DNA of 59,950 nucleotides from Thioalkalivibrio versutus (lineage in GTDB: Bacteria; Pseudomonadota; Gammaproteobacteria; Ectothiorhodospirales; Ectothiorhodospiraceae). Location of the stretch: assembly GCF_001999325.1 (NCBI RefSeq), contig NZ_MVAR01000039.1, positions 1 to 59,950 on the forward strand, given 5' to 3'. Within the stretch, counting starts at the first letter, position 1; each line of letters opens with the position of its first letter. The position numbers were made by a program, and so were the translations under genes. The notes below the pieces were generated by a model that had not been told where the DNA came from, did not search any database, and saw only the letters and a list, made by a program, of their open reading frames with translations. Below, in pieces: positions 1 to 59,950 of this stretch.

Positions 1-2
1 CT

Positions 3-3000
3 GTGCGCGCTGCGCCGCCGGGTGCGGACGCGGAGTTCGAGGCCCTGGCGCGTACCCTCGACGAACTGGACGCACCGGATTCGCTCGCAGGCGCCGAGAC
101 GGCGGCCCCCGACCAAGACGCGGCGGCCGACGAGCTCCTGCAGGAGCCGGGCGCCTTTGTGCCCGATCTGCCGCCGGATGCCCTTGCAGCGGCGACCGAC
201 AAAACGGAATCCGCCGAGTCCGAGCACGGCGGAACCCTGGATTCGCCGTGGGAGACGGAAGAGCCGTCGGCGGCTGAGCGGTCTGCTGAACCGCTGGATC
301 TCGACGCCCTGGAGCTTCCCGCCGATGCCTTCGAGGTGACCGAAGAGGCGCTGACCGAGGGCGACACGATGGCCCCGGATGTTGCGGCCGAGGTCGGGGA
401 GGATTCCGGCGCCGTCGAGGAGGGTGCCCTCGAGGGTCCTGTAGACGGAGAGGCCGAGGCTGAAGAGCCGGAACTTCCGTCCGAGCCCATGGCCGCTCGC
501 ATGGACACGGATCCCCAGCTGTGGCAGGTGTTTGCCGCCGAGGCGCAGGTCCATCTGCTCGCGCTGCGTGGCTGGCTGGACGAGTCCCAGTGGCGCCCGG
601 ACCGGGTTCCGAACCATGACCTCGAGCGGGCGCTGCATACCCTGAACGGCAGCGCCCGGACGGCCGATATCCGTGGCATTTATTCGGTGTGCGGACCGTT
701 CGAACGGCTGATCCGGATCCATCGCGACATGGAATGGGCACTGCCACCGCAGGCCATCGAGTTGCTGCGGCAGCTGGAGACGTATGTGGCCGATGCAGTC
801 GGCGACGAGGCACCGGACCCACTCAAGGTCCTGGACCCGCCGCCCTGGGCCCCCGAGGTCTATGCCCTGCTGGATAATGCGACCGCGGAACAGCTGCTGC
901 GGACTGAAGATGATGCCAGCGAGGAAGCGTCGCCCGACTTCGACGACCTCGATGTCGCCGAGTCGGCCGCAGAGTCGGCACCGGAACCGGAGATCGACTG
1001 GGAGTTTGCCGAGGTCTTCATCGAGGAGGCGCGCGATATCCTCGAGTCTGCGTTCACGGCCCTGAATGGCTGGCGCGAGACTGGGGGGCGCCCCGGGCCC
1101 GATCAGAATGCCTTCCAGCGCGAAGTGCACACCCTGAAGGGCAGCGCCCGCATGGCCGGTTTCACCGTGGTCGGAGCCATTGCGCACGCCCTGGAAAGTG
1201 CGTTGAGCGTGGAGACCGAGACCGGTCTGGAGCCGCGCGACGGCTTCTTCCAGCTTACCGAGCGGGCCTTGAGCGACGTACAGCGCCTGGTCGAGCGCGG
1301 GGTCGGGGCCTGGCAGATGGACGAATCGGCCAGCGAATCGCTGCCCGCGCTGCGCGCCTGGGCCGGGGGTGAAGCGGACGCCGAATCGACCGACGCGGAG
1401 CCCGAGGCGGATACGTTTGAGAGCGACGACTCCGAAGCCGAAGCCACCTCCGGGAGGGATCTGGAGGCCGAGGAGGCCCGAGCGGAGACGGACCGGCGCA
1501 GCCACGAGACGCCGGAGACCGAGGGGCGGCGGATCCAGGACCAGGTGCGCATGGATGCCGAGGTCCTCGACAGCCTGGTGAACAATGCCGGCGAGCTGGC
1601 GACCTTCCATCGCCGCTTCGAACAGACGGTTGGGCGGGTCGAGAGCCAGGTCGACGAACTGGAGCGCACCATCGCACGTCTGCGCGACCAGCTGCGCAAG
1701 CTCGAGATCGAAACCGAGACCCAGATCCTGTTCCGGGTGGAGGAGGAGAGTGGCGAGGACGCCCTCGACTTCGATCCGCTGGAAATGGACCGCTATTCCG
1801 GCATCCAGCAGCTGTCCCGTGCGCTCGCCGAGAGTGTCAGTGACCTCGAGGCTCTGAAGCAGGAAGTCGGTGACGAGTTGCAGAATGCCGGGGGCATCCT
1901 TCTGCAACAGCGGCGCGTGGGGACCGATCTGCAGGACCAGTTGATGCGTCAGCGCATGGTGCGTTTCGCGCGTATGGCGCCGCGGCTACGGCGGGTGGTA
2001 CGCCAGGCGGGCGAGGACCTGGGCAAACAGGTCCGCGTCGAGTTCACTGGCCAGGGGGCCGAGCTGGACCGTGCCCTGCTGGAACGCCTGGTGTCGCCGT
2101 TGGAGCACCTGCTGCGCAATGCCATTGCGCACGGCATCGAAGGCGCTGCCGAACGGGAACAGGCACACAAGCCGGCGCAGGGCCAGATCGATGTCAGTCT
2201 GGAGCAGTCCGGGAGCGAGATCCGGTTGCAGGTCACGGATGACGGTCGGGGCATCGATGCCGAGGCGATCCGGGCGCGCGCGGTGGAGCGCGGGCTCATT
2301 GCGGCGGATGCCGAGGTCACGGATGCCCAGGCCCTGCAGCTCATCCTGCAGTCCGGTTTCTCCACCGCCGCCGAGGTCTCGCAGGTGGCGGGGCGCGGCG
2401 TTGGCCTGGACGTGGTGAACAGCGACGTGAAACAGCTGGGCGGCACGCTGGAGATCCAGTCGACGCCGGGCAAGGGCTCGCGTTTCACCATGCGCCTGCC
2501 GTTCACCCTGGCGATCTCGCAGGCCTTGCTGGTGCAGGTGGGCGAAGAAACCTTTGCCGTCCCGATGGCCTCGGTGGAGGGCGTGGTTCGCGCGCGTGCG
2601 GAGGAGATCGATCGCCGGGACGACGAGGCAATCTACAACTACATCGGTCAGGACTACGCAGTGCGCGGGCTCGGTGACTTGATGGGTGTGGAGAGTCAGG
2701 CGGGCGTCGAACACTTGCCGGATCATCCGTTCCCGTTGTTGCTCGTGCGCGCCGATGATCAGCGTATCGCGTTGCGCATTGACGGTCTGCTGGGTAGTCA
2801 GGAGGTTGTGGTGAAGTCGGTGGGCCCGGTCCTCAGTCGTATCCCGGGTGTGGCCGGTGCCACCCTCCAGGGCGATGGTTCGGTCATGCTGATTCTTGAT
2901 CTGAGCATGTTGGTGCGGTTTGCCTCCGCGACGGCGTCCCTGGCGGAGGCGCCGCAGGCTGTTGTCGAGACGGCGAGCGCGAAACGGATCATGGTGGTGG

Positions 3001-3353
3001 ATGACTCGATTACCATTCGCAAGGTCACCGCGCGCCTGCTGACGCGCCACGGCTACGACGTGGTCACGGCCCGCGATGGCCTCGATGCGGTGGGCCTGCT
3101 GGACGAGCGGCGCCCGCAGCTGATCCTGCTGGACGTGGAGATGCCGCGCATGGACGGCTTCGAGTTCGCCGCCCACGTGCGCGATCATCCGGACTTCGGG
3201 CGGGTGCCCATCATCATGATCACCTCGCGCAGCGGGACCAAGCACCGCGAGCGAGCCAACCGTCTCGGGGTCAACGGTTATCTCGGGAAACCGTATCTGG
3301 AGAATGACCTGCTGAACGCGATCCGCGAGCAACTCGAAGGGATGCCGGCATGA
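3..3353 (+). CDS. chpA: ChpA/PilL-type hybrid CheA sensor kinase, 5' end missing
   Basis: Hybrid chemotaxis-type histidine kinase that probably drives type IV pilus/twitching signalling. The frame is open to the window edge, so the N-terminus is missing; 1116 residues remain. In order: a long acidic linker (about 1-165), a first Hpt domain with His212 in HTLNGSA, a second Hpt domain with His376 in HTLKGSA, another acidic linker, a coiled-coil dimerisation region (about 515-650), an HATPase core (HLLRNAIAHG near 704, DDGRGID, GRGVGLDVV), a CheW-like domain, and a C-terminal receiver with VVDDS and phospho-acceptor Asp1044 in LLDVEMPRMDG. The first Hpt has Asn where HxLKG has Lys. It overlaps the next gene by ATGA. 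The name rests on multiple Hpt domains plus the fused receiver; the rest of the pil-chp cluster would lie upstream. Confidence 0.9.
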   Translation: MRAAPPGADAEFEALARTLDELDAPDSLAGAETAAPDQDAAADELLQEPGAFVPDLPPDALAAATDKTESAESEHGGTLDSPWETEEPSAAERSAEPLDLDALELPADAFEVTEEALTEGDTMAPDVAAEVGEDSGAVEEGALEGPVDGEAEAEEPELPSEPMAARMDTDPQLWQVFAAEAQVHLLALRGWLDESQWRPDRVPNHDLERALHTLNGSARTADIRGIYSVCGPFERLIRIHRDMEWALPPQAIELLRQLETYVADAVGDEAPDPLKVLDPPPWAPEVYALLDNATAEQLLRTEDDASEEASPDFDDLDVAESAAESAPEPEIDWEFAEVFIEEARDILESAFTALNGWRETGGRPGPDQNAFQREVHTLKGSARMAGFTVVGAIAHALESALSVETETGLEPRDGFFQLTERALSDVQRLVERGVGAWQMDESASESLPALRAWAGGEADAESTDAEPEADTFESDDSEAEATSGRDLEAEEARAETDRRSHETPETEGRRIQDQVRMDAEVLDSLVNNAGELATFHRRFEQTVGRVESQVDELERTIARLRDQLRKLEIETETQILFRVEEESGEDALDFDPLEMDRYSGIQQLSRALAESVSDLEALKQEVGDELQNAGGILLQQRRVGTDLQDQLMRQRMVRFARMAPRLRRVVRQAGEDLGKQVRVEFTGQGAELDRALLERLVSPLEHLLRNAIAHGIEGAAEREQAHKPAQGQIDVSLEQSGSEIRLQVTDDGRGIDAEAIRARAVERGLIAADAEVTDAQALQLILQSGFSTAAEVSQVAGRGVGLDVVNSDVKQLGGTLEIQSTPGKGSRFTMRLPFTLAISQALLVQVGEETFAVPMASVEGVVRARAEEIDRRDDEAIYNYIGQDYAVRGLGDLMGVESQAGVEHLPDHPFPLLLVRADDQRIALRIDGLLGSQEVVVKSVGPVLSRIPGVAGATLQGDGSVMLILDLSMLVRFASATASLAEAPQAVVETASAKRIMVVDDSITIRKVTARLLTRHGYDVVTARDGLDAVGLLDERRPQLILLDVEMPRMDGFEFAAHVRDHPDFGRVPIIMITSRSGTKHRERANRLGVNGYLGKPYLENDLLNAIREQLEGMPA

Positions 3354-3841
3354 GCGAGGAAGCACAGGGCCAAGCCGTCGAGGCGGTGATCGTTCAGCTG
3401 GATAGCGGCTCCATCCTGCTCCCGCGCAGCGCCTTTCTCGAGGTGACCACTCGCGCCGGGGCCGTCCAGCAGGAATCCGAGCATCCGGATGTCCCGTGGC
3501 TGCAGCCCAGCCTGATCTGGCAGGACGTGCAGGTGCCGGTGATCAACGTGAACCAGTTGCTGGATCCGGGCCGCGACAGCGGCGAGGATCGCCGGCGGTT
3601 CACCCGGCTTCTGGTGATGCAGGCGGTGATGCAGCCGGATCACCTGCCGTTTTATGCCCTGGAGGTTCGCGGTACGCCGCATCCGGTGCAGATCACCGCG
3701 CAGAATATCTACGCGCTGGAGGACGTCGACGCCACTCCGTGGTCCTGGCGGGTGAAGGCCTCGGGCGTGACGACTCACTTGCTTCGGCTGGATACCCTCG
3801 AGCAACGTCTGCTCGAGCTTGCGGAGACGCAGCCAGCCTGA
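3350..3841 (+). CDS. CheW-like chemotaxis protein (ChpC-like)
   Basis: A 163-residue protein with a CheW-like fold, expected to couple receptors to the ChpA-type kinase encoded just upstream. Features seen are an N-terminal strand set (VEAVIVQLDSGSILLPR), a central PVINVNQLLD segment typical of CheW-like domains, and a C-terminal helix. It starts inside the kinase stop codon (ATGA), so translational coupling is likely. There is no receiver or kinase module. Pseudomonas ChpC sits directly after ChpA in the same way. I am sure of the CheW-like assignment; ChpC orthology is inferred from position. An imperfect hairpin follows the stop codon. Confidence 0.8.
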   Translation: MSEEAQGQAVEAVIVQLDSGSILLPRSAFLEVTTRAGAVQQESEHPDVPWLQPSLIWQDVQVPVINVNQLLDPGRDSGEDRRRFTRLLVMQAVMQPDHLPFYALEVRGTPHPVQITAQNIYALEDVDATPWSWRVKASGVTTHLLRLDTLEQRLLELAETQPA

Positions 3842-3860
3842 TTAGTGCGGCGGCGACCCC

Positions 3861-3892
3861 CAGACGGGAAACACCGGGGCGGTTCCCGCCTG
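3861..3892. terminator. Hairpin between convergent chpC-like gene and rsmE
   Basis: An inverted repeat with 10-base arms (CAGACGGGAA and TTCCCGCCTG, one G-U wobble) separated by 12 bases lies in the 57-bp convergent gap. There is no clear T run, so it is only a probable two-way terminator. Confidence 0.4.
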
Positions 3893-3898
3893 TTGTGA

Positions 3899-4645
3899 CT
3901 AGCCTCGAAGGTCCCCGAGACGCGCCTGTACCAGGGTGATCAGGGCTATCGCGGCCGTCTCGGTGCGCAGGGTCCGCGGGCCCATGCCGACGCCCAGAAA
4001 TCCGCCTGCCCGGGCCTGCTCGCGCTCCGCAGGCGTTAGCCCCCCTTCCGGTCCGATATACAGCGCCACTGCGCCGGGCGGGTGCGCCTGGGCGACAAGG
4101 CGCTCATCCAGCCCGGGCGCGCCTTCGTCGGCGAGCAGGCCCAGGCTGTCCGGGTATTCCGCCAGCGCCGCCTCGGGCGGGGCCGGTTCATGTAGCGCCG
4201 GCAGTTCATTGCGGCCGCATTGCTCCACAGCGGCCTGCAGGATGCCCTGCCAGTGCCGCTGGCGCTTCTCCAGTCCCTTGTGGGCGGCAGCCGAACGCGA
4301 GCGTTCGCACAGCACCGGGCGGATGGACTGTACGCCGAGCTCCACGGCCTTCTGAATGGCCAGGTCCATATGGTCGCCACGGGCCACACCCTGCAGCAGG
4401 TGGATCGGAAACGCGGGATGGGTCGGGGCGGCGGCACGTTCGCCCAGATGGAAGGTGCCGTGGCGTCGGTCGGTGAGTTCGAGGGTCGCGTCGAATTCGT
4501 TGCCGAGGCCGTCGAAGACGCGGCAGGGGGCACCGCTTTTCAGACGCAGGACGGTGGTGGCGTAATGCAGCCGGTCCTGTGGGGCGGGGAGCGACTGCCC
4601 CGCGGCCAGTGCCTCGGATTCGAGCAGCAGCCGGGGGCAGCGCAT
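3899..4645 (-). CDS. rsmE: 16S rRNA (uracil1498-N3)-methyltransferase RsmE
   Basis: A SPOUT-class rRNA methyltransferase of 248 residues that methylates N3 of U1498 in 16S rRNA. Family signatures visible are the N-terminal PUA-like part with LHYATTVLRL, the segment GDHMDLAIQKAVELGV, and the C-terminal knot motifs YIGPEGGLTPAE and LGPRTLRTETA (written here as MGPRTLRTETA). Length matches the E. coli protein. It starts 6 bases after the metF stop on the same strand, so it is probably cotranscribed with metF. Nothing unusual was seen. Confidence 0.94.
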   Translation of the reverse strand: MRCPRLLLESEALAAGQSLPAPQDRLHYATTVLRLKSGAPCRVFDGLGNEFDATLELTDRRHGTFHLGERAAAPTHPAFPIHLLQGVARGDHMDLAIQKAVELGVQSIRPVLCERSRSAAAHKGLEKRQRHWQGILQAAVEQCGRNELPALHEPAPPEAALAEYPDSLGLLADEGAPGLDERLVAQAHPPGAVALYIGPEGGLTPAEREQARAGGFLGVGMGPRTLRTETAAIALITLVQARLGDLRG

Positions 4646-4651
4646 GTCGGG

Positions 4652-5506
4652 CTACTTCCGGTTGTCGAGGTCCAGGGCCTTCCAGATCTGTTCGGTCGGT
4701 CCGGCCTGGTTCATCGAATAGAAGTGGATCCCCGGCGCGCCGTGCGCGAGCAGGTCGTCGGTCAGACGCGTGGCGACCTCGATGCCGAATTTGCGGATCG
4801 ATTCCTTGTCGTCGCCATAGGCCTCCATCCGCTTGCGGATGTAGCGTGGGATCTCGGCGCCGCACATCTCGGAGAAGCGCACGATCTGGGTGTAGTTGGT
4901 GATCGGCATGATCCCGGCAATGATCGGGATCGTGATGCCCATCTTCTCCACCCGTTCCATGAAGGCCACGTAGGCGTCCGGATTGTAGAAGTACTGGGTG
5001 ATCGCGGCGTCGGCGCCCGCATCCACCTTGGTCTTGAAGTTCTCCAGGTCCTTCTCGGCATTCGGTGCCTGCGGATGGAACTCCGGATAGGCCGCGACCT
5101 CGATCTTGAACTGGTCGCCGAACTCGGCGCGGACGAACTCCACCAGCTCGGAGGCATAACGGAAATCACCGCCGGAATGCTTGGTGCCGGACGGCAGGTC
5201 GCCGCGCAGCGCCACAATGCGCTTGACCCCGGAATCGCGGTAGGTCGACAGCAGGTCCCGCAGCTCGTCCTTGGTCGACGAAATGCAGGAGACGTGCGGG
5301 GCGGCGGGGATGCCATCGTTGTCGATGATGTCCCGGACCGTCTCCAGGGTGCGGTCGCGGGTGGATCCCCCGGCGCCGAAGGTGACGGAATAGAACTCGG
5401 GCTTCAGTGCGCCCAGACGCTTGCGGGCCTTGGCCAGGCGTTCGGCTCCGGCCTCGTCCTTGGGCGGGAAAAATTCAACGCTGTAGACGCGTTCTTGTGC
5501 AGACAT
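4652..5506 (-). CDS. metF: 5,10-methylenetetrahydrofolate reductase
   Basis: FAD-dependent reductase that makes 5-methyl-THF for methionine synthesis; 284 residues, a normal MetF length. Recognised by the N-terminal VEFFPPK motif with its catalytic Glu, FYSVTFGAGGSTR, the RIVALRGDLP strand and the ITQYFYNPDAY segment. The ATG has a strong GGAGGA site 5 bases upstream. It follows ahcY on the minus strand but is separated from it by a strong terminator-like hairpin, so expression probably relies on read-through or controlled termination. rsmE follows directly. Together with metK and ahcY it forms a methyl-cycle locus. Confidence 0.95.
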   Translation of the reverse strand: MSAQERVYSVEFFPPKDEAGAERLAKARKRLGALKPEFYSVTFGAGGSTRDRTLETVRDIIDNDGIPAAPHVSCISSTKDELRDLLSTYRDSGVKRIVALRGDLPSGTKHSGGDFRYASELVEFVRAEFGDQFKIEVAAYPEFHPQAPNAEKDLENFKTKVDAGADAAITQYFYNPDAYVAFMERVEKMGITIPIIAGIMPITNYTQIVRFSEMCGAEIPRYIRKRMEAYGDDKESIRKFGIEVATRLTDDLLAHGAPGIHFYSMNQAGPTEQIWKALDLDNRK

Positions 5507-5520
5507 GTTTGTCCTCCAGA

Positions 5521-5557
5521 CAAAAAGAAGGCGGACCGCACGAACATGCGGCCCGCC
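5521..5557 (-). terminator. Intrinsic terminator or attenuator between ahcY and metF
   Basis: Read on the minus strand, an 11-bp stem (GGCGGGCCGCA pairing with TGCGGTCCGCC, one G-U) with a 6-base loop is followed by TTCTTTTTG. It ends about 15 bases before metF and just before its ribosome site. A second weaker 7-bp hairpin (5565-5591) precedes it. Confidence 0.8.
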
Positions 5558-5601
5558 TCGGCGTTCACATTACCAACGAATTGAAATGTGAGGCTGGCCG
5601 A

Positions 5602-7014
5602 TCAGTAGCGGTAGTGTTCCGGCTTGAACGGGCCATCCGCCGACATACCCAGGTACTTCGCCTGATCGTCGGTAAGACGGGTCAGGTTGGCGCCCAGCTT
5701 GAACAGGTGCAGCTGTGCGACCTTCTCGTCCAGGTGCTTCGGCAGCACGAAGACGTTCTTGTCGTACTGGTCACCCTTGGTCCACAGCTCGATCTGAGCC
5801 AGGGTCTGGTTGGTGAAGGAGTTGGACATCACGAAGCTCGGATGGCCGGTACCGCAGCCCAGGTTCACCAGGCGGCCTTCGGCCAGCATGATGATCCGGT
5901 TGCCATTCGGCAGGATGATGTGGTCAACCTGCGGCTTGATGTTGTCCCACTCGTACTTGCGCATCGCGGCCACGGCGATCTCGGAGTCGAAGTGACCGAT
6001 GTTGCAGACGATGGCCTGGTTCTTCATGCGGGTCATGTGATCTTCGGTGATCACGTCCTTGTTACCGGTCGCGGTGATAAAGATCTCGGCCTTGTCGGCC
6101 GCGTCTTCCATCGTGACCACGCGGAAACCTTCCATCGCGGCTTGCAGGGCGCAGATCGGGTCGATTTCGGTGACCCACACGGTGGCACCGAGGCCGGCCA
6201 GCGACTGGGCGGCACCCTTGCCGACGTCACCGTAGCCACAGACCACGGCGATCTTGCCGGCGATCATGACGTCGGTGGCGCGCTTGATGGAGTCCACGGT
6301 GGACTCGCGGCAGCCGTACAGGTTGTCGAACTTGGACTTGGTGACCGAGTCATTGACGTTGATCGCCGGGAAGGCCAGTTCGCCGTCCTTCGCCATCTGG
6401 TACAGGCGATGCACACCGGTGGTGGTCTCTTCGGTCACGCCCTTGATCTTGGCGAGCTGCTCGGAGTACCAGGTCGGCTGCTTGGCCAGGCGATCCTTGA
6501 TCGCGGCAAACAGGGCGACTTCTTCTTCGTTCTCCGGATTGGAGATGACCGACTGGTCCTTCTCGGCCTTGGCGCCGATGTGCAGGAGCAGCGTGGCGTC
6601 ACCGCCATCGTCCAGGATCATGTTGGCGCCGCCGTCGAATTCGAAGATGCGGTGGCAGTAGTCCCAGTACTCTTCCAGGGTCTCGCCCTTCACGGCGAAG
6701 ACCGGGGTGCCGGCGTCGGCAATTGCGGCCGCGGCGTGGTCCTGGGTGGAGTAGATATTGCAGGAGGCCCAGCGCACGTCGGCACCCAGGGCTTCCAGGG
6801 TCTGGATCAGCACCGCGGTCTGGATGGTCATGTGCAGGGAGCCGGCAATCTTGGCGCCCTTCAGCGGCTTGGAGGCCGCGTACTCTTCGCGAGTCTGGAC
6901 CAGACCGGGCATTTCGGTCTCGGCAATCGCAATTTCCTTGCGGCCGAATTCGGCAAGGTTAATGTCCTTGACGACGTAATCGGTGTTCTTTTTGTCGTTC
7001 ATCACAGCATTCAT
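5602..7014 (-). CDS. ahcY: Adenosylhomocysteinase (SAH hydrolase)
   Basis: Hydrolyses S-adenosylhomocysteine to adenosine and homocysteine, removing the product that inhibits methyltransferases. The 470-residue protein has the family hallmarks: the substrate region around [12 protein letters not shown], the NAD-binding GYGDVGKG motif, and the conserved C-terminus ending PEHYRY. The length fits the bacterial form with the roughly 40-residue insertion. The first ATG is 10 bases after GGAG; an in-frame ATG at codon 5 is possible. The leader carries an SAH riboswitch, so expression should rise when the substrate accumulates. metK lies upstream on the same strand, and a terminator follows. Confidence 0.97.
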
Positions 7015-7040
7015 GGATCAACTTCTCCGTTTATCTGGAT

Positions 7041-7117
7041 GAGCGCCGTGTTCATGTTTCAGGGTGCATCCGGCTGAGCCTGACGGTAAAACCGCTGCAG
7101 CGCTCCTCAGCCGGATG
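7041..7117 (-). promoter_or_regulatory. SAH riboswitch in the ahcY leader
   Basis: On the minus strand the leader has a perfect 12-bp P1 stem (7106-7117 with 7067-7078). It contains the conserved core GAGGAGCGCTGCAGCG and a CAGGCTC strand, and a downstream GGCGCTC (7041-7047) can pair with GAGCGC (7100-7105) to close the pseudoknot. This matches the SAH riboswitch consensus seen before ahcY genes in Proteobacteria. It ends roughly a dozen bases before the ahcY ribosome site, which fits an ON switch that responds to S-adenosylhomocysteine. Confidence 0.92.
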
Positions 7118-7147
7118 GGTATTTCTTCTAAGAAGTGTCGGGGACTC

Positions 7148-8320
7148 TTAGAGGCCCGCCATCTTCTTGAGTTCCTCAGCCTTGTCGGTGCGCTCCCAGG
7201 GGAGGTCGACATCTTCGCGGCCGAAGTGACCGTAGGCGGCGGTCGCCTTGTAGATCGGACGCAGCAGATCCATCATCTGGATCAGGCCCCACGGGCGGAG
7301 ATCAAACACTTCGCGCACGAAGCCTTCGATCTTGCGATCGTCCAGCTTGCCGGTGCCGAAGGTGTCGATCGTGATCGAGGTCGGCTCGGCCACGCCGATG
7401 GCGTAGGAGACCTGGATCTCGCACTTCTCGGCCAGGCCGGCGGCAACGATGTTCTTGGCCACGTAGCGACCGGCGTAGGCTGCGGAACGGTCCACCTTGG
7501 ACGGGTCCTTGCCGGAGAACGCGCCACCACCGTGACGGGCCATGCCGCCGTAGGTGTCGACGATGATCTTGCGGCCGGTCAGGCCCGCGTCGCCCACCGG
7601 GCCGCCAATCTCGAACTTACCGGTCGGGTTGATGTGGAGCTTGTCGTCGGCGACCTGGCTCAGCCATTCAGCCGGCAGGACCTTCTTGAAGATCTCTTCG
7701 TAGATCGCTTCCTTCAGATCCTTCTGCGAGATGTCCGGGCTGTGCTGGGTCGACAGGACCACGGCGTCCAGACCGGCCGGCTTGCCATTTTCATAGCGCA
7801 GGGAGACCTGGCTCTTGGCGTCCGGACGCAGCCACGGCAGCTTGCCGCTCTTCATCAGTTCGGACTGGATGCGCACCATCTTGTGGGCGTAGAAGATCGG
7901 GGCGGGCATCAGGGTATCGGTCTCGCGGGCGGCGTAGCCGAACATCAGGCCTTGGTCGCCAGCGCCCTGGGTGGCGCGGTCGGAGACGTCGCGGTCCACG
8001 CCCATGGCGATGTCCTGGGACTGCTCGCCCAGCACGTTCAGCACGGCGCAGGTCTTGCCGTCGAAGCCGACGTCCGAATCGTTGTAGCCGATCTCGACGA
8101 CGGTGTCGCGCACCAGGCGCTCGTAGTCGATCTGCGCGCCAGTGGTGATCTCGCCCAGCAGCATGACCATGCCGGTCTTGGTGGCGGTCTCGCAGGCGAT
8201 ACGTGCATGCGGGTCCTGCTCGATGATGGCGTCGACGATGGTGTCGGACACCAGGTCGGCCATTTTGTCGGGGTGACCGGCAGAGACAGATTCCGAAGTA
8301 AAGATATAGTCGTTGGACAT
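7148..8320 (-). CDS. metK: S-adenosylmethionine synthetase
   Basis: Makes SAM from methionine and ATP. The protein starting [12 protein letters not shown] is 390 residues, close to E. coli MetK (384). Motifs are [23 protein letters not shown] and the P-loop-like [10 protein letters not shown] chose the ATG at 8320, with AGGAA upstream, over an in-frame start at 8362 because the extra 14 residues are basic and not conserved. It heads the minus-strand methyl-cycle genes, with ahcY 133 bases downstream, and it is divergent from tkt. A possible promoter and a 14-bp palindrome lie in its leader. No MetJ box was recognised. Confidence 0.96.
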
Positions 8321-8351
8321 TAAGCGTTCCTTTTGGGGTCGTTTCGATTTA

Positions 8352-8365
8352 GTTTTGCGCAAAAC
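8352..8365. promoter_or_regulatory. 14-bp perfect palindrome in the metK leader (candidate operator)
   Basis: GTTTTGCGCAAAAC is a perfect palindrome between the putative metK -10 box and the metK start. Its size and place suit a repressor operator. The regulator is unknown; it does not look like a MetJ box. Confidence 0.45.
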
Positions 8366-8372
8366 GACCTCT

Positions 8373-8402
8373 AGTGTAACGCGACTCGCAGGATTTTTCT
8401 AA
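8373..8402 (-). promoter_or_regulatory. Possible sigma-70 promoter of metK
   Basis: Minus-strand TTAGAA, 18 bases, then TACACT. The start would fall just ahead of the 14-bp palindrome. The -35 match is poor; the -10 match is good. Confidence 0.35.
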
Positions 8403-8480
8403 GCCCCTCCCCCGCGATAGTCAGGGCATCGGTGCCCCGGCCGGCGGCGAGGGCGCAGCGTGGCGCGGTTTGGGGCCGAC

Positions 8481-8509
8481 TTGCCCCGGTGCCCGAAAGT
8501 GGCCAAAAT
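8481..8509 (+). promoter_or_regulatory. Weak promoter candidate for tkt within the 406-bp metK-tkt gap
   Basis: TTGCCC, 17 bases, CAAAAT. If used, the tkt mRNA would have a GC-rich leader of about 210 bases. I found no recognisable riboswitch or open reading frame with coding character in 8403-8726; apart from this candidate the gap is unexplained. Confidence 0.25.
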
Positions 8510-8726
8510 GCACCGCCTTTGATGGGGAGTGCTGCCCGCCGCGCGTTCGCGTGGCCGAGTAAGGGCCCGCTCCCGCAGGCTGCTCGGGCCACCGCCGTGC
8601 GCTGGCGCGCCGGCCGGTACTGGTGAGCCCTCGTTCGGTCGACTCGTCCGGGTCTGCCGCCGCTGGCGCCTCGCGCCGCCGCCCGCCATCAGCCGAACCC
8701 AATACTACTTAGAGCAGGAGATCAGC

Positions 8727-11767
<3,041 letters not shown>

Positions 11768-11774
11768 GGCCGGA

Positions 11775-11803
11775 TGGCCGGGCCCCTCGGGGTCCGGCCA
11801 TTT
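11775..11803 (+). terminator. Terminator after gap
   Basis: A 12-bp stem (TGGCCGGGCCCC with GGGGTCCGGCCA, one wobble) and a very short loop, followed by TTTGCATTG. It may act as partial termination inside the tkt-fba run. Confidence 0.65.
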
Positions 11804-11896
11804 GCATTGCCTGGGTCCAAGAGGCCTGGGGCCAGTCCCTGCGGGGGCTCGCCCGAAGCCTTTTCTCTTTCCAACCGTATTTCGAGAGGTACTCCC

Positions 11897-13075
11897 ATGT
11901 CTGTCATCAAGATGACCGATCTCGACCTGCAGGGTCGCCGTGTGCTGGTGCGTCAGGATCTCAACGTCCCGGTGAAGGGCGGCAAGGTCACCTCCGACGC
12001 CCGTATCCGCGCGAGCCTCGAGACCGTGCAGAAGGCCCTGGATGCCGGTGCGGCCGTGATGCTGATGTCGCATCTGGGCCGCCCGACCGAGGGAGAGTTC
12101 TCCGAGGAGGACTCTCTGGCCCCGGTCGCCGAGCATATGGGTGGCCTGCTCGGGCGCGAAGTGCGCCTGGTGCGAGACTACCTCGATGGCGTGGATGCCA
12201 AGCCGGGCGAGGTGATCCTGCTCGAGAACGTGCGCTTCAACGCCGGCGAGAAGAAGGACGACGAGGCACTGGCCAAGAAGTATGCGGCGCTGTGCGACGT
12301 GTTCGTGATGGACGCCTTCGGTACCGCCCACCGCGCCCAGGCCTCCACTCATGGCGTGGCCAAATTCGCCCCGCAGGCCTGCGCCGGCCCGTTGCTGGCC
12401 AAGGAGCTGGAGGCTCTGGGTCAGGCCCTGGAAACCCCGAAGCGCCCGCTGGTGGCGATCGTCGGTGGGTCCAAGGTCTCGACCAAGCTGACCGTGCTGG
12501 AGTCGCTGTCCAAGGTTGTCGATCAGCTGATCGTCGGTGGCGGCATCGCCAACACCTTTATCGCGGCCCAGGGCCATGGTGTCGGCAAGTCGCTGTACGA
12601 GGCGGATCTGGTCGATGAGTCCAAGCGCCTGATGGAGGCCGCCCGCGCCAAGGGCGGCGAGATCCCGGTCCCGACCGACGTGACCGTGGGCAAGGAGTTC
12701 TCCGAATCCACCCCGGCCGAGACCAAGGCCGTAGACGCCGTTGCGGACGACGACATGATCTTCGATGTGGGCCCCGAGACCGCGGCTACCTATGCCGAGG
12801 CCCTGCGCAATGCCGGCACCATCGTCTGGAACGGCCCGGTGGGCGTGTTCGAGTTCGATCAGTTCGCCGGCGGCACCAAGGCCCTGGGCGAGGCGATCGC
12901 CGAGAGCAATGCGTTCTCCATCGCCGGGGGTGGCGACACCCTGGCCGCGATCGACAAGTACAACCTGGCGGATCGCATCAGCTACATCTCCACCGGCGGC
13001 GGCGCCTTCCTCGAGTTCCTCGAGGGCAAGACCCTGCCGGCCGTCGCCATCCTGGAAGAACGGGCCAAGGGCTGA
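11897..13075 (+). CDS. pgk: Phosphoglycerate kinase
   Basis: Transfers phosphate between 1,3-bisphosphoglycerate and ADP; 392 residues, usual for bacteria. The N-terminal [11 protein letters not shown] matches E. coli Pgk, followed by [11 protein letters not shown], the substrate-loop [15 protein letters not shown] and the C-terminal [10 protein letters not shown] placed the start at 11897, after GAGAGG, not at the longer in-frame ATG at 11774, which lies in the gap terminator. In the operon it follows gap and precedes pyk by 37 bases. Confidence 0.96.
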
Positions 13076-13112
13076 GGCCCTTGTCCTTCCCCGCTGACGG
13101 AGACACGCGCGG

Positions 13113-14543
13113 ATGAGACGTACCAAGATCGTAGCCACGCTGGGGCCGGCAACGGACAGCGACGAGGGCATGGAGGCCATCATCCGGGCCGGTGTGGATG
13201 TGGTCCGGTTGAACTTCTCGCATGGCGATCCGGATGACCACCGCCAGCGCCTGGCGCGCCTGCGGGCCGCCTCCGAGCGCGCCGGCCGTTGCGTCGGTGT
13301 TCTGGGCGACCTGCAGGGCCCCAAAATCCGCATCGACCGCTTCCAGCAGGGCAAGGTGCAGCTGGAAGAGGGGGCGCCCTTCGCGCTGGATGCCGAACTG
13401 GATCGCGACGCGGGCGATGCCACCCAGGTCGGCCTGACCTACAAGGACCTCCCGGACGACGTGCGCACGGACGACATCCTGCTGCTGGATGACGGTCGTA
13501 TCGTGCTCAAGGTCACGGCGGTCAATGGCAGCCGGATCGAGACCACGGTCGAAGTCGGCGGCGAGCTGTCCAACAACAAGGGCATCAACCGCCAGGGCGG
13601 TGGCCTGTCTGCGCCCGCGATTACGGACAAGGACCGCGACGATATCCGCCTGGCGGCCGAGCTGCAGGTGGACTACCTGGCCGTCTCGTTCCCGCGTTCC
13701 GCCCAGGACCTGCACCTGGCGCGGGGCCTGTTGAAGGATGCCGGCTGGGAGGCCGGGATCTGCGCCAAGATCGAGCGCTCCGAGGCCCTGGAGGTGATCG
13801 ACGAGATTATCGCCGCCTCGGAGGTCATCATGATCGCCCGCGGCGATCTGGGCGTGGAGATCGGTGACGCCGAGCTCCCGGGGGTGCAGAAGACCCTGAT
13901 CACGCGCGCGCGCAGCCTCAATCGTCTGGTCATCACTGCGACCCAGATGATGGAGACCATGATCACGAATCCGATCCCGACCCGCGCCGAGGTATTCGAC
14001 GTGGCGAACGCGGTGCTGGACGGCACGGATGCGGTGATGCTCTCTGGCGAGACCGCGACCGGGCGTTATCCTGCGCGCGTGGTCACCAGCATGGACCGGA
14101 TCTGCGAGGCTGCCGAGCGCCAGCGCGCCGCACGCCAGTCGGACCATCGCATGGATTCGACCTTCGGCCGGGTCGACGAGGCCATCGCGATGGCCACCAT
14201 GTACACCGCCAACCATCTCGATGTCTCCGCGATCGCCGCGCTGACCGAGTCCGGTTCCACGGCGCTGTGGATGTCGCGCATCAGCTCGGGCATCCCGATC
14301 TACGCGCTCACCCAGCACGAATCCACCAGCCGCCGCATGACGCTTTATCGCGGCGTCTATCCGGTGACTCTGAAGCCGATCCCCGAGAGCCACGAAAGCG
14401 TGAACCGTGAGGCGGTGAACTTGCTCAAGGGCGAGGGCGTCGTGCAGGATGGCGAGTTGGTCATCATTACCAAGGGCGACCTGCAGGGCGAGCATGGCGG
14501 CACCAACGCCATGAAGATCGTGCGCGTCGGCGAACTGGCCTGA
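13113..14543 (+). CDS. pyk: Pyruvate kinase
   Basis: Converts phosphoenolpyruvate and ADP to pyruvate and ATP; 476 residues. Key elements are the N-terminal RRTKIVATLGPA, the substrate segment RLNFSHG, the catalytic-loop region KIERSEAL, the divalent-metal site IARGDLGVEI and ATQMMETM. Length and motifs fit the PykA-like bacterial type with no C-terminal PEP-utiliser domain. It is placed between pgk and the class II aldolase, as in cbb clusters of some autotrophs, which links CO2 fixation with pyruvate supply. Confidence 0.95.
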   Translation: MRRTKIVATLGPATDSDEGMEAIIRAGVDVVRLNFSHGDPDDHRQRLARLRAASERAGRCVGVLGDLQGPKIRIDRFQQGKVQLEEGAPFALDAELDRDAGDATQVGLTYKDLPDDVRTDDILLLDDGRIVLKVTAVNGSRIETTVEVGGELSNNKGINRQGGGLSAPAITDKDRDDIRLAAELQVDYLAVSFPRSAQDLHLARGLLKDAGWEAGICAKIERSEALEVIDEIIAASEVIMIARGDLGVEIGDAELPGVQKTLITRARSLNRLVITATQMMETMITNPIPTRAEVFDVANAVLDGTDAVMLSGETATGRYPARVVTSMDRICEAAERQRAARQSDHRMDSTFGRVDEAIAMATMYTANHLDVSAIAALTESGSTALWMSRISSGIPIYALTQHESTSRRMTLYRGVYPVTLKPIPESHESVNREAVNLLKGEGVVQDGELVIITKGDLQGEHGGTNAMKIVRVGELA

Positions 14544-14622
14544 ACCGCGCACCGCCCGCAGTCGCCAACCAGATTAATCGACTTTTTCACTACCTCAGTC
14601 CGAATCCCGTAAGGAGGAATCC

Positions 14623-15687
14623 ATGGCTCTAATCTCACTTCGCCAGCTTCTGGACCATGCCGCCGAACATGGCTATGGCATGCCGGCGTACAACGCCAAC
14701 AACATGGAACAGGTCCATTCGATCATGGAAGCGGCCGCTGCGGTCGACTCCCCGGTGATCATTCAGGCCTCCGCCGGTGCCCGCAAGTACGCCGGCGAGC
14801 CCTTCCTGCGCCACAACATCATCGCCGCCATCGAGCAGTACCCGGACATCCCGGTTGTGCTGCACCAGGATCACGGCTCCGAGCCGGCAGTCTGCCTGCG
14901 CTCCATCCAGTCCGGCTTCAGCTCGGTGATGATGGACGGCTCCCTGATGCCTGACATGAAGACCCCGGCCTCGTACGACTACAACCGTGACGTGACCGCC
15001 AAGGTCTCCGAGATCGCCCACGCCTGTGGCGTGTCCGTGGAAGGCGAGCTGGGCTGCCTGGGATCCCTGGAAACCGGCATGGCCGGCGAGGAAGACGGTT
15101 CCGGTGCCGAGGGCCAGCTGTCCCACGACCAGCTGCTGACCGACCCGGACGAAGCCGCCGACTTCGTGAAGAACACCAAGTGCGATGCCCTGGCGATCGC
15201 CATCGGTACCTCCCACGGCGCCTACAAGTTCACCCGTCCGCCGACCGGTGACATCCTGGCCATCCAGCGCGTGAAGGAGATCCACGCCCGCATCCCGGAT
15301 ACCCATCTGGTCATGCACGGCTCCTCCTCCGTTCCGCAGGAGTGGCTGCAGATCATCAACAAGTACGGCGGCGATATGGGCGAGACCTACGGCGTGCCGG
15401 TCGAAGAGATCCAGGAAGGCATCAAGCACGGCGTGCGCAAGGTCAACATCGATACCGACCTGCGCATGGCCTCCACCGGTGCGGTGCGCAAGTTCCTGGC
15501 CGAGAACCCGAAGGAATTCGATCCGCGCAAGTTCCTGAAGGCCTCGACCGCCGCAATGAAGGACCTCTGCCAGGCCCGTTACGAGGCCTTCGGTTGCGCC
15601 GGCATGGCGTCCAAGATCAAGCCGATCTCCCTGGACGACATGGTCAAGCGCTACCTGTCCGGCGAGCTGGATCCCAAGGTCAACTGA
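14623..15687 (+). CDS. fba: Fructose-bisphosphate aldolase, class II (Calvin-cycle type)
   Basis: Zn-dependent aldolase of 354 residues; condenses dihydroxyacetone phosphate with glyceraldehyde 3-phosphate, and in autotrophs often also forms sedoheptulose bisphosphate. Seen are AYNANNMEQ, the metal-site [19 protein letters not shown], the second metal histidine in [19 protein letters not shown] and [10 protein letters not shown]. An excellent AAGGAGGA site precedes the ATG. It ends the carbon operon and is followed by a strong terminator. The sequence resembles CbbA-type class IIB aldolases; the cbb assignment is inferred. Confidence 0.96.
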
Positions 15688-15701
15688 TCCTGCGGGTTGC
15701 A

Positions 15702-15738
15702 GCACGAAAAAGGGGGCTTCGGCCCCCTTTTTTTGTGC
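15702..15738 (+). terminator. Strong intrinsic terminator after fba
   Basis: GC-rich stem AGGGGGC-TTCG-GCCCCCT with A and T tracts either side (AAAA before, TTTTTTT after). It is the end of the tkt-fba run. Confidence 0.93.
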
Positions 15739-15818
15739 CATGATGAATGTATTCGTTAGGGAGACGCCGACGCATTCGCGCGGCCGCGTCTCCCTTGGCC
15801 TTTCTGGAGGTTTCCACG

Positions 15819-16598
15819 ATGCAACGACTGATCCTTTTCTGCCTGACGACGCTGGTGTTTGCCGCCATAGTGGGGAGCGCTCACGCGAACCCGTTCAGCC
15901 GCGAGATCGATCCGCAGGACATCATCGATCGCGCCCAGGCGACGGTGGAGAACATGGCGACCCACCCCGAGTACGAGTCCCTTAAAGAGGACCTGCGCGA
16001 CGCCCGCGGCGTGGTGATCTTCCCGCGCGTGGCTCGCGGGGCCTTCCTGATCGGAGGCTCCGGCGGCATCGGCGTGTTCCTTGCCTGGGACGACGAGCGC
16101 GGCGATTATTCGCCGGTGGCGTTCTACTCCCTCGGTTCGGTCAGCTTCGGCATGCAGTTCGGTGGTGATGCCGCCGAGGTGGTGATGGTCGCGCGCACCC
16201 AGGATGCGGTGGACTCGATGTTCGGGTCCGCCATCCGCCTGGGGGGCGATGCCTCGGTGGCTGCCGGTCCGGTGGGTGCGGGCCGGAGCGCCACCCCGAC
16301 GGCCGACTTCCTGTCCTACTCGCGGGCGCGGGGTGCCTACCTGGGCATGAGCTTGTCCGGCTCGCGCATGACCGTGCGCGACGACTTCAACGAGGCGTAC
16401 TACGGCGAGTCCCAGCGCCCGGTGCATATCATCGAGAGCCGCCGCGTCGACCGTGAAGGGACCCGTGCCCTACGCGAGACCCTGGCCGGGTTCCGGGTTG
16501 ACGAAGAGGAAGCCCCTGCGGCCTCCGAGTCCCGTGGTCAGGGGCGCGAGTCCTCCGGCGGCGTGCGCCCGGACAACTTCGAGGTGGAGAGCTTCTGA
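15819..16598 (+). CDS. Exported SYLF-domain (Ysc84/DUF500) lipid-binding protein
   Basis: A 259-residue protein with a signal peptide (about residues 1-24, cut after AHA) and a SYLF/Ysc84 domain, a family that binds phospholipids. Family hallmarks are VVIFPRVARGAFLIGGSGGIGVFL, read here only in part as GVVIFPRV and GGSGGIGVFL, then the glycine-rich AGPVGAGRSA and SYSRARGAYLG. The last 50 residues are acidic and low in complexity. The ATG after CTGGAGG was preferred over an upstream in-frame start. Its 3' end overlaps the convergent bioD by 61 bases. The specific role is unknown. Confidence 0.85.
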   Translation: MQRLILFCLTTLVFAAIVGSAHANPFSREIDPQDIIDRAQATVENMATHPEYESLKEDLRDARGVVIFPRVARGAFLIGGSGGIGVFLAWDDERGDYSPVAFYSLGSVSFGMQFGGDAAEVVMVARTQDAVDSMFGSAIRLGGDASVAAGPVGAGRSATPTADFLSYSRARGAYLGMSLSGSRMTVRDDFNEAYYGESQRPVHIIESRRVDREGTRALRETLAGFRVDEEEAPAASESRGQGRESSGGVRPDNFEVESF

Positions 16599-17257
16599 AC
16601 CAGCGCCGCGCGGGTGATGCCTTCGGCTGACTCGATGATCGGGGCGCTCGTGCGTGAACGCAGCGCGGCCGCATTGTCGAGGCGCGGGTCGGCATCCTCC
16701 CGGCGCCGGTTGAGCACGATCCCGGCCAGTTGCAGGCCGCGTCGTTCCAGGGCCTCCAGGGTCAACAGGCAGGTGTTCAGTGTGCCCAGGCGGTCCTCCG
16801 CCACTAGCAGGACCGGCAGCCCGAGGGCCTCGGCGAGGTCCGCGTTCAGCCCATCGGTACACAGCGGCGAGTAGAAGCCCCCCGCACCCTCCACTAGCCG
16901 CGGGCCCGTGCCGTCGGCTGCGCAGGCCGCGGCCAGCTCCGCGATCGTCAGGCGCACGCCCTGGTTCGCGGCGGCCTGGTCCGGGGCGATGGCATCGGGG
17001 AAGCGCCAGGGCGTGACCTGCTCGATGGCGGCGTCCGGAAGGCCCGCCGCGTGGGTCAGGTTCATCCCGTCCTCGGGCCACAGCCCATCGGGGCCCGGCG
17101 GGCAGCCGGATTCCACCGGCTTGCGCGGTTGCGGCCGCAGCCCACGATCCCGCCAGAGTTCCAGCAGCGCGCAGCTGACGAAGGTCTTGCCGACGCCGGT
17201 GTCGGTGCCGGTGACGAACAGGCCCTGCGGGGGCGCTCCTGTCTGTGTCGGGCTCAT
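16538..17257 (-). CDS. bioD: Dethiobiotin synthetase
   Basis: ATP-dependent enzyme that closes the ureido ring of dethiobiotin in biotin synthesis. The 239-residue protein has the P-loop [10 protein letters not shown], the substrate lysine/serine region KPVESG, and [11 protein letters not shown]. It starts by ATGA overlap with the purC stop, so it is coupled to a purine gene and sits far from bioF and bioB (about 34 kb away in this window). Its C-terminus runs 61 bases into the antisense end of the SYLF gene, making it slightly longer than typical BioD (about 225). Confidence 0.92.
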
Positions 17258-18150
17258 GCGTCGCGGGTCAGGCGCTCCAGGGCCTCGCGATAGCGCGCCG
17301 CGGTCTGTGCCACCACTTCCGTGGGCAGCTCGGGGCTGGGCGGCTGCTTGTCCCAGTCCAGGGTCTCCAGGTAGTCGCGTACGTATTGCTTGTCGAAGGA
17401 CTCCGGGCTGGTGCCTGGCGCGTAGCGGTCGGCCGGCCAGAAGCGCGAGGAGTCCGGGGTCAGGACCTCGTCGATCAGATGCAGGGTGCCGGCGGCATCG
17501 ACGCCGAACTCGAACTTGGTGTCGGCGATGATGATGCCGCGCTCGGCGGCGTAGTCGCGGGCCATCGCGTAGATCGAGAGTGCCGCATCGCGCACCTGCC
17601 GCGCCCGGTCCTCGCCGATGGTCGCCACCACGGCATCAAAGTCGATATTGGCGTCGTGGTCGCCGACGTCGGCCTTGGTGCTGGGGGTGAAGATCGCCTC
17701 GGGGAGCTTCGAGGCGAGCTCCAGGCCGGCCGGGAGCGGGATGCCGCAGACCGCGCCGCTGGCCTGGTAGTCCTTCCAGCCAGAGCCGATCAGGTAGCCG
17801 CGTACCACTGCCTCCACCGGCAGGGCCTCGAGCCGGCGGATCACCAGGCTGCGTCCTTCCAGCGGGGCGCGAACGGCCGGGTCCGGAATCACCTGTTCCA
17901 GTGGGATATCGGTCAACTGGTTGGGGATGCCCAGCTCGCGCTCCACCTTGTGCATCCAGAACTGCGTGATCTCCGTCAGCACTCGGCCCTTCTCGGGCAC
18001 GGCCGTGGGCAGGATCACGTCAAAGGCGGACAGGCGGTCGGTGGTGACCATCAGCCAGTGGTCGGCGTCCACCGCATAGAGATCGCGTACCTTGCCGCGA
18101 TGCACGAGTTCCAGGTCGGGGAGTTGGCTTTCAAGCAGGGTGTCAGTCAT
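17254..18150 (-). CDS. purC: SAICAR synthetase (phosphoribosylaminoimidazole-succinocarboxamide synthase)
   Basis: Joins CAIR and aspartate in purine synthesis; 298 residues, the longer bacterial/yeast-like form (E. coli PurC is 237). Recognised by the N-terminal [23 protein letters not shown], the catalytic-site [14 protein letters not shown] and the [12 protein letters not shown] motif. It is divergent from purE and purK and shares the intergenic region that carries a large inverted repeat. bioD overlaps its stop codon. Confidence 0.95.
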
Positions 18151-18176
18151 GCCGCGATTCTACCGGGCGCGGGCCT

Positions 18177-18392
18177 TGCGCACCACGAAGCGGACGAAGA
18201 CACGAAGAAAAGCGATCCACAAGGAGACGCGACGATCGGCAGCAAGCGCATGGGCGCGTCGAGCCTTATCCACCGGCCATTCACGCCCCCCGCTTCGCTC
18301 TCACCAGTGAGCCCTTCCGGCCTTTGGGTCTCCCTGTGGATCGCTCCTTGACCGGGCTTTTCTGCGCGTCCGGGAGCGCTTCGTGGTGCGCA
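18177..18392. repeat. 216-bp imperfect inverted-repeat element between purC and purE
   Basis: Outer arms are perfect over 16 bases (TGCGCACCACGAAGCG at 18177-18192, its complement at 18377-18392). Inner arms match 17 of 18 bases (18211-18228 with 18328-18345). Between them both sides carry an ACGAAG/GAAAAG-type tract. It contains no gene. It resembles a small MITE or composite palindromic repeat that inserted or expanded in the divergent promoter region. Confidence 0.7.
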
Positions 18393-18432
18393 TGGCTTGT
18401 CGGGTGGGGCCGGGGTCGCTATCGTTCGGGCC

Positions 18433-18951
18433 ATGACTGAGATGGCAGGCAATTCGGCGGCGCCTCGCGTGGGCGTCGTGATGGGGAGCACCTCCGACTG
18501 GGCGACCATGGAGCGGGCGGTGGATGTGCTGGACGAACTCGGGATCCCGTTCGAGGCCCGGGTGGTGTCGGCTCACCGAACACCGGATCTGCTTTTCGAG
18601 TACGCCGAGCAGGCACGCGAGCGGGGCCTCCAGGCGATCATCGCCGGGGCCGGGGGGGCGGCGCACCTGCCGGGGATGCTGGCCTCCAAGACCCCGGTTC
18701 CGGTGCTCGGCGTGCCGGTCGCCTCGCGCCACCTGAAGGGGCAGGACTCGCTGCTGTCCATCGTGCAGATGCCGCGCGGCATCCCCGTGGCGACCTTCGC
18801 GATCGGCGAGGCGGGCGCGGCGAACGCCGCCTTGTTCGCCGCCGCGATGCTGGCGAACCACGATCTCGATCTGCGTGAGCGTCTGGATGCCTTTCGCCAG
18901 TCCCAGAGTCAGGCCGTGCTGGGGCAGACCCTGCCACCGGACCCGTCATGA
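18433..18951 (+). CDS. purE: N5-carboxyaminoimidazole ribonucleotide mutase
   Basis: Class I PurE, moves the carboxyl group of N5-CAIR to give CAIR; 172 residues. Motifs are [21 protein letters not shown] with the catalytic histidine, and [12 protein letters not shown]. Start choice is uncertain: ATG at 18433, ATG at 18442 or an upstream GTG, none with a clear ribosome site. The start lies only 40 bases after the inverted-repeat element, so promoter signals may be inside it. The stop overlaps the purK start by ATGA. Confidence 0.93.
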
Positions 18952-20129
18952 TCCAGCCCCCTGCGACCCTCGGGCTGCTCGGTGGCGGGCAGCTCGGCCG
19001 CTATTTCGTGGAGGCCGCACAGGGTATGGGCTATCCCGTATGGGTCCTGGACCCGGACCCGGCGAGCCCGGCCGGGCGAGTGGCGGCGCGGCACCTGTGC
19101 CAGGCCTTCGACGACCCCGATGCGCTGCAGGCCCTGGCCGGGGCCTGCGCGGTCATTACCACCGAGTTCGAGAACATCCCGCGCCCGGCCGTGGAGTGGC
19201 TGGATGCCCGCGCCTGTCTGCGCCCGGGGCCGCGCGCCCTGAGCATTGCCCAGGATCGCCTGGAGGAGAAGGCCTTCCTCGGCGAGATCGATGTGGCGGT
19301 AGCCCCCTGGCAGGCGGTCCTGGCCGGCCAGACGCCCGAAGTGCGAGCGGACGCGGGGGGGCCGACGTTCCCCGCGATCCTGAAGACCGCGCGCCTGGGT
19401 TATGACGGCAAGGGCCAGGTCCGGCTGGCGCAGGCCGGCGAGTTGCCCGCGGCGCATGCCGAGCTGGGGCTGGTGGACTGCGTGCTGGAGGCCCAGGTCG
19501 AGCTGGAGCGCGAGCTCTCGGTGCTGGTGGCGCGAACCGCGGACGGCGCGAACGAGGCCTTTCCGGTGGCGGAAAACACCCATCACGAGGGCATCCTGCA
19601 CCTGACGCGGGTGCCGGCCCGAGTCGGCGACGAGCCGCGCGAACGCGCCACGGCGATCGCGCGGCACATTGCCGAGCAGCTCGACTACCAGGGGTTGCTG
19701 GCGGTGGAGTTCTTCCTCACGGTGGAGGGTGAATTGCTGGTCAACGAGATCGCGCCGCGTCCGCATAACTCCGGGCACTACACCCAGGATGCCTGCACCA
19801 TCAGCCAGTTCGAACAACAGGTGCGCGCAGTCTGCGGGCTGGGGCTGGCCCCGGCCTTGCTGACCACGCCGGTGGCGATGGTCAACCTGCTGGGTGACCT
19901 GTGGCCCGCCGCAGCGGAACCCGACTGGCAGGGCGTGCTGGCTGCCGGCCGCGCGCGGCTGCATCTGTATGGCAAGGCCGAGGCCCGGTCCGGCCGCAAG
20001 ATGGGGCACGTCAACGTGCTCGGTCTGCCGGGCGAGGACGACGCCGGCGCCGCGGCCTCCACCGCCGAGGCCCTGTGGCAGGGTCTGGCCGAGGCTGTGG
20101 AGCGGACTGCGGACGGAGGGGTGGCATGA
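18948..20129 (+). CDS. purK: N5-carboxyaminoimidazole ribonucleotide synthase
   Basis: ATP-grasp enzyme that carboxylates aminoimidazole ribonucleotide with bicarbonate; 393 residues. Visible are [13 protein letters not shown] at the N-terminus, TTEFENIP, the ATP-grasp segment [13 protein letters not shown], the acidic VEFFLT and [14 protein letters not shown] that bind metal-ATP. It is coupled to purE by ATGA at the front and to the methyltransferase gene by ATGA at the back, so the three form one tight unit. Confidence 0.95.
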
Positions 20130-20743
20130 AGGAGGGCTTCCCCACGATCCAGGCGCGGCGTACCCGTCAGGCGGAGCTGAAGCGCGACCTGGAGTTCGAG
20201 GACACGCTGGCCGGAGAACACCTGCGGTTCCGCACGACCTGGGGTCTGTTCTCGCCGCGCCGCATCGACGATGGCACGCGGATGTTGCTGGAGCGCATCG
20301 AGGTGGAGCCAACCGATGCCTGCCTGGATCTGGGCTGTGGCTATGGCCCGATCGGCCTGACGCTGGCGCGCAAGGCGCCGCAGGGACACTGCACGCTGGT
20401 GGACACCAACTTCCTGGCGGTGGAGTACAGCCGGCGTAACGCCGAGCTGAACGGCATCACCAATGTGGACTGCGTGACCAGTAACGGCTTCGCGCAGATC
20501 CGTGACCGGCGTTTCGATCTGGTCACCTCGAACCTGCCGGCCAAGGTGGGGCGCGAGATGCTCTACACCTACCTGCTGGACGCCCACGAGCAGATGAACC
20601 CGGGTGGACGCATCTATGTCGTAACCATTACCGGGTTGCGGCGGTTCATCGAGAAGGGGTTCAAGGAAGTGTTCGGCAACTACGACAAGGTCAAGCAGGG
20701 CCGCGAGTACACTGTCGCGGCCGCGGTGCGCGAGCCCGACTGA
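20126..20743 (+). CDS. RsmC/RlmG-like small class I SAM methyltransferase
   Basis: A 205-residue protein with a single Rossmann methyltransferase domain of the methyltransferase-small (MTS) group, whose members methylate guanine N2 in rRNA. SAM motif I is DLGCGYGPIGL, the acidic motif II is TLVDTNFLAVEYS, and motif IV reads SNLPAKVG where rRNA m2G enzymes usually have NPP plus an aromatic residue. It lacks the N-terminal domain of E. coli RsmC, as in short Gram-positive homologues. The start overlaps the purK stop. Target RNA or another substrate is unknown, given the altered motif IV. Confidence 0.75.
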   Translation: MKEGFPTIQARRTRQAELKRDLEFEDTLAGEHLRFRTTWGLFSPRRIDDGTRMLLERIEVEPTDACLDLGCGYGPIGLTLARKAPQGHCTLVDTNFLAVEYSRRNAELNGITNVDCVTSNGFAQIRDRRFDLVTSNLPAKVGREMLYTYLLDAHEQMNPGGRIYVVTITGLRRFIEKGFKEVFGNYDKVKQGREYTVAAAVREPD

Positions 20744-20745
20744 GC

Positions 20746-21411
20746 ATGGTCGAGGGGGCGGGCGAACTGCCGGTTGCGCTCCGGGTGCTGTCCGCCGTGC
20801 TGCTGGGTGGCGGCATGCTGGTGATGCTGCGGCGCATGCCCTGGGAGACCTTCTTCGTGCCCGGCCGCGCCCAGCTGTTCGTGATCGCCACGCTGTGCCT
20901 GCTGCTGATCTGGAGCATGCGGGCGCAGGCCCTGGATGGGCTGGCCCTGCATTTTCTGGGCATGGCCACCGTGACCCTGATGTTCGGTTGGCAGCTGGCG
21001 ATCCTGATGGTCTTCCTGGTGGTGGCGATCCTCGGCCTGTTCGGCGTGCTCCCGCTAGCCGCCTTCCCGTTGACGGTGCTGCTGGCGGGTATTCTGCCGG
21101 TCGCGGTCACCTGGGGCCTGCTGCGGCTGTCCGAGGCGCGTCTGCCCGCGCACATGTTCATCTACCTCTACGCGGTCGGTTTCCTCGGCGGGGCGCTTTC
21201 GGTGGTTGCCACCGTGCTGGCCTCGGCGGCGATCTACGGGTTGTTCACCGAGCTCGCCTGGGCGGATATCCATCGCGACTACCTGCGCTACCTGGCCCTG
21301 CTGGTGCTGCCCGAGGCGGTGATCAACGGGATCGTGATTACCGGCCTGGTCATGGTGCGTCCCGAGTGGCTGGCGACCTGGTCGGACGAGCGCTACATCC
21401 ACGGACGCTAG
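20746..21411 (+). CDS. Predicted integral membrane protein, CbiM/ECF-permease-like
   Basis: A 221-residue protein with about six hydrophobic segments. The charged RRMPWETFFVPGR near the start and the HFLG motif after the second helix resemble the COG3235 group of energy-coupling-factor permease-like proteins. No ATPase or T-component gene lies nearby. It starts 2 bases after the methyltransferase stop with no strong ribosome site, so translation is probably coupled. Substrate unknown; a metal or vitamin transporter component is only one possibility. Confidence 0.6.
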   Translation: MVEGAGELPVALRVLSAVLLGGGMLVMLRRMPWETFFVPGRAQLFVIATLCLLLIWSMRAQALDGLALHFLGMATVTLMFGWQLAILMVFLVVAILGLFGVLPLAAFPLTVLLAGILPVAVTWGLLRLSEARLPAHMFIYLYAVGFLGGALSVVATVLASAAIYGLFTELAWADIHRDYLRYLALLVLPEAVINGIVITGLVMVRPEWLATWSDERYIHGR

Positions 21412-21447
21412 GAAGGCTCCGGCCCGCGTTCTCCGACCGATCGAATG

Positions 21448-21459
21448 GCTCCATGGAGC
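21448..21459. repeat. 12-bp palindrome upstream of the cytochrome c gene
   Basis: GCTCCATGGAGC is a perfect palindrome in the 170-bp gap before the cytochrome gene. It could be an operator, but nothing identifies a regulator. I could not pick a confident promoter in this gap. Confidence 0.3.
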
Positions 21460-21581
21460 GGCCTGTGGCTATGTCCCTGTTTGGTTCTATGTTAATGCAC
21501 CATTCAGGAAAGCCCTGCTAACGTTTGCATCAAGACGGGGCGACGACCCCGCCCGGGAACTTGAGCGAGGAGACTACAATA

Positions 21582-21905
21582 ATGAAAACCAAGCTGTTCG
21601 TGCTGGCCGGTATTGCCGGCAGTGTCCTGATGCTGTCCAGTGCGGCCCAGGCCGCCGATATCCAGGCGGGGCAGTCCAAGTACCAGAACACCTGTGCCAG
21701 CTGTCACGGTGCCCAGGGCAAGGGGCAGGCGATCTTCCCGGCCTTGGCCGGCAAGGATGCGGACACCGTGGCCAGTCTGCTGGAGCGCTATCGCGCCGGC
21801 GAGGAAGTCGGTGATCATACTGCGCTGATGCGTCCGCAGGCCCAGGGCCTGAGCGACGACGACATCGCCAACCTGTCCAACTACATCGCGACCGAGTTCA
21901 ACTGA
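21582..21905 (+). CDS. Periplasmic monohaem class I cytochrome c
   Basis: A 107-residue exported electron carrier. It has a signal peptide ending about AAQA-ADIQ (residue 23-24), one haem motif CASCH, and a later Met in ALMRPQAQGL that can serve as sixth ligand, with the C-terminal helix NLSNYIATEF. Pattern fits cytochrome c553/c5-like proteins. The ATG lies after GCGAGGAGA. It stands alone between its own gap and a strong terminator, so it is likely monocistronic. Its redox partner cannot be told from the sequence. Confidence 0.88.
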   Translation: MKTKLFVLAGIAGSVLMLSSAAQAADIQAGQSKYQNTCASCHGAQGKGQAIFPALAGKDADTVASLLERYRAGEEVGDHTALMRPQAQGLSDDDIANLSNYIATEFN

Positions 21906-21937
21906 TCCGGGCGCCTTGGTAGAGGCAAGAGAAGGCA

Positions 21938-21971
21938 GCAAACGGGCCGGGGGTTTCCCCGGCCCGTTTGC
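21938..21971 (+). terminator. Terminator after the cytochrome c gene
   Basis: Perfect 15-bp stem (GCAAACGGGCCGGGG and its complement) with a 4-base GTTT loop. The T tract is weak, but the stem is very stable. Confidence 0.8.
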
Positions 21972-22098
21972 GTTGGAGTGCCGCCCGCTGCGACCACTGG
22001 CTTTTGCCTGGCATCCCGGCATCCGGTAAAGTTCGGCGATTCCGAGAGCACGGTCGACGGTCGGCCCTGCTTCACCAGCGATCCCTGCGAGGCTTTCC

Positions 22099-22788
22099 AT
22101 GGCACAACCCGATTTCATCGCTCCGTCCATCCTCTCCGCCGACTTCGCCCGCCTGGGCGAGGAAGTCGACAACGTCCTGGCCGCCGGTGCCGACACCGTG
22201 CACTTCGACGTGATGGACAACCACTATGTGCCCAACCTGACGATCGGTCCGCTGGTCTGCGATGCCCTGCGCAAGCACGGCGTGACCGCGCCGATCGACG
22301 TGCACCTGATGGTCAAGCCGGTGGATCGCATCATCCCGGACTTCGCCCAGGCCGGTGCCAGTTACATCACCTTCCATCCGGAGGCCTCCGATCACATCGA
22401 CCGCACCCTGCAGCTGATCCACGCCGAGGGCTGCAAGGCCGGGCTGGTGTTCAATCCGGCAACCCCGCTGTCCTATCTCGAATACGTGATGGACAAGGTC
22501 GACATGATCCTGCTGATGTCGGTGAACCCGGGCTTTGGTGGCCAGAAGTTCATCCCGAATACGCTGGACAAGCTGCGCGCCGCGCGCAAGATGATCGACG
22601 ACTCCGGGCGTGATATCCGCCTCGAGATCGATGGTGGTGTGAAGGCCGACAATATCCGCGAGATCAAGGCCGCCGGTGCCGATACCTTTGTGGCCGGGTC
22701 CGCGATCTTCGGCGCCGGCAGCGACACCGACCCGAACCGCTACGACAGCATCATCCAGCAGATGCGCGACGAGCTGGCCAAGGCCTGA
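22099..22788 (+). CDS. rpe: Ribulose-phosphate 3-epimerase
   Basis: Metal-dependent TIM-barrel epimerase of 229 residues that interconverts ribulose 5-phosphate and xylulose 5-phosphate in the Calvin and pentose phosphate cycles. Signatures are [15 protein letters not shown], the catalytic [34 protein letters not shown] and [10 protein letters not shown]. It is followed after 23 bases by the phosphoglycolate phosphatase gene, an rpe-gph order also seen in Pseudomonas ahead of trpE. Confidence 0.96.
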
Positions 22789-22811
22789 ATCGACGGTTAC
22801 CGGAGACCGGG

Positions 22812-23495
22812 ATGTCCCTGAAACGCCCCCGCATGATCCTGATCGACCTGGACGGCACGCTGATTGACAGCGTGCCGGACTTGGCCTTTAGCGTGGATGC
22901 GATGATGCGCGAGCTGGGCCTGCCCGAACGCGGCGAGCCGGCCGTGCGCAACTGGGTCGGCAACGGCGTGGAGCGGTTGGTCCAGCGCGCGCTGGTCAAC
23001 GACCTCGACGGCGAGCCGGACGCGGAGCAGTTCGCACATGCGCTGCCCGTGTTCATGCGCATCTATCAGGAGAACACCGCCGGGCGTTCGCCGCTTTATC
23101 CGGGCGTGCGCGAGGGGCTGGACCAACTGAAGGCCGCGGGCTACCGGCTGGGCTGCGTGACCAACAAGGCCGAGCGCTTCACCGTGCCGCTGCTGCGCGA
23201 AAAGGGCATCCTCGACGACTTCGAGATCGTGGTCGCCGGCGACGCCCTGCCGCAGAAGAAGCCGGATCCGGCCCCGCTGCTGCACGCGGCCGACAAGCTC
23301 GGCGTGGACCCGTCCGAGGCTTTGATGGTCGGGGACTCCAAGAGCGACGTGAAGGCCGCCCGCGCCGCTGGCTTCCAGATCGTCTGCATGACCTACGGGT
23401 ACAACCACGGCAAGGATATCCGCGACGAGCACCCGGACGCGGTGCTCGATCGGCTGGACGAGTTGCCGGACCTGCTGCCCGCCCGGGCGGCGTGA
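22812..23495 (+). CDS. gph: Phosphoglycolate phosphatase (HAD family)
   Basis: HAD hydrolase of 227 residues that removes 2-phosphoglycolate, the side product of RuBisCO oxygenation. Motif I is LIDLDGTLIDS, motif II CVTNKAE, motif III KKPDPAPLL and motif IV MVGDSKSDVKAA; a helical cap lies between I and II. Context with rpe and a Calvin-type operon supports the phosphoglycolate role, though HAD specificity cannot be read with certainty. The trpE gene begins about 95 bases on. Confidence 0.9.
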   Translation: MSLKRPRMILIDLDGTLIDSVPDLAFSVDAMMRELGLPERGEPAVRNWVGNGVERLVQRALVNDLDGEPDAEQFAHALPVFMRIYQENTAGRSPLYPGVREGLDQLKAAGYRLGCVTNKAERFTVPLLREKGILDDFEIVVAGDALPQKKPDPAPLLHAADKLGVDPSEALMVGDSKSDVKAARAAGFQIVCMTYGYNHGKDIRDEHPDAVLDRLDELPDLLPARAA

Positions 23496-23529
23496 TCCGT
23501 GATGTCGGCAACGGACCGGACAATGGGGC

Positions 23530-23563
23530 GATGGCGAGACGGCGGATGAACCGCCACGCCATC
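23530..23563 (+). promoter_or_regulatory. Two-part hairpin between gph and trpE
   Basis: GATGGCG pairs with CGCCATC and, inside, GGCGG pairs with CCGCC around an ATGAA loop, with a bulge (AGAC/A). It ends 26 bases before trpE. There is no T tract and no leader peptide with Trp codons, so classical attenuation is not shown. Confidence 0.35.
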
Positions 23564-23589
23564 CATCCCCCTTGTCAGGAACCGTTGTG

Positions 23590-25077
23590 ATGACCCCCGA
23601 ACAGTTCGACCAGCTGGCCCGCGAGGGCTATAACCGCATCCCGCTGGTGCGCGAGGTCCTGGCGGATCTCGAGACCCCGCTGTCCATCTTCCTCAAGCTG
23701 GCCAACCGGCCGTATTCCTACCTGTTCGAGTCCGTGCAGGGCGGGGAGCGCTGGGGGCGGTATTCCTTCATCGGCCTGCCGGCGCGCACCCTGGTGCGCG
23801 TGCATGGCCACGACATCACCGTGGAGACCGACGGCGCGGTGATGGAGCAGACCACCGAGACGGACCCGCTGGCCTGGATCGAGGCCTATCAGGCGCGCTT
23901 CAAGGCCGCGGAGCTGCCGGGGCTTCCACGCTTCACCGGTGGCCTGGTCGGCTATTTCGGGTTCGAGACCGTGCGCCTGATCGAGCCGCGCCTGGAGGGG
24001 CCGGAGAAGCCGGATGCCCTGGGGTTGCCGGATATCCTGCTGATGGTCTCCGAGGAGGTCGTGGTCTACGACAACCTCTCCGGGCGGCTGTATCTGGTGG
24101 TCCATGCGGATACGACCCAGGCCGGTGGCCAGGCCGTGGCCGCCGCCCGCCTGGACGAGCTGGAGACCCGCCTGGGCGAGCCGCTGGTACCGCCGGAGGA
24201 TCCGCCGCATCCACACGCGGTGCCGGAGTATGTGTCCGGCTGGTCGGCCGAGGGCTATCAGGCCGCCGTCAAGCGGGCGCAGGAATACATCATGGACGGC
24301 GACGTGATGCAGGTGGTGCTGGCACAGCGCATGAGCGTGCCGTTCTCCGCACCGCCGCTGAACCTCTACCGGGCCCTGCGGGCGCTGAACCCGTCGCCCT
24401 ACATGTACTACCTCGACCTGGACGATCACCACGTGGTCGGGGCCTCCCCGGAGATCCTGGTGCGCCTGGAGGACGACTGCGTGACCGTGCGTCCGATCGC
24501 CGGCACCCGCCCGCGTGGGCGTACCGAGGCGGAAGATCGCGCGCTGGAGGCCGAACTGTTGGCGGATCCAAAGGAGCGTGCCGAGCACCTGATGCTGATC
24601 GATCTGGGGCGCAACGATGTCGGCCGGGTCTGTGAGATCGGCTCGGTGGAGGTGACTGACACCATGAGCATCGAGCGCTACTCGCATGTGATGCACATCG
24701 TCTCCAACGTGGAGGGGCGGCTGGCCCCGGGCCACTCGCCGATGGATGTCCTGCGCGCGACCTTCCCGGCCGGGACCGTCTCGGGGGCACCGAAGATCCG
24801 CGCGCTGGAGATTATCGACGAGCTGGAACCGGTCAAGCGCGGGCCCTACTCCGGTGCGGTGGGGTACCTCTCGTGGTCGGGCAATATGGACACCGCGATC
24901 GCGATCCGCACCGCCGTGCTGCACGACGGTGAGTTGCACATCCAGGCCGGGGCCGGTGTAGTCCACGACTCGGTGCCGGAAAACGAGTGGCAGGAGACCC
25001 TGAACAAGGGGCGCGCGGTGGTGCGTGCGGCCGAGACCGCCCTGGGCGGTCTGGGGCCCCGGCGCCACCGCGACTGA
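23590..25077 (+). CDS. trpE: Anthranilate synthase component I
   Basis: Chorismate-using large subunit of anthranilate synthase; 495 residues. The N-terminal tryptophan-feedback region reads [16 protein letters not shown], followed by [32 protein letters not shown] and the [11 protein letters not shown] active-site motif. I chose the ATG at 23590; a GTG one codon upstream and a TTG at 23572 are alternatives. It needs TrpG, encoded about 950 bases downstream after an unrelated hydrolase gene. Distance from gph allows a promoter and a hairpin. Confidence 0.96.
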
Positions 25078-25086
25078 GGGCCGGTC

Positions 25087-25890
25087 ATGCGGTGCGGTGG
25101 CCTTCGCATCCTGTTGCTGGTGCTCGGGCTCTGGCTGTTGCCGGGGCTGGCGGCGGCGCAGATCGTGGTGCTGGTACCCGGGGGCTGGGATCGCGGCGAC
25201 GGTTTTCGCCAGGCTGGGTTCACCGCGGCCCTGAACGCCGCCGGCTATGCCGATGGCGGGCGTGCCCGTGCAAACGTGGGCGCTGCGCACTTCGAGCGAG
25301 CTCCCGACCCCGCCGCACGCCAGTTCTATACCGTGGATCTGCCGACCGCTGTGGCTCCACCGGAACGGGCGCGGGCGCTCGGCCAGGTGGTCGATGGTCT
25401 GACCCGGCGCCACCCCGGCCGCGAGCTGGTGCTGGTCGGGCATTCCACCGGCGGGGTCGTGGCGCGCGAGCTGCTGGTGCGTCAGCCGCACCCGGCCATC
25501 TCCACCCTGGTGACCTTCTCCGCGCCGCATGCGGGGGGCGGCTGGTCCGCGCTGGCGCGTTCGGTGACGGATGCGCTGGCCGATTCCCCGCTGGGGCTGT
25601 ACGCCCCGTTCGCCGGCGTGCAGGGGCTGCACCGGCGCGAAGGGCTGTGGGGCCCGGAGGGTGGTTCGCCGGCTGCGATGCATCTGGAGTGGCTGAACAC
25701 GCAGGCGCATCCGCCCATCCGCTATGTCTCGGTCGTGCGCCTGGCCGACCCGTGGGTGGATGCCGCTAGCCAGGACATGAACCGCCTCCCGGCCCTGCGC
25801 GGACGGGCGCATACCCTGCCCAGCCCTGGCGGGCACCGGTTGGAGGCCGCCGACGGCACCCTGCTGGTGGCGCTATTGCTGCCGCGATGA
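25087..25890 (+). CDS. Exported lipase-like alpha/beta hydrolase
   Basis: A 267-residue protein with a signal peptide (hydrophobic LLLVLGLWLLPG, cut near AAA-Q25) and an alpha/beta-hydrolase core. The nucleophile elbow is VLVGHSTGGVVARE, with a PGGW oxyanion-like turn near the start and a late His in PGGHRLEA that could complete the triad. It lies 9 bases after trpE and before trpG, with nothing linking it to tryptophan synthesis. Substrate unknown; triacylglycerol lipase or esterase is the nearest match. Confidence 0.7.
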   Translation: MRCGGLRILLLVLGLWLLPGLAAAQIVVLVPGGWDRGDGFRQAGFTAALNAAGYADGGRARANVGAAHFERAPDPAARQFYTVDLPTAVAPPERARALGQVVDGLTRRHPGRELVLVGHSTGGVVARELLVRQPHPAISTLVTFSAPHAGGGWSALARSVTDALADSPLGLYAPFAGVQGLHRREGLWGPEGGSPAAMHLEWLNTQAHPPIRYVSVVRLADPWVDAASQDMNRLPALRGRAHTLPSPGGHRLEAADGTLLVALLLPR

Positions 25891-26029
25891 AGGCGCGCGG
25901 TTTCGTCAGCGCGATTGCGGTTGCGGCGCAACCACTCGGGACCCGGGGTATGCTTGGTCCCTGCCTGGGTGCGCATGACCTCGGTTTTATTCGTCTGCCC
26001 GTTTCTTTCGGCCTCCAGGGACGTTCGCC

Positions 26030-26623
26030 ATGATCCTGATGCTCGACAACTACGACTCGTTCACCTTCAACCTGGTCCAGTACCTGGGCGAGCTGGGGGC
26101 GGAGGTGGTGGTGCACCGCAATGACTGCATCACTCCGGAACAGATTGCGGAGCTCGACCCCACCGGTATCGTGATCTCCCCCGGCCCCTGTACGCCGAAC
26201 GAGGCGGGGGTGTCGCTGGAGGTGATCCGGCGCTTTGCCGGCGAGATCCCGATCCTCGGGGTCTGCCTCGGGCACCAGGCGATCGGCCAGGTCTTCGGTG
26301 GCCGCGTGGTGCGGGCGCGCGAGATCATGCACGGCAAGACCTCGCCGGTGCATCACACCGGGGTCGGGGTGTTCGCCGGGCTGGAGAATCCGCTGGAGGC
26401 CACGCGCTATCACTCGCTGGTGGTCGAGGCCGCAAGCCTCCCGGAATGTCTGGAGGTCACTGCCTGGACCCAGCGCGAAGACGGCTCGCGCGACGAGATC
26501 ATGGGCCTGCGTCATCGCGAGCTGGATGTCGAGGGCGTGCAGTTTCACCCGGAATCCATCCTGACCCGCCAGGGGCACGAACTGCTCGGCAACTTCCTGA
26601 GTCGCCTGCCCCAGCCGGCGTGA
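26030..26623 (+). CDS. trpG: Anthranilate synthase component II (glutamine amidotransferase)
   Basis: Class I glutamine amidotransferase of 197 residues that feeds ammonia to TrpE; in related bacteria it can also serve PabB. Motifs are [26 protein letters not shown], the nucleophile cysteine in [11 protein letters not shown] and the catalytic His-Glu in [10 protein letters not shown] 139-base gap separates it from the hydrolase gene; it may have its own promoter, although none is convincing. A transporter gene is placed between it and trpD. Confidence 0.95.
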
Positions 26624-26789
26624 AGCGCAGGTCAATAGACACCTTTCCACGCGGCCCTTACTGCTTGTTCTGGACGGCAGGTGGGGTTCGCCTGGCCGCG
26701 CCTGCTGGCGGTATTGCGGCTCCCACCGCTCGCGCGGCGGCCTCTCGCGGGTCGTGCCCGACCGGTGTTCACTCTCGATTCCGGCGCGC

Positions 26790-28019
26790 ATGCCTCGCTT
26801 GAGGGGCGCCGCCACGGAACGCCGCACGCGGCTGCGCTTCGCCCTGCTGGTAGCGCCGCTGTCCATGCTGGCGCCGTTCTCGCTGGATACCTATCTGCCC
26901 TCGTTTCCGGCGATGGCCGAGGCCCTGGCCGTCGATGGTGTGGCGATGCAGGCGACGCTGTCCGCCTATCTGGTCGCGTTCGCCGTTGCCACCCTGATTG
27001 CCGGCCCGCTGTCGGATGCCTATGGCCGGCGCCCGGTGGTGTTGTGGGCCCTGCTGGCCTACGTGTTGACCTCGGTGCTGCTGGTGTTCGCGATGGAGTA
27101 CTGGCAGGTGCTGGCGTTGCGCATGGGACAGGGGCTGGCGGCGGCGGCCGGGGTGGTGGTCGGGCGAGCGCTGATCCGCGATCGCTTTGATCCCACCGAC
27201 GCGCGGCGGGTGTTCGCGCTGGTCACCATGATGTTCGCGATCGGGCCGGCCGCCGCGCCGATCATCGGCGGCTGGTTGCAGGCGGCGTTTGGCTGGCGTT
27301 CGGTGTTCGCCTTCCTGACACTCTACGGCGTCTTCCTGCTGTTGGCGGTGCGCGCCTGGATGCCGGAGACCCTGCCGCCGGTCGGCCGCGTCTCCAGTCA
27401 CCCGCGTCCGGTCATCCGGGGCTACCTGGGCACGCTGCACAACCCGGCGTTTCTGTTCCCGGTCGCGGTCCATGCGGGGATGTTCGGGGCGATGTTCCTG
27501 TTCATTGCCGCGTCCCCGACCATCATCTACGAGCACCTGCAAGGCGGGGAACAGGACTTCTGGTGGTTGTTCGGGCCGCTGGTCGCCGGGCTGGTGGTGG
27601 GCGGCTTCGTCGCCGGGCGCGTGGCCGGGGTGGTGAGCCCGCAGCGGGCCGTGGCGATCGGGCTCGGGCTGTCTGGGCTGTCGCTGGCGCTGGTGGGCCT
27701 GGCGGTGCTGGCCGACGGCCCGGTGGCCGCGATCACCGGGCCGTTCGCGCTATACAGCTTCGCCCTGGCCACGGCGATGCCGTCGCTGACCCTGCTGGCG
27801 CTGGATTGTTACCCCGGCGCGCGCGGCATGGCTGCGGCCATGCAGGCCTTCGTGCAGCTGGGCTTCAGCGCGCTGCTGGCGCTGTTCCTGGTCGACTGGC
27901 TGGACGATGCCATGGGGCGTCTGGTCCTCGCGGCGCTGCTGCTCTGGGCCCTGGCACTGGCCGCCTGGCTGGTCGCGCCGGGCGGTGGTCGTGCGGGCAC
28001 CGCGCGGACGTTACACTAG
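26790..28019 (+). CDS. Bcr/CflA-family MFS multidrug transporter
   Basis: About 409 residues with twelve predicted membrane helices. The family pattern FSLDTYLPSFPAMA in helix 1, GPLSDAYGRRPVVLWALL in the loop 2-3 (major facilitator motif), and the ALIRDRFD segment are characteristic of Bcr/CflA drug-H+ antiporters. The start is uncertain: ATG 26790 is used, with GTG 26754 as an alternative. It sits between trpG and trpD, an odd place for a drug pump. Substrate unknown; export of an aromatic compound is conceivable but unsupported. Confidence 0.82.
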   Translation: MPRLRGAATERRTRLRFALLVAPLSMLAPFSLDTYLPSFPAMAEALAVDGVAMQATLSAYLVAFAVATLIAGPLSDAYGRRPVVLWALLAYVLTSVLLVFAMEYWQVLALRMGQGLAAAAGVVVGRALIRDRFDPTDARRVFALVTMMFAIGPAAAPIIGGWLQAAFGWRSVFAFLTLYGVFLLLAVRAWMPETLPPVGRVSSHPRPVIRGYLGTLHNPAFLFPVAVHAGMFGAMFLFIAASPTIIYEHLQGGEQDFWWLFGPLVAGLVVGGFVAGRVAGVVSPQRAVAIGLGLSGLSLALVGLAVLADGPVAAITGPFALYSFALATAMPSLTLLALDCYPGARGMAAAMQAFVQLGFSALLALFLVDWLDDAMGRLVLAALLLWALALAAWLVAPGGGRAGTARTLH

Positions 28020-28048
28020 CCGCTTCGAATTTCCGCAGGAGCAAGCCC

Positions 28049-29083
28049 GTGACCGTGCAGCAAGCGATAGCGGCCCTCATCGAGCGCCGCGACCTGGACG
28101 AGGCGACCATGACCGCCGTGATGCAGGCGGTGATGACCGGCGAGGCCACGGATGCCCAGATCGGCGCGTTCCTGGTGGCCCTGCGCATGAAGGGCGAGAC
28201 CATCGAGGAGATCCGCGCGGCTGCCGGCGTGATGCGCTCGCTGGCCACGCGCGTGGATGTGCCGCGTACCGGGCTGGTGGATACCTGCGGAACCGGCGGC
28301 GATGCCTCGGGCACCTTCAATATCTCCACCGCCGCGGCGCTGGTGGCGGCGGCGGGCGGCGTGCGGGTCGCCAAGCACGGCAATCGCTCGGTGTCGTCGA
28401 AATCCGGCAGTGCCGACGTGCTGGAATCGCTGGGGATCTCGCTGGGCCTGTCGCCGGCAGCGGTGGGGACCTGCATCGACGAGGTCGGTGTTGGCTTCCT
28501 GTTCGCTCCCGCCCACCACGGCGCGATGAAGCACGCGATCGGTCCGCGCAAGGAACTTGGCGTGCGTACGCTGTTCAATGTGCTGGGGCCGCTGACCAAC
28601 CCCGCCGGGGCGCCGAATCAGGTGCTCGGCGTGTTTTCCCAGGATTGGGTGCGCCCGCTGGCCGAGGCCCTGAAGGGGCTCGGTAGCGAGCACGTCCTGG
28701 TGGTGCATGCCGAGGATGGTCTGGACGAGATCAGCATCGCCTCGCCGACCCGGGTGGCGGAGCTGCAGGATGGCGAGATCCGCGAATACACCATCCGTCC
28801 GGAGGATTTCGGGCTGACCACCACGGCGCTGGATGCGGTGCGGGTCGACAGCGTGGAGGCCTCGGCCAGCATGCTGCGCGGCGTGCTGGACGGACAGGCG
28901 GGTGCGGCACGCGACATCGTGCTGCTGAATGCCGGGGCGGCGATCTACGCCGGTGGCGGGGCGGACACACTCCCAGCGGGGATCAAGGCCGCCGCCCGGG
29001 CGATCGATTCCGGCGCGGCGCGCGAACGGCTGGAGCGCCTGCAAGCGACCAGCGCAAGACTGGCAAACAAGGAAGCACAATGA
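28049..29083 (+). CDS. trpD: Anthranilate phosphoribosyltransferase
   Basis: Adds phosphoribosyl from PRPP to anthranilate; 344 residues. The GTG start at 28049 follows a GCAGGAGC ribosome site; upstream frame continues in a non-conserved way through the transporter gene. Motifs include the PRPP site DTCGTGGDASGTFNIST, KHGNRSVSSKSGSAD and the FLFAPAHHGAMKH region. It overlaps trpC by ATGA. Confidence 0.95.
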   Translation: MTVQQAIAALIERRDLDEATMTAVMQAVMTGEATDAQIGAFLVALRMKGETIEEIRAAAGVMRSLATRVDVPRTGLVDTCGTGGDASGTFNISTAAALVAAAGGVRVAKHGNRSVSSKSGSADVLESLGISLGLSPAAVGTCIDEVGVGFLFAPAHHGAMKHAIGPRKELGVRTLFNVLGPLTNPAGAPNQVLGVFSQDWVRPLAEALKGLGSEHVLVVHAEDGLDEISIASPTRVAELQDGEIREYTIRPEDFGLTTTALDAVRVDSVEASASMLRGVLDGQAGAARDIVLLNAGAAIYAGGGADTLPAGIKAAARAIDSGAARERLERLQATSARLANKEAQ

Positions 29084-29892
29084 GTGAAGGCAACGCAGTA
29101 CCCGACATCCTGCAGCGCATCCTGGAGCGCAAGCGCGAGGAGCTGAAGGAACGCGAGGTGTACTGGCCACTGCGCGAGTTGCGCGGCTGGATGGGGTCCG
29201 CCCCGGCGCCGCGTGGTTTTCGCGCGGCCCTGCAGCGCGATATCGACGCCGGGCGCCCTGCGGTGATCGCGGAGATCAAGAAGGCCAGCCCGAGCCAGGG
29301 CCAGATCAGCCCGAACTTCAACCCCGAGGCGTTTGCGCGCAGCTACGAGGAGCATGGTGCGACCTGTCTGTCGGTGCTGACCGACGTGGACTTCTTCAAG
29401 GGACGCGACGGCGACCTGCGCGACGCGCGTGTGGCCTGCACGATCCCGATCCTGCGCAAGGATTTCGTGATTGATCTCTACCAGGTCTACGAGGCGCGGG
29501 TGCTGGGTGCGGATTGCGTGCTGCTGATCGCGGCGGCGCTGGATGACACGGCGCTGCACGAGCTCTTCTTCCTGACCCGCGAGCTGGGCATGGATGCCCT
29601 GGTGGAGGTACATGACGCCGAGGAGCTGGAGCGGGCCAAGCGCATCGGGGCCGACCTGATCGGCATCAACAACCGCGACCTGCACAGCTTCGAGACGCGG
29701 CTGGAGACGACGCTGGAGTTGAAGGATCAGGTGCCGGAGGAGGCCCTGCTGGTGACCGAAAGCGGCATCCACACGCGCGAGGATGTCGCGCGCATGCAGG
29801 CGGCCGGGGTGAATGCCTTTCTGGTGGGAGAGGCCTTCATGCGCACCGAGGACCCGGGCGCGGCCCTGGGCCGGCTGTTCCGCGGCGAATAA
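29080..29892 (+). CDS. trpC: Indole-3-glycerol-phosphate synthase
   Basis: TIM-barrel enzyme that closes the indole ring; 270 residues and monofunctional, with no TrpF domain. Signatures are the N-terminal ILERKREEL, VIAEIKKASPSQG with the catalytic lysine, LRKDFVIDLYQVYEA, and INNRDLHSFE. It ends the trp group and converges on crp after a 33-base gap that holds only short GC-rich repeats. trpD, trpC, crp, the OsmC gene, speD and coq7 follow the same order as in Pseudomonas. Confidence 0.96.
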   Translation: MSEGNAVPDILQRILERKREELKEREVYWPLRELRGWMGSAPAPRGFRAALQRDIDAGRPAVIAEIKKASPSQGQISPNFNPEAFARSYEEHGATCLSVLTDVDFFKGRDGDLRDARVACTIPILRKDFVIDLYQVYEARVLGADCVLLIAAALDDTALHELFFLTRELGMDALVEVHDAEELERAKRIGADLIGINNRDLHSFETRLETTLELKDQVPEEALLVTESGIHTREDVARMQAAGVNAFLVGEAFMRTEDPGAALGRLFRGE

Positions 29893-29925
29893 CGGCCCCG
29901 CGGGCCCGACCCGGGCGGGCTCGTG

Positions 29926-30573
29926 TCAGCGGGTGCCGAACACCACGATGGTCTTGCCGTGGGCGGTGATCAGGCCGCGTTCTTCCAGATCCTTCAGCAC
30001 GCGTCCGGCCATCTCGCGCGAGCAGCCCACGATACGCGCGATCTCCTGCCGGGTGATGCGCAGCTGCATGCCGTCGGGGTGAGTCATCGCGTCGGGCTGC
30101 TGGGCCAGGTCCAGCAGGGTGTGGGCGATGCGTCCGGTGACATCCACGAACGCGAGGTCCATCACCTTGCGCGAGGTCTGACGCAGGCGGGCCGCGATCT
30201 GGCTGGTGAGCAGCATCAGGATCTCGGGGTCGCGCTGGGCGATCTCGCGGAACTGGGTGTAGGGGATCTCCGCGGTCTCGGTGTCCTCGCGGGTGGTGAC
30301 CGTCGCGCTGCGCGGGTCGTCCTCGAACATGCCCAGCTCGCCGAAAAACTCGCCCTTGTTCAGGTAGGCAAGTACCAGCTCATGTCCGTTGTTCTCGCCC
30401 AGTACCGAGACCGAACCACTGACCACGTAATACAGTGTGTCGGGTACGGTGCCCGAGTGAATGATCGTGGTGCGCTTGCGGTACTGGCGCCGGTGGCAGT
30501 AGCCGAGGAAACGCTCCAGCGCGGGCGATGGCTGCGCCGGGCGGTAAATGAACGGGTTGTTCAAGGCTTCCAT
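29926..30573 (-). CDS. crp: cAMP receptor protein, Crp/Vfr family
   Basis: Global transcription factor of 215 residues, closely similar to E. coli CRP and Pseudomonas Vfr. The cAMP pocket has GELGMFEDDPRSATV, one to two residues shorter than E. coli around the phosphate-binding Arg-Ser, and RQTSRKV supplies the Thr/Ser that contact adenine. Then come LAFVDVTGRIA, DAMTHPDGMQ and the helix-turn-helix ITRQEIARIVGCSREMAGRVLK. The C-terminus AHGKTIVVFGTR matches E. coli almost exactly. Divergent from the yhfA-like gene, as in E. coli. cpdA, which degrades cAMP, lies 13 kb away. Confidence 0.95.
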   Translation of the reverse strand: MEALNNPFIYRPAQPSPALERFLGYCHRRQYRKRTTIIHSGTVPDTLYYVVSGSVSVLGENNGHELVLAYLNKGEFFGELGMFEDDPRSATVTTREDTETAEIPYTQFREIAQRDPEILMLLTSQIAARLRQTSRKVMDLAFVDVTGRIAHTLLDLAQQPDAMTHPDGMQLRITRQEIARIVGCSREMAGRVLKDLEERGLITAHGKTIVVFGTR

Positions 30574-30771
30574 GGTCACGTCCGATATCAGCTTCCTGAA
30601 GATGAGCGCCAGTGTAATGCAGCATCCGTGCCCTGCACCCCGGGGTAACTGGCACCGTTCACAAAATCCGCCGGCAGGGCCCTGTTTTGTGCAGCAGGTC
30701 CGCCCTGAGTAGAGTTCTACCCGAGTATAGGCGTGGATTTCTCCATCCAACAGTGTGAAAGGACAAGCCCG

Positions 30772-31200
30772 ATGCAGGTGAAAGTGAAATGGCTGGATCA
30801 GGTGGCCTTTGTCGGCGAGACCGACAGTGGCCACGCGGTGGTGATGGACGGGGCGCCGGATGCCGGCGGGCGCAACCTGGGCGCACGCCCGATGGAGATG
30901 CTGCTGTTGGGGATGGGCGGTTGTACCAGCTTCGACGTGATTGCGATGCTGAAGAAGGCGCGCCAGCAGGTGCTGGACTGCGAGGTGACCGTGGAGGGCA
31001 CGCGGGCGGAGACCGTGCCCAAGGTCTTTACCGACATCCATGTGCATTTTCGTGTGTACGGCCACGCGTTGTCGGAGAAGCAGGTCGGGCGTGCGGTGGG
31101 GCTCTCGGCCGAGAAGTACTGCTCGGCCTCGCTGATGCTGGGGGCCTCGGCGAAGGTGACCCACGACTTCGAGATCATCGAGGGGCCGGCGCCGCGCTGA
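30772..31200 (+). CDS. yhfA: OsmC-family protein, YhfA type
   Basis: A 142-residue OsmC/Ohr-like protein. It matches the E. coli YhfA pattern: MQVKVKW at the start, RPMEMLLLGMGGCTSFDV with a cysteine in the position of the Ohr catalytic Cys, DCEVTVEG and VGLSAEKYCSASLML with a second cysteine. Two cysteines suggest peroxide or thiol chemistry, but YhfA-type function is not established. The ATG at 30772 follows GAAAGGA. The divergent crp-yhfA arrangement is conserved with E. coli. The 198-base gap holds no CRP site that I could place with confidence. Confidence 0.85.
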   Translation: MQVKVKWLDQVAFVGETDSGHAVVMDGAPDAGGRNLGARPMEMLLLGMGGCTSFDVIAMLKKARQQVLDCEVTVEGTRAETVPKVFTDIHVHFRVYGHALSEKQVGRAVGLSAEKYCSASLMLGASAKVTHDFEIIEGPAPR

Positions 31201-31290
31201 AGCCGCGTCTCCCTGGGTCCGTCCTTGGACTTGCGGGCCGGGGCGTCTACAATTCGCCGCTCGCTGCGGCCCGGGCCAAGAGGACACGCC

Positions 31291-32100
31291 ATGCCTCGTC
31301 ACAAGAAGCAGATCAAGCTCCACGGTTTCAATAACCTGACCAAGAGCCTGAGCTTCAATATCTACGATATCTGCTATGCCTCGGGTGACCGACATCGCGA
31401 TGAATACATTGCGTACATCGACGAGGCGTACAACGCCCAGCGTTTGACGCAGATCCTGTCCGACGTGGCCCACCTGATCGGGGCCAACATCCTCGATATA
31501 TCGCGCCAGGACTACGATCCGCAGGGCGCGTCGGTGACCATGCTGATCTCGGAGGAGCCGGTGGCCACCGAAAAGATCGGCTACACCGAAGGCCCCGGCC
31601 CGCTGCCGGAGACGGTGGTCGGCCACCTGGACAAGAGTCACATCACGGTGCACACCTACCCGGAGGCGCACCCCGAGGGTGGGATCGCGACCTTCCGCGC
31701 GGATATCGACGTGTCCACCTGCGGGCGCATCTCGCCGCTGCGCGCCCTGAACTACCTGATCCACAGCTTCGAGTCCGACATCGTGATCATGGACTACCGT
31801 GTCCGCGGCTTCACCCGCGACGTGCGCGGCAAGAAGCACTTCATCGATCACAAGATCAACTCCATCCAGGACTTCCTGTCGCGCGACACCCAGGAGAAGT
31901 ACCAGATGGTGGACGTAAACGTGTACCAGGAGTACCTGTTCCACACCAAGATGGTACTGAAGGACTTCGACCTGGACAGTTACCTGTTCGGGCTGGGCAA
32001 GGATGATTACTCGGCCAAGGAGGCCAAGCGCATCTCCAAGCTGCTCAAGCACGAGATGATGGAGATCTTCTACGGCAAGAACATGAGTCGCCCGGGCTGA
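31291..32100 (+). CDS. speD: S-adenosylmethionine decarboxylase proenzyme
   Basis: Pyruvoyl enzyme that makes decarboxylated SAM for spermidine synthesis; 269 residues, the E. coli-type long form. The self-cleavage serine is in [13 protein letters not shown] and the catalytic cysteine in [11 protein letters not shown]. Start at ATG 31291 after AGAGGACA. No speE is beside it. It shares SAM demand with metK in the same window. Position between the crp/OsmC pair and coq7 copies Pseudomonas gene order. Confidence 0.95.
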
Positions 32101-32161
32101 GTCGGTGCGCGCCGCGCGGCGTTGCACGCGGCGGTGATCACCTGGCTCCCCGCGTCGCGGG

Positions 32162-32803
32162 TCAGATCCAGTAGGCGGTGCGCGTCATCACGCTGGACGT
32201 CAGCGGCATCAGGAGGTTGCGCACTGGCCACGGCGGCGCCTTGCCGCCCAGTGCCATCGCGTGCGCACCGTGCTCCACCTCGTCCTGCTTCATCCGCGCC
32301 AGGATGCGCGCGGAGACCTCGTCCTGTGCCGGCAACCGCTCCAGATGGCGGTCCAGGTGGCGTTCCACCTGGCGTTCGGTCTCGTCGATAAAGCCCAGGC
32401 TGTAGGCATCGCCGGTCAGCCCGGCGAGCGCGCCCATCCCGAACGAGCCCATGTACCAGAACGGCCCCAGCAGGCTGGTGCGGCCGCCCAGGTCGTGTAC
32501 CCGGCGGGCGCACCAGTGCAGGTGGTCGCCCTCCTCGCGCGAGGCCTGATCCAGGTGGCCGCGGATCTCCGGGTTGCGGGCGGTCAGCATCTGGCCCTGG
32601 TATAGCCCCTGCGCCGCGACCTCGCCGGCATGATTGACCCGCATCAGGCGGGCGGACAGGTCGCGTTCGTGATCCTCCAGGTGCGGCCCGATGTCGTCCC
32701 CACCCGGGGAGGGCCGGCCGGTGGAGCGGGCCTGTCCGGAGACGACCTTCACGAAGGCGTCGGCCTGGTTGATCAGGTGGTCCAGCGGGGAAAGTCGGCG
32801 CAT
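32162..32803 (-). CDS. coq7: Demethoxyubiquinone hydroxylase Coq7
   Basis: Di-iron membrane-associated monooxygenase in ubiquinone synthesis; 213 residues. The iron ligands are visible as RVNHAGEVAAQG, REEGDHLHW and KQDEVEHGAHA, a ferritin-like ExxH pattern. ATG at 32803 chosen; 13 extra in-frame residues upstream are not conserved. It uses an oxygen-dependent hydroxylation, so the organism respires with ubiquinone at least under oxic conditions. ubiA is also in this window. Confidence 0.93.
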   Translation of the reverse strand: MRRLSPLDHLINQADAFVKVVSGQARSTGRPSPGGDDIGPHLEDHERDLSARLMRVNHAGEVAAQGLYQGQMLTARNPEIRGHLDQASREEGDHLHWCARRVHDLGGRTSLLGPFWYMGSFGMGALAGLTGDAYSLGFIDETERQVERHLDRHLERLPAQDEVSARILARMKQDEVEHGAHAMALGGKAPPWPVRNLLMPLTSSVMTRTAYWI

Positions 32804-32866
32804 GGTTCCGGTCCGGTTGGGGCGTCGTGGTGTACCCCTCAAGGGTACCGCAAGCGCGGGCAGGGA

Positions 32867-34165
32867 TCAGCGCCCGGCGGAGTTGTGAGTGTGGTTTTTC
32901 AGACGCCGGGCCAGAAAGCGGGCGGGTGACAGGATTTCCGGAAGACCCGATTGTTCGCTGGCCAGCGCCCGCAGGTGCACGCTGCAACCGACATTGGGGC
33001 TGATGATCGCGTCCGGGGCGTCGGCGGTCAGGGCCTGCAGGGTCTCGGTGCCCAGGTCGTCGGCCATGGCCGGCTGCGTCAGCATCGCGGTGCCGCCGGC
33101 GCCGCAACAGTTCGGCGCGTCGGCGACCGGCGCCAGCGTGACCCCAGGCAGGCGTGCCAGGAGCGCGGGCAGCTCGTGGGCCTCGCGGGTGACGTTGCGC
33201 AGGGTGCAGGGCCGATGCAGCGCGATGCGTATCGGTGTGGCGTCCCAGATATCTCCGTTGGTGTTGGTGTCCAGCCACTGCGCCAGAAACCGGGTGAGGC
33301 TCTGGCTGCGTGCCGACACAGTGCCCTCGGGGTATTCGCGCAGCGTGGCCTCGCAACCGCTGTCCAGCGCGATCACCGGCACCTCGCGGGTGCCGAAGGC
33401 TTCGCCATTCCGCGCCTGCAGCGCCTGCGCCGCCGCGCGGTGGCCGGTGTGCTGGTCCAGCGCTCCGCAGCAAACCTGGCCCTGCGGGATGGCGACGCGC
33501 ACGCCGAGGGCGTCGAGGACCTCCAGCGCGGCCTCCAGGTCGGGTCCGGTGAAGAAGCGGTCCATGCAGCCGGTAAACAGCAAGGCGTCGGCCGTTTCCG
33601 GGGTCGCGGTCGCTCGCAGCCGGGGGGCGGGTGCCAGGGAGTCGCGGGTGTGGGCGAGACTGCGTTCCCAGCCGCCGCGCGGCAGCAGGCGGTCTACACC
33701 CAGGCGGGCGCCAGTGCGCGCCGTCAGCCCCCCGAGACTGCGCAGGGTTGGGTGCAGCAGGGCCTGGTGCTGTAGCGCCTGGCGCCAGCGGTCCCCGCGC
33801 GACGGCGTGGCGGGGTGTTCGGTCAGGATCTCGCGGGCGCGGTCCATCAGTGCCCCGAAGGGCACGCGTGCCGGGCAGACCAACTCGCAGGAGCGACAAC
33901 CCAGGCAGCCTTCCAGATGGCTGCGCAGGCGTTCGGATTCCGGCTCCAGCCGGCCCTGGGCCAGGCCCTGCATCAGGGTCAGCCGCCCGCGCGGGGAGTC
34001 GCCCTCGACCCCGTGCCAGCCGTAGGTCGGGCAGTGTGGCAGGCATAGCCCGCAGTGCACGCACTGGTCCGCGGCGGAAAGTCCCCTGAATCTCAGGGGC
34101 TGGTCCGATACCCCCAGCGGCTTTGCTAGGGTTTCGCCTTTATTCGCTTCCGGGAGGTTTCCCAT
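32867..34165 (-). CDS. glcF: Glycolate oxidase iron-sulfur subunit (GlcF-like)
   Basis: A 432-residue protein with two 4Fe-4S motifs (CVHCGLCLPHCP and CLGCRSCELVCP) and two CCG-type cysteine-rich domains (VCCGALDQH and NCCGAGG). It fits GlcF, which passes electrons from glycolate oxidation to the quinone pool, although GlcD and GlcE are not here. Glycolate arises from the gph product, so the role suits an autotroph. The ATG at 34165 lies back to back with the DUF481 start, and there is no clear ribosome site; the true start may be downstream and non-ATG. Confidence 0.82.
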   Translation of the reverse strand: MGNLPEANKGETLAKPLGVSDQPLRFRGLSAADQCVHCGLCLPHCPTYGWHGVEGDSPRGRLTLMQGLAQGRLEPESERLRSHLEGCLGCRSCELVCPARVPFGALMDRAREILTEHPATPSRGDRWRQALQHQALLHPTLRSLGGLTARTGARLGVDRLLPRGGWERSLAHTRDSLAPAPRLRATATPETADALLFTGCMDRFFTGPDLEAALEVLDALGVRVAIPQGQVCCGALDQHTGHRAAAQALQARNGEAFGTREVPVIALDSGCEATLREYPEGTVSARSQSLTRFLAQWLDTNTNGDIWDATPIRIALHRPCTLRNVTREAHELPALLARLPGVTLAPVADAPNCCGAGGTAMLTQPAMADDLGTETLQALTADAPDAIISPNVGCSVHLRALASEQSGLPEILSPARFLARRLKNHTHNSAGR

Positions 34166-34901
34166 GCTCGTGCGTTCGTTCCGGTCCGTCGGGTCCGCGT
34201 TTGCCTCGCTCATCCTGCTGAGCATACCAGTCTCGCAGGCCCTGGCCTGGGAGGCCGAGGGCTGGCAATCGACGATCGAGCTCGGGGCCTCCAAGACCAC
34301 CGGGAACACCGAGTCCACCACGGCCACGGGCCGTTTCCGCGCGGAGCACACGACCGTCGACTGGCGCAATCGCATCCGCCTGGACGCGTACTTTCACGAG
34401 GAAGACGACGAAACCACCGGCGAGCGCTACATCGCCGGCTATCAGGCGGACCGCAAGCTGGGCGAGCACGACTACCTGTTCGGGGCGCTGCGCTACGAGC
34501 GTGACCGCTTTAGCAACTATGACTATCAGGGTTCGGCCACGGCTGGTTATGGTCGGCGCCTGATCGACGGCGAGCGGGTGCAGCTGGACGGCGAGATCGG
34601 TGCCGGTATGCGCCAGGTGCGCATCCGCACGACCGGGGAGACCGACAGCGAACCGGTCGGCCGCCTGGCCGGCAACTTCCGCTGGGAGATCAGCGAAAGC
34701 GCCCGCCTCACCGACGAGTTGCTGATCCTGACCGGCAGCGACAACACCGAGATCGAGAACATCCTCGCCCTGACCGCGGACGTCACCAGCCGGATGTCCC
34801 TGCGTACCAGCTTCACCGTGAAGCACAACACGGACGTCGAGCCCGGCGTGGAGAATACCGACACCATCACGGACGTCAGCCTGGTCTACCGCTTCCGCTG
34901 A
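34164..34901 (+). CDS. DUF481/YdiY-like outer-membrane protein
   Basis: A 245-residue protein with a signal peptide (cut near QALA-WEAE, about residue 28) and alternating beta strands rich in Gly, Thr and Arg, ending in an aromatic terminus (VYRFR) typical of outer-membrane barrels. The pattern of GWQSTIELGASKTTGNTE and YDYQGSATAGYGRRL matches DUF481, called salt-induced outer-membrane protein in some genomes. A GGGAGG ribosome site precedes the ATG. Function not established. Its promoter must lie inside the 5' part of the divergent glcF-like gene. Confidence 0.82.
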   Translation: MLVRSFRSVGSAFASLILLSIPVSQALAWEAEGWQSTIELGASKTTGNTESTTATGRFRAEHTTVDWRNRIRLDAYFHEEDDETTGERYIAGYQADRKLGEHDYLFGALRYERDRFSNYDYQGSATAGYGRRLIDGERVQLDGEIGAGMRQVRIRTTGETDSEPVGRLAGNFRWEISESARLTDELLILTGSDNTEIENILALTADVTSRMSLRTSFTVKHNTDVEPGVENTDTITDVSLVYRFR

Positions 34902-34916
34902 ATGCACGGACAGCGC

Positions 34917-34950
34917 ACGCTGCCACCCGCCGTTTTGCCAGTGGCAGCGT
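34917..34950 (+). terminator. Hairpin after the DUF481 gene
   Basis: Perfect 10-bp arms ACGCTGCCAC and GTGGCAGCGT with a 14-base loop. The T run is short (TTAT). Probable terminator. Confidence 0.5.
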
Positions 34951-34983
34951 TATCATGAGTCGCAGGGATCACCGGAGACTTCC

Positions 34984-35289
34984 ATGGGCTACTACCAGCG
35001 CCATATCTTTTTCTGCACCAACTGCCGCGAGGACGGCAACTGTTGCGAGGACCACGGGGCGACCGAGATGCGCGCCTATGCCAAGAACCAGGCCAAGGCC
35101 ATGGGCATCCACGGCAAGGGCCAGGTGCGGGTGAACACGGCCGGCTGCCTGGACCGCTGCAACGAGGGCCCGGTCGCGGTCGTCTATCCGGAGGGCGTCT
35201 GGTACACCTACCAGGACGAACGCGACATCGACGAGATCCTGGAAGAGCACCTCAAGAACGGCCGCGTGGTCGAGCGCCTGCAGATCTGA
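34984..35289 (+). CDS. Thioredoxin-like 2Fe-2S ferredoxin
   Basis: A 101-residue protein of the thioredoxin-fold 2Fe-2S ferredoxin group (Azotobacter FeSII/Shethna-like small form). Cysteines at 11, 14, 20, 21, 55 and 59 occur in FFCTNCREDGNCC and NTAGCLDRCNEGP; four of them (probably 11, one of 20/21 and 55, 59) would bind the cluster. Sequence RHIFFCTN is the usual N-terminal mark of the family. Stand-alone gene; partner unknown. Confidence 0.85.
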   Translation: MGYYQRHIFFCTNCREDGNCCEDHGATEMRAYAKNQAKAMGIHGKGQVRVNTAGCLDRCNEGPVAVVYPEGVWYTYQDERDIDEILEEHLKNGRVVERLQI

Positions 35290-35312
35290 ACCCCGCCGGG
35301 CGCCGCGCTGGC

Positions 35313-35341
35313 TTGACTTTATGCGCCGGCCTCCGGAGAAT
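35313..35341 (+). promoter_or_regulatory. sigma-70 promoter of the tRNA-Met gene
   Basis: TTGACT, 17 bases, GAGAAT. The start would fall a few bases before the tRNA 5' end at 35355. Confidence 0.65.
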
Positions 35342-35354
35342 TCGCAGCCCGCGT

Positions 35355-35431
35355 GGCTACGTAGCTCAGCTGGTTAGAGCACATCACTCATAATGATGGG
35401 GTCCCCTGTTCGAATCAGGGCGTAGCCACCA
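35355..35431 (+). tRNA. tRNA-Met (CAT), elongator
   Basis: 77 bases with the acceptor stem GGCTACG/CGTAGCC, D arm AGCTCAGCTGGTTAGAGC, anticodon stem CATCA/TGATG with loop CTCATAA (anticodon CAT), T stem CCCTG/CAGGG with TTCGAAT, and an encoded CCA. It is nearly identical to E. coli elongator tRNA-Met. It lacks the initiator C-A mismatch at the acceptor end. A lysidine-modified Ile tRNA is less likely given the sequence match. Confidence 0.96.
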
Positions 35432-35440
35432 CCGAATTCT

Positions 35441-35473
35441 CCAAAAGGGCTGCCTTCCGGCAGCCCTTTTTGG
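35441..35473 (+). terminator. Terminator after tRNA-Met
   Basis: CCAAAAGGGCTGCC, TTCC loop, GGCAGCCCTTTTTGG. A classic rho-independent terminator 10 bases after the CCA end. Confidence 0.92.
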
Positions 35474-35543
35474 TGTTGGGCGCTGCTACCGGTTTTGGCT
35501 TTGCGTATCCTGGCAGTGACGAAGGCGTGGGCAAGGGGGCGCT

Positions 35544-36245
35544 ATGCGCAGCAAGCGGACGATTCTGGCGGGGCTTGGGCTGCTGGTTGCAATGGCGGCA
35601 GGCGGGGTCTCGTGCGCTGCTGAGGCGCGCCCGGCAGGGTTTGTTGCGGCGGGTGACGTGGTAACGGACCTGGTCGAGGAGATCCGGTACTTTGGCGACG
35701 ACAACTTCGTGGGCGAACCGATCGATGGTTACGAGTCCCCCGTTTGCATCCTGACGTCCCCGGCCGCCCATGCCCTCGCCCGGGTGCAGGAACGTCTCGC
35801 GGCGTTCGGGCTTGGTCTCAAGGTGTTCGACTGCTATCGGCCCGCGCGGGCCGTCGCGCACTTCGTGCACTGGGCGGAGGACCTCGGCGATACCCGGATG
35901 CAGGCACAGTATTACCCGGAAGTTGCCAAGGACGAGTTGTTCGAGCATGGCTATATCGCGGCCCGGTCGAGTCACTCGCGTGGCTCGACGGTCGATCTGA
36001 CCTTGATTGATCGCGACTCCGGCGACGCGCTGGAGATGGGCACCGGCTTTGACCGGTTCAGTCCGCGCTCCTGGCCCGGGGATGACGGTGTTTCCGCACA
36101 GCAGCGGGCCAACCGCATGCTTCTGCAGCGGCTGATGGTAGAGGCGGGCTTCGAGCCCTACGAGCAGGAGTGGTGGCATTTCACCCTGGCGGACGAGCCC
36201 TTTGCGGATCACTATTTCGATTTTGTGGTCGGCCGGGGCCAATAG
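35544..36245 (+). CDS. ddpX: D-Ala-D-Ala dipeptidase, VanX/DdpX type
   Basis: A 233-residue exported M15D zinc peptidase that cuts D-Ala-D-Ala. The N-terminus is a signal peptide (about 1-26). The VanX core shows DCYRPARAV, the zinc motif SSHSRGSTVDLTL (His and Asp ligands) and the catalytic Glu plus third ligand in EWWHFTL. No van regulatory or ligase genes are near, so it more likely recycles cell-wall D-Ala-D-Ala than gives glycopeptide resistance. Stand-alone after the tRNA terminator. Confidence 0.88.
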   Translation: MRSKRTILAGLGLLVAMAAGGVSCAAEARPAGFVAAGDVVTDLVEEIRYFGDDNFVGEPIDGYESPVCILTSPAAHALARVQERLAAFGLGLKVFDCYRPARAVAHFVHWAEDLGDTRMQAQYYPEVAKDELFEHGYIAARSSHSRGSTVDLTLIDRDSGDALEMGTGFDRFSPRSWPGDDGVSAQQRANRMLLQRLMVEAGFEPYEQEWWHFTLADEPFADHYFDFVVGRGQ

Positions 36246-36330
36246 GCGCGCCGGAGGGCTTTATTGCCGCCTGTTCGGGGCTCGGCTAGACTGCGCGCCG
36301 GCCGGCCCGGCTCACTGGGACCAACCTCGG

Positions 36331-36549
36331 ATGAACGCCATGAAACGTTACGGAATCCGCATTCGCCTGCCGGAAGGCAGCACCCTTTCCATGCCGCACC
36401 TGCTGGGGGCGGACTGGGAATCCTATCGCTGGTATGACAGTGCGCTGGAGCGTGACAAGGCGCTGGCGGACATGCAGCGCGACCTCCCGAATTACCGCAA
36501 GGGCGATCACGTCGCCCAGGTCCTCGAGCGCGTCGAACGCGACGCCTGA
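36331..36549 (+). CDS. Small conserved hypothetical protein
   Basis: A 72-residue protein starting MNAMKRYGIRIRLPEG, with DWESYRWYD and ERVERDA. It has no signal peptide, membrane segment or cysteine. Charged and aromatic content suggests a small soluble alpha/beta protein. The ATG at 36331 or 36340 is a guess; the longer frame from 36202 overlaps ddpX and lacks coding character. No function recognised. Confidence 0.6.
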   Translation: MNAMKRYGIRIRLPEGSTLSMPHLLGADWESYRWYDSALERDKALADMQRDLPNYRKGDHVAQVLERVERDA

Positions 36550-36551
36550 GC

Positions 36552-36565
36552 CGGATTCGAATCCG
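36552..36565. repeat. 14-bp palindrome in the convergent gap
   Basis: CGGATTCGAATCCG between the small hypothetical gene and the aspartoacylase-like gene. It is perfect but has no loop, so it is not a good terminator. Confidence 0.3.
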
Positions 36566-36583
36566 TCGCGAACAGCGGCGGGA

Positions 36584-37594
36584 TCAGAGCGTCAGCGGCT
36601 CCATCAGGTAGCACAGGCAGTCCTGGGCGATCACGCGGGTGTCCAGCGTGAGCATGGACGGCATCGCCTGGCGCTTCAGGCGGATCTCCTGACCGGCCCG
36701 CTCCAGATATTCCCCGGTCACCTCCGAACCGTCCTCGGCGATCGCGATCAGCGGGTCCTGGGCGTCCGCGTGCACATTCACCAGGCGCGAGCCGGCGGGA
36801 AGTAGCTGGAAATTCAGGCCGTCCAGGTCGGGTTCCAGGCGGACGTCGTGCTGCGCGTCCAGTCCGACCTGTAGTCCGGGGCGCACCCGTACCTGGGCCA
36901 CGGTGTGGAAGATCTCGATGGCGCCCGTCCGCGGCGGCTCCTGGGCGAAGTGGTCCAGGTGCAGCACTGCATCGATCATCTCGCGCGCGTGGTCCACGCC
37001 GGCCGCGTCCTCGGGGTGGCCGCATTCCACGGTCACGGCCGGTGCGATACGCGCCAGTGCCATGGAGGCGACCCCGCGCGGCCGGGTGAAGTAGACCACC
37101 GTGCGTCCGAACAGCGCGGCCAGATTGAGGAACGGCGCCTCCAGACGGTTGATGCAGGCGTAATGGGGATTGCGCCCGGTGTTGTTGTGCAGGTCGATTG
37201 CGGCGAACAGGCCGCGTCCTTCCAGGCGCCGGCAGAGTTCGGCGAAGACGTCGGCCTCGCGCGAGCCGCCCTGCTCGGTCCCCGGCCAGATGCGGTTGAA
37301 GTCCGGCTGGTCGTCCAGGTGGCGCTGGTTGAGCGCTGCGGCCTGCGGGTTGCCCACGACCAGGGTCAGCGCGCGCGGCAGCGGGCGTCCGGTGTAGTGG
37401 CGCAGGAGTTGCTGCACCGCGTGCAGGCCCACCGGCTCGTTTCCGTGCAGCAGAAGGACCACGGCCACCGCAGGCTCGCGCTGGCCTTCCAGGTGGATTA
37501 GCGCCGGCCCGGGCACGCACTGGTGCAGGGTGGCGGGCGTGGCCTCGAGGAAGCCGTCGGGTAGTTCGAAGTATTCGTTGATCGAAAGAGTCAC
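36584..37594 (-). CDS. Succinylglutamate desuccinylase/aspartoacylase-family protein (M14-like)
   Basis: A zinc carboxypeptidase-fold deacylase of 336 residues. Metal ligands are seen in LLLHGNEPVG (His, Glu) and AIDLHNNTGRN (His), with the catalytic Glu candidate in VTVECGHPED. I chose a GTG start at 37594, which follows a GAGGA site by 5 bases; a TTG at 37606 overlapping the previous stop is the alternative. It is coupled to a GCS2-type ligase, which hints that it removes an acyl or amino acid group from a related amide. Astin operon genes are absent, so arginine succinyltransferase catabolism is not supported. Confidence 0.72.
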   Translation of the reverse strand: MTLSINEYFELPDGFLEATPATLHQCVPGPALIHLEGQREPAVAVVLLLHGNEPVGLHAVQQLLRHYTGRPLPRALTLVVGNPQAAALNQRHLDDQPDFNRIWPGTEQGGSREADVFAELCRRLEGRGLFAAIDLHNNTGRNPHYACINRLEAPFLNLAALFGRTVVYFTRPRGVASMALARIAPAVTVECGHPEDAAGVDHAREMIDAVLHLDHFAQEPPRTGAIEIFHTVAQVRVRPGLQVGLDAQHDVRLEPDLDGLNFQLLPAGSRLVNVHADAQDPLIAIAEDGSEVTGEYLERAGQEIRLKRQAMPSMLTLDTRVIAQDCLCYLMEPLTL

Positions 37595-37602
37595 GGGTTT
37601 CC

Positions 37603-39042
37603 TCAAAGTCCCCAGGTGTGAACCGGCGCGCCGGTGTTCTGCCAGCCGCGGTAGGCGTGGACCAGGCCCGGCCAGTCGCGGCCGTGGCGCGCGACCCAGT
37701 CGCGTTGCCAGTGCGTGCCGGTCTGGCGGCTGGCGACGCGCGCGGCGATGATGCCAAGCAGGTTGTCGCGTTCGCTGCGGTCGATGCCCAGGCGCTCCAG
37801 ACCCTCGGCCGCCCGGGGGAGCAGCTCCCGCGTGATCAGGCGTGGCGCCGGGACGGGGTCGCGATGGCCCCAGCGCAGGCGAGCATCCAGCCCGTAGCGG
37901 GCGGCATTGTAGAAGTTGTCGCGGGCCTCGGAAAACGGGGTCTCCAGCGTTCCGTTGGGCGATTCGGCCACCAGGTACTCGATCAGGCCCAGGGCGAAGG
38001 CGGTGTTGGCCAGCATGTCGATCAGCGACGGGCCGGCCGGCAGGCAGCGAAACTCCAGGCGTAGACTGCGTCGGCCATCCGCGTCGCAGCCCACGATCGG
38101 CCGGTTCCAGCGCCAGATGGTGCCGTTGTGGAAGGCGAGATGGGCCAGTTGATCGGCCGGCTCGTCGAGGGCCACTGGCAACAGCACCGGAAAGTGCTCG
38201 AGGTTCTCGGTGAACAACTCGCCGATGGATGCGTGCAGATAGCCGGTACCGAAGGTCACGCGGCGGATCGGGCCACGCGCCGAGTTGGCGAACCCGCCGA
38301 CCTCCACCGATTGCTCGAACAACGGGATGCGGCTCTCGGCCCAGAGGTCGTGGCCGAAGATGTAGGGCGTATTGCCGGCGGCGGCCAGCACCGGTGCCGC
38401 GGCGACCAGAGAGGCGTTGTAGGCGCGGTGGGCGACCTCGGGGCGGGTCTCGATATGCACCTGGAAGGAGGTCGCCGCGGCCTCCAGCATCACGTCCGCA
38501 TGGCGGTGCTGCAGGTGCTCGTGACCGACGATGTCCACCTGCAGCGGGCGCTGGGCGCGTTGTTCCAGGATCGCGCTGTTCAGGGCCCGGTAGCGGGCCT
38601 GCTGCGACATGTGGTGGATCCCGAGGTCGTCCGGTTCCAGGGTGGGCAGGCTGCCGGCCATCAGCAGTTCCGCGCCGGCGTGGCGGGCCGCCCGGCGCGC
38701 CCGGCGCAGGGTCTCGTTCAACTCGTCGAGGATGGCGCTGAAGCAGCCGGGACCGGCGCGGAAGACGCCGCTGTTCAGTTCGATATTGAACTGCGCCAGT
38801 TCCAGGGTGGCCAGCGGGCTGTCCATCGCGGCGAGGAAGGCGTCATTGACCGGTAGCGGTCGCCCCTGGGTGTCGCACAGCCAGGCTTCGATCTCGAAGC
38901 CCAGCCGCGGGGGTGGGGCGGGGTCCTCGGGCGGTTGCGTGCGCAGCCAGTTCAGCAGCTGGGCGGTCTCGTCCGCGAGGGCCTGGTGGAAGCGGTCAAA
39001 GTCTGCCGCGCCGAAGTGCTCCTCGCGGATCTCGCGGCCCAA
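37603..39042 (-). CDS. GCS2-family carboxylate-amine ligase (glutamate-cysteine ligase-like)
   Basis: A 479-residue ATP-dependent ligase of the glutamine-synthetase-like GCS2 group. Conserved parts are LGFEIEAWLCD, FNIELNSGVFRAG, HHMSQQARYRALN, DIVGHEHLQHRHADVML, and LEFRCLPAGPSLIDM. The TTG start at 39042 is supported by GAGGA 7 bases upstream and by MGREI, a typical family N-terminus. The substrate amine is unknown; gamma-glutamylcysteine is possible. It lies between a helical hypothetical gene and the aspartoacylase-like gene, all on the minus strand and probably one operon. Confidence 0.75.
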   Translation of the reverse strand: MGREIREEHFGAADFDRFHQALADETAQLLNWLRTQPPEDPAPPPRLGFEIEAWLCDTQGRPLPVNDAFLAAMDSPLATLELAQFNIELNSGVFRAGPGCFSAILDELNETLRRARRAARHAGAELLMAGSLPTLEPDDLGIHHMSQQARYRALNSAILEQRAQRPLQVDIVGHEHLQHRHADVMLEAAATSFQVHIETRPEVAHRAYNASLVAAAPVLAAAGNTPYIFGHDLWAESRIPLFEQSVEVGGFANSARGPIRRVTFGTGYLHASIGELFTENLEHFPVLLPVALDEPADQLAHLAFHNGTIWRWNRPIVGCDADGRRSLRLEFRCLPAGPSLIDMLANTAFALGLIEYLVAESPNGTLETPFSEARDNFYNAARYGLDARLRWGHRDPVPAPRLITRELLPRAAEGLERLGIDRSERDNLLGIIAARVASRQTGTHWQRDWVARHGRDWPGLVHAYRGWQNTGAPVHTWGL

Positions 39043-39045
39043 GGC

Positions 39046-39501
39046 CTAGTCCTCGTCCCGGTCGTCGTCCGGTGCGTCGTCATAGAGGCTCTCCAGAAGA
39101 TCGCCCCAGATCTGTTCGTGTTGCTCGATGAAGGTCAGCAGGCTCTTGCGGAAGGCGAGATAGTCGGCCTCGAAGGCTTCGAAGTCGGCCCCGCCATTGA
39201 GCAGCTTGGCGGCCCGGTCGGTCTGCTGCAGGCTGTCACGCAGGTTGAGGCTGGCGGCCATCGCACCCTTGACGCGTTCGCGCTCGTGCGGGATCCAGGC
39301 GCGGTCCGACAGCATGGAGCGCAGGTTCTCGCCCAGTTCCAGCAGGCGCTTGCGCAGGCGCGGGACGGCGCCGATGGTGCCGGTCTTGAGCTCGCCCCAG
39401 ACGGCATCGGTGATCAGGCGCGCCCAGTGCTCGCGCAGATCCCGCACGGTATCGGGGTCAAAGGCGAAAGCGCGCTCCAGTTGTTGCGGATCGAATGGCA
39501 T
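39046..39501 (-). CDS. Hypothetical helical protein
   Basis: A 151-residue acidic, almost fully helical protein starting MPFDPQQLERAF and ending in an Asp/Glu-rich tail (DDAPDDDRDED). It has no cysteine, signal peptide or membrane segment. It is 3 bases upstream of the GCS2 ligase start and is divergent from the ECF sigma gene. I recognise no domain. Cotranscription with the ligase suggests a shared process, but that is inference. Confidence 0.6.
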   Translation of the reverse strand: MPFDPQQLERAFAFDPDTVRDLREHWARLITDAVWGELKTGTIGAVPRLRKRLLELGENLRSMLSDRAWIPHERERVKGAMAASLNLRDSLQQTDRAAKLLNGGADFEAFEADYLAFRKSLLTFIEQHEQIWGDLLESLYDDAPDDDRDED

Positions 39502-39555
39502 TGGGTATCCTGATCGACGAAGCCCGGGATGCGCGGCGTCTGCGGTGGAGGGGCC

Positions 39556-39584
39556 GGAATAGCCCCGCGCCCCGTAGCGTCCTA
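39556..39584 (+). promoter_or_regulatory. ECF-type promoter candidate for the sigma operon
   Basis: GGAAT, 17 bases, CGTCCTA. This fits the general ECF pattern (GGAAC near -35, CGTC near -10). It lies about 55 bases before the sigma ATG, in the divergent gap, and would allow self-activation. Confidence 0.45.
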
Positions 39585-39642
39585 CAGGGTACAAGAACAA
39601 GCAAGGTCGCACGTACGGCCTGCGGATGGAGGAATCGACAAC

Positions 39643-40206
39643 ATGGCGAACTGGTTCGCGCAGCGCAGGCTGCGTCAGAAGGTGTGCGACCTGCGGCCGC
39701 AGATGTACCGCATGGCATTCGCGTGGTGTCACGATGCCGCGCTGGCGGATGACCTGGTGCAGGAGGCAATGATGAAGGCCCTGACCCGGCTGAAGTCGTT
39801 GCAGGACGAGAACGCCCTGAAGGCCTGGGTGTTCCGCATCATGACCAACTGTTACCGCGACTGGGGCCGGCGGCAGAAGGACACGGTGGATGTGGACAGC
39901 ATGGAGCTGTCCTGCGAGGACTGCCCGGAGCAACAGACCGAGCGCAATCGCATGGTCGCGGATGTCCACCGGGCGATGGCCGAACTGAGTACCGATCACC
40001 GTCAGGTGGTCGCGCTGGTGGACCTGGAGGGTTTTGCCTACTCCGAGGTCTCGGAGGTGCTGGACGTACCGATCGGCACCGTGATGAGTCGCCTGAGCCG
40101 GGCTCGGGCGCAGTTGAAGAAGGTGCTGCTGGAGCAGCAGGCCGACACGGGGACAGCGGCCGATACACCCTATCTCAAGGTAGTGAGGAATCGGCATGTC
40201 GAATGA
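39643..40206 (+). CDS. ECF-family RNA polymerase sigma factor
   Basis: A 187-residue sigma factor with only regions 2 and 4. Region 2 spans about 15-75, with YRMAFAWCHDAALADDLVQEAMMKAL and the -10 recognition helix ending VFRIMTNCYRDWGRR. Region 4 spans about 105-160, with VVALVDLEGFAYSEVSEVLDVPIGTVMSRLSRAR. The ATG follows GGATGGAGGA. The next gene overlaps it by 11 bases and encodes a membrane anti-sigma factor. Its target promoters are unknown. It sits divergently from the helical hypothetical gene. Confidence 0.93.
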   Translation: MANWFAQRRLRQKVCDLRPQMYRMAFAWCHDAALADDLVQEAMMKALTRLKSLQDENALKAWVFRIMTNCYRDWGRRQKDTVDVDSMELSCEDCPEQQTERNRMVADVHRAMAELSTDHRQVVALVDLEGFAYSEVSEVLDVPIGTVMSRLSRARAQLKKVLLEQQADTGTAADTPYLKVVRNRHVE

Positions 40207-41023
40207 ACGACTGAGTGCAAAGAATCGACCCAGCGAGGAGATTCTCAATGCCTTCGTGGACGGCGAGTTCTCGCCGGAGGATCGTCTGTTTACGCTGAAG
40301 ACGATCGCCTCCAGTGAGCATCTGAGTCGCGAGGTCTGCGACATGCACCAGCTCAAGGAGCTGGTGAACATGGCCTACGAAGACGTCCCGGCCGGGCGCG
40401 CGGCCGGCACCACCGGTGGCCGTTGCCGGTTATCGCGCGGTGGAGGTTCGGCCTGGTTCCCGTCGGTGGCGGCCGGGGTGCTCGCGCTGGTCGTGGGTTC
40501 GCTGGGTGGATACGAGATCACTCGCGATGCCGGCTTCTTCGGGGGCGACCATGCTGCTGCGCCCGGCCAGGAGTCCGGGGCCCTGGCGCAGGTGGCTGCC
40601 AGCGATAACGCGCCCGGCGGGGCCGCGGCCCCGCAGCAGGTGTTTTCGGCTACCGAAACCGATCAGATTCTGCTGCACATTAACGAGGCGGATACCCGCG
40701 CGGTGGACGAGTTGCTGGACGACATCGAGAGCATGTATCGCGAGGCGGCCACGGTCGGGCGCGACCTGAACGTGCAGGTGGTGGTGCACAACAACGCGAT
40801 GGGCATGCTGCGAACCGACAGCGCACCCTATCCGGAACGTGTCGCGAGCATGGCGGAGGCGTACCCCACGCTGCGCTTTACCGCCTGTGCCCAGACCCTC
40901 AACCGCCTGGCGCGCGAGGAAGGCCAGAAGGTGGATATCCTGCCACAGGCTGAACTGATTGATTCCGGCGTCGCCGAGGCGGCCCGCCGTCAGGCGGAAG
41001 GCTGGATCTACATCAAGGTCTGA
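40196..41023 (+). CDS. Membrane anti-sigma factor fused to a DsrE-like domain
   Basis: A 275-residue fusion. Residues 1-65 resemble an anti-sigma N-terminal domain (ILNAFVDGEFSPEDR, then CDMHQLKELV) but lack a full HxxxCxxC zinc motif. One transmembrane helix lies at about 87-107 (FPSVAAGVLALVVGSLGG). After a low-complexity Ala/Gly linker, residues 155-275 form a DsrE/F-like domain with ILLHINEAD, QVVVHNNAMGML, Cys231 in FTACAQTLNRL and the C-terminus GWIYIKV. Topology with the N-terminus inside puts the DsrE domain in the periplasm. It probably holds the sigma factor until the DsrE domain senses a sulfur or thiol signal. Start overlaps the sigma gene by 11 bases. Confidence 0.8.
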   Translation: MSNERLSAKNRPSEEILNAFVDGEFSPEDRLFTLKTIASSEHLSREVCDMHQLKELVNMAYEDVPAGRAAGTTGGRCRLSRGGGSAWFPSVAAGVLALVVGSLGGYEITRDAGFFGGDHAAAPGQESGALAQVAASDNAPGGAAAPQQVFSATETDQILLHINEADTRAVDELLDDIESMYREAATVGRDLNVQVVVHNNAMGMLRTDSAPYPERVASMAEAYPTLRFTACAQTLNRLAREEGQKVDILPQAELIDSGVAEAARRQAEGWIYIKV

Positions 41024-41044
41024 TTCGGCACGGCCGGAGTCTCG

Positions 41045-41533
41045 ATGCAAGTCGACCCACAAGTGCTGCGCCCCGGCTGGTTCCTGGCCGGGGCGCTCTT
41101 GTTGATGCTGGCGGCAGGCGGCGCGACTGCTGTATTGATGGGCACCGTCGCCAAGGCGCCGGCGGCCGAAGAGCCGCTGCGGGTGGTCTATCACATCAAC
41201 ACCGATGACCTGGAGCTCCACCTGAACGCCCTGCGCAACCTGCAGAATCACATCGACGGTAGCCCCGATGATGTTTCGCTCAAGATCAAGGTGTTGACTC
41301 ATGGCAGCGGCATCAGTCTGCTGCAGCACGCCCGTACCGATCCGGACCTGCGCAGTACCGTGAACACCCTTAAGCTGCAGGATGTGCGCTTTTTGGTGTG
41401 TGGCAACTCGCTGGAATCGCGCGGGCTCGAACGCAGCGATCTGCATGAGGTATCGGACAGGGACGTGGTTCCCAGTGGCATCGTGGAACTGACCCGCCTG
41501 CAACGCTCCGGTTACACCTACATCAAGCCCTGA
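41045..41533 (+). CDS. Membrane-anchored or exported DsrE-family protein
   Basis: A 162-residue protein with one N-terminal hydrophobic helix (about 12-34, a signal anchor or signal peptide) and a DsrE/DUF1791-like domain. It shows VVYHINTDD, VLTHGSGISLL, Cys119 in FLVCGNSLESR and the ending GYTYIKP. The domain aligns by eye with the DsrE part of the anti-sigma gene, including the single cysteine and the C-terminal motif. It is 21 bases downstream in the same operon and ends close to the convergent murU. DsrE proteins carry sulfur on a cysteine in sulfur-oxidising bacteria; that activity is not shown here. Confidence 0.8.
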   Translation: MQVDPQVLRPGWFLAGALLLMLAAGGATAVLMGTVAKAPAAEEPLRVVYHINTDDLELHLNALRNLQNHIDGSPDDVSLKIKVLTHGSGISLLQHARTDPDLRSTVNTLKLQDVRFLVCGNSLESRGLERSDLHEVSDRDVVPSGIVELTRLQRSGYTYIKP

Positions 41534-41566
41534 CCGGAGCGGCCGCATCCCCCCTGCGTTGGGTGA

Positions 41567-42244
<678 letters not shown>

Positions 42245-43240
42245 TTAATCCTCCCGCATCCGTTCGGGCATGTGGGTTTGAAACCAGCCTGCCACCGGTG
42301 CCAGCGCCGGCTGTGACAGCCCCTGCGCCAGGAGTCGATGCAGGCGCGGCAGGTGTTCCAGGTAGCGCGGTTTGGCATCCCGGCGTGCCAGGCGTACGAA
42401 GATCCCGAGGATCTTGGTGCTGCGCTGGACGCCGAGGACGCGGTAGTGCTGCATGAAGATCTCGGGGTCCCAGGCCGTTCCCGCGGCATAACGCATCAAT
42501 GCCCGCTCCACGGTGGCGGGCGACACCTCGCGCCGGGCGTCTTCCAGCAGCGAGACGACATCGTAGGCGGGGCTGCCGATCACGGCATCCTGGAAATCCA
42601 GGACGGCACAATCGCCATCCTCGCCGGGTGGCAGCATCAGGTTGTCCACGTGGAAGTCGCGTAGCACCAGTGTCCCGGGCAGGATGGGCAGGCCTTCCAG
42701 CGCCTCCCGCCAGGCTGCGAGAAATCCGTTGCGCAGGGACGCGCTCATCGGGGTGCCGTGTTGTTCCGGCCAGTACCAGTCGGCAAACAGCGCGGCCTCG
42801 TCCAGCAGGCGCGGGGTGTCGTAGGCGGGGACGTCCGGGGCCTTTGCGGCCTGCGCTGGCCAGGCGCGATGCAGCTGGATCAGGGTGTCGATGGCGCGGT
42901 CGTACAAAGGACCTTCCGCGGCCCCCTCGGCGAGGGCCCGGGTGAAGGTTCGGTCGCCGAGGTCCTCGAGCAGCACGAAGCCGGTGGCTGGATCGTGCGC
43001 AAGGATGCGCGGGGGGCGCAGCCCCAGCGATTCCAGCAGTCGTGCAATCTCCACGAACGGCTCGGTGGCCTCGCGCTCGGGTGGCGCATCCATCAGCACC
43101 ACCGGTTGGTCGTCGCGGCACAGGCGAAAATAGCGCCGAAAACTGGCATCTGCACGCAGGAGTGCCAGGTCGGTGAACCTGCCCGGCTGGTCCTTCAGCC
43201 AGGCCTGGAGCTGCTTGCTGCGGCGATCGTCCGGGATCAT
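42245..43240 (-). CDS. amgK: N-acetylmuramate/N-acetylglucosamine 1-kinase
   Basis: An aminoglycoside-phosphotransferase-fold sugar kinase of 331 residues that phosphorylates MurNAc and GlcNAc at C1. Motifs are ADASFRRYFRL, VLMDAPPE, the catalytic LVLRDFHVDNLML and metal-binding VLDFQDAVIGSPAYD. It starts by ATGA overlap with cpdA and is followed by murU. Start ATG 43240; a longer in-frame extension overlaps cpdA and is not real. Confidence 0.9.
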   Translation of the reverse strand: MIPDDRRSKQLQAWLKDQPGRFTDLALLRADASFRRYFRLCRDDQPVVLMDAPPEREATEPFVEIARLLESLGLRPPRILAHDPATGFVLLEDLGDRTFTRALAEGAAEGPLYDRAIDTLIQLHRAWPAQAAKAPDVPAYDTPRLLDEAALFADWYWPEQHGTPMSASLRNGFLAAWREALEGLPILPGTLVLRDFHVDNLMLPPGEDGDCAVLDFQDAVIGSPAYDVVSLLEDARREVSPATVERALMRYAAGTAWDPEIFMQHYRVLGVQRSTKILGIFVRLARRDAKPRYLEHLPRLHRLLAQGLSQPALAPVAGWFQTHMPERMRED

Positions 43241-44016
43241 GCGCGGGCCTCGGGAAATTCGCCGGATAGACGCTCGACGCGGGTGTCGATGCGGCCATCG
43301 GCATGCAGTGCCAGAACGCGGTAGCCGGCGTGTTCGGTATCCAGCGCGAACTGTTCGGAGCCGGGGGCGAACTGGACGCAGGTGGAGGGGCAGCCCAGCA
43401 GTTCGACGCCCTGGCGCTCGGCGCGGAAATCCTGATGGATGTGGCCGAACAGGCATGCGCGTACGCGCGGGTGGTGATCCAGGATCGCGAACAGGTCGTC
43501 GGGATTGGTCAGGCCGATCCGGTCCATCCATGCGCTGCCGACGGGCACGACCGGATGGTGAACGGCGACCAAGCCCCAGTGATCGGGGTGTGCGGTCAGT
43601 ACTTGATCCAGGCGCGACAACTCGGCCGGCTCGATGCGCCCGGACGCCTGCCCCGCAACCGCCGAATTGATCCCGACCAGCAGCCAGTCGCCGAGCAGCC
43701 GGTGCCCGTCCAGGGTATGTCCGGCGCCCGTGAAGGCGCGGTGCAGCAGGGTCCGGTCATCGTGGTTGCCCGCCAGGCCGGCGAGCGGCCAGCCTTTCAC
43801 GTGTTCGTCGAGCATTGCGAGGAGTCGCGTGTAGGCCGCCGGATCCGGATCTTCGGCCAGGTCGCCCGTGAGCCATAGCAGGTCCGGCCGGGCCTCGTTC
43901 CGGCGCAGGGCCTCGAGCACGCGGGCGAGCTGGCGGTCGCTGTCGGGATAACCCGGTCGAATGGGGCCCGGCTCCCGGCCGAGGTGGGTGTCGCTGATCT
44001 GAAGGATGTGCTGCAT
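43237..44016 (-). CDS. cpdA: 3',5'-cyclic-AMP phosphodiesterase
   Basis: Metallophosphoesterase of 259 residues, CpdA type. Metal motifs are ILQISDTHLGRE, LTGDLAED, LAGNHDDRTL, VHHPVVPVGS and CLFGHIHQDF. It lowers cAMP and so opposes crp, encoded about 13 kb away. It starts divergently from dksA and is coupled to amgK. Whether it shares a transcript with the murein recycling genes for regulatory reasons is unknown. Confidence 0.9.
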   Translation of the reverse strand: MQHILQISDTHLGREPGPIRPGYPDSDRQLARVLEALRRNEARPDLLWLTGDLAEDPDPAAYTRLLAMLDEHVKGWPLAGLAGNHDDRTLLHRAFTGAGHTLDGHRLLGDWLLVGINSAVAGQASGRIEPAELSRLDQVLTAHPDHWGLVAVHHPVVPVGSAWMDRIGLTNPDDLFAILDHHPRVRACLFGHIHQDFRAERQGVELLGCPSTCVQFAPGSEQFALDTEHAGYRVLALHADGRIDTRVERLSGEFPEARA

Positions 44017-44075
44017 GCGGCCGGTGTCGTTTTCCGTATGGTGCCGGTTGTGTGCGTTCGGGCGCGCTTTCGCGT

Positions 44076-44106
44076 TTGCCGCCCGGCAGGGTTATTGCCC
44101 TATACT
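44076..44106 (+). promoter_or_regulatory. Promoter candidate for dksA
   Basis: TTGCCG, 19 bases, TATACT. The -10 box is good; the spacer is long. It lies about 75 bases before dksA. Confidence 0.45.
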
Positions 44107-44179
44107 CGATCGGGTGTACTGTGCAATGCGCCGGGGCCTTCCCGCATGGGGCGAGAGGGGGCCTGGCGAGGGGTCCAAG

Positions 44180-44602
44180 ATGAGCCAAGAAGCCAAGACC
44201 CGCCCGGATTCCGGGTACCGTCCGTCCGAGGACGAACCCTACATGAATCCGCGTCAACTGGACTACTTTCGCGCCAAGCTCGAGGCCTGGCGTGCCGAGC
44301 TGATCGAGGAATCGGAACAGACTCTGGAGCACCTGCGCAGCGAGAGCTGGCAGGAGCCGGACCCGAATGACCGCGCCAGCCACGAGACCGATGCCGGCCT
44401 GGAGCTGCGAACCCGGGATCGGTACCGCAAGCTCCTGAACAAGATTGACGCGGCGCTGGCGCGCATCGAGCAGGGCGAATACGGCTATTGCGAGGAGACC
44501 GGTGAACCGATCGGCATCGCGCGGCTGGAGGCGCGCCCGATTGCCACGCTGAGCGTGGCGGCCCAGGAGGCCCATGAGCGCGACGAGGCCCGCTATGAAT
44601 AG
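44180..44602 (+). CDS. dksA: DksA-family transcription factor lacking most zinc-finger cysteines
   Basis: A 140-residue secondary-channel regulator of RNA polymerase that works with ppGpp. The coiled-coil tip motif DPNDRASHE (Asp61, Asp64, Ala66) is intact. The zinc-finger region reads YGYCEETGEPIGIARLEARP followed by ATLSVAAQ, so only Cys104 of the four E. coli cysteines remains (Thr107, Ser125, Ala128 replace the others). This is like zinc-independent DksA proteins of alphaproteobacteria. Start ATG 44180 chosen; the upstream frame is not conserved. A second, four-cysteine DksA may exist elsewhere in the genome. Confidence 0.92.
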   Translation: MSQEAKTRPDSGYRPSEDEPYMNPRQLDYFRAKLEAWRAELIEESEQTLEHLRSESWQEPDPNDRASHETDAGLELRTRDRYRKLLNKIDAALARIEQGEYGYCEETGEPIGIARLEARPIATLSVAAQEAHERDEARYE

Positions 44603-44619
44603 GGCCTGTCTGGTCCGGG

Positions 44620-45987
44620 TTACTCGCCGGCCAGCACTCGGGTAAACACCCGCGAGTTGCGCGCCTGGTTGTAGCGGGTCTGCCGGCTGACGGGCAGATC
44701 GTCCACCTTGCCTGGCGTGTAACCGCGTTCCTGGAACCACTGGGCGGTGCGCGTGGTGAGCACGAATACCCGCCGGATTCCCTGTTCCTGCGCCAGGTGT
44801 TCCATTGCCTGCAGCAAACGGTCGCCGCGGCCGCTCCCGCGGTAATCCGCGTGCAGGGCCAGGCAGGCAATCTCCGCGGCATCCGCCTCGAAGGGGTAGA
44901 GCGCGGCGGTGCCGATGATCAGGCCGTCGGCCTCCAGCACCTGGAAGCGGTCGATCTCCAGCTCCAAGTGCTCCCGCGCGCGATGTACCAGGATGCCCTC
45001 GGCCTCCAGCGGTTCCAGTAGCGCATGGATACCCCCCACATCGTCGAGTGTGGCCGGGCGCAGCCGTTCCAGTGGCTCGCGCGAGACCAGTGTGCCGATT
45101 CCCAGGCGGGTGAACAGCTCGGTCAGGAGCCCACCGTCGTCCCGACGGTCGATCAGGTGCACCCGGATCTCGCGCTGGCGACAGGCGTCGATCGCGCTCT
45201 TCAGGTGGTTGGCCAGTTCCTGCGGCAGGTCGGTGGAGGTCTCCAGCAGCTCCTGCGCGGCCGGCACGGTGAGCTGGTCCAGCACGCCGTGTTCGGGATC
45301 GCGCAACACCCCGGCTTCGGTGAGAAAGATCAGCTTGTCGGCGTTCAGCGCGATCGCGACCTGGGTGGCGACATCCTCGCCGGAGAGGTTGAACACCTCG
45401 CCGGTGGGGGAGTAGCCGAGCGGGGAGACCAGGGCCACCTGCTCGCGGTCCAGCAGGGCCGCGAGTGCGGTGGTGTCCACCCCGCGCACCTCGCCGGTGT
45501 AGTGGAAGTCCACGCCGTCGCGTACGCCCAGTGGCCGTGCGGTGACGAAGTTGCCACTGGCCACGCGCAGGCGTGCGTTGCCGGTACCCGGCTGGCCGAG
45601 GCTGCGCGAGAGCAGGCCCTCGATCTGCAGGCGCAGCCGACCGACCGCATCCAGCACCGCTTCCAGCGCTGCGCCATCCGTTACGCGCAACCCGTTGGCG
45701 TAAGCCGGGGTCAGTCCGCGCTCGGTCATCCGTGCCTCGATTTGCGGGCGCGCCCCGTAGACCAGCACGACGCGGATACCCAGGGCATTGAGTTTGGCGA
45801 TATCGCGCATCAGTGCCGGAAACTCCGGCGCCTGGGCGGCCTCGCCTGCGAGCGCGATCACCATGGTGCGCCCGCGGTGGGCGGCGATGTACGGCACCGC
45901 ATCACGGAACCAGGCGAGCTCCCCGGGCTGCGGGGCTCGGCGCGAGGGCGCGTGATTGCGGGCGGCTGGGTTGGATGTGGCGGTCAC
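44620..45987 (-). CDS. argA: N-acetylglutamate synthase
   Basis: First enzyme of arginine synthesis; 455 residues. An N-terminal amino-acid-kinase-like domain (VVLVYGARPQIEARM, HYTGEVRGVDT, PLGYSPTGEVFNLSGEDVA) binds arginine for feedback, and a C-terminal GNAT domain (CLALHADYRGSGRGDRLL) does acetyl transfer. Translation starts with GTG at 45987. It converges on dksA with 17 bases between. Upstream lies a palindromic element. No ArgR box was recognised. Confidence 0.94.
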   Translation of the reverse strand: MTATSNPAARNHAPSRRAPQPGELAWFRDAVPYIAAHRGRTMVIALAGEAAQAPEFPALMRDIAKLNALGIRVVLVYGARPQIEARMTERGLTPAYANGLRVTDGAALEAVLDAVGRLRLQIEGLLSRSLGQPGTGNARLRVASGNFVTARPLGVRDGVDFHYTGEVRGVDTTALAALLDREQVALVSPLGYSPTGEVFNLSGEDVATQVAIALNADKLIFLTEAGVLRDPEHGVLDQLTVPAAQELLETSTDLPQELANHLKSAIDACRQREIRVHLIDRRDDGGLLTELFTRLGIGTLVSREPLERLRPATLDDVGGIHALLEPLEAEGILVHRAREHLELEIDRFQVLEADGLIIGTAALYPFEADAAEIACLALHADYRGSGRGDRLLQAMEHLAQEQGIRRVFVLTTRTAQWFQERGYTPGKVDDLPVSRQTRYNQARNSRVFTRVLAGE

Positions 45988-46028
45988 GGGCGTGTCCGTT
46001 TCCTGATGATGTCCTTGAGCAGACAGTC

Positions 46029-46127
46029 TAGGGAATCACGGATCAATGTACACGTGGGATCAGTCAGGCCTGCTGGCCCGATCCTGCGGGAAGGGGTGTT
46101 AGGGAAACATTGATCAGTGTTTCCCTA
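46029..46127. repeat. 99-bp palindromic element with TAGGGAA/TTTCCCTA ends
   Basis: The right part is a perfect 10-bp inverted repeat (TAGGGAAACA at 46100-46109, TGTTTCCCTA at 46118-46127) around a TGATCA core. A related copy begins at 46029 and matches 17 of 21 bases to the one at 46100. The right hairpin includes the DUF192 stop codon and may end that transcript. It resembles a small mobile palindromic repeat. Confidence 0.6.
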
Positions 46128-46598
46128 GTCGGTCTCGCCCACGAGGCGTTCGAGGTCCGGGACGGAGGCGCCGGGCGCGATACCGTGTTCCTTGAACCAC
46201 CCGGCATTGACCTCCAGGGCGTAGCGCACCGGCCGTTTCGCCTCGTGTATGCGGGTGGAGTGGGGCGTCATGCTGGCGATGTTGGTAATGGTGAAGTCGG
46301 CATCGATGAAGGCCACGTCCAGCGGGATGCGGGTGTTCTGCATCCACATGCCGTAGTGCGCCGGTCGTGGCCAGATGAACAGCATGCCGTGGTCGGCGGG
46401 CAGGTGGTCGCGGTGCATCAGCCCGATCCGGCGGCTACGGTCGGTCGCGGCGATCTCGATCGTCAGGGCTTGTTCGCCGAGTTGCAGTTCGGCGGTCGGC
46501 AGCCCGCTTTCGGCCTGCGCCAGCCCCGTGCCCAGGACGAACAGCAGCACCAGCCCGACAAGGCCGGGCTGCGCGCGCCCCCGCGACGTATTGATCAA
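46125..46598 (-). CDS. DUF192 exported protein
   Basis: A 157-residue secreted DUF192 protein. The signal peptide (LVGLVLLFVLGTGLAQA) is cut near residue 29-30. Family marks are GLMHRDHLPADHGMLFIW, MWMQNTRIPLDVAFID and VNAGWFKEHGI. Translation seems to start at a TTG (46598), 2 bases after the stop of the metal-binding gene. DUF192 function is unknown; it often lies with envelope or metal genes. The hairpin of the repeat element overlaps its stop codon. Confidence 0.82.
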   Translation of the reverse strand: MINTSRGRAQPGLVGLVLLFVLGTGLAQAESGLPTAELQLGEQALTIEIAATDRSRRIGLMHRDHLPADHGMLFIWPRPAHYGMWMQNTRIPLDVAFIDADFTITNIASMTPHSTRIHEAKRPVRYALEVNAGWFKEHGIAPGASVPDLERLVGETD

Positions 46599-46600
46599 GC

Positions 46601-46873
46601 CTATTCGCCGCTCATGCGCCCCACGGCGCAGCTGGCAAACGACTTGGCCTTGGCGCTGGCGGAGCGCAGGCCGGAGACCGAACCGACCTCGGGGTAACCC
46701 ATGCTGGCGAGCTTGGCGGCGACCGCTTCGCGGGCGCTGTCGGGCGCCTCGATATCAACCGCACCGCCTTCCACGTCCACCTCGGCGTCGGTGACGCCCT
46801 CGACCTGCAGCAGGCCCTTGCGGATGGAGCTGGCGCAGCCGCCACACTTGATGTTCTCGACTTCGATTTTCAT
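46601..46873 (-). CDS. Heavy-metal-associated domain protein (CopZ/MerP-like)
   Basis: A 90-residue ferredoxin-fold metal chaperone. The metal site is NIKCGGCASSIRKGL with the CxxC pair near residues 10-13. The core is about 65 residues and the last 25 (SAKAKSFASCAVGRMSGE, with one more Cys) are an extension. ATG start with GGAGC upstream. Probably copper, but no P-type ATPase is near. DUF192 follows in the same unit and ilvD is divergent. Confidence 0.85.
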   Translation of the reverse strand: MKIEVENIKCGGCASSIRKGLLQVEGVTDAEVDVEGGAVDIEAPDSAREAVAAKLASMGYPEVGSVSGLRSASAKAKSFASCAVGRMSGE

Positions 46874-46899
46874 TGCAGGTGCTCCGGGGTACTGGGGTT

Positions 46900-46920
46900 T
46901 GTACGACTCATTATGTACGA
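46900..46920. repeat. Direct repeat in the divergent metal-gene/ilvD promoter region
   Basis: TGTACGA occurs at 46900-46906 and 46914-46920, 14 bases apart, in the 81-bp gap. Could be paired half sites for a regulator; unproven. Confidence 0.25.
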
Positions 46921-46954
46921 TCTGCGTTCACCGTAATCGTTCACGAGAATATAC

Positions 46955-48808
46955 ATGCCCGCCTATCGTTCCCGCACCACTACCCACGGCCGCAATATGG
47001 CGGGTGCCCGCGCCCTGTGGCGCGCCACCGGCATGAAGGATGGCGACTTCGGCAAGCCGATCATCGCCATTGCCAACTCCTTCACCCAGTTCGTGCCCGG
47101 GCACGTGCATCTGAAGGACCTGGGCCAGCTGGTGGCCGGCGAGGTGGAAAAGGCCGGCGGCGTGGCCAAGGAGTTCAACACCATCGCGGTGGACGACGGG
47201 ATCGCGATGGGCCACGGCGGGATGCTCTATTCGCTGCCCTCGCGCGAGATCATCGCCGACTCGGTCGAGTACATGGTCAACGCACACTGCGCCGATGCCT
47301 TGGTCTGCATCTCCAACTGCGACAAGATCACCCCCGGCATGCTGATGGCCGCGATGCGCCTGAACATCCCGGTGGTGTTCGTCTCCGGCGGGCCGATGGA
47401 GGCCGGCAAGGTGCAGGCCCCGGGCAGCGACAAGGTCATCCACCTGGATCTGGTGGACGCGATGGTCAAGGCCGCCGACTCCAGTGCCAGTGATGAAGAA
47501 GTGGAGGCCATCGAGCGCTCCGCCTGCCCGACCTGCGGGTCCTGCTCCGGCATGTTCACCGCCAATTCGATGAACTGCCTGACCGAGGCGCTGGGGCTGT
47601 CGCTGCCGGGCAACGGCTCGCTGCTGGCCACCCACGCCGGGCGCAAGAGCCTGTTCGAGCAGGCCGGCCGGCGCGTGGTCGAACTGGCCAAGCGTTACTA
47701 CGAGCAGGACGATGAATCTGCTTTGCCGCGTTCCATCGCCACCTTCGAGGCGTTCGAGAACGCGATGAGCCTGGATATCGCGATGGGCGGCTCCACCAAC
47801 ACGGTGCTGCACCTGCTGGCGGCCGCGCGCGAGGGCGAGGTCGACTTCACCATGGCCGACATCGACCGCCTGTCGCGCAAGGTGCCGAATCTGTGCAAGG
47901 TCGCCCCGGCCACCCAGCTCTATCACATGGAGGATGTCCACCGCGCCGGTGGTGTGGTCGGCATCCTCGCGGAGCTGGACCGCGGCGGGCTGATTCACCG
48001 CGACATTCCCACCGTGCACGCCGAGACCATGGGCCAGGCCCTGGAACAGTGGGACGTGATGCGCCACGCCGCCGAGGCCGAGACGCTTTACCAGGCCGCC
48101 CCGGGCGGCGTGCCTACCCAGGTCGCGTTCAGCCAGGACAAGACCTGGGACAGCCTGGACATCGACCGCGAGAACGGCTGCATCCGCGACATCGAGCATG
48201 CCTACTCGAAGGACGGTGGCCTGGCCGTGCTCTACGGCAACATGGCCCCGGACGGCTGCATCGTGAAGACTGCCGGGGTGGACGACAGCATCCTGACATT
48301 CTCGGGTCCGGCCCGTGTCTTCGAGAGCCAGGACGCGACGGTGGAGGCCATTCTTGGTGACCAGATCCAGGCGGGCGACGTGGTGATCATCCGCTACGAG
48401 GGCCCCAAGGGCGGCCCGGGCATGCAGGAAATGCTCTACCCGACGTCGTATCTCAAGTCCAAGGGCCTGGGCAAGGAATGCGCGCTGGTCACCGACGGGC
48501 GCTTCTCCGGCGGCACCTCCGGGCTGTCGATCGGTCACGTCTCGCCGGAGGCGGCGCAGGGTGGTGCGATCGGCCTGATCGAGGAAGGCGACACCATCGT
48601 GATCGACATCCCCGGTCGCGAGATCCGCATCGACGTCGACGACGCCACGCTGGCCGCACGGCGCGAGGCCATGGAGGCCCGTGGCGCGAAGGCCTGGAAA
48701 CCCGAGTCGCGGGAGCGGGCCGTCACCCAGGCCTTGCGCGCCTACGCCCTGATGACGACCTCCGCCGCCTACGGCGCGGTGCGCGACATCTCCCGCTTCG
48801 AGGACTAG
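46955..48808 (+). CDS. ilvD: Dihydroxy-acid dehydratase
   Basis: Fe-S dehydratase for valine, isoleucine and pantothenate synthesis; 617 residues. Cluster and active-site motifs are [32 protein letters not shown] and [21 protein letters not shown]. These cysteines fit a 2Fe-2S or 4Fe-4S DHAD. The ATG has a weak ribosome site (CGAGAA). It is alone, with no ilvB, N or C beside it, and divergent from the metal-binding protein gene. Confidence 0.96.
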
Positions 48809-48865
48809 CCCAGGGCCCAAACCGAAAAAAGCGAACGCATGTAACGCAACCACAGGGAGGTGGTG

Positions 48866-49537
48866 ATGGCGATTACCGACTGGCCCGCGGCCGAGCGCCC
48901 GCGGGAGAGGCTGATCGAACGCGGCGCGGCCGCGCTTTCGGATGCGGAGTTGCTGGCAATCTTTCTGCGCACCGGCGTGGCCGGCAAGAGCGCGGTGGAT
49001 GTCGCGCGGGACCTGCTCAGCCGCTTCGGCGGGCTGCGGCCTTTATTACAGGCGGATCAGGCGGGGTTTTGCGCCGCCCCGGGGCTGGGGGATGCCAAGT
49101 ACGCCCAGCTCCAGGCCGTGCTGGAGATGGGGCGCCGCCACCTGGCGGCCGATCTGGAGCGCGGCGATGCACTGACCTCGCCCGCGACCACCCGGCAGTT
49201 CCTGGCGGCGCGCCTGCGTGACTATCCCTTTGAGGTCTTCGGCGTGCTGTTCCTCGATAACCGCCACCGCGTGATCGCCTTTGAGGAACTCTTTCGCGGC
49301 ACCATCGACGGTGCCTCCGTGCACCCGCGCGAGGTTGTGCGGCGCGCGCTGCACCACAACGCGGCGGCTGTGATCCTGGCCCATAACCACCCCTCGGGCG
49401 TGGCCGAGCCGTCGCGTTCGGATGTCGCCATCACCCGCCGCCTGACCGACGCCCTGGGGCTGGTGGACATCCGCGTCCTCGATCACGTGATCGTCGCCGA
49501 CGAGGCCGTCTCCCTCGCCGAACGCGGCGAGCTGTAG
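48866..49537 (+). CDS. radC: RadC-family JAB-domain protein
   Basis: A 223-residue protein with an N-terminal helix-hairpin-helix region ([34 protein letters not shown]) and a C-terminal MPN/JAB metal domain ([17 protein letters not shown]). The name comes from the family; a DNA repair role for RadC is doubtful. Start ATG 48866 after CAGGGAGG; two GTG codons just upstream are alternatives. It converges on bioF across a REP-like element. Confidence 0.92.
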
Positions 49538-49609
49538 GGGGAGGCTGACCCAGTCGCACGTCTGCGTTGCAACGCGGTGAGCTGCCGGCCGCTGGTCCGG
49601 CACTAAATG

Positions 49610-49709
49610 GTCATGGCGAGGAGCCGCAGGCGACGAAGCAATCTGCCGATATTCTCTCCCGGGGCATCCGGATGGTGATTGTTTCGTCGCTTTGCTCCCC
49701 GCAATGACG
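49610..49709. repeat. REP/MITE-like palindromic repeat between radC and bioF
   Basis: Left arm about 49610-49643 (GTCATGGCGAGGAGCCGCAG, then GCGACGAAGCAATC) pairs with the right arm 49677-49708 (GATTGTTTCGTCGCTTTGCT, then CCCCGCAATGAC). It matches the widespread GCGAGGAGC...GACGAAGCAATC repeat family. The 193-bp gap holds no gene. Confidence 0.8.
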
Positions 49710-49730
49710 GTTAGAAGCTTGCGCGCGGTG

Positions 49731-50912
49731 TCACGCCGGTGTGTCCTTGAGAGCCTTTTCCAGCGCCTGCAGCAGTGCGTCGACCTGCGTTTGGGTGTGG
49801 GCGGCGGACAGGGTGATGCGCAGGCGGGCCTCGCCTTCCGGGACGGTCGGGGGGCGGATCGCGGGGACCAGGAAGCCGGCCTCGAACAGTCGCTCGGCGA
49901 CGGCGCTCGCGCGAGTGGCGGTGCCCAGGGTGACAGGCTGGATGGGTGTGAGGGGCGGTGGGTGTGGCAGGCCGAGGCGATCCAGCCCGTCGCCCAAGCG
50001 TCGCAACAGGTTCTGCAGGTGCGCGCGGCGGTCGTGGGCGGACGCGGCGATTTGCACCGAGGCCAGGGTGGCGGCGGCCAGGGCGGCCGGCATCGCGGTG
50101 GTGTAGATGTAGGGGCGCGCGGTCTGGATCAGGGTCTCGATCAGCCGTTCGGAGCCGGCCACGAAGGCCCCGGCGGTGCCGAAGCCCTTGCCCAGCGTCC
50201 CCATCAGGACCGGTACGTCGTCGCCGCCGAGACCGAAGTGCTGGCAGGTGCCGCCGCCGGTGTCGCCCAGCACTGACAGGCCGTGGGCGTCGTCCACCAT
50301 CAGCCAGGCATTGTATTCGCGCGCCAGGGCGGCGAGTTCCGGAAGTGGGGCGATATCGCCGTCCATGGAGAACACGCCGTCGGTGATGATCAGGCGCTGG
50401 CCGGTCGCGGGCGCCTTCTCCAGGCGCTCGCGCAGGTGTTCGGGCTCGGCGTGGCGGTAGCGCTGGCTGCGCGCGCCCGACAGGCGCACGGCATCGATCA
50501 GCGAGGCGTGGTTCAGGCGGTCCTCGAAGACGATGTCGTGGCGACCGACCAGGGTCTGGACCAGGGCCAGGTTGGCCATGTAGCCGGTGGAGAAGACGAG
50601 TGCCCGAGCGCGCCCGGTGAAGCGGGCCAGGGCCTGTTCCAGCTCGTCGTGGGCGCGGCTGTGACCGTTGATCAAATGGGCGGCCCCCGCACCGACGCCG
50701 TACTGATCCAGCGCCTTGCGGGCGGCGGCGGCGACCGCCGGGTCACCGGCCAGGCCCAAGTAGTCGTTCGAGCAGAAGGCAATCACGCGGTGGCCGTCGA
50801 TAACCTGTTCGGGCCGCTGTGGGCCGTCGAGCATGCGGGTGCGGCGCCATAGCCCGGCGTCGCGCACAGTGCTCAGGCGTTGCTCCAGGTAGTGATCGAG
50901 TGAGTCGCTCAT
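49731..50912 (-). CDS. bioF: 8-amino-7-oxononanoate synthase
   Basis: PLP enzyme joining pimeloyl-ACP or -CoA with alanine; 393 residues. Motifs are FCSNDYLGLAGDP, GAGAAHLINGHSRAHDELE, IITDGVFSMDGDIAPL, VDDAHGLSVLG and the PLP lysine in GTLGKGFGTAGAF. Start ATG 50912 overlaps the stop of the methyltransferase gene by ATGA. Together with bioB and that methyltransferase it forms a biotin unit; bioD is elsewhere and bioA and bioH are not in the window. Confidence 0.95.
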   Translation of the reverse strand: MSDSLDHYLEQRLSTVRDAGLWRRTRMLDGPQRPEQVIDGHRVIAFCSNDYLGLAGDPAVAAAARKALDQYGVGAGAAHLINGHSRAHDELEQALARFTGRARALVFSTGYMANLALVQTLVGRHDIVFEDRLNHASLIDAVRLSGARSQRYRHAEPEHLRERLEKAPATGQRLIITDGVFSMDGDIAPLPELAALAREYNAWLMVDDAHGLSVLGDTGGGTCQHFGLGGDDVPVLMGTLGKGFGTAGAFVAGSERLIETLIQTARPYIYTTAMPAALAAATLASVQIAASAHDRRAHLQNLLRRLGDGLDRLGLPHPPPLTPIQPVTLGTATRASAVAERLFEAGFLVPAIRPPTVPEGEARLRITLSAAHTQTQVDALLQALEKALKDTPA

Positions 50913-51661
50913 GGGCGCAGGCCCGCGCGCAGGAAGATCGGCCAGTGCACCCGTGCCGGCATGCTCGGGTTGGACCACAGGGCTTGCAGGGCCGGCGCCA
51001 GCGCAGCCAGTGGGTCCTGGCCGGCGGCGCGGGCGCGGCGGATCGCGGACCAGGTACCGAGATAGCCCAGCAGGGTGGCGCGGTCCCATTCGCGCGTGAT
51101 GCGAAACTCGGGCGCCTCGATCTCGGGCCAGGGAAACGGCAGGTCGCGGTAGTGGTTGCGGATGTGCTGGCGCTCTTCCGGCCACCAGGGGGCCAAGGTG
51201 GCATCGTGAAAGTCGATCAGCAGGTGGTCCAGTGCCGGGTCCTCGGCCCGCAGCACGCCGTAGCCCCAGATCGCCAGGAGTCCGTCCGGGCGCAGGACGC
51301 GGGCGACCTCGTCGTGGAACTCGGTGTGGCGGAACCAGTGCGCGGCCTGGGCCACACAGGCGAGGTCGACCGAGCCATCGGCCAGAGCACAGGCCTCGGC
51401 GGCACAGGCGACGCGGTCGATCCCGGAGTGATCCGGCAGTGTGGCCAGCAGCGATGGGGCGGCGTCCGTGGCGAAGACCTGCGAGAAGTGGGGCGCCAGG
51501 CCCCGCGCGGCCTGGCCGTTGCCGCTGGCACAGTCCCAGGCGCGCTCGTGGTGCGGAGTGTGCGCCGCCAGCCAGTCAAACAGCTCGGCCGGGTAGTCCG
51601 GGCGGTGGCGGCCGTAAGCGTTAGCCACCGCCGAGAAATGGTCGGGGAAGCCGCCGCTCAC
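50909..51661 (-). CDS. Class I SAM methyltransferase between bioB and bioF (possible BioC substitute)
   Basis: A 250-residue methyltransferase. Motif I reads WDCASGNGQAARGL (not the usual GxGxG with DxGCGTG of BioC), then FATDAAPSLL and VAQAAHWFRHTEFHDEV. It belongs to the methyltransferase-11 type, with a C-terminal region rich in Arg and Trp. It starts with GTG (51661), 12 bases after bioB, and is coupled to bioF. In biotin operons this place is usually held by bioC or bioH, so malonyl-ACP methylation is a reasonable but unproven idea. Confidence 0.7.
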   Translation of the reverse strand: MSGGFPDHFSAVANAYGRHRPDYPAELFDWLAAHTPHHERAWDCASGNGQAARGLAPHFSQVFATDAAPSLLATLPDHSGIDRVACAAEACALADGSVDLACVAQAAHWFRHTEFHDEVARVLRPDGLLAIWGYGVLRAEDPALDHLLIDFHDATLAPWWPEERQHIRNHYRDLPFPWPEIEAPEFRITREWDRATLLGYLGTWSAIRRARAAGQDPLAALAPALQALWSNPSMPARVHWPIFLRAGLRP

Positions 51662-51673
51662 CGCCGGTCTGGC

Positions 51674-52669
51674 TCAGGCCGAGGCGGAGGCTGACTGGTC
51701 CGATTTCGCAGGGGCTTCCGGGCCAGTCTCCGGGCGCAGGCCCAGGCGCTCGAACAGCGCGAGGTCGTGGTTCTCGCCGGGGTTTGGCGTGGTCAGCAGG
51801 GTGTCGCCGTAGAACAGCGAGTTGGCACCTGCGAGGAAGCACAGGGCCTGCATCTCGTCGGACATCTCGGTGCGCCCGGCGGACAGGCGCACGTAGGAGG
51901 CCGGCATCAGGATGCGGGTGGCCGCGATGGTACGCACGAACTCCAGCGGGTCGAGGTGCTCGATGCCGTGCAGCGGCGTGCCCTCCACCTGGATCAGCTG
52001 GTTGATCGGCACCGACTCCGGGTGTTTTGGCAGGTTGGCCATCTGCTGCAGCAGCCGCGCACGATCGCGGCGCGACTCGCCCATGCCGAGGATGCCGCCG
52101 CAGCAGACGTTCATCCCGGCCTCGCGTACGTGCTCCAGGGTCTCGAGGCGATCGTCGTAGGTGCGCGTGCTGATGATGTGACCGTAGAACTCCGGCGAGG
52201 TGTCGAGGTTGTGGTTGTAGTAGTCCAGGCCCGCCTCGGACAGGCGTTTGGCCTGTTCGGCCTTCAGCATGCCGAGGGTCATGCAGGTCTCGAGGCCCTC
52301 GTCCTTCACCGCGCGGACCATCTCGATCACGCGCTCCAGGTTCTTGTCGGTGGGGTTGCGCCAGGCCGCGCCCATGCAGAAGCGGGTCGCGCCCTGGGCG
52401 CGGGCGTTGCGGGCCGCCTCCAGCACCTCGTCCAGCGGCAGCAGGCGTTCGCGCTCGATCTCGACCTCGTGGTGCGCGCTTTGCGGGCAGTAGGCGCAGT
52501 CCTCGGGGCAGGCCCCGGTCTTGATCGACAGCAGCGTGCTCACCTGGACCGCGTTCGGGTCGAAGTGCTCGCGGTGGACGGTCTGCGCGCGGAAGATCAG
52601 GTCATTCAGCGGCAGGTCGAGCAGGGCCTCGACCTCGTCGGTGTTCCAGTCGTGGCGGGGCGTGCTCAT
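51674..52669 (-). CDS. bioB: Biotin synthase
   Basis: Radical-SAM sulfur-insertion enzyme of 331 residues. The 4Fe-4S motif is [17 protein letters not shown], and [23 protein letters not shown] and [11 protein letters not shown] supply the 2Fe-2S and substrate sites. The ATG at 52669 overlaps the stop of the upstream membrane protein gene and has AAGGA before it. The C-terminal tail (about 20 residues, Ala/Ser rich) is longer than needed. It heads the bioB-methyltransferase-bioF unit. Confidence 0.96.
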
Positions 52670-53124
52670 AGATGATGTTCCTTGTCGGCTTCGGCGGGGA
52701 TCTCGACGTCCGTCCAGGGCTCGCGATAGATATTGAACAGGGCGTAGATCGTCCACGGCAGCAGGATGGCCGCGGCGATTGCCCAGTAGGCGCGGTAGTA
52801 GTTCAGATCCGGCGGAAAGAAGGTGGCGACCCCGATCAGCAGGCCCATCAGGGCGTAGTAGCGATAGGCGGCCCACTGCGTGAAGTGGCCGACGCGGGGA
52901 TCGGGGTGGTGCTTGTTCAGGGCGTAGACCAGCATCGAGCCGCCAAACCACAGTACCAGCGGGACGATACCCATGATCGCGGCGATGATGAAACCGACCC
53001 CGACGCCCTCGCTGCTCACCAGGAACAGCGGGATGCCGGCAATCGACACGCTGATCAGGTTGCCGATATCGAACATCGACGCGGCGCGCCGCGAGCTGCG
53101 TCCGGAGACGGTCCTGGTGGCCAT
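52666..53124 (-). CDS. Hypothetical membrane protein upstream of bioB
   Basis: A 152-residue protein with about four hydrophobic segments ([64 protein letters not shown]). It has a charged N-terminus and an acidic tail ([14 protein letters not shown]). No family is recognised. It overlaps bioB by ATGA and so probably shares its transcript; it is divergent from comF. A transport role for a biotin precursor cannot be claimed. Confidence 0.62.
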
Positions 53125-53160
53125 GGTCTACCCTGCATGCAAAAAGCAGAGCATACCATT

Positions 53161-53919
53161 ATGGCCCCGGACCCTTCATTGCGACCCGTTTCCAGGCGGT
53201 CTCCGGCCGCGCGTTTGAGGGCCCGGGCTGCGGCCTGCGTCGACTGGCTGGGGGAGGCCCTGTACCCCGGTCAGTGCGGACTGTGCCTGGCCCCCGGCCC
53301 GGCGATCTGCGCGGATTGCCGGGCGGATCTTGCGCCGCTCGAGCACCCCTGCCCCACCTGTGCGTTGCCCCTGCCGGTCGCCGGCGTGTGCCCGGCTTGC
53401 ATCCGCCGAGCGCCGGTCCTGGATGCGCTGCATGCCGGCTGGGCCTATGCCTGGCCGCTGGATCAGCTGATTCTGGCCTACAAGCACGGCGCCAATGCAC
53501 GGGCCGAACGCATCCTCGCGGCCCTGGCGGAGCAGGTGGCGGGCCGTCTGGTGGGCGAGAACGGCGATCTGCCCGATCTAGTGCTCCCCGTGCCGCTGCA
53601 TGGCAGGCGGCTGCGCGAGCGGGGTTTCAATCAGTCGGACTACCTGGCGCGGCGTGTGGCGGGGGTGCTGGATGTCCCGCTGGATACCCGCGGACTGCGG
53701 CGCATCCGCGCGACCGAGTCGCAGCAGGCGCTGGGTCGCAAGGCGCGGCGGCGCAATGTCCACGGTGCGTTTGCCTGGGACGGTTCGAGCCTCGCCGGGC
53801 AGCATGTGCTGGTGGTGGATGACGTGGCGACCACGGGCGCGACGCTGGCCGCACTGGCCGAAGTGCTGCGCCGCGAGGGTGCCGCACGGGTGGAGGGACT
53901 GGTCCTCGCGCGCGCCTGA
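53161..53919 (+). CDS. comF: ComF-family phosphoribosyltransferase-like protein
   Basis: A 252-residue protein with two N-terminal CxxC zinc pairs (CGLCLAPGPAICADC; CPTC...CPAC) and a C-terminal PRTase fold with the PRPP loop VLVVDDVATTGATL. LVLPVPLHGRRLRERGFNQ is the family mark. The start at 53161 is favoured; ATG 53137 is in frame and cannot be excluded. ComF is linked to natural competence but its reaction is unknown. The divergent comF-bioB layout is also common in Pseudomonas. Confidence 0.9.
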   Translation: MAPDPSLRPVSRRSPAARLRARAAACVDWLGEALYPGQCGLCLAPGPAICADCRADLAPLEHPCPTCALPLPVAGVCPACIRRAPVLDALHAGWAYAWPLDQLILAYKHGANARAERILAALAEQVAGRLVGENGDLPDLVLPVPLHGRRLRERGFNQSDYLARRVAGVLDVPLDTRGLRRIRATESQQALGRKARRRNVHGAFAWDGSSLAGQHVLVVDDVATTGATLAALAEVLRREGAARVEGLVLARA

Positions 53920-53938
53920 GGGTGTGCGGGCGCGGAAT

Positions 53939-54808
53939 TCAGGCCCCCAGGTGGTGGTCGGCGATCATCGCCAGAAGGATGACGGCGCCCAGGTAGTGGT
54001 TGTTTTTGAAGGCGCGCAGACAGTCGGCGGGTTCGCGTTCGAAGATCAGGAACTGCTGGTAGAACATCAGCATTGCCACCACCACGAGCCCGGCGGTGTA
54101 GTAGCCACCGAAATCGGCGTGCTGGCCGACGAGATAAAGCCCCAGCCACACGAGAACCTGCAGCCCGCCGGTGATCAGGCGGTCGAGTTCGCCGAAGGCG
54201 ATGGCCGTGGATTTCACCCCGATCTTCAGGTCGTCTTCGCGATCCACCATGCCATAGAAGGTGTCATACACCACCGTCCACGCCAGCACGGTTACGAACA
54301 ACAGCCAGGCCACTTCGGGCGGGTGCTCGCCGGTGACGGCGGTGAACGCCATCGGCACGGCCCAGGCAAAGGCGGCGCCGAGATGGACCTGCGGGAAGTG
54401 GTGGAAACGCTTGGAGAACGGGTAGGTGCCGGCCAGTGCCACCGCCACCAGGGAATACAGGATGGTCAGCCCATTGGTGAACAGCACCAGGACGAAGGCG
54501 ACCACGCTGAGGGCCACGAAGGTACCCAGCGCCTCGCGTGGGGTGATGGTGCCGAGCGCCAGCGGTCGGTCGCGGGTGCGCGCCACATGGCTGTCGAAGT
54601 CGCGGTCGGCGTAGTCGTTGATCGCGCAGCCCGCCGAGCGCATCAGCACCACGCCGGCGGCAAAAATGAAGATCAGGTAGGCCGGCGGCCAGCCCTCGGC
54701 CGCCACCCACAGGGCCCAGAAGGTGGGCCACAGCAACAGGTAGATGCCCACCGGGCGATCCAGCCGGATCAGGCGGGCGAGTTCCCACAGGCGTTCGCGC
54801 TCGGTCAT
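53939..54808 (-). CDS. ubiA: 4-hydroxybenzoate polyprenyltransferase
   Basis: Integral-membrane prenyltransferase of 289 residues that attaches the octaprenyl tail in ubiquinone synthesis. Both aspartate motifs are visible: AINDYADRDFD and YDTFYGMVDREDD. About eight or nine membrane helices. ATG at 54808 (MTERERLWELARL). UbiC is not adjacent, although it often is. Ends 19 bases from comF on the opposite strand. Confidence 0.94.
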   Translation of the reverse strand: MTERERLWELARLIRLDRPVGIYLLLWPTFWALWVAAEGWPPAYLIFIFAAGVVLMRSAGCAINDYADRDFDSHVARTRDRPLALGTITPREALGTFVALSVVAFVLVLFTNGLTILYSLVAVALAGTYPFSKRFHHFPQVHLGAAFAWAVPMAFTAVTGEHPPEVAWLLFVTVLAWTVVYDTFYGMVDREDDLKIGVKSTAIAFGELDRLITGGLQVLVWLGLYLVGQHADFGGYYTAGLVVVAMLMFYQQFLIFEREPADCLRAFKNNHYLGAVILLAMIADHHLGA

Positions 54809-54872
54809 GGCGGCCAAGCTTACCAGCCTTGCGGCGCCAGGGCGCCGGGTGTCGCTCCGGCGTCGGGGGGCG

Positions 54873-55439
54873 CTACAGGTGCGCCTCCAGCCATTCGTCC
54901 AGGTCGGCCGGTTCCACCTCGCCACGATGGGTGTCGAGGATGGTGCCTTCGCGGTCGATCAGTACGGTGTAGGGCAGGGCGCCGATGCGGTTGCCGTATT
55001 CCCGGCCGATCGCGACCGCGTCGTCCTGGCCGATCAGTACCGGGAATCCGATGCCGAAATCGTCGACGAAATGCTGCGTGGCTGTCTGCTCGTCCACGGC
55101 GACCGCGACGATGGTAAAGCCATCCTCCTGGTTGGCATCAAAGGTGTCCTGGAACAGCGGCATCTCCTTCTTGCAGGGCGGGCACCAGGTGGCCCAGAAG
55201 TTCAGCACGATCAGGTCGCCGTCCCACTCACTGAACTGGCGTTCTTCACCGGCGAGGTCGGGCAGGGTGAAGTCGATGCGCTGATTGCCCTGGGTCTCCT
55301 CGGCGGCGACCTCGGTGGCCGCGTTGGCAGAGGTTGCCCCGGCGTCCATCTCGGGTTCCGGGTCACCACAGGCGGTCAGGATCAGGGCGCTGGCCGTGGC
55401 GACCACCACCCCTGCGAGTGCGTGCTTGCGGTGTTTCAT
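54873..55439 (-). CDS. TlpA/ResA-like thioredoxin lipoprotein
   Basis: A 188-residue lipoprotein: lipobox LTAC at residue 24, an acidic linker, then a thioredoxin domain with WATWCPPCKKEMPLF and the cis-Pro turn ALPYTVL. It starts by ATGA overlap with the DsbD stop, so it probably gets electrons from DsbD and keeps some periplasmic partner reduced, such as apocytochrome c or a sulfur-relay protein. The exact partner is not indicated. Confidence 0.88.
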   Translation of the reverse strand: MKHRKHALAGVVVATASALILTACGDPEPEMDAGATSANAATEVAAEETQGNQRIDFTLPDLAGEERQFSEWDGDLIVLNFWATWCPPCKKEMPLFQDTFDANQEDGFTIVAVAVDEQTATQHFVDDFGIGFPVLIGQDDAVAIGREYGNRIGALPYTVLIDREGTILDTHRGEVEPADLDEWLEAHL

Positions 55440-57745
55440 GGCGTCACCCCGATGGCGCTTTCTACATGTGCCAGGAAGCGGTCGGCATTCAGGTAGCCGA
55501 CATTGCGGTAGTTGCGCAGCTCGTTGCCGTCGCGGTCATAGAAGATCATCGCCGGCGGCCCGAACAGATTGAACTGACGCATCAGGTCGCGGTGCTCGGA
55601 GGTGTTGTCGGTCACGTCGGCCTTCAGGAGGTGCACGTCGCCCATGGCCCGGATCACGCGCGGGTCCTGGAAGGTGGTGCGATCCAGCCGCACACAGTCC
55701 ACGCACCAGTCGGCGTAGAAGTCGAGAAACACCGGCTGGCCGTTTTCGCGGGCCCGGGCCACTTCGCGTTCCACGTCCTCCAGGCTGTCGACGTAGGTGA
55801 ACGCCATCTCGGTCGGCCCGGACTGCTCGCCCGTGGCCGTCACCGCGGGCTGATTGAACGTGGCCAGCGGGCGGAAGATGTCCTTGCCGCCGGTCGCCGC
55901 GCCGAGCATCAGCAGCACGCCGTAGATCAGGATCACCACACCCAGCCCCTTCCACAGGCTGTACCAGCCGGAGACATTGTCCGGCAGGGTCCTTAGTGCG
56001 CCCATGTAGACGGCGGTCACGATCAGCAGGATCGCCCACAGGAACATCGCCACCTCGCCCGGGATCACCCGTTCGAGCAGCCAGATGCCGATGGCCAGCA
56101 GGCCGACCCCAAACACCGCCTTGATGGTATCCATCCAGGGACCGGCCTTCGGTAGCAGGCGCCCGGCGGAGGTGCCGATGACCAGCAGCGGCGCCCCCAT
56201 GCCCATGCTCAGCGCGAACAGCGCGATCCCGCCCAGCACTGCATCGCCAGTGTGGCTGATGTAGAGCAGCGCCCCGATCAGCGGTGCGGTCACGCAGGGG
56301 CCGACGATCAGGGCGGAAAGGAAGCCCATGATGCCGGCGCCTGCGTAGGTGCCGCCTTCCTGCTTGTTGCTGATCTGCGAAAGCTTGCTCTGCACGCCGG
56401 CCGGCATCTGCAGCTCGTAGAAGCCGAACATCGACATCGCCAGTGCGATGAAGATGGCCACGAAGGTCCCGATAATCCAGGGGTTCTGGAAGGCCGCCTG
56501 CAGGTTGGCACCCGCCAGGCCCGCGAATACGCCGGCAATGGTGTAGGTCAGGGCCATGGCCAGCACGAACACAAGCGAGATCAGGAATGCCTTGCGTGTG
56601 GTCAGGTTCTTCTGCCCGATGATGATGTTCGACAGGATCGGGATCATCGGGAACACGCAAGGGGTGAAGGTCAGCAGCAGCCCGAAGCCGAAGAAGGCCA
56701 GGGCTACCAGCCAGATCTGGCCGTCTGCCAGCTGGGCCGCGATGCGGTCCTGCTGGGTGACCGGTGCCGCGGCCTCGTCGTCTTCCGCAGCCCCGTCGCC
56801 GGTTTCCGGAAGGGCGTCGGTGTCGGCCTCGGCGGCCAGATCGGCAGCAAAGGAAACCGAGACCTCCTGGGTCAGCGGCGGGTAGCACACGCCGGCGTCG
56901 GCGCAGCCCTGGTAGTCGATCGCCAGGGTGATGTCGGAGACGTCATCCGCGTCGCGCAGGACCGGAACAAGGATCTCGACCTGGCCCCGGTAGACCTGGC
57001 TCTCGCCAAAGAACTCGTCTTCCTGGAGCTCACCGTCCGGTGGGTTGACCGGCCCCAGCTCGATGCCATCGCCCTCGGCGATGCGCACATCCAGCTGCTC
57101 ACGGTAGAGATAGTATCCCTCGGCAATGTCGAAGCGCAGGATCGCCGCGTTCTGGCTGATCGCCTCCAGCGAGGCGGCAAAGGCCTTCTCCGGTTCCAGC
57201 AGGTCATCGGCGGCGCCGAGGTCGCCGGACAGGCTGCCCAGGTCACCCAGCGCGCTGCGTTCTTCCCCGGCATCTTCGTCCGCGCGGGTCTCGCCATTGC
57301 CGCTTGGCAGGCCGGGCAGCTCGATGGATACGGTCTGGAAGTGCGGCGGGTAGCACACGCCCAGGTCCGCGCAGCCCTGCGAGCGCGCCGTCAGCTCGAT
57401 GCTGGTGCTGTCGGCCGCCTTGATCGGCAGCTCCACCTGCACCTGGCCGCGATAGGTCTCGACGCGCCCGAAGAATTCGTCCTCGCTGACCTCGCCATCC
57501 GGGATCTCGGCCTCGCCCAGTTCCAGCCCGTCGCTTTCCGGGGTGAAGTCGAACTGCTCGCGGTACATGTAGTACTCGTCCGCGATGTCCCAGGTCAGCC
57601 GTACCGTGTCGGCGTCGATCGCCTCAGCGCTCAGGGCGAAGGCGTCATCCGGGTCCAGTAGGTCGTCCTCGAAGAGGGCGTGCGTCAGTCCCGGAGCCAG
57701 CAGGAGTGCGACCAGCAGGGTTGCCAGCCAGGTGCGCGGATTCAT
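55436..57745 (-). CDS. dsbD: Thiol:disulfide interchange protein DsbD with two alpha domains
   Basis: About 769 residues against 565 in E. coli. After a signal peptide come two successive N-terminal alpha domains: one with QGCADLGVCYPP (Cys125, Cys131) and one with QGCADAGVCYPP (Cys281, Cys287), joined by an acidic linker. Then the eight-helix beta domain (FTPCVFPMIP and GPCVTAPLIG each with a redox Cys) and a C-terminal thioredoxin gamma domain (DFYADWCVDCVRL). It moves electrons from cytoplasmic thioredoxin to the periplasm. Start ATG 57745 overlaps the cutA stop; ATG 57754 is possible. The alpha duplication is the odd feature. Confidence 0.93.
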   Translation of the reverse strand: MNPRTWLATLLVALLLAPGLTHALFEDDLLDPDDAFALSAEAIDADTVRLTWDIADEYYMYREQFDFTPESDGLELGEAEIPDGEVSEDEFFGRVETYRGQVQVELPIKAADSTSIELTARSQGCADLGVCYPPHFQTVSIELPGLPSGNGETRADEDAGEERSALGDLGSLSGDLGAADDLLEPEKAFAASLEAISQNAAILRFDIAEGYYLYREQLDVRIAEGDGIELGPVNPPDGELQEDEFFGESQVYRGQVEILVPVLRDADDVSDITLAIDYQGCADAGVCYPPLTQEVSVSFAADLAAEADTDALPETGDGAAEDDEAAAPVTQQDRIAAQLADGQIWLVALAFFGFGLLLTFTPCVFPMIPILSNIIIGQKNLTTRKAFLISLVFVLAMALTYTIAGVFAGLAGANLQAAFQNPWIIGTFVAIFIALAMSMFGFYELQMPAGVQSKLSQISNKQEGGTYAGAGIMGFLSALIVGPCVTAPLIGALLYISHTGDAVLGGIALFALSMGMGAPLLVIGTSAGRLLPKAGPWMDTIKAVFGVGLLAIGIWLLERVIPGEVAMFLWAILLIVTAVYMGALRTLPDNVSGWYSLWKGLGVVILIYGVLLMLGAATGGKDIFRPLATFNQPAVTATGEQSGPTEMAFTYVDSLEDVEREVARARENGQPVFLDFYADWCVDCVRLDRTTFQDPRVIRAMGDVHLLKADVTDNTSEHRDLMRQFNLFGPPAMIFYDRDGNELRNYRNVGYLNADRFLAHVESAIGVTP

Positions 57746-58083
57746 GAGGTGCATTGCGTTATCCAGTCCAGGTAATCGGGCAGCCCGCGTTCAATCGGCA
57801 GGGCGATGATCTCGGGTGTGTCGTAGGGGTGTTGGTCAGCCAGCTGCGTCTGGAGTTCGTTCAGGCGCGCAGGCGCGGTCTTGATCAGTAGAGTGACTTC
57901 GGAGTCGATTTCGATATTCCCTTTCCACATGTAGATCGAGCGTCCGGGCGGGAGGATATGCACGCACGCGGCCAGACCCTGTTTCACCAGGGCGCCGGCC
58001 AGGGTCTCAGCCGTGTCCGGGTCGTCGAGTGTGGTAATGACCAGCCAGGCGTGGGCGCTGGATGGCGATTGCTCATTGCTCAT
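57742..58083 (-). CDS. cutA: Divalent-ion tolerance protein CutA
   Basis: A 113-residue trimeric CutA1 protein. Seen are the ITTLDD start, GLAACVHILP, SIYMWKGNIEIDSEVTLLIKT and HPYDTPEIIALP. CutA binds divalent metals in vitro; its real role is unclear. cutA upstream of dsbD is also the E. coli order. It overlaps dsbD and is 3 bases after the HlyD-like gene, so one operon is likely for outer membrane factor, adaptor, CutA, DsbD and TlpA. Confidence 0.92.
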   Translation of the reverse strand: MSNEQSPSSAHAWLVITTLDDPDTAETLAGALVKQGLAACVHILPPGRSIYMWKGNIEIDSEVTLLIKTAPARLNELQTQLADQHPYDTPEIIALPIERGLPDYLDWITQCTS

Positions 58084-58086
58084 GTA

Positions 58087-58884
58087 TCAGGAGTCCCGTT
58101 CGATCCGTGCAGGCTGACCCGGGCGCAGTGGGGTGTCGTCCATCGGTGAGAATTCGACCTCGACGCGGTAACCCCGCTCGGGCTCTTCGCCGGTCGGCTC
58201 CCAGCCGATGGTCACAATGGTGCCGGAAAGACGCTGGTCGCCGACTACGACCGTAACGGTCTCCCCGGGTTCCAGGTCGGCGGCGGTGGCGGCCGGGACG
58301 GTGGCCACGGCGCGCATCGGGTCGATGGTGCCAAGGATCGCCAGGACCGGCGGCAGCAACGCCGGATTGACGTACTGCCCCGTGTTGGCGTCGAGGCGCA
58401 CCAGGCGCCCGCTGGCCGGGGCGCGGATGGTCGCGTCCTCGAGATCGGCGCGGATGCGGTCGCGCTGGGCGCGGGCCTCGGCCAGGCGGGCCGCGACGGT
58501 CGCGTAATCGATACGTGCCAACTCCAGTTCGCGGGCGGCGATCAGGGTCTGGTCGTAGAGATCCTCGGCCTTGTCGCGCTCGCGCTCGGCTTCGTCCAGC
58601 TCCATCTGCAGGCGTTCCATGGTCGCACGGGCGGCGCGCAGGTCGGCATCGCCGCGCCGGGTATCCAGCCGGAACAGGACGTCGTCGGCCTCGACCCGGT
58701 CGCCGGCGCGGGCCTCGATTGCCTCGATGCGGCCTGCGATCGGGGCAGTAATGCGGTGGCGCTCACCCCAGTCGAGTTGGGCCGCGAAGCCTTCCTCGGC
58801 CAGTAGAGGCATGGGTGCCAGGGCGAGCAGGGCCAGCAGGCTGCCGGTGGTCAGCAGGGATGGGACATGGAATACGTGGGGCAT
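58087..58884 (-). CDS. HlyD/RND-type periplasmic adaptor
   Basis: A 265-residue membrane fusion protein: signal peptide (to about residue 29, PLLA-EEG), a lipoyl half (APIAGRIEAIEARAGDRVEA), a coiled-coil hairpin (about 75-135), the second lipoyl half (TIRAPASGRLVRL) and a beta-barrel. It is short for an RND adaptor, and no RND pump follows; cutA comes next. The TolC-like gene directly upstream is its likely partner. Inner-membrane pump unknown, perhaps encoded beyond the window or elsewhere. Confidence 0.82.
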   Translation of the reverse strand: MPHVFHVPSLLTTGSLLALLALAPMPLLAEEGFAAQLDWGERHRITAPIAGRIEAIEARAGDRVEADDVLFRLDTRRGDADLRAARATMERLQMELDEAERERDKAEDLYDQTLIAARELELARIDYATVAARLAEARAQRDRIRADLEDATIRAPASGRLVRLDANTGQYVNPALLPPVLAILGTIDPMRAVATVPAATAADLEPGETVTVVVGDQRLSGTIVTIGWEPTGEEPERGYRVEVEFSPMDDTPLRPGQPARIERDS

Positions 58885-58922
58885 GGTCAGGTCTCCCGTC
58901 CGGTCGCCGGTGGGTGGGCGGC

Positions 58923-59950
58923 TCAAGGGTTTTCGTCCGTGGCGCGGAACGGGCTCAGCTCGTCGCGCCCGCTCAGCAGGGCCAGGCGCTCGTAGGCCAG
59001 GGCCAGTTGGAATTCGGTGCTTGCATTGAAGTGCGCCGCGGCGCTTTGCTGGACCATCGAGTCGCCCAGGTCGGCCTGGTCCTCGATGTCGTACAGGTAG
59101 CGCGCGCGGTCGATGTACAGCTCGCGGTAGTCCATGCGCCAGGCGGCCTCGTCGCGCTGGGTTCGTAGTGCGCGGATCTCGTCGTACAGCTCGCGCAGGC
59201 GGTTGCGCGCCTCGATGCGGGCCTCGCCCAGTTCGGCCTCGGCTCGATGGCGGGCGGCGACGGCCTGGCCCACCCGGCTGTCGTGGCGGCGGCCCTCGTA
59301 CAGCGGGATTTCCAGGACCAGGCCGGCGGCGAACGGGTTGCGATCGCCGCCACCGAGGTCGCGGTGCCACCAGCCGGATTCGGCCTCGGCGTACAGGCGC
59401 GGGCGCCGCTGCGCGCGCGAGGCCGCCACCTCGCGGCTGGCGGCCTCGACGTGGCGGCGCTCGGCCATCAGGCGCGGACTGGTGTTGTCGAGTTCGGCGA
59501 GCAGCGCATCCAGTTCGGGCAGTTCGGGCAGATCCAGGGGCAGCATGGGGGCGAGTACGGTACGCACGCGCCGGTCCGGGCGGTTCAGGGCCTCGGCCAG
59601 CGCGGCCCGGGTGCGGGCCTGGTCCTGCAGGGCGCGGGTACGTTGCACCCGCAGGGTCTGGTATTCGGATTCCAGGCGGAAGACCTCGATGTCCGAGACC
59701 TGGCCGCGCTGGTTGCGCTCCTCGGCCCGTTCCTTGGATACGTAGGCGGCGGCCATGGCCTCGGTGTCGCGGGCGAAGGCGAGATCCGCCAGCAGCACGT
59801 CGAAGTAGCGCTCGAGGACGTGGATGCGGTGACGGGCATGGGTCAGCGCTTCCTGCTGGCGGGCCGCCTCCAGGCGCTGCTCGCTGGCGGACTCGCGCGC
59901 ATGGGACTGGCCGAAGTCGCTCAGCAGCTTGCGCGCGACGATGGCGGCGC
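58923..59950 (-). CDS. TolC-like outer-membrane efflux protein, 5' end missing
   Basis: The minus-strand frame is open to the window edge; 341 codons remain (the visible N-terminus reads AAIVARKLLSDF). Long heptad-rich helices alternate with short strands, with RVEAASREVAASRAQRRPRLY and FAAGLVLEIPLYEGRR typical of the outer-membrane efflux protein repeat. The apparent internal start at 59798 is only a GTG codon. It precedes the adaptor gene by 38 bases. Substrate unknown. Confidence 0.85.
   Translation of the reverse strand, partial: AAIVARKLLSDFGQSHARESASEQRLEAARQQEALTHARHRIHVLERYFDVLLADLAFARDTEAMAAAYVSKERAEERNQRGQVSDIEVFRLESEYQTLRVQRTRALQDQARTRAALAEALNRPDRRVRTVLAPMLPLDLPELPELDALLAELDNTSPRLMAERRHVEAASREVAASRAQRRPRLYAEAESGWWHRDLGGGDRNPFAAGLVLEIPLYEGRRHDSRVGQAVAARHRAEAELGEARIEARNRLRELYDEIRALRTQRDEAAWRMDYRELYIDRARYLYDIEDQADLGDSMVQQSAAAHFNASTEFQLALAYERLALLSGRDELSPFRATDENP

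Follow-up and report, generated by a model that had tools for sequence, protein, structure and literature searches.

The window, the whole 59,950-nucleotide stretch of Thioalkalivibrio versutus DNA analysed here, carries an operon led by an ECF sigma factor gene. An earlier note on this DNA had described three genes, for the sigma factor, an overlapping fusion protein and a further DsrE protein. Open reading frames and profile matches show that all three are real and lie where that note had placed them. The locus contains the following features.

39556..39584, plus strand: predicted autoregulatory promoter GGAATA-N16-CGTCCTA of the sigma operon (motif footprint across related loci)
39643..40206, plus strand: ECF sigma factor gene, 187 aa (PF04542 and PF08281 above cut-off; conserved start)
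40196..41023, plus strand: anti-sigma-like / membrane helix / DsrE fusion gene (P0001), 275 aa, with its ATG at 40196
40235..40381, plus strand: anti-sigma-like domain of the fusion, residues 14-62 (AlphaFold2 helices; weak anti-sigma fold matches)
40337-40339, plus strand: C48 codon of the fusion (Cys in 65/68 distinct fusions)
40451..40507, plus strand: single predicted membrane helix of the fusion, residues 86-104 (hydropathy 1.73)
40658..41020, plus strand: DsrE-fold domain of the fusion, predicted to be periplasmic, residues 155-275 (1l1s structure and profile matches)
40886-40888, plus strand: C231 codon of the fusion (invariant, 68/68 distinct fusions)
41045..41533, plus strand: DsrE2 gene, for an exported or membrane-anchored DsrE protein of 162 aa (PF02635)
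41399-41401, plus strand: C119 codon of DsrE2 (invariant in 18 aligned proteins)

The fusion ORF starts inside the sigma gene, with an overlap of 11 bp. The sigma gene itself is shorter than first drawn: its conserved start, MANWFAQR at 39643, lies 87 bp further in, and the conserved promoter begins at 39556, where the span given in the earlier note also starts. Since it is the plus-strand proteins that are conserved, large minus-strand ORFs across the locus (e.g. 40430-41548 and 39046-40371) were discounted as shadow ORFs. A glutamate-cysteine-ligase-like gene adjoins the operon.

The assignment of the first gene to the ECF sigma factors is borne out by PF04542 (49.4 bits, cut-off 24) and PF08281 (53.7 bits, cut-off 25.7), and TIGR02937 matches with 96.1 bits against a cut-off of 42.9. 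The protein consists of regions 2 and 4 only, with no region-3 family matched, and is a plain ECF protein. Its operon has the promoter expected for ECF autoregulation, a GGAA-type -35 and a CGTC-type -10 element, as judged from the sequence.

The pairing of the sigma factor with the fusion is conserved far beyond the window. The fusion is matched in 35/47 genomes of the order. In the 30 best-scoring loci of the family, the sigma gene lies directly upstream in every case, and DsrE2 is next to the fusion in 24; of the other six, L022 and L038 end close to a contig edge, and four have no DsrE2 within 1.5 kb. In a draw of 369 genomes from the class, 78 match the fusion at 1e-10 and 63 of these across nearly its full length, as sorted by hand. 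Among the 28 best-scoring loci from other families, the sigma gene is again directly upstream in 28, and a DsrE2-type gene is found within 1.5 kb in 18 (12 downstream, six nearby in another orientation). A draw of 398 genomes from the phylum gave near-full-length fusions in three, all of the same class. The closest named relative of the fusion is from Thioalkalivibrio sp. ALMg11, with 95% identity (own-genome records possibly excluded), and 26 of 30 named fusion loci are labelled Thioalkalivibrio, a haloalkaliphilic sulfur oxidiser. A search for the same gene order in other genomes had been proposed at the outset, and the sigma-fusion order is kept in 58/58 loci. Since it holds in 30/30 family and 28/28 other-family loci, the pairing goes beyond chance, and a chance pairing of the two genes is ruled out.

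A position directly behind an ECF sigma gene, as in all of these loci, is characteristic of class I anti-sigma factors. The N-terminal domain of the fusion, modelled alone, folds into four helices, and AlphaFold2 places helices at residues 14-21, 27-38 and 41-61 with a pLDDT of about 90. Foldseek listed anti-sigma structures in 9 of 14 rows for this domain, yet these matches are weak (E above 1) and none is significant. With VIA-align, the best superposition is the weak one on RslA (Z 6.6, rmsd 2.7, 56 residues aligned), followed by RsiW (Z 5.1) and RseA (Z 4.8). When P0001 and 16 relatives are aligned, the NCBIfam anti-sigma model matches nine of these 17 fusions weakly (best E 5e-4), and zf-HC2 matches eight weakly. 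No Pfam or NCBIfam model matches the N-terminus of P0001, and a profile built from just the anti-sigma domain matched no anti-sigma factor among PDB sequences. The zinc motif HxxxCxxC is present in 0/68 distinct fusions (30 of the family set and 38 from beyond it, that is 73 proteins minus five duplicates), which rules out a zinc (ZAS) anti-sigma factor and places the fusion among non-zinc anti-sigma-like proteins. All but three of these 68 (65/68) retain a lone cysteine, C48. Taken together, the gene order and the weak fold matches suggest that the N-terminus is probably an anti-sigma domain. The earlier anti-sigma assignment is thus likely: it is upheld by gene order, and the fold matches to it are weak.

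The fusion has one hydrophobic stretch, at residues 86-104, and the corresponding hydropathy is at least 1.6 in 64/68 distinct relatives. The mean net charge around this helix is +3.0 before and -1.25 after, with the positive side inward in 63/68. Hydropathy and charge pattern in the relatives thus agree with the single membrane helix first proposed. From the flanking charges, the N-terminus of the fusion is therefore predicted to be cytoplasmic and the DsrE domain periplasmic. In the AlphaFold2 model, a linker of low confidence connects the helix to the C-terminal domain.

On the whole of P0001, no Pfam family scored above cut-off; DUF6175 gave a weak match below it (E 0.019) and was rejected. 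The C-terminal domain is recognised by profile and by structure. A profile built from 25 fusions finds MTH1491, a DsrE-like protein of solved structure (1l1s), with E 5e-13, and the AlphaFold2 model is confident at residues 155-275 (pLDDT about 91). This part of the model superposes on 1l1s with Z 17.9 and an rmsd of 1.4 across 109 residues, on ST0148 with Z 15.9, on E. coli YchN with Z 13.0, on a TusBCD subunit with Z 12.2 and on a DsrEFH subunit (2hy5_A) with Z 12.0. The earlier note had called this domain DsrE-like and had staked the call on its fold. The fold is that of DsrE/YchN, with the Z of 17.9 on 1l1s, and a domain outside the DsrE/F fold is ruled out by the superpositions on 1l1s, YchN and 2hy5_A. 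C231 is present in 68/68 distinct fusions, as are G269 and W270. It falls in the cysteine column of a TusD/DsrE protein and follows the third strand, the position that we take to hold the reactive cysteine of the DsrE/DsrF-like family. DsrE2 is likewise a DsrE protein, with PF02635 at 48 bits (cut-off 22.7, E 1.7e-12) and a profile of 18 DsrE2 proteins matching 1l1s with E 3e-18. An N-terminal hydrophobic stretch fits the membrane anchoring first ascribed to it, and its C119 is invariant in the 18 aligned proteins.

Two kinds of DsrE protein with an invariant cysteine could share the work in different ways. DsrE2 or other exported DsrE proteins might carry the sulfur, with the DsrE domain of the fusion merely docking them in a hetero-oligomer. 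DsrE-family complexes such as DsrEFH, TusBCD and YchN are oligomers, DsrE2-type genes lie next to the fusion in 24/30 family loci and within 1.5 kb in 18/28 others, and the DsrE2 proteins of the family share the same invariant cysteine, all of which would suit such docking. C231, however, is retained in 68/68 fusions, even where no DsrE2 gene is seen nearby, and we regard a purely docking role as quite unlikely. A fusion that itself takes up sulfur on C231 is the reading that we prefer.

The promoter provides a handle on the genes that the sigma factor may control. Exact GGAATA-N15/16-CGTC is found upstream of the sigma gene in 30/30 family loci and in 24/28 other-family loci, with a spacer of 16 in 51 of these 54 promoters. 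In the same two sets of loci, five scrambled or reversed control patterns gave no match, and spacers of 10-14 and 17-23 gave none upstream of sigma. The four misses among the 28 are L057, which has a short upstream stretch, L059, and L058 and L060, which have CATC instead of CGTC. The match at 39556-39584 is the only one in the window.

Within the genus, 30 genomes contain 85 matches of GGAATA-N15-17-CGTCNWA, against 6 of the reversed pattern, and 29/30 have at least one. The genome of the window has five matches and none of the control. They precede the sigma operon, each of two tandem exported DsrE genes (contig 37), soxY-soxZ (contig 19), and a histidine kinase gene with an NtrC-type response regulator (contig 29). 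SoxY and SoxZ of this genome score above their NCBIfam equivalog cut-offs. A looser pattern, GGAATAN{15,17}CGTC, gives 11 matches against one control match, five of them being the targets just named. Across 50 loci of relatives, the motif again marks these four classes of target. At L112, L133, L134 and L170 the motif has no gene or an unrelated gene behind it, and matches of this kind are probably due to chance. At L113/L159 it precedes an exported protein without an assigned role.

In other families, pattern searches of whole genomes gave leads. The strict pattern GGAATAN{15,16}CGTCTWA has 14 matches in 13 of 25 distant genomes, against 6 reversed. The looser GGAATAN{15,16}CGTC followed by T has 50 matches against 16 reversed in 12 of those genomes, so a good part of these matches is chance. 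Among 20 stretches viewed, the leads were soxX, soxB and a TsuA-like transporter gene in G128, soxB in G355 and soxB in G171. As these searches yield leads only, the real test is the comparison of SoxY loci. SoxY is present in 55 of the 63 genomes with a fusion and in 135 of the 306 others, which include 15 with a partial fusion match (p 1e-10); the genomes are related, so the counts are not independent and the p-values overstate independence. Eight of the 63 have no SoxY match, and at least G171 of these has soxB.

For the comparison, 33 SoxY loci were taken from 32 of the 55 genomes with both fusion and SoxY, without regard to the motif, and 41 loci from 41 of the 135 genomes that have SoxY but lack a full fusion; both sets were chosen by hand among the better-scoring SoxY matches listed. 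The exact motif occurs 16 times in 253 kb of the fusion-bearing set, in nine loci, with no match of the reversed control. In 329 kb of the fusion-less set, it occurs once, in one locus, with two control matches. By locus, the difference has a Fisher p of 0.004, a value in which kinship inflates independence. The nine positive loci span five families. The spacing profile peaks at 16 (12 hits) and 15 (4 hits) in the fusion-bearing set, with 0 or 1 elsewhere, and is flat in the fusion-less set. Nine of the 16 motifs lie before soxX, five before soxB, and one before a YeeE-type gene, with one left unassigned; SoxX and SoxB were identified by TIGR04485/TIGR04486 in ten proteins scanned. In the sampled fusion-bearing genomes, the motif precedes soxX in 9/13, leaving 4/13 without an exact motif, and soxB in 5/10, with one more at one mismatch. 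The corresponding counts in fusion-less genomes are 1/17 and 0/6. Before genes labelled soxY, it was found in 0/23 fusion-bearing and 0/20 fusion-less cases in these SoxY loci, and the motif directly before soxY was seen only in the genus of the window.

The single fusion-less genome with the motif before soxX, G110, raises the idea that these promoters are read by another sigma factor and that the sox link does not come from this system. Bacteria of this kind often carry several ECF factors. Yet the motif is the conserved promoter of the sigma operon itself, and the sox loci sampled from genomes without the fusion hardly ever have it, which makes a foreign reader of these promoters very unlikely. 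The sulfur link proposed from the sequence of the window thus gains independent ground, as the motif ties the sigma factor to soxYZ, soxX, soxB and exported DsrE genes. With the motif before these genes, control of thiosulfate (Sox) oxidation in the periplasm is the best reading of the system.

We therefore consider it probable that the sigma factor and the fusion form a sulfur switch that spans the membrane, reads sulfur on the DsrE cysteine and controls the Sox regulon for thiosulfate oxidation. The architecture, topology, gene order, promoter and target genes are supported computationally. We infer the binding of sigma by the fusion, the ligand and the release of sigma as the remaining parts of the switch. 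In the resting state, residues 1-62 of the fusion, which include the anti-sigma-like domain, would keep sigma bound at the inner membrane, as the architecture and gene order suggest. The DsrE domain, predicted to be periplasmic, may then take sulfane sulfur onto the invariant C231. The source could be thiosulfate, polysulfide or a sulfur-loaded carrier, for instance SoxY or one of the exported DsrE proteins predicted to be under the same control. Loading of C231, probably aided by DsrE2, might alter the DsrE assembly and release sigma, either by conformational change or by proteolysis. Free sigma would transcribe from the computationally supported GGAATA-N16-CGTC promoters of its own operon and the exported DsrE proteins and, depending on the lineage, those of soxYZ, soxXYZA, soxB, a thiosulfate-type transporter and a sigma-54 two-component system. 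Both the Sox cycle and the sulfur bound to SoxY are located in the periplasm. The predicted periplasmic location of the DsrE domain fits because of this, and because exported DsrE proteins stand under the same predicted promoter; a feedback loop would therefore arise from these partners. A more specific form of the proposal is that periplasmic sulfane sulfur derived from Sox is relayed through SoxY or exported DsrE proteins to C231, that the persulfide frees a sox-dedicated sigma factor, and that many sulfur oxidisers among the Gammaproteobacteria use this as a main regulator of sox. This form we put forward tentatively, with somewhat less than even confidence.

An invariant cysteine of the reactive type could also respond to something other than a sulfur substrate. 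C231 might react with oxidants, metals or arsenite, so that the fusion would act as a thiol-stress sensor and sox and dsrE would be induced as repair or detoxification. The glutamate-cysteine-ligase-like gene beside the operon would suit this role. In an arsenite transcriptome of Tv. thiocyanoxidans, soxYZXXAB were raised and DsrE/F-like genes went up or down, for which the authors, in the part of the paper drawn on here, offer a general guess (PMC6620896). A thiol-binding trigger acting on the sigma/fusion system is a possible reading of that response, though Tv. jannaschii showed no sox effect, its sox genes being stable or slightly down under arsenite (PMC6620896). In addition, the predicted regulon is catabolic (SoxX, SoxB, SoxYZ), and no redox-repair gene is among the labelled targets. 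Induction by thiol stress is therefore unlikely in our view, and we retain the sulfur switch as the preferred reading.

The fusion resembles class I anti-sigma factors (RseA, ChrR, RslA, RsiW) in an N-terminal domain predicted to be helical, in the place of its gene behind and overlapping the sigma gene, and in having one membrane helix with a further domain outside. It differs from them in lacking HxxxCxxC in all 68 proteins and in the DsrE/YchN fold of the outer domain. ECF control of sulfur oxidation has precedents. In Sinorhizobium meliloti, the ECF26 factors RpoE1/RpoE4 govern the sulfite response and sorT (PMC3511301, as far as the sections consulted go). They share with our system an ECF sigma and anti-sigma pair that governs sulfur-compound oxidation and its own operon, and differ in being alphaproteobacterial, in their sulfite dehydrogenase target and in a COG5662-type anti-sigma factor (PMC3511301, same sections). 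In Arcobacter butzleri, ECF sigma-2 (AB1044/AB1045) also activates sox genes; in the available text of that study, it controls nap as well, its signal is not known, and 'Dsr' does not appear (PMC3445524). A term match for 'dsre' hits only 'DsRed' in a reference in the searched text of PMC3511301, and 'DsrE' is absent by term match from the main text of the survey PMC7406223. The arrangement had been called undescribed, and literature searches of open papers accordingly turned up no DsrE anti-sigma sensor. ECF control of sox (Arcobacter) and ECF sulfite systems (Sinorhizobium) are known; the putative DsrE anti-sigma sensor is the part that these searches did not turn up.

Sulfur-responsive control of sox is also exerted by SoxR/SoxT1B of the alphaproteobacterium Hyphomicrobium denitrificans, where a membrane protein likewise relays the signal. 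As described in the part of that paper used here, this system relies instead on a cytoplasmic repressor that binds DNA, together with a YeeE-type transporter, with no sigma/anti-sigma pair, and the sensing of external sulfur by regulators of sulfur oxidisers is called poorly understood (PMC11582611). Our analysis offers a concrete sensor candidate in 63/369 genomes of the class, for which the cysteine, the promoter and the target genes can all be named, and makes sox regulation in Gammaproteobacteria directly testable. If the proposal is true, ECF signalling would gain a new type of sensor domain, and extracellular sulfur sensing in many sulfur-oxidising bacteria would be accounted for. The exported DsrE proteins of Thioalkalivibrio, in turn, would gain a role beside Sox.

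The sulfurtransferases DsrEFH, TusBCD and YchN are soluble cytoplasmic carriers. The fusion shares their fold and the position of the reactive cysteine, and differs in that its DsrE domain follows a membrane helix and forms one protein with an anti-sigma-like domain.

The operon of ECF sigma factor and anti-sigma/DsrE fusion genes adjoins two further genes in the window, and the gene divergent from that of the sigma factor encodes a protein for which Pfam gave no match at 0.001.

36584-39042, - strand: glutamate-cysteine-ligase-like gene and AstE/AspA-type gene, adjoining the sigma/fusion operon
39046-39498, - strand: gene for a 150-aa protein, divergent from the sigma gene

The glutamate-cysteine-ligase-like gene matches GCS2 with 26.4 bits against a cut-off of 21. 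In G171, a genome of a distant family, the sigma/fusion module is flanked by a similar gene pair (L227, 6570-9108), of which AstE was assigned by Pfam and the partner gene was recognised by eye only, together with a phosphotransferase (APH) gene. Because a similar pair flanks the module in both the window and this distant family, the gene neighbourhood may be of old origin.

Outside the window, the promoter motif of the sigma factor precedes further genes.

L153 1919-5118 and L155 1578-4823: histidine kinase and NtrC-type response regulator, predicted under the sigma promoter
L297 1867-1892: sigma promoter motif before soxX in G110, a genome without the fusion

The predicted placement of the kinase and NtrC-type regulator under this promoter suggests a cascade from the ECF sigma factor to a sigma-54 system. 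In G110, no fusion was found, only a weak, different anti-sigma-like protein. In L218 and L219 (G155 and G271), two sigma/fusion pairs adjoin each other, and an exported DsrE gene is predicted under a divergent copy of the sigma promoter. The window's own genome has another set of DsrE genes, with no match to the promoter pattern before them.

L070 2478-3591, contig 31: further tandem DsrE pair, more distant in sequence

By the look of their N-termini, both of these proteins are exported.

A diverged second family of fusions, with 26-35% identity, was also observed (L071-L075, in G042, G045, G038, G039 and G043). Of the five loci examined, four have a separate sigma gene adjoining the fusion; no adjoining sigma gene was found in L074, where the fusion lies at the contig edge. 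Open frames of 68-163 aa, similar to the anti-sigma domain only (L076-L078 and other short matches), occur in eleven Thioalkalivibrio genomes with 43-55% identity, two with an internal stop; they may represent remnants of the anti-sigma factor, or decoys of it.
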